Shown here piece by piece: positions 1 through 37,776 of a stretch of DNA of 37,776 bases (position 1 is the stretch's first letter; every line of letters begins with the position of its first letter). Position numbers and translations under genes: made by a program. The DNA is taken from assembly GCA_905478555.1 (NCBI GenBank), contig CAJQIZ010000022.1, forward strand, positions 1 through 37,776, in the 5' to 3' direction. This DNA is from an uncultured Flavobacteriales bacterium (lineage in GTDB: Bacteria; Bacteroidota; Bacteroidia; Flavobacteriales; BACL11). The notes below the pieces were generated by a model. The model did no database searches and had not been told where the DNA came from. It saw only the letters and a list, made by a program, of their open reading frames with translations.

Positions 1-979
1 CATAAGTAGTATTAGAAGCAAGTTGTGTAAACATTTTAGATGTAGTAGGTAAACCAAAGTTACATAAACCTGCATCTGAAGCTAATTTATTAGTCCAAGA
101 AGTAGTTCCTAACTCTCTAACTTGAATGAAATACTTAAGAGCCATACAAAGAGGATCACTCATATTATCCCAATGAACTTGAGCTTGACTATGAATAATG
201 TTATCAACATACAAACCGGTTGGAACTGGTTTAGAACATACTGTTTGGTAAGTACATAAACCATCATCACAGTTGGCTATTGGATCATAGTTAGTTGCTA
301 ATGAATCTGTACAGCCAGACATTCCCCAACAGGAACCATCATCCATTGTAGCAGTTGAATCATAATTACAATAGGTAGAGCCTGTGCAACCGTAAATTGG
401 ATAAGTACATGAACTATCATCAGTATTAGCTAATGGGTCATAGTTTAATGCAGTTGAATCTGTACAACCAGAGATTACATTAACACTAAAGTTTACAGTA
501 TCAGCAATAGTAGGACTGAATGCTTGATGAGAATTATCTACAAGTTCAATAATAATTTGATGACTTCCATTAGCTAACCCATTTAGAGTTATTGGAAGTG
601 TGTCATACTTCATGGTCATAGCGCTATTTACATAATAATGGATATGCCCATCACCAGTACCTGCAGCTACCACAAAATCAGTTATAGAAAAATCAATACC
701 AATATTATTGTTATTTGGGAATATATCACCATCCAAAGGATTAATGATTGTTATTGTAGGATCAATAGGAGCACTAAAACTTTGCTGAAAACCTTGAGTT
801 AAGACATTAGAGCCAGAAGTAAGAGTTGTAACCATAGGCTCTCCAATAGTTGAGGATATAGTATATCCTGAATTTGAGGAATAATTACCACCACTTGACA
901 CAACATACCTACTAAGTTGCTGAGAAAAACTAAAAGTTGCAAAAGCCAAGCAGATTGTTGTTAAAAGTATTTTTTTCAT
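1..979 (-). CDS. Secreted Cys-rich repeat / fibronectin III-like protein, 5' part only
   Basis: The reading frame opens at the ATG at 979 and stays open to the window edge, giving about 326 residues with no stop, so the 3' part is missing. Residues 1-20 (MKKILLTTICLAFATFSFSQ) are a clear signal peptide. A stretch of about 130 residues follows, then three or four Cys-rich modules of the type GCTDSTALNY...ANTDDSSC between roughly residues 167 and 245, one of them degenerate (GCTGSTYCNYDS). From about residue 250 the sequence (PVPTGLYVDNIIHSQAQVHW) reads like the start of a fibronectin type III domain. The modules match those of the next gene upstream (1046-3991), so the two are probably tandem paralogues. 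Export to the outer membrane or cell surface, perhaps by type IX secretion, is inferred; any C-terminal sorting domain would lie outside the window. Confidence 0.85.
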   Translation of the reverse strand, partial: MKKILLTTICLAFATFSFSQQLSRYVVSSGGNYSSNSGYTISSTIGEPMVTTLTSGSNVLTQGFQQSFSAPIDPTITIINPLDGDIFPNNNNIGIDFSITDFVVAAGTGDGHIHYYVNSAMTMKYDTLPITLNGLANGSHQIIIELVDNSHQAFSPTIADTVNFSVNVISGCTDSTALNYDPLANTDDSSCTYPIYGCTGSTYCNYDSTATMDDGSCWGMSGCTDSLATNYDPIANCDDGLCTYQTVCSKPVPTGLYVDNIIHSQAQVHWDNMSDPLCMALKYFIQVRELGTTSWTNKLASDAGLCNFGLPTTSKMFTQLASNTTY

Positions 980-1045
980 TTGTTTGTTTTAAAAATTAAT
1001 TTCGATTGTTACGCAATAATTTTAAATGGATAAATTGTTAAATGG

Positions 1046-3991
1046 TTAAAAAGCCCTAACAGCCCTAACTTTGTGGTTCATTTGCTTATAGTCGTTGCCC
1101 TGGAATCCACTTGTAAAACTCTGGTACAACGCCGTCATTCCAGAATACTCAGAAGAACTCCAATATGTGTCATTAGTAAAACCGCCAAGGTTTTGTTGAT
1201 GTAGATTTACATACATTTTATTCAATTCATCTTGTGATGGTAAGAACCAATCACTGCTCCCAGCAAAAGTTAGATTTCCACAAATCTGTCCTGCAGATGA
1301 GTATGAACATTGTGATTGAATAATACTTGTATTCGACTGACCTGTTCCTATTGCTGTTGATGTTCCCCAAATAAGAAATGTATGACAGCCCCAAGATACT
1401 GAAGTAGAGTGATCTGAAGGAGCCGCAATTAAGCCGTGAACCTGACCAGATACATATCCTATATCTCCTGCTTGAAATATATAAAAAACAATTCCACCCA
1501 TTAAAGTATCTCCAATTACTCCAGAAAAAGGATTTGCAACTGCAACACAAGAACCATCATCTACAGTAGCTGTAGCGTCATAGTTAGATGCAGTTGAATC
1601 AGTACATCCTGTGATTGCACAAAAAGCTGAACCAGTAGAGAATGTAAATGAACCTGTAGAACCATTTAAAATAGTTCCTAAAACAACTCCATCAAGATTA
1701 AATGTAGAACCATTCCAACCATCACCATATGAATCAAACATATCAACTGTGTAACAGTCGTCAGCTAAACATATGTCTAATAAGAATGGTGCACCACCAG
1801 TAGCAACAACAGTATTCATACTATTAGTTAATGTCCAAGAAACTTCATTTGGATAAAGACCACCATTTAAAGTAATATTAGCATAAGTACCTACACAGTA
1901 AGTACAAGTACCATCATCCTGAGTTGCAGAAGCATCATAGTTAGTTGCTGTTGAATCTGTACAACCATTTACAATAAGAGTAGCACAAGTTCCATCATAT
2001 GTATTAGCTAATGGATCATATTCAGTATATAAAGAGTCAGTACAACCATTTACAACTGCAACACAAGAACTATCATCCTGATTTGCTAATGAGTCATAAT
2101 TAAATGCAATAGGATTTGTACAACCATTAACTACTGATATACAAGAACCATCATCCGTATTTGCTGCAGCATTATAGTTAGTTGCTGTAGAATCTGTACA
2201 ACCATAAATAGCATTACAATCGGCGCTAAATAAGGTCCAAGGATCAGCACCATAATAAGAATTTGAATTTCTCCAATTTGTGTTATTATTCGACCATATG
2301 GGATCATCTACAGAAACACAAGCAAGATTAGGGCTATTTGAAGTATAGAAGGCTTGGTAGCTGTTCATAGTTACATTATTTCCATTTCTTATATCTATCT
2401 GAGTTAGGTAAGGAGCATATGCGGATTGAAAAGATGACAAAGAAGTATTATGACTAAGATCAAGTGTTATCAATTCATTATAATTAATATTTAAAGATAA
2501 TAATGCTGTATTTTGAGATAAATCAATACTTGTAAGGAAGTTACTTCTTACATTTAGATTAGTTAGTAAGGTATTGGTACTTATATCAATACTTGTAAGG
2601 TCGTTACCGCCTACATTTAGATCGGTTAGTAAGGTATTGGTACTTATATCAATACTTGTAAGGTCGTTATATCCTACATTTAGACCGGTTAGTAAGGTAT
2701 TGGTACTTATATAAATACTTGTAAGGTCGTTACTGATTAAATTTAGATCAGTTAGTAAGGTATTGGTACTTACATCAATACTTGTAAGGTTGTTACTGAT
2801 TAAATTTAGATCAGTTAGTAAGGTATTGGTACTTACATCAATACTTGTAAGGTTGTTATAGCTACAATTTAAAAATTGTAAATCAGAACAGTTAGTAATA
2901 AGTAAATAAGACAACCAGTTATTGGAACAATCTAAATATGTTAAATTACTTGCATGAGGTAAAGATAGAGAGGTTGGCCCACCCCCCCCAAACATAACAC
3001 CATTGTCTTGACATCTTAATTCTTGTAATGATATAAAATTTTCAATACCTGAAAAATCCATGATTGCTAGGCCTGAAATATCTAAATTTGTAACGTTTTG
3101 TATATTTGAAGTATAAACATAATTGTTCATCATTATTCCATCTCCCATTCCATTGTTCTCTAAGTAGTTCTCAAAATTATCATCAACCACAAGAGTTAGT
3201 GGATTTAATACAACACAAGAACCATCGTCTGTATTTGCTGATGGATTATAATTAATTGCGGTTGAATCTGTACAACCATTTACAATAACAGTAATACAAG
3301 ATCCATCATCTGTATTTGCTGATGGATTATAATTAATTGCGGTTGAATCTGTACAACCATTTACAATAACAGTAGTACAAGAACCATCATTTGTATTAGC
3401 TAATGGGTTATATTCTGTATATAGTGGATCTGTACATCCTAGATAAATACAAAAACTCGGTAAATTTGCTAGAGGATTATAGTTAGAACCTGAAGAGTCC
3501 ATACATCCTAATATAATACAAGAGCCATCATCTGTATTTGCTAAAACACTATAGTTAAGAGCTGTAGAATCTGTACATCCTAATAAATTTTGAGAATGAA
3601 GTGCATAAGGAACACTCATAAATGCTGTAGTTCCCATTTCTACAAAACCGCCTCCATAATCTACCTCTACTTTTAATAAATGATTAGAAGCTCCCCAATC
3701 TATTACATCAAAGGTTGCTGAACTACCAACAGATGTTGATATTCCTTGGCCTATAATGGCTGTAAATAAACCATAAGCATTAGTAGTATCTTGGTGAGTT
3801 TCTTGCCAACTTACAGCTGAAGTAGCTAAATCTGAAATAACAGAAAACTGAATCGTTAAAGCTTGATTCATAAGTACAGCACCAGAAGCATCTCTTGAAA
3901 CGGCTTGGTAATTAATTCCTTGAGGCACACTCTGAGCAAAAGTTATTGCACAAAATAGTACGCTTAGTAAAGTTAGTCTTGTTTTTTTCAT
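1046..3991 (-). CDS. Secreted mosaic protein: Cys-rich modules, leucine-rich repeats, DUF1566-like C-terminus
   Basis: 981 residues. Signal peptide MKKTRLTLLSVLFCAITFAQ, then an N-terminal domain (about 21-133, QGINYQAVSRDASGAVL) of a type common in Bacteroidota secreted proteins. Five modules GCTDSTAxNYxPxANTDDGSC lie at about 137-260 and a leucine-rich-repeat domain at about 270-530, with 21-residue units such as NDLTSIDISTNTLLTDLNVG. Four more modules lie at about 595-700, a domain containing DSYGDGWNGSTFNLDG at about 700-790, and a tenth module near 797. The last 155 residues (GGIVFYIF...SSDWFLPSQDELNKMY...YWSSSEY...KVRAVRAF) match the DUF1566/Lcl C-terminal family. No type IX C-terminal sorting domain follows. 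A surface adhesin or binding protein is inferred from the architecture; no ligand can be named. The repeats in the DNA are nearly identical, suggesting recent expansion. Confidence 0.88.
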   Translation of the reverse strand: MKKTRLTLLSVLFCAITFAQSVPQGINYQAVSRDASGAVLMNQALTIQFSVISDLATSAVSWQETHQDTTNAYGLFTAIIGQGISTSVGSSATFDVIDWGASNHLLKVEVDYGGGFVEMGTTAFMSVPYALHSQNLLGCTDSTALNYSVLANTDDGSCIILGCMDSSGSNYNPLANLPSFCIYLGCTDPLYTEYNPLANTNDGSCTTVIVNGCTDSTAINYNPSANTDDGSCITVIVNGCTDSTAINYNPSANTDDGSCVVLNPLTLVVDDNFENYLENNGMGDGIMMNNYVYTSNIQNVTNLDISGLAIMDFSGIENFISLQELRCQDNGVMFGGGGPTSLSLPHASNLTYLDCSNNWLSYLLITNCSDLQFLNCSYNNLTSIDVSTNTLLTDLNLISNNLTSIDVSTNTLLTDLNLISNDLTSIYISTNTLLTGLNVGYNDLTSIDISTNTLLTDLNVGGNDLTSIDISTNTLLTNLNVRSNFLTSIDLSQNTALLSLNINYNELITLDLSHNTSLSSFQSAYAPYLTQIDIRNGNNVTMNSYQAFYTSNSPNLACVSVDDPIWSNNNTNWRNSNSYYGADPWTLFSADCNAIYGCTDSTATNYNAAANTDDGSCISVVNGCTNPIAFNYDSLANQDDSSCVAVVNGCTDSLYTEYDPLANTYDGTCATLIVNGCTDSTATNYDASATQDDGTCTYCVGTYANITLNGGLYPNEVSWTLTNSMNTVVATGGAPFLLDICLADDCYTVDMFDSYGDGWNGSTFNLDGVVLGTILNGSTGSFTFSTGSAFCAITGCTDSTASNYDATATVDDGSCVAVANPFSGVIGDTLMGGIVFYIFQAGDIGYVSGQVHGLIAAPSDHSTSVSWGCHTFLIWGTSTAIGTGQSNTSIIQSQCSYSSAGQICGNLTFAGSSDWFLPSQDELNKMYVNLHQQNLGGFTNDTYWSSSEYSGMTALYQSFTSGFQGNDYKQMNHKVRAVRAF
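2480..2858 (-). repeat. 63-bp tandem repeats encoding leucine-rich repeats
   Basis: About six units of 63 bp, each encoding 21 residues. Two neighbouring units (2730-2792 and 2793-2855) are identical over all 63 bases, starting ttactgattaaatttagatc. The others share the block gtaaggtattggtacttata. Copy number may vary between strains by slippage or unequal recombination without changing the frame. Confidence 0.9.
3228..3374 (-). repeat. Direct repeat with 81-bp period encoding Cys-rich modules
   Basis: 66 bases at 3228-3293 recur exactly at 3309-3374, starting tctgtatttgctgatggatt. They encode two identical copies of NGCTDSTAINYNPSANTDDG. The third module of the series (from about 3390) has already diverged, so this pair is the newest duplication. 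Confidence 0.9.
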
Positions 3992-4101
3992 AGTGATTTT
4001 AATTAATTGTATTTATCGTAAAGTATTTTGCTAATCTAATAAAAAATAAATATTTATTAGGAAAAAAAGTGAAAATATAACAATAGACAATTATAAAGTG
4101 T

Positions 4102-5352
4102 TTAAATTTTAACTTCCAACATATCTTCAAACCTTGTCGTATAACAAGGAGATAGTTTCTCTTGTTTTAGTTTCCATTTTCTGCCAGAACCTTGAACGGC
4201 AAGTTTAACTTTATCTCTTCCCATCTTTCTATTTATGGTATCCACTACAGAATTTACCTCCTTCCTCTTATCTCTATCTACATTATCAAATAAAGACAAT
4301 TGAACTTGACTTTCAGGGACAGTTCTACCGACTAGAACTCCTGCTTTCTTATAAATACAATCCGAACGATACATTTGTTCTAAACCTTTTAAAGCAAACT
4401 TTACTATTTCCAAACTATCATTTGTAGGTACATCCAAATGAAACACTCTATAAGGATGATATTGTTTTGCTTGTGGTTTATACGGATTTGTATTTAAGAA
4501 TACACTAATTGTAGAACAACAACTCTTTTCCTTTCTTAATTTTGTAGCACAAGTATTAGCGTGAGAACTAATAGCTTCTCTTAATTTATTTAGATCCTTT
4601 ATCTCTGTTCCAAAAGAACGAGCAGTACAGATATTCTTTTTTCTTTGTGTAGTTGTTTCTAAAGGATAACAAATCTCCCCTTTCAACTCCTTTTGTATCT
4701 TTACTCCATTGATGGACATATTTCTTCTAATCCAATCAGAATCTGTTTCTCTTAGTTGTAGTGCAGTATGAATACCTACTTCTTTTAATCTCTTTGCATG
4801 TTTTCTACCAACACCCCACAAATCCTCCACAGGAAACACATTTAGAGCTCGTTTAATCAAGTCTTCTTCATCAAACATGAAAACACCTGACTTTGTGTAT
4901 TTCTTTGCAATATGATTAGCAACCTTTGCAAGTGTTTTTGTTTTAGCAATACCAATACAAATAGGAATACCAGTCCACATCTGAACTTTCTTTTTTATCT
5001 GAATAGCTCGTTCCTTATCTGCCAAATCACTAAAATCTAAGAATGCCTCATCAATAGAATATACTTCCATTTTATTAACCTCTGTTCTAAAGGTATTCAT
5101 CACTCTTCTGGATAAATCACCATATAAAGCAAAGTTAGTAGAGAAAACATTTATATGATGTCTCTCAATTAGGTTCTTAATCTTAAATACAGGCTCCCCC
5201 ATCTTTATCCCTAACTTCTTAGATTCGTTACTCCTAGCAATAACACATCCATCATTATTAGAAAGAACTATTACAGGCTTATTCTCTAATTGAGGTTGAA
5301 ATACCCTTTCACAAGAGGCATAAAAATTATTACAATCTGCAAGTGCTATCAT
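4102..5352 (-). CDS. umuC: Y-family DNA polymerase V catalytic subunit UmuC
   Basis: 416 residues, close to E. coli UmuC (422). The protein opens with MIALADCNNFYASCERVF, which carries the first catalytic Asp. YSIDEAFLDF near residue 100 carries the second catalytic acidic pair. The palm/fingers part (GIPICIGIAKTKTLAKVANH) and helix-hairpin-helix (FPVEDLWGVGRKHAKRLKEVG) are followed by the little-finger domain (TARSFGTEI) and a C-terminal tail as in UmuC. All key residues are present, so an active translesion polymerase is expected. Its start overlaps the end of umuD by four bases (ATGA), which indicates co-transcription and translational coupling. Confidence 0.96.
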   Translation of the reverse strand: MIALADCNNFYASCERVFQPQLENKPVIVLSNNDGCVIARSNESKKLGIKMGEPVFKIKNLIERHHINVFSTNFALYGDLSRRVMNTFRTEVNKMEVYSIDEAFLDFSDLADKERAIQIKKKVQMWTGIPICIGIAKTKTLAKVANHIAKKYTKSGVFMFDEEDLIKRALNVFPVEDLWGVGRKHAKRLKEVGIHTALQLRETDSDWIRRNMSINGVKIQKELKGEICYPLETTTQRKKNICTARSFGTEIKDLNKLREAISSHANTCATKLRKEKSCCSTISVFLNTNPYKPQAKQYHPYRVFHLDVPTNDSLEIVKFALKGLEQMYRSDCIYKKAGVLVGRTVPESQVQLSLFDNVDRDKRKEVNSVVDTINRKMGRDKVKLAVQGSGRKWKLKQEKLSPCYTTRFEDMLEVKI

Positions 5353-5801
5353 ATCGCCTTATGAATTATATAAGTTACTACTCCCCAAACTAAAAAATCC
5401 ATTTCTTCTGTAATCTTTATAGGGTTAAAACTATCGTTTTCTGGCATCAAATAAAGTTCCTTATCATTTACATTTATTCTTTTAACAGTAAACTCACCAT
5501 CTATAACCGCTAATACAATACTCCTGTTTTTAACTTCTAAAGACCTATCCACAATCATAACATCTCCATCTTTTATTCCTGCATCTTTCATACTATCTCC
5601 ACTTACCTTTATACAAAAAGTAGAAGAAGGATTAGGAACCAAATGGCTTTGTAAATCCAAATCCATATCCATATAATCATCTGCAGGAGATGGAAAACCT
5701 GCGGGAATACTTCCTTCAAATAAAGAGATTTCTTTAAAAGCAGTTCTATCTACAGAATAGAAATTAAAATGGCCGCTAAGTTTTAAGTGTTTTAGCTTCA
5801 T
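5349..5801 (-). CDS. umuD: UmuD-type S24 self-cleaving peptidase
   Basis: 150 residues from the ATG at 5801. A GTG at 5825 would add eight residues (MHQKIKKL), but the ATG is preferred because E. coli UmuD begins at a similar distance from the cleavage site. The self-cleavage site is Ala-Gly in PAGFPSPADDY. The catalytic Ser lies in KVSGDSMKDAGIKDGD and the catalytic Lys in DGEFTVKRI. There is no DNA-binding domain, so this is UmuD and not LexA. In the family, RecA-stimulated cleavage yields UmuD', which joins UmuC to form DNA polymerase V. It is the first gene of a two-gene operon. A 21-bp inverted repeat sits just upstream (5842-5862). Confidence 0.93.
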   Translation of the reverse strand: MKLKHLKLSGHFNFYSVDRTAFKEISLFEGSIPAGFPSPADDYMDMDLDLQSHLVPNPSSTFCIKVSGDSMKDAGIKDGDVMIVDRSLEVKNRSIVLAVIDGEFTVKRINVNDKELYLMPENDSFNPIKITEEMDFLVWGVVTYIIHKAI

Positions 5802-5841
5802 TAATTTTTTGATTTTTTGGTGCACTAAAATTATAAAAAAT

Positions 5842-5862
5842 ACAGTCCTAAAAACTAACTGT
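5842..5862. promoter_or_regulatory. Possible operator upstream of umuDC
   Basis: ACAGT-N11-ACTGT forms a perfect 5-bp inverted repeat 40-60 bases before the umuD ATG. On the minus strand it precedes TATAATTTTAG, a weak match to a promoter box. The position suits a repressor of a damage-inducible operon. It is not the E. coli SOS box. Arms this short can occur by chance in AT-rich DNA. Confidence 0.3.
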
Positions 5863-6044
5863 TGAAAAGTAAAAAAAGTTATTTTAAAATAACTTTATTA
5901 TATCCTAAAATAACAAGATTTATATTGTAAAATAAAAATTTAATATCTTACATATAAATAAAATCATCCTAGAAAACCTGCAGAAACCCTCAAATACCTT
6001 TACGAATCTGCATATACCTTTTAGTAAGGATTAATATCCTAAAA
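5846..6044. repeat. Non-coding stretch with spaced TCCTAAAA motifs
   Basis: The 279 bases between umuD and the DUF2237 gene hold no credible ORF. TCCTA(A/G)AAA occurs at 5846, 5903, 5967 and 6037, spaced 57, 64 and 70 bases. The last two copies are followed by related A/C-rich text (AACCTGCAG, AACCTTTAA). No function is recognised. Confidence 0.35.
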
Positions 6045-6080
6045 AACCTTTAAATATGCTCAGAAAATTATAAAAGAAAA

Positions 6081-6122
6081 AAGTCAGGGCAGCAGGATTA
6101 CAACCTACACTCTATATGCATG
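6081..6122 (-). repeat. tRNA-3'-end-like direct repeat, copy A
   Basis: 36 of 43 aligned positions match copy B at 6907-6949, with 14 identical bases agcaggattacaac. On the minus strand GTAGG-TTGTAAT-CCTGC can fold as a tRNA T arm (5-bp stem, 7-base loop). It is followed by TGCCCTGA, like the 3' acceptor strand. The conserved TTCGAAT loop is altered, so it is not a working tRNA. The DUF2237 stop codon lies inside this copy. Confidence 0.6.
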
Positions 6123-6467
6123 TGCAATCAAATCTTCTATACGAATTACATCAAGTGTTTTCTCATTAGTAGCTTCTAAAACAACCATTGGAGCACAGTT
6201 ATTTTCAAATGCTTCTTTCCACCTCAAAGCACATAAACACCATCCATCTCCAGATTTAACCCAATCAAAACCAAACTCTGGTAACGGAGTTGAAAGATCG
6301 TTACCTACTTGTTTTGAGAATTTCAAAAAATTATTGGTAGCAATAATACAAACAGTATGCATACCTAGATCAGTATCATCTGTATCACAACATCCATTTC
6401 TAAAATATCCTGTTAAAGGATCTTTGCTACATGTAATTAATCTATCACCAAATATATTTTTATTCAT
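6105..6467 (-). CDS. DUF2237 family protein
   Basis: 120 residues, full length for this small bacterial family (PF09996). Characteristic segments are the N-terminal NIFGDRLITCSKDPLTGYFR, a Cys pair and acidic run in GCCDTDDTDLGMHTVC, the central GDGWCLCALRWKEAFE, and the C-terminal LEATNEKTLDVIRIEDLIAHA. The many Cys residues (NGCC, TVC, WCLC) might bind metal, but no reaction is known for the family, so none is claimed. It is cytoplasmic, with no signal or membrane segment. It is divergent from the pterin dehydratase gene at 6555 and shares an 87-base upstream region with it. Its 3' end runs into tRNA-like repeat copy A. Confidence 0.85.
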   Translation of the reverse strand: MNKNIFGDRLITCSKDPLTGYFRNGCCDTDDTDLGMHTVCIIATNNFLKFSKQVGNDLSTPLPEFGFDWVKSGDGWCLCALRWKEAFENNCAPMVVLEATNEKTLDVIRIEDLIAHAYRV

Positions 6468-6485
6468 ATTTAAAGTATTATAATC

Positions 6486-6515
6486 TTGTGTTTGTTTTTT
6501 CTTTATTTATTTTTG
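6486..6515 (+). promoter_or_regulatory. Bacteroidota-type promoter for the pterin dehydratase gene
   Basis: TTG at 6486-6488, 19 bases, then TATTTTTG at 6508-6515. This fits the -33 TTG / N19 / -7 TAnnTTTG pattern of the Bacteroidota primary sigma factor. It lies 39 bases before the ATG at 6555. Confidence 0.65.
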
Positions 6516-6554
6516 TCAAGATTACAAATAATTTTTATTTCTAAATAATTTATA

Positions 6555-6896
6555 ATGAAAAAGATAGGTGAAAAAATATGCATTCCTTGTCAGGGAGGAA
6601 TCCCGCCGCTGACACATAAAGAAATTAATATATTAATGCAACAATTAGAAGATGGTTGGAAAGTCTATGAAAATAAAGAGATAAGAAAAGAATATCTATT
6701 TATTAAATATACTGATGCAATAATATTTACTAATAAAATTGCTCAGTTATCTGAAAAAGAAGGTCATCACCCTTTTATACATATTGATTACAAAAAAGTA
6801 ACTATAATACTGTTTACTCACAAAATAAATGGTTTGCATGAGAATGATTTTATTCTAGCTTCAAAATGTGATATAGTTTTAAAATTACTGAAATAA
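6555..6896 (+). CDS. Pterin-4a-carbinolamine dehydratase (PCD/DCoH family)
   Basis: 113 residues, the usual length for the family. The protein dehydrates 4a-hydroxytetrahydropterins and so recycles the pterin cofactor of aromatic amino acid hydroxylases; some bacterial members may have other roles. The active-site signature EGHHPFIHIDYKKV (residues about 73-86) and the second conserved His region THKINGLHENDFILA (about 91-105) are both present. The early Cys pair CIPCQGGIPPL is seen in many bacterial members. It is transcribed alone from a good promoter at 6486-6515 and ends 10 bases before tRNA-like repeat copy B. No pterin-dependent hydroxylase gene is in the window. Confidence 0.92.
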   Translation: MKKIGEKICIPCQGGIPPLTHKEINILMQQLEDGWKVYENKEIRKEYLFIKYTDAIIFTNKIAQLSEKEGHHPFIHIDYKKVTIILFTHKINGLHENDFILASKCDIVLKLLK

Positions 6897-6906
6897 GAAG
6901 AGAAAT

Positions 6907-6949
6907 AAGTCTGGGATAGCAGGATTACAACATACACTTTATTTACATG
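6907..6949 (-). repeat. tRNA-3'-end-like direct repeat, copy B
   Basis: Partner of copy A (6081-6122) in the same orientation, 826 bases away. On the minus strand it gives GTATG-TTGTAAT-CCTGC, then TATCCCA-G. The T stem is weakened relative to copy A. Upstream, TTTGC...GTAAA could be a decayed anticodon stem. With copy A it brackets the DUF2237-PCD pair. Confidence 0.55.
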
Positions 6950-7067
6950 ATTACAGCAAACTTTTAAACTAAAAATTGATCCGCTTTTTGCACCACTAAT
7001 CAATCCACTAATACAAACTTAAAAAATTAATTGGATTTTCTGAATAGAAATTACTTTTAAAAATAAT

Positions 7068-7997
7068 TTATTCAATAATTGAAACACCATCCATTTTACA
7101 ATCAATTTCTTGACTAGAAACACCCATGTAATCCAAAATTGTTGGAGCTAAATCTGTTTGATTAGTTATATAATTAGGTGTAAAATTTAAATTTGGGTGT
7201 TGAGAGAAAAATATTGTTTGACTGATATGTGGGTTTTCTGCATCACCATGACCTGTACCATCACCTCCATGATCAGAAACAATAATAAAAAGCCAATTTT
7301 CTCCTAAATCGTTTCGTTTTTCTTCTATAATATTAAATAAACTCTCAACAAAAATATCTATTTTAGACAATGTATTCGCATATTCACTGACCTGAGGACT
7401 AAAGCCATAACTATGACCTGCAGCGTCTAGCTCATCAAAATGAAGAAACAAAACATCAGGTGCTATTGAAAAACTATCTACTAATAAATCCCTTGATAAC
7501 TGAAATACCATAGAATCATTTAATATACTTTCTGATGTATAATCTAAATATTGTTGACAAATATAAGTATTAATAGGGGTCCAATTTGTAATAGAAAATG
7601 TGTTTATCTGCTGATAAGCCAACTCCAAATAATATTGAAAAGGAGGATAAGTAGAGAACCTACTTCCAACAAAACTATTATCTACTACATTGTGTTTGTA
7701 ATAATGAACACCTGTCAGAATACTTGACCAATTTGGACCACTATAGGTGTCTTCTTCTGTTTTGTGAAACGGAGTAAAGTATACATCATCCCTTAAAGAT
7801 AATCCGTACATAAATGGTGTTATATTTTCTGTAAGAGCATCACTTCTAAATCCATCTATACCTACAATCAACACATTATGATTTCCTATTGTTGGATCAA
7901 GAGACAATACATCCTCTGAACAAGCCTCAATTGGTAAGTCCTTTTTACACGACGCAAAATAAATTATACACAGTAAGAGTAGTGATGTTTTTTTCAT
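7068..7997 (-). CDS. Lipoprotein phosphodiesterase of the alkaline phosphatase superfamily
   Basis: 309 residues. The lipobox YFASC gives Cys17 as lipidation site, so the protein is likely membrane-anchored. The fold is that of type I phosphodiesterase / nucleotide pyrophosphatase enzymes. It has metal-binding Asp48 in IVGIDGFRSDAL, the nucleophile region TYSGPNWSSILTG, and Asp191 and His195 in HFDELDAAGHSYG. Asp242-His243 lie in SDHGGDGTGHG, with a late His in NPHIS. At the position where nucleotide pyrophosphatases carry Thr (TxPN), this protein has Ser86 (SGPN). The substrate is unknown; a phosphodiester or phosphomonoester outside the cytoplasm is inferred. It is a single gene with its own -7 box, downstream of the tRNA terminator. 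Confidence 0.87.
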   Translation of the reverse strand: MKKTSLLLLCIIYFASCKKDLPIEACSEDVLSLDPTIGNHNVLIVGIDGFRSDALTENITPFMYGLSLRDDVYFTPFHKTEEDTYSGPNWSSILTGVHYYKHNVVDNSFVGSRFSTYPPFQYYLELAYQQINTFSITNWTPINTYICQQYLDYTSESILNDSMVFQLSRDLLVDSFSIAPDVLFLHFDELDAAGHSYGFSPQVSEYANTLSKIDIFVESLFNIIEEKRNDLGENWLFIIVSDHGGDGTGHGDAENPHISQTIFFSQHPNLNFTPNYITNQTDLAPTILDYMGVSSQEIDCKMDGVSIIE

Positions 7998-8001
7998 AAA
8001 G

Positions 8002-8009
8002 CAAACTTA
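8002..8009 (-). promoter_or_regulatory. -7 box for the phosphodiesterase lipoprotein gene
   Basis: TAAGTTTG on the minus strand fits TAnnTTTG and ends about five bases before the ATG at 7997, so the leader would be nearly absent. No TTG stands at the expected -33 position. Confidence 0.35.
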
Positions 8010-8094
8010 CAGAAAATATAAAGATAAAAAAGTCGGGGTAAAAGTTAAAAAGTTCATTGCTACCCAATGTTGGACCAAGGGGGTTTTTGGTCAT

Positions 8095-8120
8095 AAAAAA
8101 AAGACCCTGAAAAGGGTCTT
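8095..8120 (-). terminator. Rho-independent terminator after the tRNA gene
   Basis: On the minus strand AAGACCC-TTTTCA-GGGTCTT forms a 7-bp stem and is followed by a run of T residues. It lies 11 bases beyond the tRNA 3' end and before the phosphodiesterase gene. Confidence 0.85.
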
Positions 8121-8130
8121 TATTATCTAG

Positions 8131-8204
8131 TAGCGTGAGGGAGATTTGAACTCCCGACCTCAGGGTTATGAATCCTGCGCTCTAACCAACTGAGCTACCA
8201 CGCC
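8131..8204 (-). tRNA. tRNA-Met (anticodon CAT)
   Basis: 74 bases that fold as a full cloverleaf. The acceptor is GGCGTGG paired with TCACGCT (two G-T wobbles) with discriminator A. The D arm is GCTCAGTTGGTTAGAGC. The anticodon arm CAGGA-TTCATAA-CCCTG has an A-C mismatch next to the loop, and the T arm is GGGAG-TTCAAAT-CTCCC. The anticodon is at 8168-8170 (plus strand atg). CCA is not encoded. The acceptor lacks the initiator-type unpaired first base, so elongator Met is the best reading. An Ile tRNA with lysidine-modified CAT cannot be excluded from sequence alone. Confidence 0.92.
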
Positions 8205-8215
8205 ATTTAGGTCGG

Positions 8216-8223
8216 CAAATATA
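8216..8223 (-). promoter_or_regulatory. -7 box of the tRNA promoter
   Basis: TATATTTG on the minus strand is a full TAnnTTTG match 12 bases before the tRNA 5' end. This leaves room for a very short 5' leader. Confidence 0.55.
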
Positions 8224-8261
8224 ATATTAAAACAATTTAATGAAAGTATTTTAACAAGTAT

Positions 8262-8999
8262 TTACGACCTATCTTTTTCTTCTAATACAGAAGTGTAATG
8301 TTTCAGGGATCTGAGTACAACAACTACCACAACAGTAACTAACAAAATTTGCAACATAAGCTCCGTAACATTCAGAATACCAGTAGTAAAATACAATCTT
8401 ACCACATCAATAAAAGCGAAACCAATAACAGTCGCAAGTAAACCAGCATACTCTCTTCTTAATATACTTTTTAACGATAAGGGTATTATTGTTTTAGTGA
8501 AATTAGTAAATGATGGTATAAATGCAGCAATTCCATTAGACCAATTTAGGTATTCATCACCAAATTTCTTTTCTAAAAATCGTTCTTCAGCAAACATAAT
8601 TCGTTCGTAATAAATCCAAAACAAAAGAGATACAATAATTATAAAGTAAATATTATAGGTAAAAATAGCAATTCCAATCCAAATAAGATAATTTCCTAGA
8701 TATAAAGGATGTCTAACTAAAGAATAGATACCAGTAGAATTTAAGTAATCTGCTATTTGCTCTTTTGTATTTCTCCCAGAAGTTCCTTTTGGTGTAGTTC
8801 CTATAGTATAAAACCTAATTAAAAAACCAAGCACTGAAACTAGTAAAGCTGTATAATTCCAATAAACAATACTACTTTCATTTATTGATTCTGTAAAGTA
8901 TAAAAAGGGTACTGAAAGTACAAATAATATTACCGGAAACTGACCTCTATATTTAAATAAAAAATTGCCTTGTCTTTCCCATGAGTTAACTAATGCCAT
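8262..8999 (-). CDS. Isoprenylcysteine carboxyl methyltransferase-like membrane protein
   Basis: 245 residues with about six hydrophobic segments. The family signature is GIYSLVRHPLYLGNYLIWIG (about residues 90-110) followed by YYERIMFAEERFLEKKFGDEY (about 135-156). This is the S-adenosylmethionine-binding core of the ICMT / phospholipid methyltransferase group (PF04191-like). In bacteria these enzymes methylate varied lipids or small hydrophobic substrates, and the true substrate here is unknown. Two extra membrane segments at the C-terminus (about 185-230) extend beyond the core. The gene stands alone, downstream of two -7-like boxes and upstream of the tRNA. Confidence 0.8.
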   Translation of the reverse strand: MALVNSWERQGNFLFKYRGQFPVILFVLSVPFLYFTESINESSIVYWNYTALLVSVLGFLIRFYTIGTTPKGTSGRNTKEQIADYLNSTGIYSLVRHPLYLGNYLIWIGIAIFTYNIYFIIIVSLLFWIYYERIMFAEERFLEKKFGDEYLNWSNGIAAFIPSFTNFTKTIIPLSLKSILRREYAGLLATVIGFAFIDVVRLYFTTGILNVTELMLQILLVTVVVVVVLRSLKHYTSVLEEKDRS

Positions 9000-9051
9000 A
9001 ATTTTTATGTATTCTTAATTTTTTTCTTAAATTGCCAAAAAATTTGGTTTA

Positions 9052-9067
9052 CAAAACTACAAAAATA
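9052..9067 (-). promoter_or_regulatory. Two adjacent -7-like boxes for the ICMT-like gene
   Basis: Reading on the minus strand, TATTTTTG (9067-9060) is directly followed by TAGTTTTG (9059-9052). Both match TAnnTTTG and lie about 55 bases before the ATG at 8999. Either or both could be used. Confidence 0.4.
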
Positions 9068-9085
9068 ACATCTAATAAATTTATT

Positions 9086-9469
9086 ATGTCATTAATTAAA
9101 TACAGTATCGAATATCCTATAAAAACCTCTATTAGCATTTTATACAAAAGGTTGACTACTCCAAGCGGTTTGTCGGAATGGTTTGCAGACAATGTAAATA
9201 TAAAAAATGATGTACTCACCTTTTATTGGGATGGATCAGAAGAAGATGCTATTATACTTAAAATGAAAAAACATGAATTCATCCGATTTCAATGGGTTGA
9301 TGATGAAGGAGAAGAAAAATATTTTGAATTTTTTATACAAGTTCATAACATGACTAAAGATATTTCATTAATTGTAACTGATTTTGCAGAAGATGAACAA
9401 GAAAAGGAAGATGGAATACAGCTTTGGGACAAACAAATAGATAATCTGAAAAACGCAATAGGAATTTAA
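9086..9469 (+). CDS. START-like domain protein
   Basis: 127 residues from the ATG at 9086 (MSLIKYSIEYPIKTS). The frame is open from a TTG at 9032, but those extra residues are Lys/Thr-rich and unlike the family. The sequence SISILYKRLTTPSGLSEWFADNV then DVLTFYWDGSEEDA and KHEFIRFQWVDDE is typical of the small START/SRPBCC proteins of Bacteroidota. That fold is a hydrophobic-cavity helix-grip. No ligand is known. It is followed after 11 bases by the LptF/G permease gene and is probably co-transcribed with it; a link to lipid handling is only suggested by that neighbour. Confidence 0.82.
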   Translation: MSLIKYSIEYPIKTSISILYKRLTTPSGLSEWFADNVNIKNDVLTFYWDGSEEDAIILKMKKHEFIRFQWVDDEGEEKYFEFFIQVHNMTKDISLIVTDFAEDEQEKEDGIQLWDKQIDNLKNAIGI

Positions 9470-9480
9470 AAAAATAGATT

Positions 9481-10875
9481 GTGAAGAAGTTACACAAATT
9501 CTTAATTAAATCCTTTATTCCTACTTTTATTGCTACCTTTTTTATTGCAATATTTGTTTTGTTTATGCAATTTTTATGGAAATGGGTAGATGAACTTGTC
9601 GGAAAGGGATTAGAAATTGATATTATATTAAAATTTGTATATTATGCAGCTGCTAGATTAGTCCCTCTTGCTTTGCCAATTGCTATTCTTATTGCATCTA
9701 TAATGACTTTTGGTAACTTAGGAGAGAAAAATGAATTAGCGGCCCTTAAATCATCCGGAGTTTCATTAAGAAGAATTATGATGCCTCTACTCCTAATTTC
9801 TATACTAATATCTGTGTTATCTTTTAGCTACTCCAACTATATATTACCTGTAGCAAATCTTAAAAGCGGAACTCTACTTTACGACATACAAAAACAGAAA
9901 CCTTCCATTAATATTAGAGAGGGAGAATTTTATAATGATATAGACGGATACAGTATTAAGGTAGATAGAAAGGACTTAGAGACAAATAAATTATTTGGAA
10001 TACTTATTTACGATCATAACAGCAAACAATCCAACGATAAAGTTATTAGTGCTGAAAGTGGAGAAATGAATTTCACAAATAATGGAAAGTATTTAGAATT
10101 GAAACTTTTTAATGGATCTTCTTATGTAGAAGTTTACAATAACAATAGAAACAGAACTTTTCCACACCAAAGAATTAAATTTACAGAGAATATTATTCGT
10201 TTTGATTTAAAAAAATTCGGATTAAAACAATCTGACGAAAGTATATATAAAAATCATTATTCCATGATGAGTATTAATCAGCTAAACTTCTCTATTGATT
10301 CTTTAAAAACTAAATATACGGATAGGAAAATTCACTTTTCAAATAATTATATTGAGAAATTTAATTATAAAACTACAAAGAAAAGTGATACTTCAACTAA
10401 TCAGAATTATCTTAAATCCGAATTAGAAATTATAGATTTTGCTATAAATAAAGTAAGGTCGAATAAAGCAATACAAAAATCAAATGCTGATGATTTAAAA
10501 TACAGACACACAATAATAAACCGACACAATATAGAATGGCACAGAAAATTTTCATTAGCATTTGCTTGCTTAGTTTTGTTTATTATCGGATCTTCATTAG
10601 GAGCAATAATAAAAAAGGGAGGATATGGAATACCAATTTTAATTTCTATGTTATTATTTGTTTTATATCATGTAGTAAACATGATGGGAGAAAAACAAGT
10701 AAAAGAACTAACCATGGATCCTTTTACAGGAATGTGGCTCTCTAACCTTATTTTCTTCCCCTTAAGTATATTTTTACTTTACAAGTCTACAAAGGACTCT
10801 AACCTACTTGATTTCAGTTATTATAAACAAGCTATTTATAAATTTATTTATAGACGTAAATTAAATAAAAGCTAG
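9481..10875 (+). CDS. LptF/LptG-family lipopolysaccharide export permease
   Basis: 464 residues starting with GTG ([20 protein letters not shown]). The N-terminal membrane segments carry the YjgP/YjgQ signatures [20 protein letters not shown] and [21 protein letters not shown] large periplasmic beta-jellyroll part spans about residues 130-340. The C-terminal helices include [20 protein letters not shown] and [20 protein letters not shown]. The family forms the inner-membrane part of the LptB2FG transporter that drives lipopolysaccharide to the outer membrane. The periplasmic insert is longer and more charged than in E. coli proteins, as is usual in Bacteroidota. Whether it is the F or G partner cannot be decided. 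It is the second gene after the START-like protein. Confidence 0.9.
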
Positions 10876-10883
10876 TATTTTTG
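10876..10883 (+). promoter_or_regulatory. -7 box for ribBA
   Basis: TATTTTTG begins on the base after the permease stop codon and lies 17 bases before the ribBA ATG at 10901. It suggests that ribBA can be transcribed separately from the upstream pair. Confidence 0.45.
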
Positions 10884-10900
10884 CAAAAAAAATATTACAG

Positions 10901-12112
10901 ATGAAATTTAACACTATAGAAGAAGCAATTGAAGACATTAAAGCCGGCAAGGTTGTAATTGTAATTGATGATGAGAACCGTGAAAATGAAGGAGATTTTG
11001 TAGCAGCTGCTGACATGGTAACTCCAGAGATGATTAACTTCATGGTTACGCATGGCAGAGGATTAGTTTGCACTCCACTACTAGAAAGTAGATGTGAAGA
11101 ATTAGGATTGGAATTGATGATTGGTAAAAACACTGCTGCTTACGAAACTCCGTTTACAATATCAGTAGATTTGATTGGGAAAGGATGTACTACAGGAATT
11201 TCTGCACAAGATAGAGCAAAAACTATACTAGCCCTTGTAAACGAAAAAACAAGACCAGAGGAATTAGGGAAACCTGGACACATATTTCCATTAAAAGCAA
11301 GAAAAGGAGGAGTATTAAGAAGAGCAGGACACACAGAAGCATCTATTGATTTAGCACGACTTGCAGGATTAAAACCAGCAGGGGTTATTGTAGAAATATT
11401 AAATGAAGACGGTACAATGGCTAGAACTCCAGAATTATTTGAACTTGCTAAAAAATTCGATTTGAAATTTATTACAATTAAAGATTTAATTAAATATAGA
11501 ATTAGAAACGAATCATTAATTACTGAAGAGGTTGATATTGAACTTCCAACAGAATATGGTAATTTTAAAATGAAAGCATTTAATCAAATATCAAATAATA
11601 AACCACATTTAGCTATATATAAAGGAGAATGGAAAAGTGGAGATGATGTATTAGTTAGGGTTCATTCTTCTTGTATGACTGGAGATATATTTGGTAGTTG
11701 CAGATGTGACTGTGGTCCACAACTACAAGGAGCAATGAAAAAAATTGAGAAAGAAGGAAAAGGAATTATCGTTTATATGAACCACGAAGGGAGAGGTATT
11801 GGATTAATAAATAAATTAAAAGCATATCAATTACAGGAACAAGGCAAAGATACAGTAGAAGCAAATATTGAACTTGGTTTTAATGCTGATGATAGGGATT
11901 ACGGAATTGGAGCTCAGATATTAAGAGCTATGAATGTAACTAAAATAAAACTACTATCTAATAATCCAAAGAAAAGAGCTGGATTGATGGGGTATGGAAT
12001 TGAAATTATAGAAAACATATCTCTAGAGATAGATTCCAATGAATACAATAAATTTTATCTGGAAACAAAAAGAGATAAAATGGGACATACCCTTAAAAAA
12101 TTAGATGACTAA
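10901..12112 (+). CDS. ribBA: Bifunctional riboflavin enzyme RibBA
   Basis: 403 residues in two domains. Residues 1-200 are 3,4-dihydroxy-2-butanone 4-phosphate synthase, with the metal/substrate loop [12 protein letters not shown] and [11 protein letters not shown], and [17 protein letters not shown]. Residues about 205-400 are GTP cyclohydrolase II, with zinc Cys residues in [20 protein letters not shown], the catalytic loop [10 protein letters not shown] and [17 protein letters not shown]. Key residues of both halves are present, so both committed steps of riboflavin synthesis are likely active. There is no space upstream for an FMN riboswitch. The riboflavin supply fits the flavin-heavy NQR complex encoded nearby, though that link is an inference. 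The 3' end overlaps tsaD by eight bases. Confidence 0.97.
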
Positions 12113-13130
12113 AAAAAACATCCTATTAGGGATAGAATCCTCTTGTGATGACACTTCTGCTGCAATAATATCAGATGGATATATTTTATCGAATATTGTA
12201 GCAAACCAAAGCGTACACCAACAATACGGAGGTGTAGTTCCTGAATTAGCTTCAAGAGCACACCAACAAAATATTGTTCCGGTTGTAGATACTGCCATAA
12301 AAGAAGCGGGAATAGCAAAAGAAGATATATCTGCTATTTGCTTCACACAAGGTCCCGGATTATTAGGATCTTTATTGGTTGGTAGTTCTTTTTCAAAATC
12401 CTTTGCAATAGGGATGAATATCCCATTAATTGCTGTGAATCACATGCAGGGACACATAATGGCACATTTCATAAAACAAGTAGGAGAAGAAAAAAAACAA
12501 CCAAAATTCCCATTTTTATGTTTAACTGTTTCTGGAGGTCACACCCAAATTATATTGGTTAAATCGGTAACAGATATGACTGTAATTGGAGAAACATTAG
12601 ATGATGCCGCAGGAGAAGCTTTCGATAAGTCTGCAAAAATATTAGGACTGCCCTACCCTGGTGGCCCGTTAATTGATAAATACGGAAAACAGGGGGATAA
12701 ACTTAAATTTGTATTTGGAAGACATAAAGTTGGGGAACTTAACTTTAGTTATAGTGGCATAAAAACTTCAATACTTAGAGTAATTGAAAAGGGAGTTGCT
12801 GAAAACCCGAATTTCATAACAGAAAACCAAAATGATTTGTGTGCCAGTATACAACATACCATTGTAGAGATTCTGATAAAAAAGATAATGAAAGCTTCTA
12901 ATGAATTAGGAATTAATGAAATTGCGATTGCTGGAGGAGTTTCTGCAAATTCATATTTAAGAGCTAGATTATTAGAATTGCAAGAAAAATACAACAAAGA
13001 AGTTTATATTCCTAAATTGGAATACTGCACCGACAATGCTGCTATGATTGCCATAAGTGGCTATTATAAGCTTTTAGAGGGAGATTTTGCCGATCAAACC
13101 ATTACTCCTAAATCTAGATTTTCGTTATAA
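12105..13130 (+). CDS. tsaD: tRNA threonylcarbamoyl transferase subunit TsaD
   Basis: 341 residues, full length. This ASKHA-fold enzyme transfers threonylcarbamoyl to A37 of tRNAs reading ANN codons, working with TsaB and TsaE. The start [13 protein letters not shown], the metal-binding His pair in [29 protein letters not shown] and [20 protein letters not shown] are all family signatures. [13 protein letters not shown] and TDNAAMIA complete the set. The ATG lies inside the end of ribBA (ATGACTAA, eight-base overlap), so translation is probably coupled. It ends convergently with the nqr operon, with a hairpin between them. Confidence 0.97.
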
Positions 13131-13132
13131 AA

Positions 13133-13156
13133 AAACCGAACATTTCTGTCCGGTTT
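13133..13156 (-). terminator. Hairpin between tsaD and nqrF, terminator for the nqr operon
   Basis: AAACCG-A-ACA-TTTC-TGT-C-CGGTTT pairs as a 9-bp stem with one mismatch. On the minus strand it is followed by a T run (TTTTTTTATAA), so it best serves the nqr operon. On the plus strand the tail is GGTTTAAAT, which is weak, but it may also help end tsaD. Confidence 0.75.
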
Positions 13157-13195
13157 AAATCTATTATCTTTACGATAAATACTCCTCTTTAACTT

Positions 13196-14518
13196 TTATC
13201 CACCAAAGTCATCAAATCTCACATTCTCATCAGGTATTCCCCAATCATCTGCCATTTTAATAACCGCTTGATTCATCAATGGTGGTCCACAGAAATACAA
13301 TTCAATATCTTCTGGAGTTTCATGTTTAGTTAAATATTGGTCGATAACTACATTATGAACAAAACCAACAAATCCATCTCCCTCTGTATCATTTAAGTCT
13401 TTCATTTCTTTCCAGTCATCACTTTCATGAGCATCTGAAAGTACTAAGTAAAACTTGAAGTTTTTAAATTCTCTTTCTAAAGAACGGAAATGCTCAATAT
13501 AAAATAGTTCTGCTTTAGACCTTCCACCATACCAGTAAGAAACTTTTCTACCAGTTTTAATTGTTTTAAATAATTCATAAAGATGAGAACGCATTGGTGC
13601 CATACCTGCACCACCACCAATATACAACATCTCAGAATCACTATCATTAATGAAAAACTCTCCATAAGGACCTGAAATCGTTACTTTATCTCCTGCTTTC
13701 TGATTAAATATATAAGAAGAAGCAACCCCAGGATTAATATCTGCCCAGGTGCCTTTATCTCTATCAAATGGAGGAGCAGCTACTCTAACATTTAACATTA
13801 CTTTTCTACCCTCTGCTGGATAAGATGCCATAGAATAAGCTCTAACAACTTCTTCCTCTTCATTTTTCATTACTAAGTTTCTCATTCCAAAAGGTCCTTC
13901 TTTCCAGTCTTTTTCAAACTTAGTTGGTTCACCTGGATGATCTTCAGGGTGAGCTGTAATATCCATTTCAGAAAACGGAATTTCACAATTAGGAATTTCA
14001 ATTTGAATATACCCTCCAGCTTCATAAGGCATATCTTCAGGAACTTCTACAATAAATTCTTTAATATAAGTAGCAACATTATAATTAGATACAACAGTAG
14101 CCTCCCATTTCTTAACCCCAAATACTTCCTCAGGTACAGAAATATCCATATCTTCCTTTACCTTTACTTGACATCCTAGTCTAAAATTATTAGCAATTTT
14201 CTTTCTACTAAAATGAGGTTTTTCAGTTGGTAATATTTCACCACCACCTTCATGAACTTGACACACACATTGTACACAAGTACCTCCACCACCACAAGCA
14301 GATGGTAAAAATATTCCATTATCACTTAAGGTTGATAGTAAAGTAGAACCTCCTTCAACTACAATTTCTTTCTCTCCATTAATCTTTATCGTCAATTTTC
14401 CAGAAGGAGAAAGCTTACTCTTAACAAATAATAATAAAGAAACTAATGATAAAACTACTAAGAGAAAAACTGTTATACTACTTATTATTGTTGTGGATGT
14501 TGTTAATAATACTATCAT
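13196..14518 (-). CDS. nqrF: Na+-translocating NADH:quinone reductase subunit F
   Basis: 440 residues from the ATG at 14518, one base past the nqrE stop. The open frame reaches a TTG at 14548, but that would overlap nqrE. An N-terminal membrane helix (TIISSITVFLLVVLSLVSLL) is followed by a 2Fe-2S ferredoxin domain with Cys ligands in ACGGGGTCVQC and a fourth in RLGCQV. Next come the FAD-binding region (RAYSMASYP) and the NADH-binding domain (GGGAGMAPMRSHLYELF, YFCGPPLMNQAVI). The C-terminus ENVRFDDFGG is family-typical. This is the electron entry subunit: NADH to FAD to 2Fe-2S. It is the last gene of nqrA-F and is followed by the hairpin at 13133-13156. Confidence 0.97.
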   Translation of the reverse strand: MIVLLTTSTTIISSITVFLLVVLSLVSLLLFVKSKLSPSGKLTIKINGEKEIVVEGGSTLLSTLSDNGIFLPSACGGGGTCVQCVCQVHEGGGEILPTEKPHFSRKKIANNFRLGCQVKVKEDMDISVPEEVFGVKKWEATVVSNYNVATYIKEFIVEVPEDMPYEAGGYIQIEIPNCEIPFSEMDITAHPEDHPGEPTKFEKDWKEGPFGMRNLVMKNEEEEVVRAYSMASYPAEGRKVMLNVRVAAPPFDRDKGTWADINPGVASSYIFNQKAGDKVTISGPYGEFFINDSDSEMLYIGGGAGMAPMRSHLYELFKTIKTGRKVSYWYGGRSKAELFYIEHFRSLEREFKNFKFYLVLSDAHESDDWKEMKDLNDTEGDGFVGFVHNVVIDQYLTKHETPEDIELYFCGPPLMNQAVIKMADDWGIPDENVRFDDFGG

Positions 14519-14519
14519 T

Positions 14520-15206
14520 TTAATTAATTTCAGTTTTATTATTATCAAAAGAGACTACAACTTCTGTAGTAACTGTTTTTTTACTATCTTCTAGTTGTAT
14601 TCCCATAAAACTCATAAAAGCTATACCCATAAGTCCAGTAATAATAAAAGTAATACCTAGTCCTCTAAGAGCAGGAGGTACATTAGAATATCTTATTTTC
14701 TCTCTAATTGCAGCAATACCAACAATTGCCAAGAACCAACCTACTCCTGAACCTAAACCAAATACTGTAGCTTCTACAATTGTACTATAATCTCTTTCTT
14801 GCATAAATAATGACGCTCCAAGAATTGCACAGTTTACTGCAATTAAAGGCAGAAATATTCCTAATGAACTATAAAGTCCTGGAGAAAACTTTTCTACAAT
14901 CATTTCTACTAATTGTACCATAGATGCTATGACTGCAATAAATAAAATAAAAGAAAGAAATGATAGGTCTACTTCTTTAAAACTATCTCCTAACCAAACT
15001 AATGCACCTTCCTTAAGTATATAATTTTCTAGCAAATAATTAACTGGTACCGTTATTCCTAATACAAAAACTACTGCTAGTCCTAGACCTATAGAAGTCT
15101 TAACTGTTTTTGAAACTGCCAAATAGGAACACATTCCTAAAAAATAGGCAAATACCATATTATCAATGAATATGGATTTTATAAATATATTTGCTAAATC
15201 TTGCAT
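14520..15206 (-). CDS. nqrE: Na+-translocating NADH:quinone reductase subunit E
   Basis: 228 residues, an integral membrane subunit with about six helices. Signatures are the start [20 protein letters not shown], which carries one Cys of the intramembrane iron centre, and [20 protein letters not shown], which carries the other. [20 protein letters not shown] is also conserved. NqrD and NqrE form the pseudo-symmetric pair that holds the iron site used in electron transfer across the membrane. The C-terminal tail after about residue 200 is hydrophilic and variable. It sits four bases after nqrD and one base before the chosen nqrF start. Confidence 0.97.
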
Positions 15207-15210
15207 AATT

Positions 15211-15867
15211 CTAGTTTTCTTCTACTAATTTATTATTTCTAATTCTTTGTACCCATATATAAATACCACAAGTAACAAGTGCCATTGGTGGTAAAATCAT
15301 CATACCATTATTTGCATAAAAACCTCCATTCTCAATATACCAATTTGGAGGTATAACTTCTAATCCAAATAATGTTCCTGATCCAAGTAATTCTCGAAAA
15401 AACGCTACTACAATTAAAGGAAGTGCATATCCTAGAGAGTTACCTACTCCATCCATAAAAGATTTCCATGGAGTATTAGCAAGAGCAAACGCTTCTAACC
15501 TACCCATAATAATACAATTTGTAATAATGAGTCCAACAAAGACTGAAAGTTCTTTACTGACATCATATAAAAAAGCTTTAAGGGTTTGGTCTACTAAAAT
15601 CACAAGTGTTGCAATAATTACTAACTGAACAATAATTCTAATTCTTGAAGGAATCATTTTTCTCATTAATGATACCAAAACATTAGCTACACATAAAACA
15701 AAAAAGACAGATACAGCCATTACAACAGCAGGTTTTAATTGTACAGTGATTGCAAGAGCCGAACAAATCCCAAGTACTTGAACTGTAATTGGATTATTAT
15801 CATCTAGTGGATCTTTTATTAGTTTAATATTCTTTTTGGAGAATAAAGCTTCTTGTTTGTTACTCAT
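15211..15867 (-). CDS. nqrD: Na+-translocating NADH:quinone reductase subunit D
   Basis: 218 residues, about six membrane helices. [20 protein letters not shown] holds the first conserved Cys, and [20 protein letters not shown] the second; together with NqrE these bind the intramembrane iron. [20 protein letters not shown] and [12 protein letters not shown] are family motifs. It is the membrane partner of NqrE, and the two are distant paralogues. The N-terminal cytoplasmic stretch of about 25 residues ([19 protein letters not shown]) is family-typical. It is two bases downstream of nqrC. Confidence 0.97.
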
Positions 15868-15869
15868 AA

Positions 15870-16664
15870 TTAATCGATTATTCTTTTATTAATATTAGAA
15901 GTAGTATCACTTTTCTCATCTAAGATCACAACTTCTAAAACTGATTTAACTTTCATTTCATTAGAAATACTCTTAAAATAAGGAAGGTATTTTGATAACC
16001 TTTCATCAATCATAGCAGTCACTCCATCAGAAGTAATTGTTCCACCAGAAACACCATCAACCTCATATTCACCTGATGACTTACCCTTTTTTACAGTAAT
16101 TGAAACAAATTTCCCATCTTTCATTATTTTTTTTGTATTTACTTCAGTATTAGAAAATTGCTTTTCAAATTTATCACCATTTATTTCTGCTCCTAAACCT
16201 GGAGTTTCAGATTTATGATCAAATACTGCAGCAGAAACAGTATTTAAGTCATCATTTAACGAAATAAACCCCCAAATTGGTCCCCAAAGTCCTGTACCTC
16301 TAAGTGGAATGATGTATTTAGTTTGATTATCCTTGTCTACTGCAATATATAAGGGCAAAGATTGAACAGGAACATCTTTCTTTACTTCTTTTGATAACTC
16401 TACATCGAATGCAGATCCTTCCATAATTACTCCCAAATAATTTACAACAAGTTCTTCTTTAATGTATGTAGAATAATTTGACTCTGCTTCTTCCCTACTT
16501 ACATCTATACCGATTGATTGTAAAATATTTTGCTTTTTCTCTAATTCTATATTTCTTGATTGATATGGTTTAAAACCAATTGCAGCTGAAGATAACAAGG
16601 CTGCAACTATTATAACCATAACAGCAGCAAACCGGATAGTATAACTATTTTTATTTACTTCCAT
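15870..16664 (-). CDS. nqrC: Na+-translocating NADH:quinone reductase subunit C
   Basis: 264 residues. One N-terminal membrane helix (RFAAVMVIIVAALLSSAAIG) is followed by a large extracytoplasmic FMN-binding domain. The covalent FMN attachment site is the Thr in DGVSGGTITSDGVTAM, near residue 208. The motif here is SGGTITS, where SGATxxS is the better-known form. GLWGPIWGFISLNDDLNTV and ETPGLGAEI are also conserved. A tail of about 30 hydrophilic residues follows the FMN domain. FMN would be attached by an ApbE flavin transferase, which is not encoded in this window. Confidence 0.97.
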   Translation of the reverse strand: MEVNKNSYTIRFAAVMVIIVAALLSSAAIGFKPYQSRNIELEKKQNILQSIGIDVSREEAESNYSTYIKEELVVNYLGVIMEGSAFDVELSKEVKKDVPVQSLPLYIAVDKDNQTKYIIPLRGTGLWGPIWGFISLNDDLNTVSAAVFDHKSETPGLGAEINGDKFEKQFSNTEVNTKKIMKDGKFVSITVKKGKSSGEYEVDGVSGGTITSDGVTAMIDERLSKYLPYFKSISNEMKVKSVLEVVILDEKSDTTSNINKRIID

Positions 16665-16667
16665 AAT

Positions 16668-17921
16668 TTACGATTTTACTCTTTTTAACCTTCTTTTAAT
16701 ATTTGACTCTACAATATAATGGTCTACCAGCGGAGCAAACACATTCATTAATAAAATAGCTAACATCATTCCCTCAGGGTAAGCTGGATTAAACACTCGA
16801 ATTAATACTGCAAAAATTCCAATTAGAGAACCAACAATAATCTTACCTTTATTAGTTTGAGAAGCTGTTACTGGATCAGTCGCCATAAATACAGCTCCAA
16901 AAGCAAATCCTCCTAAAATTAAATGTTCATATGCTGGTAAAGTCATGAAATCTGTAGCACCCCATAAATTAAATAATAACCCCATAAAATAACCACCAAA
17001 AAATACAGCAACTATTGTCCGCCAACTTCCAACTCCTGTAACTACTAGTATAATCAATCCAATAAGAATAGCAAATGTTGAAGTTTCTGAACAGGAACCA
17101 GAAATAAATCCAAAAAATGATTCTGATAATTCTGGAATTCTACTCTCAATTACTTCAATTTTTTCATTGATTGCTGTGATTGTTTTTTCAGATTTTTCTT
17201 GTATTACAGCACTTGCTAATTTACCTTTCTCTACAGACAAAGAATAATAGTCCGCTAATGGTGTCGCTCCAGAATAACCATCAGGAAATACATCAGTTAC
17301 TGTCCCATTTACAGGTTGATCTGCTATCCATATCTTATCTCCACTTAAATGTGCTGGGTAAGCAAAAAACGCAAAAGCTCTAGCTGTTAAAGCAGGGTTT
17401 AGAATATTCATTCCTGTTCCACCAAAAACCTCTTTTCCAATTACTACAGCAAAGATAACAGAGATTGCTAACATCCATAATGGTGTAGAAATAGGCATAA
17501 TCATAGGAATTAATAATCCTGTTACTAAATAACCTTCATTTACTTGATGACCTCTGAAAATTGCAAAAGCAAATTCTACAGAAAGACCAACTATATATGA
17601 AACTAATATTGAAGGAAGCATCTTAATAGCTCCATATAAAAAAGTCTCCATAAATGAAACTGATTCTTCATTAGCAATAAAATGATTGTTACCAATATTC
17701 CACATACCAAATAATAAAGCTGGTAACAACGCTATAATAACCATCATCATAGTTCGTTTCAAATCAATCGCATCTCTAATATGTGAACCAGAATTAGTTG
17801 TATGGTCTGGTACAAATAAAAAGGTTTCAAATGCATCGAAAGCAGGAAACATTTTTTCTAACTTACCTCCTTCTATAAAGTGAGGTTTTGCCGTATTTAA
17901 TATATTTCTAAATAATTTCAT
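16668..17921 (-). CDS. nqrB: Na+-translocating NADH:quinone reductase subunit B
   Basis: 417 residues with about ten membrane helices. This is the main sodium-channel subunit; it carries FMN covalently and also binds riboflavin in characterised enzymes. The FMN-attachment Thr is in YSGATPLADYYS near residue 220. GTGMNILNPALTARAFAFFA and GGFAFGAVFMATDPVTASQT are strong family signatures, as is NPAYPEGMMLAILLMNVFAP near the end. It starts on the same base where nqrA ends (TAATG-type junction), indicating tight coupling. Confidence 0.98.
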   Translation of the reverse strand: MKLFRNILNTAKPHFIEGGKLEKMFPAFDAFETFLFVPDHTTNSGSHIRDAIDLKRTMMMVIIALLPALLFGMWNIGNNHFIANEESVSFMETFLYGAIKMLPSILVSYIVGLSVEFAFAIFRGHQVNEGYLVTGLLIPMIMPISTPLWMLAISVIFAVVIGKEVFGGTGMNILNPALTARAFAFFAYPAHLSGDKIWIADQPVNGTVTDVFPDGYSGATPLADYYSLSVEKGKLASAVIQEKSEKTITAINEKIEVIESRIPELSESFFGFISGSCSETSTFAILIGLIILVVTGVGSWRTIVAVFFGGYFMGLLFNLWGATDFMTLPAYEHLILGGFAFGAVFMATDPVTASQTNKGKIIVGSLIGIFAVLIRVFNPAYPEGMMLAILLMNVFAPLVDHYIVESNIKRRLKRVKS

Positions 17922-19273
17922 TAGCTATTTTCTTTTCTTACTAAGTCTAATCCGTGCCTTATTAATTTCTGAACATCAATTTTTGAGGTACAAACAAATT
18001 CACATAAAGCAAAATCCTCTGCAGAAACCTCATATATACCTAAATTTTCCATTAGTTCGATATCTTCAATCATTATTGCTTTAATAAGATGAGTTGGATA
18101 AATATCCATTGGCAATACTTTTTCGTACTCACCTGTCATTACATAAGCTCTTTCCTCTCCATGTAAATTAGCATTTAGATTGTACTTTTTAGTTGGCATT
18201 AACCAAGATAGAAATGTTCTACTAACAGAAAATTTATTTAAACCAGGAGATATCCAACCTAAAAACTCTGACTCATCACCTTCTGGTATAGCAGTTATCT
18301 GATAATCATAAAAACCTAAACTTCCATTTATATCAATTTTTTTACCTGTAAGTACATCTCCACTAATTATTCTAGTATTACCTTCTTTTATATTATTGTT
18401 TAAAAACTCATTTATTACAGTTCCAGAAATTGTTCTGTAATATTTAGGTTTCTTTATTTGAGATCCTGCCAATGCAATTATTCTAGAAGCATCATATTTA
18501 CCATCTGTAAATAATGTAGCAATAGTAAGTACATCTTGAGGGGATAAATACCAAATTACATTATCTTTATTTACAGGATCAATATGGTGAACTTGTACCC
18601 CAACATTTCCTGCAGGATGTTTTCCTGAAATTGTATTAAGTTGAACCCCAGTTGCAGAGGTAAATACTTTTGCAGGATTAGAATATCCATCCATATTTAA
18701 ATGTGTAGTACCATTAGTAAGTTTTGTAATTACATCTAACCCTTTTTGAAAATGTTCTGCTTTACCATATAAGGCAAAGTCATTATCAATACTAATAGGA
18801 GCACTATTAAAAGCCGAAATAAATATGGATTTTGGCATATCAGTGGGATTTGCAATTACATCATAAGGTTTTTGTCTGATAAAAGGCCATACTCCACTTT
18901 GGCATAATTTATCAATTATTTGCTCTCTATTTAATTCTAAAACAGAATCAGAAGATAAATCTTCATATACAATCTCAGTATCGGCAGTTACAACAACCTT
19001 TAAAATTCTTCTTTTTGCTCCTCTTACAATATCAGTTACTTCACCACTTACAGGAGAACAAAACTTTACTTTTTCATTGTATTTATCAAAGAACAAAACT
19101 GTTCCTGCTTTCACTATATCTCCTAACTTTATAGCAAGTTTTGGAGTTAAGCCATGAAAATCACTTGGTTTTAATTCGTAAGTTGTTGCAGCATTTACTG
19201 TGGAGAAAACTTGTTCAGCCTCTCCAACTAATTGTATGTTCAGACCCTTTTTTAAACGAATATCTTTAGACAT
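17921..19273 (-). CDS. nqrA: Na+-translocating NADH:quinone reductase subunit A
   Basis: 450 residues from the ATG at 19273 (MSKDIRLKKGLNIQLVGEAE). A TTG at 19321 would add 16 residues but lies upstream of the best promoter box, so it is rejected. This is the soluble subunit implicated in ubiquinone binding. Recognisable segments are YELKPSDFHGLTPKLAIKLG, FDKYNEKVKFCSPVSGEVTD, GKHPAGNVGVQVHHIDPVNK and the C-terminal region ALCEFVCTSKIDVQKLIRHG. It is the first gene of the six-gene operon. It is transcribed from a region shared with the T9SS plug gene. Confidence 0.97.
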   Translation of the reverse strand: MSKDIRLKKGLNIQLVGEAEQVFSTVNAATTYELKPSDFHGLTPKLAIKLGDIVKAGTVLFFDKYNEKVKFCSPVSGEVTDIVRGAKRRILKVVVTADTEIVYEDLSSDSVLELNREQIIDKLCQSGVWPFIRQKPYDVIANPTDMPKSIFISAFNSAPISIDNDFALYGKAEHFQKGLDVITKLTNGTTHLNMDGYSNPAKVFTSATGVQLNTISGKHPAGNVGVQVHHIDPVNKDNVIWYLSPQDVLTIATLFTDGKYDASRIIALAGSQIKKPKYYRTISGTVINEFLNNNIKEGNTRIISGDVLTGKKIDINGSLGFYDYQITAIPEGDESEFLGWISPGLNKFSVSRTFLSWLMPTKKYNLNANLHGEERAYVMTGEYEKVLPMDIYPTHLIKAIMIEDIELMENLGIYEVSAEDFALCEFVCTSKIDVQKLIRHGLDLVRKENS

Positions 19274-19299
19274 CTTAATTTTATTAGATTTTTCGATTG

Positions 19300-19328
19300 C
19301 AAAAGTATAAATTTGCACCAAACTACAA
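19300..19328 (-). promoter_or_regulatory. Promoter of the nqr operon
   Basis: On the minus strand TTG (19328-19326), 18 bases, then TACTTTTG (19307-19300). This is a good -33/-7 Bacteroidota promoter, 26 bases before the nqrA ATG. Its -7 box directly abuts the plus-strand box at 19308-19315. Confidence 0.7.
19308..19315 (+). promoter_or_regulatory. -7 box for the T9SS plug gene
   Basis: TAAATTTG matches TAnnTTTG and lies 36 bases before the ATG at 19352. No TTG stands at the right -33 distance. The box touches the divergent nqr box. Confidence 0.45.
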
Positions 19329-19351
19329 TTAAATTAACTCATAAATTTTAA

Positions 19352-20632
19352 ATGAAATTCTTCAACTATATATTTTTAGTTTTTTTTACCCTAAATACTT
19401 TTTTTTCACAACTATTTTCTCAACAAACAGATAGTATATTAAAAAACAATATATATAATAGTAACATACATACGGTACTAATTCATCCTGAAAAAAACCC
19501 TCTAGCTTATCCTATTATACATTTAGGTACAGAAGAAAAATTACAGATTAGTTTTGATGATTTTAATGAGGAACTGAAAGATTATTATTACACCATTATT
19601 CATTGTAATAGCGACTGGACCCCTTCTGACTTAATGCAACAAGAATATATTAACGGATTTTTTGAAAATAGAATAGAAGATTATGAGTTTTCATTTAATA
19701 CCCAGCAGCAGTACACCCACTACAATTTGCTGTTTCCTCAGGAATATTTAAAAGTAAGCTTATCAGGGAACTATATTATAAAGGTATATAACTATCAAAA
19801 TAACAAAGTGGTACTTACAAAACGATTTATGGTTTTAGATGAAAAAATTAATATCTCTACTCATGTGAAAAGAGCTACACTTATTGATGAAAGAGAATAT
19901 AAACAAGAAATTGATTTTATTATAAATCATTCTAATATCTATTTTTCTAATCCGTATACAGATTTAAAAGTAATTATAAAACAGAACAACAGAGAGGACA
20001 ACTACATTGATGATTTAAAACCACTTTTTATAAAAAAAGACCAATTAATTTATAACTACGAAAGCGAAAACACTTTTGAAGCAGGAAACGAATACCGACA
20101 TTTCGATATAAAAAGTATTAGGTATCAGTCAGAACGAGTTAAAGAAATAACAGAAGATAGTAACAGCATAAATGTTAGTCTATTTACAGACATCAGTAGA
20201 TCCTTTGAGGGATTCATAAGCACACCAGATATAAATGGAAATTTTATAATAGAACAACAAGAAGCGTGGAATTCGGAAATAGAAGCAGAATATGTAAATG
20301 TAACTTTTTCATTACTAGAAAACAGAAAAATAACTTATGGAGATCTGTATCTGTTAGGAAGATTTACAGATTGGAATATAAAAGAAGAGTATCAACTTAC
20401 TTTTAATGAAAACAGACGGAAGTACGAATGCAGTAGTTTACTAAAACAAGGATATTACAACTATATTTATGCCCTAAAAGATAATAGTAGTAATAAAACA
20501 AACTTAAGTTTTGTAGAAGGGAGTCATTACCAAACTAAAAACGAATACTATATATATGTGTACTACAGGGAAATTGGGAAAAACTATGACCAATTAATAG
20601 GATATATTAAAACTTCTTCTGATTTGTTTTAA
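19352..20632 (+). CDS. Type IX secretion system plug-family protein (DUF5103)
   Basis: 426 residues. A signal peptide (about 1-24, FLVFFTLNTFFSQLFSQ) is followed by the N-terminal family domain with NIHTVLIHPEKNPLAYPIIH, DYYYTIIHCNSDWTPSDLMQ and EYINGFFENRIEDYEFSFNT. The family continues with NYIIKVYNYQN and KRFMVLDEKINI, and the C-terminal part has YGDLYLLGRFTDWNIKEEYQ and KQGYYNYIYALKD. DUF5103 proteins include the plug that closes the SprA translocon in Flavobacterium johnsoniae (known from the SprA structure work). A periplasmic or outer-membrane role in T9SS is therefore inferred. Other T9SS genes are not in the window. It is a single gene, divergent from nqrA. Confidence 0.86.
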   Translation: MKFFNYIFLVFFTLNTFFSQLFSQQTDSILKNNIYNSNIHTVLIHPEKNPLAYPIIHLGTEEKLQISFDDFNEELKDYYYTIIHCNSDWTPSDLMQQEYINGFFENRIEDYEFSFNTQQQYTHYNLLFPQEYLKVSLSGNYIIKVYNYQNNKVVLTKRFMVLDEKINISTHVKRATLIDEREYKQEIDFIINHSNIYFSNPYTDLKVIIKQNNREDNYIDDLKPLFIKKDQLIYNYESENTFEAGNEYRHFDIKSIRYQSERVKEITEDSNSINVSLFTDISRSFEGFISTPDINGNFIIEQQEAWNSEIEAEYVNVTFSLLENRKITYGDLYLLGRFTDWNIKEEYQLTFNENRRKYECSSLLKQGYYNYIYALKDNSSNKTNLSFVEGSHYQTKNEYYIYVYYREIGKNYDQLIGYIKTSSDLF

Positions 20633-20678
20633 AAAAAATACACACCAAAAGGTTTTTTATGTAGATATAAATATTATT

Positions 20679-21815
20679 CTAAGCAAATAATACCTTTAAC
20701 TTTTCTATAGCATAATCAATATCTTCTTTAGTGTTGTATTTACTAAAAGAAAACCGAACTCCTGGTCGTAAAGAATCCGGAACAATAGCAGTAAGTACAT
20801 GTGATCCCTTACTACTACCAGAACTACAAGCAGAACCACCACTACAAGCTACTCCCAAAATATCTAGGTTAAACATCAGCATTTCCGAATTATCTCTTTC
20901 AGGAAAACTACAACTAAGTATGGTGTACAAACTATCATCTAATTCGGTGCATTTACCATAAAACCTTACATCTTCTATCTCCGATATAAGTTTTTCCATC
21001 ATATACTTTTTTAAACCTTTTATGTAAGCAGTTTCTTGTTCCATATGTTCATAAGCCATTTCCATGGCTTTTGCCATGGCTGCAATTCCATAAATATTTT
21101 CAGTACCCGCTCTCATATTTCTTTCTTGCCCTCCACCTCTAAATAATGGTTTTATCTGTATATCTTCCGATATATAAACAAATCCTATTCCTTTTGGTCC
21201 GTGAAATTTATGTGCAGAAGCAGCCATAAAATCTACATTTAATTCCTGCATATTAAACGGGAAATGTGCCATAGTTTGTACCGTATCGGAATGGAAAATA
21301 GCTTGGTGTTCTTTACAAATATCTCCAATTGATTTTATATCTTGTATGGTTCCTATCTCATTATTAGCATGCATTATAGATACAAATGTTCTTTCGTTAT
21401 CTTCTAACAGATGTTTTAAGTGAGAAAGAGAAACAGTTCCGTTTTTATCTATATCAATGTAAGTAAGTTTTATTTTACCTTCAGCAGCTAAATCTTCTAA
21501 AGGATACAATACTGCATGATGCGATAACTTAGAAGTAATAGCATGTGTTATTTTATGATCATGTATAGCACATTTAATGGCCATATTATCTGCTTCGGTT
21601 CCTCCAGAGGTAAAAAATATACTTCCTGGAGAGGTGTTTAAAATATTAGCTATGGTTTTTCTAGCACTTTCTACAACAATTTTCGCTTCCCTACCATAGG
21701 AGTGTAAAGAAGAAGGGTTTGCAAAATGAGTTTTCATCATCTCGCTCATTAAATCTATAATTTCAGGAGCCATTGGTGTAGTGGCTGCATTGTCTAAAAA
21801 TACTCTTTTACTCAT
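20679..21815 (-). CDS. Cysteine desulfurase (NifS/IscS family)
   Basis: 378 residues, aminotransferase class V fold. The start VFLDNAATTPMAPEIIDLM, SGGTEADNMAIK (PLP phosphate), the PLP-binding Lys near residue 201 in SAHKFHGPKGIGF and the catalytic Cys near residue 328 in SGGSACSSGSSKGSHVL are all present. The enzyme takes sulfur from cysteine for Fe-S clusters and other thio-cofactors. The short loop around the active Cys is closer to the IscS/NifS type than to SufS. Whether it is IscS or NifS is not decided, since no scaffold gene is adjacent. Its ATG overlaps the stop of the upstream phosphohexomutase gene by one base (TAATG). Confidence 0.93.
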   Translation of the reverse strand: MSKRVFLDNAATTPMAPEIIDLMSEMMKTHFANPSSLHSYGREAKIVVESARKTIANILNTSPGSIFFTSGGTEADNMAIKCAIHDHKITHAITSKLSHHAVLYPLEDLAAEGKIKLTYIDIDKNGTVSLSHLKHLLEDNERTFVSIMHANNEIGTIQDIKSIGDICKEHQAIFHSDTVQTMAHFPFNMQELNVDFMAASAHKFHGPKGIGFVYISEDIQIKPLFRGGGQERNMRAGTENIYGIAAMAKAMEMAYEHMEQETAYIKGLKKYMMEKLISEIEDVRFYGKCTELDDSLYTILSCSFPERDNSEMLMFNLDILGVACSGGSACSSGSSKGSHVLTAIVPDSLRPGVRFSFSKYNTKEDIDYAIEKLKVLFA

Positions 21816-23194
21816 TAAATTAGTCCTTTTATTTCGTTTATCATTTTCTGTGCAAAAGCAGTTGCTTTTTCCTCTCCTTCACTTTCAGCATATATTCTTA
21901 TTATTGGTTCTGTATTCGATTTTCTTAAATGAACCCAACCCTCTTCAAAATCAATTTTCAACCCATCGATATTAGTGATTTGTTCGTTTTGGTATTTCTG
22001 TTCTAAATTAGAAAGTATCTTATCTACATCAATTTCAGGGGTTAATTGTATCTTGTTTTTAGAGATAAAATAATTAGGGTACGAATCTCTAAGTTGTTTT
22101 GCCGATATTTTTCGCTCAGCAAGTTGAGTTAAAAACAAAGCCACTCCTATCAGTGCATCCCTTCCATAATGTAATTCCGGATAGATAACTCCACCATTTC
22201 CTTCTCCACCAATAATAGCATTAGTTTCTTTCATTTTTTCTACCACATTCACCTCTCCTACTGCAGAGGCTACATAACTTCCATTGTGTTTATTGGTTAC
22301 ATCTCTCAACGCTCTTGTAGAAGAAAGATTAGAAACTGTATTTCCGGCAGTTTTACTTAATACAAAATCAGCTATTGCAACTAAAGTGTATTCCTCACCA
22401 AACATACTACCATCTTCACAAACCATTGCCAATCTATCTACATCTGGATCTACTACAATGCCAAAATCTGCTTTTTCTTCTACTACTAATTTCGATATTT
22501 CTGTTAAATTTTCCGGTAATGGCTCTGGGTTGTGAGGGAATTGCCCATTTGGTTCGCAATATAATTTTACATACTCTACTCCCATTTTTTCTAACAACCT
22601 TGGTATCATAAATCCACCAGTAGAATTTACTGCATCTACAACTACTTTCAATCCTGCAGATTTTACTAAATCTACATCTACTAGTTTTAATTTTAACACC
22701 TCCTCAATATGTTTCTCGTTAAAACTATCATCAAAAACATAGGATCCTAAATTATCTACTTCCTCAAAAGAGAAATTGTCATTTTCGGCTAGTTCTAATA
22801 TTTCTTCTCCATCTTTTGCAGATAAAAATTCTCCTTTATTATTTAATAATTTTAAAGCATTCCATTGTTTTGGGTTATGACTTGCCGTTAAAATAATACC
22901 TCCTGCACTCTTATGTAATTGTACAGCAACTTCAACTGTTGGGGTGGTAGAAAGTCCGACATCTAACACATCAAAACCACATCCCATTAATGTTCCGGAA
23001 ACAATATTACTCACCATTTCTCCAGAAATCCTAGCATCTCTCCCAATAATAATTGTATTAGAACTACTCCCTTGTTTTTTTATAAAATTAGCGTAAGAAG
23101 CGGTAAATCTAACAATATCTAAAGGAGAAAGTGAATCCCCTACCTCTCCTCCAATTGTACCCCTTATTCCTGAAATGGACTTAATTAATGTCAT
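21815..23194 (-). CDS. Phosphoglucosamine mutase / phosphomannomutase family protein
   Basis: 459 residues, full-length alpha-D-phosphohexomutase with four domains. The catalytic phosphoserine is near residue 103 in LTASHNPKQWNALKLL. The Mg-binding loop VDPDVDRLAM is near 248, the sugar-binding GGEGNGGVIYPELHYGRDAL near 330, and the phosphate-binding loop RKSNTEPIIRIYAE near the C-terminus. The start SISGIRGTIGG is close to GlmM-type proteins. In Bacteroidota this type is usually annotated glmM (glucosamine-6-P to glucosamine-1-P for peptidoglycan and LPS), but phosphomannomutase activity is not excluded. It is first in a two-gene operon with the desulfurase. Confidence 0.9.
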   Translation of the reverse strand: MTLIKSISGIRGTIGGEVGDSLSPLDIVRFTASYANFIKKQGSSSNTIIIGRDARISGEMVSNIVSGTLMGCGFDVLDVGLSTTPTVEVAVQLHKSAGGIILTASHNPKQWNALKLLNNKGEFLSAKDGEEILELAENDNFSFEEVDNLGSYVFDDSFNEKHIEEVLKLKLVDVDLVKSAGLKVVVDAVNSTGGFMIPRLLEKMGVEYVKLYCEPNGQFPHNPEPLPENLTEISKLVVEEKADFGIVVDPDVDRLAMVCEDGSMFGEEYTLVAIADFVLSKTAGNTVSNLSSTRALRDVTNKHNGSYVASAVGEVNVVEKMKETNAIIGGEGNGGVIYPELHYGRDALIGVALFLTQLAERKISAKQLRDSYPNYFISKNKIQLTPEIDVDKILSNLEQKYQNEQITNIDGLKIDFEEGWVHLRKSNTEPIIRIYAESEGEEKATAFAQKMINEIKGLI

Positions 23195-23218
23195 AAAATT
23201 GTTTTTTTTTTAATTAAA

Positions 23219-23226
23219 CAAAACTA
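23219..23226 (-). promoter_or_regulatory. -7 box for the phosphohexomutase gene
   Basis: TAGTTTTG on the minus strand, 24 bases before the ATG at 23194, is a full TAnnTTTG match. No well-placed TTG is seen upstream. Confidence 0.4.
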
Positions 23227-23246
23227 CTAAATAATCTAAATTCTGC

Positions 23247-23254
23247 TATCTTTG
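23247..23254 (+). promoter_or_regulatory. -7 box for the comA-popT-aroE operon
   Basis: TATCTTTG, the most common form of the Bacteroidota -7 box, is followed by CAATAC and lies 22 bases before the ATG at 23277. The -33 region is AT-rich without TTG. Confidence 0.6.
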
Positions 23255-23276
23255 CAATACTTAAAATTTAAATAAT

Positions 23277-24044
23277 ATGAACTTCTTCTTAACTGACATA
23301 CCAAACAGAGACAAAAAACCTAGAGAACATGGACTTACCATGATGATGGATAAAGGTCTGAGTGTTAATGATACTAAGAATTTTATTGACATGTGTAGCC
23401 CTCATACCGATATTGTGAAGTTAGGATTTGGTACTTCAGCTGTTTCACCACATATAGAAAAAAAAATAAAACTTTATCAGGATGCAGGGATAAAAGTCTA
23501 TTTAGGAGGAACCTTATTTGAAGCTTTCATTATTAGAAATATGTATGAAGAGTACAAGTCTTTATTAAGAAAATGGAATATTACTATGTGTGAAGTATCT
23601 GATGGATCTATAGAATTAGATCATGTTAAAAAATGCGAATATATTACAGATTTATCAAAAGAATTTTTAGTGGTTTCGGAAGTAGGATCAAAAGATGAAA
23701 AGAAACTTATTGCTCCTTACAAATGGATTGAACTAATGCAGAAAGAATTAGATGCAGGTAGTTGGAAGGTAATAGCTGAAGCTCGGGAAGGTGGTAATGT
23801 AGGTATTTTTAATAAAGGTGGAGATGTAAGATCAGATTTAATTGATGAAATATTGACAAAAATACCTACTGAAAAAATATTATGGGAAGCTCCAAAAAAA
23901 CCTCAACAAGTTTGGTTTATTAAACTTTTAGGACCTAATGTAAACTTAGGGAACATCAGTTGGGATGAAATAATCCCTTTAGAAACTTTAAGAATTGGAC
24001 TCAGAGGAGATACATTTTTTGATTATTTATCAGATAAAAAATAA
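23277..24044 (+). CDS. Phosphosulfolactate synthase (ComA) family protein
   Basis: 255 residues, a TIM-barrel of the ComA family (PF02679). Segments read PREHGLTMMMDKGLSVNDTK, DIVKLGFGTSAV, GGTLFEAF, CEVSDGSIEL, VVSEVGSKD, IAEAREGGNVGIF and KLLGPNVNLGNISWDEIIPL. Archaeal ComA adds sulfite to phosphoenolpyruvate to make (R)-2-phospho-3-sulfolactate, the first step of coenzyme M synthesis. Coenzyme M is not expected in Bacteroidota, so the product here is open: sulfolactate, another sulfonate or a different reaction. The stop overlaps the start of the DUF368 transporter gene by one base, so the two are coupled. Confidence 0.9.
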   Translation: MNFFLTDIPNRDKKPREHGLTMMMDKGLSVNDTKNFIDMCSPHTDIVKLGFGTSAVSPHIEKKIKLYQDAGIKVYLGGTLFEAFIIRNMYEEYKSLLRKWNITMCEVSDGSIELDHVKKCEYITDLSKEFLVVSEVGSKDEKKLIAPYKWIELMQKELDAGSWKVIAEAREGGNVGIFNKGGDVRSDLIDEILTKIPTEKILWEAPKKPQQVWFIKLLGPNVNLGNISWDEIIPLETLRIGLRGDTFFDYLSDKK

Positions 24045-24934
24045 TGAAAAAACATTTGTTCTTATTTTTAAAAGGAATTACAATGGGAGTAGCTAATGTT
24101 ATACCTGGGGTATCAGGAGGTACTATTGCTCTTATTACAGAGATTTATGAGGAACTCATAAACTCCTTAAAATCTTTTGACTTAAAAGCGTTAAAACTAC
24201 TTCTTAAAGGTCAATTTAAAGACTTTACAGTCCATACTAATCTATATTTTTTAATATCTGTATTTGGAGGTAGTGTGTTTAGCATGTTTAGTGTTGCTAA
24301 ACTTTTCGAATTTTTATTCGAATTTTATCCTAAAGAATTATGGTCTTTCTTTTTCGGACTCATACTAGCATCAGTATATTATGTAGGAATAAGAGTAGGA
24401 ATATGGAAAATACGATCTTATGTTTTTTTTATAATCGGAACTGCTATAGCTGTTTCCTTAGTTTTACTTTCCCCCTCTTCAGAAAGTACTAATTTAGTAT
24501 ATATATTTATGTGTGGTGTTATTGGTGTTACTGGAATGTTATTACCAGGACTTTCAGGTTCATTCATTCTAATACTAATGGGAAATTATAAGTTATTAAT
24601 GGTAGATTCGCTAAGTAAAAGTTTAAAATTTAATATAGATGCTATTAGCTATTTATTAGTTTTTATTTTAGGTTCTGTTGTAGGACTATTCGGATTTTCA
24701 CATATTATATCTTGGTTATTTAAACGATTTAAAGACTGTGTACTATCCTTACTTACAGGATTTATTTTAGGATCATTATTAATAATCTGGCCCTGGAAAG
24801 AGGTAGCGGAAAACAGACTAATTACATCTTGGTATTTACCTGAATTAAATAGTAGTACAATATTAGCTATTTCCTTAATGTTAATAGGTTTTTATATTGT
24901 AGTAAAATTAGAAACTTTTACCAAAGCTGACTAA
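24044..24934 (+). CDS. DUF368 membrane protein, polyprenyl-phosphate transporter (PopT type)
   Basis: 296 residues with about eight membrane helices. The two pseudo-symmetric family motifs are GVANVIPGVSGGTIALITEI (near residues 16-35) and GMLLPGLSGSFILILMGNYK (near 165-185). DUF368 proteins have been shown in other bacteria to return undecaprenyl phosphate across the inner membrane, supporting peptidoglycan and surface glycan synthesis. That role is inferred here from the family. It is coupled at both ends: the upstream comA-like stop and the downstream aroE start each share one base with it. Confidence 0.9.
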   Translation: MKKHLFLFLKGITMGVANVIPGVSGGTIALITEIYEELINSLKSFDLKALKLLLKGQFKDFTVHTNLYFLISVFGGSVFSMFSVAKLFEFLFEFYPKELWSFFFGLILASVYYVGIRVGIWKIRSYVFFIIGTAIAVSLVLLSPSSESTNLVYIFMCGVIGVTGMLLPGLSGSFILILMGNYKLLMVDSLSKSLKFNIDAISYLLVFILGSVVGLFGFSHIISWLFKRFKDCVLSLLTGFILGSLLIIWPWKEVAENRLITSWYLPELNSSTILAISLMLIGFYIVVKLETFTKAD

Positions 24935-25659
24935 TGAAACGATATGCCCTATTAGGTACATCTCTATCTCACTCCTTTTCTCAACAATATTTTTCAGAAA
25001 AATTTCTGAAAGAAAAAATTAAAAACACAGAATACTTTAATATAGAATTAGATAATTTAAATGGTTTAAAAAAGAAAATTACACAATTAAACCTTTCCGG
25101 ATTTAATGTTACTATTCCATATAAAGAAGAAATAATTAAGCAGTTAGATGTTCTATCAGAACAAGCAAACATAGTACAATCAGTAAATACAGTAAAAGTA
25201 ATAAGAGGTAAACTTCATGGATATAATACAGATGTATCCGGATTTGAAAAAAGTTTAATTCCTTTTCTTAAAAACAGGAATCAAGCAATTATATTAGGTA
25301 ATGGAGGTGCTTCCAAATCAATTCAATACGTCTTAAAAAAATTAAATATTAATTATATAATTGTAAGTAGAAATACAGATTTTGATTATCATAATATAAC
25401 CGAAAAAGTAATCAGAGAAAATAGTTTAATAATTAACTGCACACCTTTAGGAATGTACCCAGAAATTGAAAGTTTCCCTAAGTTACCATATAAATTACTA
25501 AATTCGAAACATTTACTTTTTGACTTAGTATACAACCCTAAAGAAACTAAATTCCTAACTTTAGGACTAGCAAATAATGCTACTATAAAAAACGGAGAAG
25601 AGATGTTGATTCTACAAGCAGAAGAAAGTTGGAGAATTTGGAATTCGGATACAATTTAA
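24934..25659 (+). CDS. aroE: Shikimate dehydrogenase AroE
   Basis: 241 residues, at the short end for the family, as is usual in Bacteroidota. Shikimate-binding Ser residues lie in LGTSLSHSFSQQYF, catalytic Lys in NVTIPYKEEIIKQL, Asp in GYNTDVSGFEKSL, the NADP-binding glycine loop in IILGNGGASKSIQYVL, and INCTPLGMYP and NGEEMLILQAEESW near the end. It reduces 3-dehydroshikimate in aromatic amino acid synthesis. It starts within the DUF368 stop (TAATG). Confidence 0.95.
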   Translation: MKRYALLGTSLSHSFSQQYFSEKFLKEKIKNTEYFNIELDNLNGLKKKITQLNLSGFNVTIPYKEEIIKQLDVLSEQANIVQSVNTVKVIRGKLHGYNTDVSGFEKSLIPFLKNRNQAIILGNGGASKSIQYVLKKLNINYIIVSRNTDFDYHNITEKVIRENSLIINCTPLGMYPEIESFPKLPYKLLNSKHLLFDLVYNPKETKFLTLGLANNATIKNGEEMLILQAEESWRIWNSDTI

Positions 25660-25679
25660 TTGTAAATTTGTAATTACAA
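25637..25679 (+). promoter_or_regulatory. Promoter with palindrome for the DUF349 gene
   Basis: TTTG (25637-25640), 22 bases, then TAAATTTG (25663-25670), 21 bases before the ATG at 25692. A perfect 12-bp palindrome TTGTAATTACAA (25668-25679) overlaps the end of the -7 box and could be an operator. The aroE stop is at 25657-25659, so this separates the DUF349-uvrB part from the upstream genes. Confidence 0.5.
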
Positions 25680-25691
25680 AAAACCTCAAAA

Positions 25692-27488
25692 ATGTTAGAA
25701 GAAAATAAAGAAGAATTGGAAAGCACTCAATTAGAAAGTGTTGAATCTTTTACTGAAGAAAAACAAGAAAAAAAAGTAACTGAAATTAATTACAATTCCT
25801 TATCAATAGAGGAATTAATAGAGGAACACGAACAGTTGTTAGAAACAGAAAAACCTTATTCTGTATCCAAACAAATAGATGAAATTAAAGTATGTTTTTA
25901 TAAAAAACTTCATTCTTTAAATGATACTGAAAAAGAGAGTGAAGAGGAAGAGACTGAAACTGATTCTGAAAAGCAAGAAAAAACACTTCATCCGTTAGAA
26001 ATAAAGTTTAAACAAGTACATAATAAATACAGAAAATTAAAATCTGAATTTAGAAAAAATAGAGAACAAGAAGAAGAAAAAAATTTAAAAATAAAACAAC
26101 AAATTATTGTAGATATTGATGTTCTTATAAAAGAAGAAGAGTCTATAAAAACAACTTTTGAGAAATTCAGAACTCTACAGAATAAATGGAAAAATACTGG
26201 GAATGTTCCGTTAAAAGAAAACAATAATTTATGGCAGTCTTACCATCATCATGTGGAAATGTTTTATGATTATATTAAAATAAATAATGACTTAAGAGAT
26301 TTAGATTTTAAAAGAAATTTTGAACAAAAAACTCTTATTTGTGAAAAATCAGAAAAACTTCTTACTGAAAAATCAATAAATTCAGCATTCGATAAGCTAC
26401 AGGAATTACACGAACATTGGAAGAACATTGGCCCTGTAGTTAGAGAGTTAAGAGAAGAAATATGGAATAGATTTCAAGTTGCTAGTAGGAAAATTAACAA
26501 AAAGAAAAATGATTATTTTCATAAGAAACAAGCAATAAGAAAGAATAACCTTAAAATAAAATCTGAAATCTGCAAACAAATTATAGGATTAAGCACCCCT
26601 TTAGCAGACGATCATAATCAATGGGTAAAACTTACGGAAGAATTAAAGGTTTTTTCTGAAAAATGGAAGAAGGCAGCACCTATTGAAAAGGAAGATTTAA
26701 AAAAATCATGGTCAGAATTTAGAGAAGCAAACAATGAATTCTTTCAGAATAAAAGTCTTTTTTATAAAAACAAAAAGGAAGCAATATCTACTAACCTTCA
26801 AATAAAAGTATCTATTTGCGAAAAAGCAGAATCACTATCCAACTCTACACAATGGAACGATACAGGAAAAACTCTTATAAAACTTCAAGAACAATGGAAG
26901 AATTCTCCTTTTGTGCCTAATAACACATCCTCTCCTATTTGGAAAAGATTCAGTAAGGCATGTGATACATTTTTTAATGCGCGTAAAAGTCATTATAAAA
27001 AATTAGACCAAGAAAAGGAAGTGAATTTAAAAGAAAAAAAAGCTTTACTAAAAAAAGTAAATCTGTTTTCAGTTTCTGATGATGCAAAAAAAGATATTGT
27101 CAAATTAAAAGAGTTTTCAAAAAAATGGAATTCAATAGGGTTTATTGCTAGAGATTCTATGAAAATAAATGATGAATTTAATAATCGTATCTACTCACTT
27201 TATAATAAATTAAAAATTGATAAATCAGAAAAAGAAAATATTCAGTTTTTAGCTAAAACTGAATCTTTAAAAGGAAATAAACATCAATTAGATAAAGAAA
27301 AAGATTTTATAAGGAAACAAATTGAAAGTGTAAATAAAGTTATTTCACAATACGAAAACAACATTTCATTTTTTGGATATGGAAAAGGTACAGAATCTAT
27401 GAAAAAAGAAGTTATGAAGAAGATAGATCAATCTAAAAAAGAGATAGAAACACTAAAAGATAAACTAAGTACCCTAAATAAAATTTAA
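25692..27488 (+). CDS. DUF349 repeat protein
   Basis: 598 residues, highly charged, no signal or membrane segment. An acidic N-terminal 100 residues is followed by five DUF349-type helical units recognisable by a Trp-Lys core: QNKWKNTGNVPLKENNNLW (near 165), HEHWKNIGPVVRELREEIW (near 241), SEKWKKAAPIEKEDLKKSW (near 323), QEQWKNSPFVPNNTSSPIW (near 400) and SKKWNSIGFIARDSMKIN (near 477). The last 90 residues look like coiled coil. The family has no established biochemical role; binding of protein or nucleic acid is a guess. It lies one base before uvrB and is probably co-transcribed with it. Confidence 0.85.
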   Translation: MLEENKEELESTQLESVESFTEEKQEKKVTEINYNSLSIEELIEEHEQLLETEKPYSVSKQIDEIKVCFYKKLHSLNDTEKESEEEETETDSEKQEKTLHPLEIKFKQVHNKYRKLKSEFRKNREQEEEKNLKIKQQIIVDIDVLIKEEESIKTTFEKFRTLQNKWKNTGNVPLKENNNLWQSYHHHVEMFYDYIKINNDLRDLDFKRNFEQKTLICEKSEKLLTEKSINSAFDKLQELHEHWKNIGPVVRELREEIWNRFQVASRKINKKKNDYFHKKQAIRKNNLKIKSEICKQIIGLSTPLADDHNQWVKLTEELKVFSEKWKKAAPIEKEDLKKSWSEFREANNEFFQNKSLFYKNKKEAISTNLQIKVSICEKAESLSNSTQWNDTGKTLIKLQEQWKNSPFVPNNTSSPIWKRFSKACDTFFNARKSHYKKLDQEKEVNLKEKKALLKKVNLFSVSDDAKKDIVKLKEFSKKWNSIGFIARDSMKINDEFNNRIYSLYNKLKIDKSEKENIQFLAKTESLKGNKHQLDKEKDFIRKQIESVNKVISQYENNISFFGYGKGTESMKKEVMKKIDQSKKEIETLKDKLSTLNKI

Positions 27489-27489
27489 G

Positions 27490-29472
27490 ATGAACTTTGA
27501 GTTAGTTTCTGATTACCTACCTACGGGTGATCAGCCAGAGGCAATAAAACAACTTGTTAATGGATTAAATGATTTAGAAACTGCACAGACTCTTTTAGGG
27601 GTTACGGGTTCAGGTAAAACTTTTACGGTAGCTAATGTAGTGAAACAAGTAAACAGACCTACATTAGTATTGTGTCATAACAAAACCCTAGCAGCTCAAC
27701 TCTACTCCGAATTCAAACAATTTTTTCCTAATAATCTGGTGGAATATTTTGTTTCATATTACGATTACTACCAACCAGAAGCGTACATACCATCAACAGG
27801 AACTTATATAGAAAAAGATTTATCTATAAATGATGAAATAGAAAAACTCCGATTAAATACTACATCTGCACTTCTTTCTGGAAGAACTGATGTTATAGTA
27901 GTTGCTTCTGTTAGTTGTATTTATGGTATTGGAAATCCTGAAGAATTTAATAATGGAATTATTGAAATTAATGTTGGAGATGAAATTACAATAAACCATT
28001 TACTTCAAAAATTTGTAGCTTCTTTATACAGTAGAACCACAGCAGAATTTGAAAGAGGAAATTTTAGAGTGAAAGGAGATACGGTAGATATATACCCAGG
28101 ACATTCTGACATTGCCTACAGAATATCATTTTGGGGAAATGAAATTGAAGAGATAGAATCAATTGAAACAGATACAGGAAAAAAAATAGAAGACTTAAAA
28201 GAAATAAGAGTATTCCCTGCTAATATCTTTGTTGCTTCAAAAGAAAGAGTTCAAAATTCTTTAAAACATATTCAGAATGATTTGGTAAAAAGAGTGGAAG
28301 AATTTGAACAAGCAGGATTAAAAATAGAAGCCAAAAGATTAGATGAAAGAGTTAATTTTGACTTAGAAATGATAAAAGAATTAGGTTATTGTTCTGGTAT
28401 TGAAAATTATTCTCGATATTTTGATGGAAGAGCCGCCGGAACAAGACCCTTCTGTTTACTCGATTATTTTCCAAATGATTTCATTACAGTAGTAGACGAA
28501 TCTCATGTAACTCTACCTCAAGTAAGAGCTATGTACGGAGGAGATAAATCAAGAAAAACTAACCTAGTAGAACACGGGTTCAGACTACCCTCTGCATTAG
28601 ACAACAGACCCTTAAAGTTTGAAGAATGGGAAATGATTAATAAACAAACTATTTTTGTAAGTGCAACACCAGCAGATTACGAATTAGAAAAAAGTGAAGG
28701 AGTGGTTGTTGAACAAATTATAAGACCTACAGGTTTACTTGACCCTAAAATTGAAGTCCGAAAATCTAAAAACCAAATGGACGATTTACTAGAAGAAATA
28801 AGAATTAGAGTAGAAAAAAAAGAACGGGTTTTGGTTACTACACTCACCAAAAGAATGGCAGAGGAACTAACAAAATACCTAACTAAATTTGGGGTAAAAT
28901 GTAGATACATTCATTCTGATGTAGATACCTTAGATAGAATTGAAATAATTAACGGTTTAAGAGAAGGAGAGTTTGATGTTTTAATTGGAGTAAATTTATT
29001 AAGAGAAGGATTAGATCTACCAGAAGTAAGTTTGGTTGCTATATTAGATGCAGATAAGGAAGGATTTTTAAGATCGGCAAGAGCCTTAACACAAACATCA
29101 GGTAGAGCGGCAAGAAACCTGGACGGATTAGTAATTATGTATGCAGATAAAATTACTAGGTCAATGAAGATAACAATTGATGAAACTAATAGAAGAAGAA
29201 AAATACAAGAGAAACACAATACTAAACATGGAATAACCCCCAAACCTATCATTAAAAAACTGAATTCGGAAATACAAAATAGTTTAAACCCTTATTCTGT
29301 TAACAAAAAAAATACTCCCATAACTGATGATATGGACAAAAAACAGATTAGTAAAATGATAAAACTTACTAAAAAGGAAATGGAAAGAGCTGCTACAAAT
29401 CTAAATTTTATTGAAGCAGCTAAATTGAGAGATGAGTTAATAGAATTAGAAAAATTAAAGAATAAAAATTAG
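27490..29472 (+). CDS. uvrB: Excinuclease ABC subunit B (UvrB)
   Basis: 660 residues, full length. Walker A is GVTGSGKTFTVANV (near 38-50) and the beta-hairpin that clamps damaged DNA is YYDYYQPEAYIPSTGTYIEK (near 93). The helicase motifs include VDESH (near 335), ATPADYELEKSEG and GVNLLREGLDLPEVSLVAIL, followed by the QTSGRAARN motif. The C-terminal UVR domain that meets UvrC is KLTKKEMERAATNLNFIEAA. All functional parts are intact. UvrB receives damage from UvrA and loads UvrC in nucleotide excision repair. The stop codon shares two bases with the opposing stop of lpxB. Confidence 0.98.
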   Translation: MNFELVSDYLPTGDQPEAIKQLVNGLNDLETAQTLLGVTGSGKTFTVANVVKQVNRPTLVLCHNKTLAAQLYSEFKQFFPNNLVEYFVSYYDYYQPEAYIPSTGTYIEKDLSINDEIEKLRLNTTSALLSGRTDVIVVASVSCIYGIGNPEEFNNGIIEINVGDEITINHLLQKFVASLYSRTTAEFERGNFRVKGDTVDIYPGHSDIAYRISFWGNEIEEIESIETDTGKKIEDLKEIRVFPANIFVASKERVQNSLKHIQNDLVKRVEEFEQAGLKIEAKRLDERVNFDLEMIKELGYCSGIENYSRYFDGRAAGTRPFCLLDYFPNDFITVVDESHVTLPQVRAMYGGDKSRKTNLVEHGFRLPSALDNRPLKFEEWEMINKQTIFVSATPADYELEKSEGVVVEQIIRPTGLLDPKIEVRKSKNQMDDLLEEIRIRVEKKERVLVTTLTKRMAEELTKYLTKFGVKCRYIHSDVDTLDRIEIINGLREGEFDVLIGVNLLREGLDLPEVSLVAILDADKEGFLRSARALTQTSGRAARNLDGLVIMYADKITRSMKITIDETNRRRKIQEKHNTKHGITPKPIIKKLNSEIQNSLNPYSVNKKNTPITDDMDKKQISKMIKLTKKEMERAATNLNFIEAAKLRDELIELEKLKNKN

Positions 29473-30551
29473 ATTTTTGCTAGAATAAATTCCGCAACCT
29501 TATCAGAAACATTCTCAGATGTTAAATGATTTCTTAAATGTTTATAGTCTAATAGAACCTTATCCCTCCCCTGTTCTGAAAGAAGATAATTGATTTCATT
29601 TACTAGATTATCTTTAGTCATATCTGATTGAATAAACTCCTTAACTACTTCTTTATCCATAATTATATTAACTAAAGAAATCCACTTTAACTTTACAAAT
29701 AATTTAGCTAGATTATAAGTAACAAAGTCTGTTTTATAACACACTAACTGTGGCGTATTAAATAATGCAGTTTCTAGTGTTGCAGTACCAGAATTAACTA
29801 AGGCTATTTCAGAATTTTTAAGTACAGAATAAGTTTCTTCCTTTTCAATTTTAACATTTGTATTGATTGAAAGATCAGTACATAATTGAAACATGTTTTT
29901 AGTTGCAGCAATTACAAATTGATATTTTGGAAAATCAGGAATTACAGATAACATAGTAGGCAGATTCCTTTCAATTTCTTGTTTTCTACTGCCAGGAAGT
30001 AAAGCGATTATCTTTTTATTAGAATGGAGAGATAGTGGAGCAATTTCCTTTATTAATTCATCAGAAATAGGATTTCCAAAATAATTCACTGTAATTCCTC
30101 TTTTCTTAAAATAATTCACTTCAAAAGGGAAGATTACAATTAACTCATCTACATATTTTCTGATTAAATCTACCCTACTTTCCTTCCAAGCCCATACCTT
30201 TGGAGAAATGTAATAAAAAACTTTTATACCTTTTTCTTTAGCATATTTAGCTATTTTAAAATTAAATCCTGGATAATCAATTAAAATTAGGGCATCAGCT
30301 TGAAAAGAATCTATATCCTTCTTACAGAACTCTAAATTACGCTTTATTGATTTTATGTTTTTAACAACCTCTGTAAATCCCATAAAAGCCAAGTCGTTAA
30401 TATGCTTTACTACCTTTACTCCTTCTTCTATCATTCTATCTCCACCAAATCCTCTCAGTTGCAATTTTGGGTTTTTATTCATCATTTCTTTTACAAGATT
30501 TGCTGCATGCAAATCCCCAGATTTTTCTCCTGAAATAATGTAAAACTTCAT
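29469..30551 (-). CDS. lpxB: Lipid-A-disaccharide synthase LpxB
   Basis: 360 residues, glycosyltransferase family 19. The N-terminal signature KFYIISGEKSGDLHAANLVK, RGFGGDRMIEEG, LAFMGFTEVV, ILIDYPGFNFKIAKYAKEKG and YISPKVWAWKESRVDLIRKY are all present. The C-terminal half has ALLPGSRKQEIERNLPTML and NSGTATLETALFNTPQLVCY. The enzyme condenses UDP-2,3-diacylglucosamine with lipid X at the inner membrane. It is the last gene of a surE / 92-residue membrane protein / lpxB group. It is convergent with uvrB, overlapping it by four bases. Confidence 0.96.
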   Translation of the reverse strand: MKFYIISGEKSGDLHAANLVKEMMNKNPKLQLRGFGGDRMIEEGVKVVKHINDLAFMGFTEVVKNIKSIKRNLEFCKKDIDSFQADALILIDYPGFNFKIAKYAKEKGIKVFYYISPKVWAWKESRVDLIRKYVDELIVIFPFEVNYFKKRGITVNYFGNPISDELIKEIAPLSLHSNKKIIALLPGSRKQEIERNLPTMLSVIPDFPKYQFVIAATKNMFQLCTDLSINTNVKIEKEETYSVLKNSEIALVNSGTATLETALFNTPQLVCYKTDFVTYNLAKLFVKLKWISLVNIIMDKEVVKEFIQSDMTKDNLVNEINYLLSEQGRDKVLLDYKHLRNHLTSENVSDKVAEFILAKI

Positions 30552-30552
30552 T

Positions 30553-30831
30553 TTATATAAACTTAATAGTTACAATAACAATTCCATACAATATAGTCGC
30601 AAGTAAAATTCCCCTAGAATGTTCTTCTTTATTTCCATTCATTTTTATAAAGAAAAAAACTAAATTTAAAATTAATGTAAGACTAATAATAGAGGGTAAG
30701 TTATAATCATTTACTTTATGATTTACAAAATAAGTTAAGTTATATTCTAAATAAAAAACTACTACTAATACAAAAGAAATAATAGGGATTAAAATTCCTA
30801 AAACTACACCTATTAAAAAATTCTTATTCAT
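30553..30831 (-). CDS. Small membrane protein between surE and lpxB
   Basis: 92 residues with three hydrophobic segments: about 5-28 (FLIGVVLGILIPIISFVLVV), 48-64 (IISLTLILNLVFFFI) and 75-91 (ILLATILYGIVIVTIKF). It is read as a real gene because its start overlaps the surE stop by one base and it lies one base before the lpxB start. Its frame is intact. No function is recognised. Its fixed place next to lpxB suggests an envelope role, but that is inference. Confidence 0.75.
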   Translation of the reverse strand: MNKNFLIGVVLGILIPIISFVLVVVFYLEYNLTYFVNHKVNDYNLPSIISLTLILNLVFFFIKMNGNKEEHSRGILLATILYGIVIVTIKFI

Positions 30832-31598
30832 TACAAAATATTATTTATTGTAGAAATTGCATGATGTGCAGTTACATCATACTGAACAGGAACAACCGAC
30901 ACATAATGATTTTCCAAAGCTCTCTCATCAGTATCTTCTCCTTTATCGTAATTTACAAACTTACCAGTAAGCCAATAATATTTTCTTCCTTTCGGATCTA
31001 CTCTTTCATCAAATTCTTCTTCCCAATTTGCTTTCGCTTGTCTACAAACTTTCATTCCTTTTATCTGTATGCCTGCTATAGACTTTGGTATATTTACATT
31101 TATACAAACTCCTTCTGGTAAACTACTTTCAAGTACAGAACTCACAATCTTTCTGATATATTTTTCTCCTTCCGAAAAATCTGCTTCTTTAGAATGATCT
31201 AAAAGAGAGAAACCAATAGAAGGAATACTATCTAAAGCACCTTCTACAGCAGCCGACATAGTACCAGAATAAATAACATTTATAGAGGAGTTAGAGCCAT
31301 GATTAATTCCTGAAACACATAAGTCAGGTTTTCTTGTAAGTAATTTATTTAGAGCAAGTTTAACACAGTCAACTGGAGTTCCACTGCAAGAATACTCTGT
31401 TTGTGGGCCGTTATCTATTGTTACTTTATCACAACGAATAGTATCTTCAATTGTAATAGCATGCCCTTTACCAGATTGTGGTCCGTCAGGAGCTACCACA
31501 ACTACCTCACCAAAATCATTCATTATAGAAATTAACTTTCGGATTCCAGGAGCTGTTATTCCATCATCATTTGTTACTAGTATTAAAGGTTTTTTCAT
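30831..31598 (-). CDS. surE: 5'/3'-nucleotidase SurE
   Basis: 255 residues from the ATG at 31598 (MKKPLILVTNDDGITAPGIR). The frame extends to a TTG at 31604, but the ATG gives the family start. The metal-binding Asp pair is in LVTNDDG, with further signatures VAPDGPQSGKGHAITI, the metal Asn in SGINHGSNSSINVIYSGTMS, and GIQIKGMKVCRQAKANWEEE. SurE dephosphorylates nucleoside monophosphates, and some members also act on polyphosphate. It is the first gene of the surE / 92-aa / lpxB group. Confidence 0.95.
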   Translation of the reverse strand: MKKPLILVTNDDGITAPGIRKLISIMNDFGEVVVVAPDGPQSGKGHAITIEDTIRCDKVTIDNGPQTEYSCSGTPVDCVKLALNKLLTRKPDLCVSGINHGSNSSINVIYSGTMSAAVEGALDSIPSIGFSLLDHSKEADFSEGEKYIRKIVSSVLESSLPEGVCINVNIPKSIAGIQIKGMKVCRQAKANWEEEFDERVDPKGRKYYWLTGKFVNYDKGEDTDERALENHYVSVVPVQYDVTAHHAISTINNIL

Positions 31599-31615
31599 GT
31601 TCAATTAATTTTTAA

Positions 31616-31623
31616 CAAAACTA
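31616..31623 (-). promoter_or_regulatory. -7 box for the surE-lpxB operon
   Basis: TAGTTTTG on the minus strand is a full TAnnTTTG match 17 bases before the surE ATG. The -33 region has no TTG at the ideal distance. Confidence 0.4.
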
Positions 31624-31662
31624 AGTTATATTTTTTGTTTTTATAAATTAAAAAAGAAAAAG

Positions 31663-32604
31663 TTAGATGTTTATTACTACTATCAAGGAAAAAATAGAAA
31701 TAAGTAACCAAAGTAAAAAACCTTGAAAAAATGGTTTCACTCCTACACTTTTTAAATTTTCAATTGACAAACTTGCTCCAATCAAAAATAGAGTTATCTG
31801 TAATCCCTTCTTAGCTAGAAATTTTATTTCTGTAAAGGTTTCCGAATATTGTGGCAAAGAAGAATTAATATACATTGCAACTAAAAAGAATAGAATAAAA
31901 TAAGGAAATGTAAATTTTGTATTTTTTCCTTTGTACAAAAATGATCCCAAAAAGACTAAAGGTATGATAAATAACACTCTGGCAAGCTTAACGGTTGTTG
32001 CTACTTCCAAAGATCTTTCTCCATAATCAGATGCGGCACCTAAAACAGAACTAGTATCGTGTATTGCAAGTCCCGCCCATAAACCAAAATCATCCTGACT
32101 CATATCTAATAAACCTCCTACTATTGGAAATACAAGTAATCCTAAAGCACTCAGTACAAATATAGTTCCTAAGGAAACAGATATTTGTTTTTCATTTGCC
32201 TTAATTACCGGTGAAATTGCCGCAATAGCACTTCCTCCACAAATGGAAGTTCCTGCGGTAATTAAATCAGAAATCGTTCGTTCAATTCCAAAAAACTTTC
32301 CTAGTAAATAACCTACAAATAGAGTTAATAAAACAAAAACAGAAACCCAATAAAAAGATTCTTTACCAATTTCAGTAGCAGCAGTTAAGGAGGTTCCGAA
32401 ACCAATACCTATCACTGAAAACTGAAGTAGGTACTTTGTTATTTCAGATGTTCTCTCCTGATAAGGGTTTCCTAATATAAGAGCAAAGAGTAATCCTAAA
32501 ACAAGAGAAATTAAAGAATTAATCCAATAAAATGGAGTTGCTATTAATATTATAAATCCGAAAAAAAGGATTTTATTAAAAGAAGAATTACTATTAATTT
32601 TCAA
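31663..32604 (-). CDS. YeiH-type putative sulfate exporter family membrane protein
   Basis: 313 residues, about ten membrane helices. Family-specific segments are LLQFSVIGIGFGTSLTAATE, the core TAGTSICGGSAIAAISPVIK, VFPIVGGLLDMSQDDFGLWA, GLAIHDTSSVLGAASDYGER and ATTVKLARVLFIIPLV (PF03601). The family is annotated as putative sulfate exporters from relatives linked to taurine and sulfonate breakdown; direct transport data are sparse. With the ComA-like enzyme 8 kb away it may handle sulfite, sulfate or a sulfonate, which is only a hypothesis. It is a single gene with the same direction as its neighbours. Confidence 0.87.
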   Translation of the reverse strand: MKINSNSSFNKILFFGFIILIATPFYWINSLISLVLGLLFALILGNPYQERTSEITKYLLQFSVIGIGFGTSLTAATEIGKESFYWVSVFVLLTLFVGYLLGKFFGIERTISDLITAGTSICGGSAIAAISPVIKANEKQISVSLGTIFVLSALGLLVFPIVGGLLDMSQDDFGLWAGLAIHDTSSVLGAASDYGERSLEVATTVKLARVLFIIPLVFLGSFLYKGKNTKFTFPYFILFFLVAMYINSSLPQYSETFTEIKFLAKKGLQITLFLIGASLSIENLKSVGVKPFFQGFLLWLLISIFSLIVVINI

Positions 32605-32661
32605 TCTTCATAATTTTGAGTTGCAAATAAATACATTTATTTGATAAATTAGTATTAAAAA

Positions 32662-34062
32662 CTATACAAATATCTTTCCTGGATTAAGGATATTGTTTGG
32701 GTCGAATAGTTTTTTAATTCCTTTTTGTAATTCTATTTCTTTATCAGAGAAAACTATATCCATATAATCTTTTTGCACTAAACCAATTCCATGTTCTCCT
32801 GAAAGTGTACCTCCTAAACTTTTTGTAAGTTCAAATATTTTTCTAATTCCTTTTGGGAGTTCATTCTTCCAATTTTCATCTGACATCTCACCTTTTAAGA
32901 TGTTTACATGCAGGTTCCCATCACCCGCATGTCCGTAACAAATAGACTTGAAACCATATTTCTTTCCAATTTGTTTTACTCCTTTTAGAAGCTTTGCAAG
33001 TTCCGCTCTTGGTACCACTGTATCTTCTTCTTTGTAAACAGAATTTGCTTTTACTGATTCCGCTACCGATCTTCTAAGTTTCCAAAGGTTTTCTTTTTCA
33101 GTACTGCTATCTGCAATCAATATTTCTCCACTTTCAAACTCTTCAAGAACTTTAACGATTTTCTCACAATCAGAATATAAAACATCAAAATTGTCTCCAT
33201 CTACTTCAATCAGTAAATGAGCTTCTACCCCATCTTCTATATTCATAGAAATATCTGTATGTTTTAAAGTCCAATCAATTGCATCTCTTTCAATAAACTC
33301 TAAAGCAGAGGGTGTTATACCGGCACGAAAAACTGCAGAAACCGCCTCACACGCTCTCTCAGCGCTATTGAAAGGAACCAACATTGTTATATCTTTTGTA
33401 GGTAATGGTATCAATCTGAAAACAATTTTGGTTATAATTCCTAAAGTCCCTTCACTTCCAACCATTAGTTGAGTGAGATTATAACCTGTTGAGTTTTTCA
33501 GAACATTAGCTCCTGTACAGATAATCTCTCCAGTAGGTAGAACTACTTCTAAGTTGAGAACATAATCTTTTGTAACACCATATTTTAGTGCTTTTGGTCC
33601 TCCTGAATTTGCTGCTATATTTCCACCAAGCATACAACTACCCTTACTTGCTGGATCAGGAGGATAAAACAGACCTTTATCTTTTACTTTATTCTGAAAA
33701 AATTCATTTATTACTCCAGGTTCAACTGTAGCTTGCAGATTTCTTTCGTCAATTTCAACAATAGAATTTAATTTTTCTAAACTTAAAACCAAACCACTTT
33801 CTACTGGTAAACTACCACCACTCAATCCTGTTCGGGCTCCACAGGGAGTTACAGGAATATTATGAATGTTACAATATTTCATTATCTCAGAAATTTTAGA
33901 TGTATTTTGAGGCTTTACAACTACTTGCGGAAGAAAAGATAAATCCTCTGTTTCATCATGAGAATACTCTTTTAAAACTTCTTCAGAATAAAAAATGTTA
34001 CTATTTCCAACAACAGATTGGAAATATAAAACATCTTCTTTATTTATTTTTTTATAACCCAT
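32662..34062 (-). CDS. FAD-linked oxidase of the GlcD / D-lactate dehydrogenase type
   Basis: 466 residues from the ATG at 34062 (MGYKKINKEDVLYFQSVVGN). The frame extends to an ATG at 34146, but that would run into the opposite DPP IV gene and past the promoter box. The FAD-binding domain has VTPCGARTGLSGGSLPVESG, PPDPASKGSCMLGGNIAANS and VGSEGTLGIITKIVFRLIPL. The C-terminal oxidase domain has CYGHAGDGNLHVNILKG and LGGTLSGEHGIGLVQKDYMD, with the metal/substrate His residues. It probably oxidises a 2-hydroxy acid such as D-lactate or glycolate. No partner GlcE/GlcF genes are adjacent, which favours a stand-alone D-lactate dehydrogenase. Confidence 0.9.
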   Translation of the reverse strand: MGYKKINKEDVLYFQSVVGNSNIFYSEEVLKEYSHDETEDLSFLPQVVVKPQNTSKISEIMKYCNIHNIPVTPCGARTGLSGGSLPVESGLVLSLEKLNSIVEIDERNLQATVEPGVINEFFQNKVKDKGLFYPPDPASKGSCMLGGNIAANSGGPKALKYGVTKDYVLNLEVVLPTGEIICTGANVLKNSTGYNLTQLMVGSEGTLGIITKIVFRLIPLPTKDITMLVPFNSAERACEAVSAVFRAGITPSALEFIERDAIDWTLKHTDISMNIEDGVEAHLLIEVDGDNFDVLYSDCEKIVKVLEEFESGEILIADSSTEKENLWKLRRSVAESVKANSVYKEEDTVVPRAELAKLLKGVKQIGKKYGFKSICYGHAGDGNLHVNILKGEMSDENWKNELPKGIRKIFELTKSLGGTLSGEHGIGLVQKDYMDIVFSDKEIELQKGIKKLFDPNNILNPGKIFV

Positions 34063-34076
34063 TGAACAATTTTGCG

Positions 34077-34084
34077 CAAATTTA
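34077..34084 (-). promoter_or_regulatory. -7 box for the FAD oxidase gene
   Basis: TAAATTTG on the minus strand, 14 bases before the ATG at 34062, supports that start. The plus-strand gene at 34115 must share this 52-base spacer; its best box is TAAATTCG at 34086-34093, one base off consensus. Confidence 0.45.
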
Positions 34085-34114
34085 AGTAAATTCGCCCTTC
34101 TAAAATTACAGATT

Positions 34115-36277
34115 ATGAAAAAGACATTAACATTAATTATTTGCATCTCTATTTCTATTTTTTCTTTCGGCCAAAAAGAAGTGACACTAGAAGATATTTG
34201 GCAGAATTATAAATTCTATCCAAGTGGGGTTTCTGGTTTTAAATCCATGAATAATGGAGAACATTATACTACAACCGAAAATACTGAAAACGGAATAAAG
34301 ATTAATAAAAACTCTTTTGAAACAGGAGAAGTGGTAGAAACCTTATTAGATTCGGAGGATGAAAGACTGTTAAGTATGGGTTCCTATCAATTTAACTTAT
34401 CAGAAGATAAAATTCTGATAGCAACAAATTCAGAATCTATTTACCGATACAGTTCCAAATCAGTTTATTACATCTACAATATCAAAACTAAATCTATTAG
34501 AAACTTAATAGATAAAGAGGTGATGTATGCTACTTTTTCTCCTGATGGAAACAATATTGCTTATGTACTGGAGAATAACCTTTATATATATAATCTGAAT
34601 TGGAATAAAACAACAGCCATAACTACTGATGGAGAAAACAATAAAATAATAAATGGAGCTTCCGACTGGGTTTATGAAGAGGAATTTGCATTAATTCGTT
34701 CCTTTGAATGGAGTGGAGATAGTAAAACCATTGCCTTTTACAAATTTGATGAAAGTGAAGTGAAAGAATTTTCCATGGATCTGTTTAATGGAGGACTATA
34801 CCCAACACAGGAAGTATTTAAATACCCAAAAGCAGGTGAAGATAATTCATTAGTAAGTTTGCACATGTATGACATTAACACCAAAAAAACTACAGATTTA
34901 AAATTTGAAAAAGATTACGAGTATTTTCCTAGAATAAAATGGTTTGATGACACAAACCCTCAACTAGTTATTTACGGAATGAATAGATACCAAAATGAAT
35001 TAGATTTTTTAGTGACAAACACTGATGGATCCTCCATATTATTTTTTACTGAAACTGACAAATATTACATTGACATTCATGATAATTTAAGATATTTAGA
35101 CATACAGAAATCTTTTATCTGGACTTCAGAAAAAAGTGGATTTAATCATATTTATTTAAAAGATTTGGATGGAAATGAAAGTCAGATTACAAAAGGGGCA
35201 TGGGAGGTAACAAAATTCCATGGAATAGATGAGAATAATATTATCTATTTTTCTTCTAAGGAAAGCGGATCCATAAATGACGCTATGTATAAAGTAGATT
35301 TGAACGACCGAACATTTAGCAGAATTCCTATGACTAAAACTACTGGAACAAATAATGTTACTTTTTCTAAAGGAATGAAGTATTTTATGAATTCTTATTC
35401 TAACCATAACACTCCTCCAATTTATACTTTAAACAGGACTTCAGATGGAGAAATAATAAAATTACTAGAAGAAAATTTAGATTTTAATACCAGATTAAAA
35501 GATTATGATTTAACCGAAAAAGAATTCTTCACTATAGAAACTGAAGAAGGAGAAGATCTAAATACTTGGATGATGAAACCAACTGATTTTGATTCTAAAA
35601 AAAAATATCCATTATACATGTTTTTATATGGTGGACCAGGATCGCAGCAAGTAACAGATTCTTGGGGTTGGTTTAATTATTTTTGGTACCAACACTTAAA
35701 TCAATTGGGATATATTGTAGTGTGTGTAGACAATAGAGGGACAGGAGGAAAAGGTGCGGAATTTAAGAAAATGACCTATCAAGAATTAGGAAGGTATGAA
35801 ACCATTGACCAAATAAATGCAGCAAAGTACTTTGGTAGTTTGGATTATATCGATTCTGAAAGAATAGGAATTCAAGGTTGGAGTTATGGTGGGTATATGT
35901 CCTCACTTGCTATTACAAAAGGAGCAGATGTATTTAAAATGGCTATTGCTGTTGCTCCGGTTACTAATTGGAGATACTATGACAATATCTATACGGAAAG
36001 ATATATGCGTACTCCACAAGAGAATGCAAGTGGTTATGACGATAACTCTCCAATAAATCATGTAGATAAACTAAAAGGAAGTTATTTATTGATTCATGGT
36101 GGTGCTGATGATAATGTACATGTACAAAATACAATGGAAATGATTTCTGCATTAGTAAACGCAAACAAACAATTTGATTTGTTTATTTACCCAGATAAAA
36201 ACCATGGAATTTATGGAGGAAATACCAGATACCATCTTTACAAGAAAATGACTGATTTTATTTTAAATAATTTATAA
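34115..36277 (+). CDS. Dipeptidyl peptidase IV (S9B family), secreted
   Basis: 720 residues. Signal peptide MKKTLTLIICISISIFSFGQ, then the eight-bladed propeller domain (about 60-480) with the N-terminus-recognising Glu pair in DWVYEEEFALIRSFEWSGDS near residue 190. The alpha/beta hydrolase domain carries Ser near 591 in GWSYGGYMSSLAI, Asp near 667 in HGGADDNVHVQN and His near 697 in PDKNHGIYGG. YGGPGSQQVTDSWGW and VVCVDNRGTGGKGAEFKKM are family motifs. It should remove X-Pro or X-Ala dipeptides from peptide N-termini in the periplasm, supporting peptide use. It stands alone, and its stop directly abuts the stop of the small lipoprotein gene on the other strand. Confidence 0.94.
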   Translation: MKKTLTLIICISISIFSFGQKEVTLEDIWQNYKFYPSGVSGFKSMNNGEHYTTTENTENGIKINKNSFETGEVVETLLDSEDERLLSMGSYQFNLSEDKILIATNSESIYRYSSKSVYYIYNIKTKSIRNLIDKEVMYATFSPDGNNIAYVLENNLYIYNLNWNKTTAITTDGENNKIINGASDWVYEEEFALIRSFEWSGDSKTIAFYKFDESEVKEFSMDLFNGGLYPTQEVFKYPKAGEDNSLVSLHMYDINTKKTTDLKFEKDYEYFPRIKWFDDTNPQLVIYGMNRYQNELDFLVTNTDGSSILFFTETDKYYIDIHDNLRYLDIQKSFIWTSEKSGFNHIYLKDLDGNESQITKGAWEVTKFHGIDENNIIYFSSKESGSINDAMYKVDLNDRTFSRIPMTKTTGTNNVTFSKGMKYFMNSYSNHNTPPIYTLNRTSDGEIIKLLEENLDFNTRLKDYDLTEKEFFTIETEEGEDLNTWMMKPTDFDSKKKYPLYMFLYGGPGSQQVTDSWGWFNYFWYQHLNQLGYIVVCVDNRGTGGKGAEFKKMTYQELGRYETIDQINAAKYFGSLDYIDSERIGIQGWSYGGYMSSLAITKGADVFKMAIAVAPVTNWRYYDNIYTERYMRTPQENASGYDDNSPINHVDKLKGSYLLIHGGADDNVHVQNTMEMISALVNANKQFDLFIYPDKNHGIYGGNTRYHLYKKMTDFILNNL

Positions 36278-36424
36278 TTAGTGTGTTTGAATAATTACCC
36301 TATTTTCAAATAAAGAATCATTTTCAGGTATTAATAAATTCTCCTCATTTAAATTATATTCATTTAATGATCCACTAGAACAACTAAATAATACAATAAT
36401 TAAATATAATAAAAAATACTTCAT
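36278..36424 (-). CDS. Small putative lipoprotein, 48 residues
   Basis: A frame of 49 codons including TAA, read directly from the sequence: MKYFLLYLIIVLFSCSSGSL then an Asn/Glu-rich tail ending VIIQTH. The first 13 residues are hydrophobic and lead into a lipobox (VLFSC), giving a lipid-anchored mature peptide of about 34 residues with Asn, Glu and Leu repeats (EYNLNEENLL). The stop is directly next to the stop of the dipeptidyl peptidase IV gene (TAATTA). Function is unknown. It may be a real small lipoprotein or the remains of a longer one. Confidence 0.5.
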   Translation of the reverse strand: MKYFLLYLIIVLFSCSSGSLNEYNLNEENLLIPENDSLFENRVIIQTH

Positions 36425-36437
36425 TTATTTTGTCAAA

Positions 36438-36533
36438 CTATAATTCGTTTACAATAACTTCATCTACATTAGTATTTATATGGTCCAATGTTTCTTGTGG
36501 GATTCTAAAGCCGTTAACAATGTCTATATAGTA
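36438..36533 (-). pseudogene. Open-frame remnant without a start codon
   Basis: 31 codons between an in-frame TAA and a TAG read YYIDIVNGFRIPQETLDHIN and then TNVDEVIVNEL. The frame has no ATG and only a late TTG. The composition (balanced acidic, Asn, Ile, Val) looks protein-like and unlike translated spacer DNA. It lies between the glutathione peroxidase stop and the small lipoprotein start. It may be the 3' end of a decayed gene; chance cannot be excluded over such a length. Confidence 0.3.
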
Positions 36534-36560
36534 TTATAAGTATAATTTTTTTGATGATTT

Positions 36561-37100
36561 CTATTTTAAATAATCAATGATCTTTGAACTCATTGGTTTT
36601 GTGGTGGAATAAAAATAATCTACAAACTCTCCTTTTTCATCTAATAAATATTTCTGAAAATTCCATTTTACACTAGAATTAGAAGCTCCATTTTTCTCTT
36701 TTGTACAAAGCCACTTGTAAAGTGGATGCACTTCCTCTCCTTTTACCTTTATTTTTTCGGTAAGTAAAAAAGTAACTCCATAATTGAGTTCACAAAATTT
36801 TACTATTTCTTCTTCTGATCCAGATTCTTGCCCACCAAACTGGTTACACGGAAGCCCAACAATAACCAAACCCTCTTTGTACAATTGATGTAACTCTTCC
36901 AATCCTTTATATTGTTTAGTAAATCCACAATCAGAAGCTACATTTACAAAAAGAATTTTCTTCCCTTCAAAATCATGTAAATCAATTTCTTCTCCTGTAA
37001 TAGAGTTAATTTTTATGTCGTAAACCGACTCTTGAGCATTTGTGGTAGAACCACAAGAAAATAAAGAACACATAAGTAATAGTTTTAGTTTTTTTAACAT
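36561..37100 (-). CDS. Glutathione peroxidase family lipoprotein (Cys type)
   Basis: 179 residues. A lipobox (LLLMCSLFSC, Cys16) precedes the thioredoxin-fold peroxidase domain. The peroxidatic residue is Cys58 in NVASDCGFTKQYKGLEEL, encoded by TGT, so it is not selenocysteine. The Gln of the catalytic site is in GLPCNQFGGQESGSEEEI and the Trp-Asn pair in KWNFQKYLLDEKG. Bacterial members usually use thioredoxin rather than glutathione as reductant. The lipobox puts the mature enzyme outside the cytoplasm, so its electron donor there is an open point. It is one base downstream of the DUF6913-like gene and likely in the ligA operon. Confidence 0.9.
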   Translation of the reverse strand: MLKKLKLLLMCSLFSCGSTTNAQESVYDIKINSITGEEIDLHDFEGKKILFVNVASDCGFTKQYKGLEELHQLYKEGLVIVGLPCNQFGGQESGSEEEIVKFCELNYGVTFLLTEKIKVKGEEVHPLYKWLCTKEKNGASNSSVKWNFQKYLLDEKGEFVDYFYSTTKPMSSKIIDYLK

Positions 37101-37101
37101 T

Positions 37102-37653
37102 TTATTTATTTATTATTTTTAAATATTTAGCAATTTCGGAGATAAGTCGTGCCATGCTATCTTCTTTTTTATCTAACTTAATCATCAAATCATATATATC
37201 GTAACCTTCCTCAAACTTACCAACTTTAAATCTAGCAACTGAAGAAGCTACTAAATATTTTATAGGTATACAGTTACTATCAGATAAGTTAATTAGAATA
37301 TCATACTCTTTCTTTACAAAATTTTTAATATAGTCGTTTTGTGGCTTGTAATACCAATTTAAATCCTTTAAATTAAAAAAATCATATTGTAATTTTGGTA
37401 TGTGACATTCATCAAAATTCTTACTATTTACATAACCAAAAGCTTTCACCTCTTTCTTCATTCCGAAAAAATAATCTACAAGAGGTTTTATCTCTATAAT
37501 CTGCTCTTTTGTAGTAGCGTCAAACAATATCCCAATAGATTTAGAATCATCCAAATTAGATACCGATTTAATTCTCTTGTTGAGTTTCAAATCTCTTTGA
37601 AAAACATATTGTCCAATTTTGTGTTTTATATCTTCTAAAAACTGAATGCGCAT
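37102..37653 (-). CDS. DUF6913-like protein next to ligA
   Basis: 183 residues, cytoplasmic, no signal peptide. Segments such as SKSIGILFDATTKEQIIEIK, VKAFGYVNSKNFDECHIPKL, YDFFNLKDLNWYYKPQNDYI and YDILINLSDSNCIPIKYLVA match the small Bacteroidota family often found beside ligA. The C-terminal part (YDIYDLMIKL) is helical. No enzymatic motif is seen and no function is known. Its ATG overlaps the ligA stop by one base (TAATG), so the two are translationally linked. Confidence 0.75.
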   Translation of the reverse strand: MRIQFLEDIKHKIGQYVFQRDLKLNKRIKSVSNLDDSKSIGILFDATTKEQIIEIKPLVDYFFGMKKEVKAFGYVNSKNFDECHIPKLQYDFFNLKDLNWYYKPQNDYIKNFVKKEYDILINLSDSNCIPIKYLVASSVARFKVGKFEEGYDIYDLMIKLDKKEDSMARLISEIAKYLKIINK

Positions 37654-37776
37654 TAGCTTATTTTATTTATAAATTCTTCTTCCGAAACGAGAGGAACCCC
37701 AAAACTCTCTGCTTTCTCTTTTTTACTTGGTCCCATATTTTCGCCCGCTAGCACAAAAGTAGTCTTTTTACTAATG
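37653..37776 (-). CDS. ligA: NAD-dependent DNA ligase LigA, C-terminal end only
   Basis: The last 40 codons, running in from the right edge: SKKTTFVLAGENMGPSKKEK followed by AESFGVPLVSEEEFINKIS and TAA. This is the end of the BRCT domain of bacterial LigA (GENMGPSKxxKAxxxGVPxxSExEF). The rest of the gene lies outside the window, so catalytic residues cannot be checked. It precedes the DUF6913-like and glutathione peroxidase genes in one direction, suggesting an operon. Confidence 0.88.
   Translation of the reverse strand, partial: ISKKTTFVLAGENMGPSKKEKAESFGVPLVSEEEFINKIS

Follow-up and report, generated by a model that had tools for sequence, protein, structure and literature searches.

A putative sulfolactate pathway and an exchangeable flippase slot at a conserved comA gene cluster of Bacteroidia

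In a marine Flavobacteriales genome, a homologue of comA, the gene for phosphosulfolactate synthase, overlaps the start of a DUF368 (PopT-type) flippase gene. By analysing the surrounding 37,776 bases (hereafter the window) together with comA loci from other Bacteroidota, we arrive at a reading to which we assign a probability of about 0.68: an active ComA and an unlinked ComB would make 3-sulfolactate, as a sulfite sink and/or a solute, and the pairing with popT would stem from an ancestral operon in which PopT has a separate job and its position is reserved for lipid-carrier translocases. ComA would combine PEP and sulfite to (R)-phospho-3-sulfolactate, from which ComB, a phosphatase whose gene lies at another place in the genome, would then yield 3-sulfolactate, as an end product and not as a precursor of coenzyme M. 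This product may serve as a sink for sulfite released by the turnover of sulfur compounds, as a retained or excreted solute, or as both. PopT, apart from ComA's job, would recycle polyprenyl phosphate for cell-wall and surface glycans; the overlap would co-express the two genes with no need of a common substrate. The place between comA and aroE would be kept for a lipid-carrier translocase, with PopT, DedA and PF06695 proteins exchanged in place.

The gene cluster around comA

In the window, comA, popT and aroE are followed by a DUF349 gene and by uvrB, the last gene of the run, with a glmM-type gene as divergent neighbour (Table 1). As the initial annotation had stated, the comA stop overlaps the DUF368 start: the TAA at 24042-24044 and the ATG at 24044-24046 have one base in common, 24044, and the popT stop and aroE start likewise share a single base. 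The overlap suggests translational coupling of comA to popT. By itself it is ordinary for the window, since 4 of the 22 co-directional junctions in the whole window have the same 1-base form; 12 of the 22 have a gap of 10 bases or fewer. The aroE product scored 174 bits against TIGR00507 in the NCBIfam scan, under the cut-off of 200. A promoter-type TAnnTTTG motif lies ahead of comA at 23247-23254; it was rejected as promoter evidence, with 66 such motifs in the window against 64 in shuffles and hence no enrichment.

Table 1. Features of the window and of the comA-aroE slot in related loci
Feature	Position	Strand	Basis or remark
Window	37,776 bases, one contig		1.79 Mb genome, 99% complete
glmM-type phosphoglucosamine mutase, divergent neighbour	21815..23194	-	TIGR03990, above cut-off
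comA homologue, PSL synthase family, 255 aa	23277..24044	+	PF02679
TAATG junction, comA/popT	24042..24046	+	sequence
DUF368/PopT-type polyprenyl-phosphate translocase (putative), 296 aa; exchangeable flippase slot	24044..24934	+	PF04018
TAATG junction, popT/aroE, same form as comA/popT	24932..24936	+	sequence
aroE, shikimate dehydrogenase, 241 aa	24934..25659	+	PF08501
DUF349 protein, next gene of run	25692..27488	+	PF03993, 5 repeats
uvrB, last gene of run	27490..29472	+	NF003673, above cut-off
YeiH-type gene	31663-32604	-	124.9 bits, below NCBIfam YeiH cut-off 232.6
DedA-family slot gene, Cytophagales	L071:8804-9448; L082:8880-9530; L097:8764-9417		NF008102
PF06695 'small multidrug export' slot gene	L177:3959-4438; L178:4078-4554; L181:5123-5599	-	PF06695

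Gene order was compared across 104 comA loci, made up of the best 80 of a named genome collection, the loci of the window's family and other Bacteroidota loci, a set tilted towards the window's kin since 80 are best matches. Among the best 80, the nearest named ComA is 76% identical to that of the window and comes from a Flavobacteriales MAG. Because popT is the next gene 3' of comA in 61 of the 104 loci, mostly at tight spacing (a gap of -4 to +12 bases in 40 of the 61), the adjacency is far beyond chance. The pairing first noticed in the window is widespread and not limited to its genome, and its tight spacing persists across distant orders, also where genomes are large and less compact. The most constant neighbour of comA is not popT but the gene for a TPR protein of ~468 residues, directly 5' of comA in 77 loci (for example L036:6595-7998, an uncharacterised protein, with 76 further loci); aroE, present in 72, comes second. 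In 18 of the 104 loci, aroE stands directly after comA and the flippase is missing.

Cytophagales and Flavobacteriales have the order TPR, comA, flippase, aroE, often with uvrB added, which lies 3' of aroE in many Cytophagales too; Sphingobacteriales have TPR, comA, aroE, without a flippase. The TPR gene sits between the glmM-type gene and comA in sister Flavobacteriales and has been lost from the locus in the window's family; the DUF349 gene is kept at the locus in that family and its close relatives only. The ancestral Bacteroidia cluster is TPR, comA, flippase, aroE, and it is old and widespread in Bacteroidota. In Cytophagales, genes for polysaccharide or capsule export (Wza-, Wzc- and CpsB-like, and an epimerase) lie 5' of the cluster. 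In one Bacteroidota family outside Bacteroidia, comA is part of a glycogen operon, with glgB and malQ before it and glgA after it; rho follows downstream (loci L126, L127, L128, L129, L130 and L143). Our literature search returned nothing relevant on ComA with Bacteroidetes or on ComA with DUF368.

ComA, ComB and the supply of sulfite

The assignment of the window's protein as ComA-like is borne out by the Pfam profile PF02679, which it matches at 291.5 bits (E 6e-87; gathering score 25.2), and by phmmer matches to the solved structures 1u83 (E 1e-55) and 1qwg (E 2e-47). Its AlphaFold model (pLDDT 77.9) has 1qwg as the closest fold (TM 0.79, Foldseek E 1e-19) and shows the TIM barrel of both structures. 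Against the archaeal equivalog TIGR03849 it reached 258.6 bits, under the NCBIfam cut-off of 280, so we file it in the PF02679 family and not as an archaeal ComA equivalog. The window's protein retains all 26 polar residues that the M. jannaschii and B. subtilis enzymes have in common and that show at least 90% conservation across Bacteroidota. Among them is K139, which aligns with M. jannaschii K137, presumably the general acid of phosphosulfolactate synthase. The window's comA thus probably encodes an active phosphosulfolactate synthase, judging from its sequence and modelled fold.

ComA is near-core in the class, occurring in 167 of 198 Bacteroidia genomes, and is retained in 46 of the 52 genomes of the window's reduced-genome family. 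Its tree is broadly in line with taxonomy. It is absent from all sampled genomes of group f3, which we take to be Flavobacteriaceae; members of that family without comA probably still have popT and aroE side by side.

The window's genome also encodes ComB (PF04029, 219 bits, E 3.5e-65), on contig 18 beside gcvT. There comB and gcvT overlap by 4 bases (L003:6713-8505), and gcvT lies near comB in most of the other Bacteroidia loci retrieved. In the 198 Bacteroidia genomes, 158 have both ComA and ComB, 27 neither, 9 ComA only and 4 ComB only; the 13 unpaired genomes are mostly incomplete MAGs, and the Fisher p of 2e-21 overstates the significance, as the genomes are related. Genomes lacking both do, however, occur inside mixed families (G002 in f4, G342 in f48). 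In the phylum sample, ComB was found in 64 of 64 ComA genomes and on its own in 70 more, and therefore has other roles too. Since ComB is encoded in the same genome and tracks ComA, the likely route runs from PEP and sulfite through phosphosulfolactate to sulfolactate. A ComC-type sulfolactate dehydrogenase (PF02615) was not found in the 99% complete genome of the window, and a coenzyme M route was rejected on this ground. The genome thus gives no sign of coenzyme M synthesis, in line with the initial annotation; its remark on an unexpected cofactor needs amending insofar as the wide occurrence of ComA, and of ComB with it, makes sulfolactate the expected product.

Family, fold and conserved polar residues are shared with M. 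jannaschii ComA (1qwg) and B. subtilis YitD (1u83), as is a ComB partner. The window's genome differs from these systems in having no ComC-type dehydrogenase, in placing comB outside the operon, in having a flippase gene and aroE as the neighbours of comA, and in offering no recognised dedicated supply of sulfite. In B. subtilis, yitCD have been inferred to make phosphosulfolactate and sulfolactate, and sulfolactate amounts to 5% of spore dry weight (PMC517825); there, as here, ComA and ComB occur without coenzyme M, with sulfolactate as the inferred product. The yitCD genes form one operon, with a yitBA-yisZ operon in the same pathway, under sporulation control, whereas in the window's genome they lie apart, in a Gram-negative host that forms no spores. 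The sulfolactate pathway is of a known kind, in an undescribed Bacteroidia setting.

Searches of the window's genome for likely sources of sulfite found no PAPS/APS reductase (the PF01507 search gave CysD only, beside CysC/CysN), no sulfite/nitrite reductase (NIR_SIR) and no cysteine dioxygenase (PF05995). NIR_SIR occurs in 1 of the 52 genomes of the window's family and in none of the 15 good ones. Assimilatory supply was rejected on these grounds, the sole PF01507 protein being a CysD that serves sulfation, as was supply by cysteine dioxygenase. With these reductases missing, the sulfite used by ComA would not be assimilatory; with the dioxygenase missing as well, it would have to come from other turnover, of persulfide, thiosulfate or organosulfur compounds. 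The PAPS of this genome apparently serves surface sulfation only. Close to the genes for CysN, CysD, CysC and CysQ (L167:8238-15812) stand one flippase-like gene and two sulfotransferase-like ones, the latter assigned by eye, the one scanned having no NCBIfam match. In four loci, from related Flavobacteriales and from one further member of the class, comA and popT are separated by a gene for a single-domain rhodanese, possibly marking a sulfite-related step (L035:8772-9068, L038:8731-9069, L049:8783-9085 and L145:6664-6978). The weakest step of our explanation is the role proposed for sulfolactate, as a solute or a sink for sulfite.

The place between comA and aroE

The DUF368 (PopT-type) gene named in the initial annotation is equally real, its product matching PF04018 at 261.5 bits (E 1e-77; gathering score 26), while its 254.5 bits against NF052564 fall under the NCBIfam equivalog cut-off of 400. 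DUF368 and DedA proteins are candidate C55-P translocases of overlapping function (PMC9876793). The locus recalls these DUF368/PopT and DedA/UptA translocases in having PF04018 in the window and DedA in the slot of relatives, and differs from them in the linkage of popT to comA and aroE and in that sub-threshold score. In Rufibacter roseus (L055), the slot protein is a PopT above the NF052564 cut-off, at 425.3 bits; in Rufibacter sediminis (L071), with flanks as in R. roseus, a DedA-family protein occupies the place. DedA genes lie near comA in L111 and L113 as well. The transporters that stand in for PopT in relatives are either unrelated to it or remote in their relationship.

Within the window's family, the slot holds PopT in 15 of 18 loci and a PF06695 protein in L177, L178 and L181, which belong to three separate lineages, L181 to the window's own genus. 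These proteins (~158 aa, 132-135 bits) are encoded by genes that overlap or abut comA and aroE, so that a family known as 'Sm_multidrug_ex' (PMC7818093) fills the same slot as PopT in three genomes. The flanks of L176, with PopT, and L177, with PF06695, are nearly identical (GlmM 95%, ComA 94%, UvrB 98%, AroE 86%), and the swap is therefore recent and local. Between L177 and L178 the PF06695 proteins are 82% identical and the ComA proteins 59%, which points to transfer.

Replacement of PopT by PF06695 in place, in three lineages, predicts that PF06695 proteins move lipid carriers, and an ability to flip them would be the simplest reading of the exchange. PF06695 is a distant homologue of the DedA family PF09335, a relationship that we take from the literature (PMC7818093), where our search found no lipid-carrier function for PF06695. 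It is possible, if somewhat short of probable, that lipid-carrier translocases replace one another at the position between comA and aroE; that PF06695 is an unrecognised family of polyprenyl-phosphate translocases, which has taken over from PopT in three or more lineages within a single marine family, much as DedA did in Rufibacter and in further Cytophagales; and that the position stays linked to a sulfolactate pathway which is near-universal in Bacteroidia and yet undescribed. The flippase exchange is more novel than the sulfolactate pathway. It suggests for PF06695, whose present name refers to no more than putative drug export, a function open to direct test, and, if the slot reading is right, supplies a further candidate for the still incomplete catalogue of lipid-carrier flippases.

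Alternative explanations and implications

The gene order might simply be a relic of vertical inheritance with no benefit from co-regulation. Such a history would suit a ComA tree that follows taxonomy, the frequency of overlaps in a compact genome and the persistence of aroE and uvrB, neighbours without obvious link, side by side; we nevertheless consider it unlikely, given that tight spacing has been kept over distant orders and in large genomes and that replacement brings a protein of the same functional type back into the slot. The initial annotation had suggested a joint role, for example in a sulfonated envelope product. In that case, sulfolactate would decorate a surface polymer assembled on polyprenyl phosphate, with coupling of comA to the flippase balancing supply and carrier recycling. 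The frequent position of popT directly after comA would fit, as would the DedA-superfamily membrane protein that fills the place where PopT was lost, the capsule-type genes upstream in Cytophagales and the divergent glmM of the window. We find the proposal improbable all the same: comB lies elsewhere, beside gcvT; comA directly precedes aroE in the 18 loci lacking a flippase, an arrangement typical of Sphingobacteriales; outside Bacteroidia comA belongs to a glycogen operon; recombination exchanges the slot and leaves comA untouched; and PopT serves all lipid-carrier polymers, so a dedicated product is unnecessary. Co-transcription of two independent housekeeping functions fits the data as well as a joint envelope product does. 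The long-kept order and the capsule-export genes of Cytophagales could still mean that ComA and the envelope are functionally connected, a link that we do not credit here.

Departures from the expected chemistry appear less credible still. A homologue with a changed reaction, also raised by the initial annotation, or with a non-enzymatic role such as that of Hsa32, a plant heat-stress protein homologous to ComA, would agree with the score under the archaeal cut-off. It would agree, too, with an unclear sulfite supply, the family lacking sulfite reductase and the genome lacking PAPS/APS reductase and cysteine dioxygenase. Retention of every polar position common to the two solved enzymes and the tight co-occurrence of ComA with ComB argue against it, and we rate it as quite improbable. 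Sulfolactate could also be an intermediate on the way to sulfopyruvate and thence to cysteate, for sulfonolipids, or to coenzyme M. We judge this very improbable, as the genome has no ComC-type dehydrogenase and the sampled f3 genomes have no ComA, even though sulfonolipids do occur in Bacteroidota. Algoriphagus, a genus represented in our set of comA loci, encodes a cysteate fatty acyltransferase, but in known sulfonolipids it is cysteate synthase that produces the cysteate, from phosphoserine (PMC11211663).

Should our preferred reading, with sulfolactate as end product, hold, sulfolactate would be made by the majority of Bacteroidia, a major class of marine, soil and freshwater bacteria. 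They would then form a large and so far overlooked source of a sulfonate used by other bacteria. Retention of ComA in genomes that have lost sulfite reduction would indicate a sink for sulfite.

The initial annotation also drew attention to a YeiH-type putative sulfate exporter 8 kb downstream. We rejected it as a partner of comA and popT: in L034, the closest named relative and the one checked, no such gene stands between those for SurE and GlcD. In the window the gene is present 6.7 kb beyond popT, in a separate run on the reverse strand (30831-34146), where it lies with genes for a GlcD-like oxidase and SurE.
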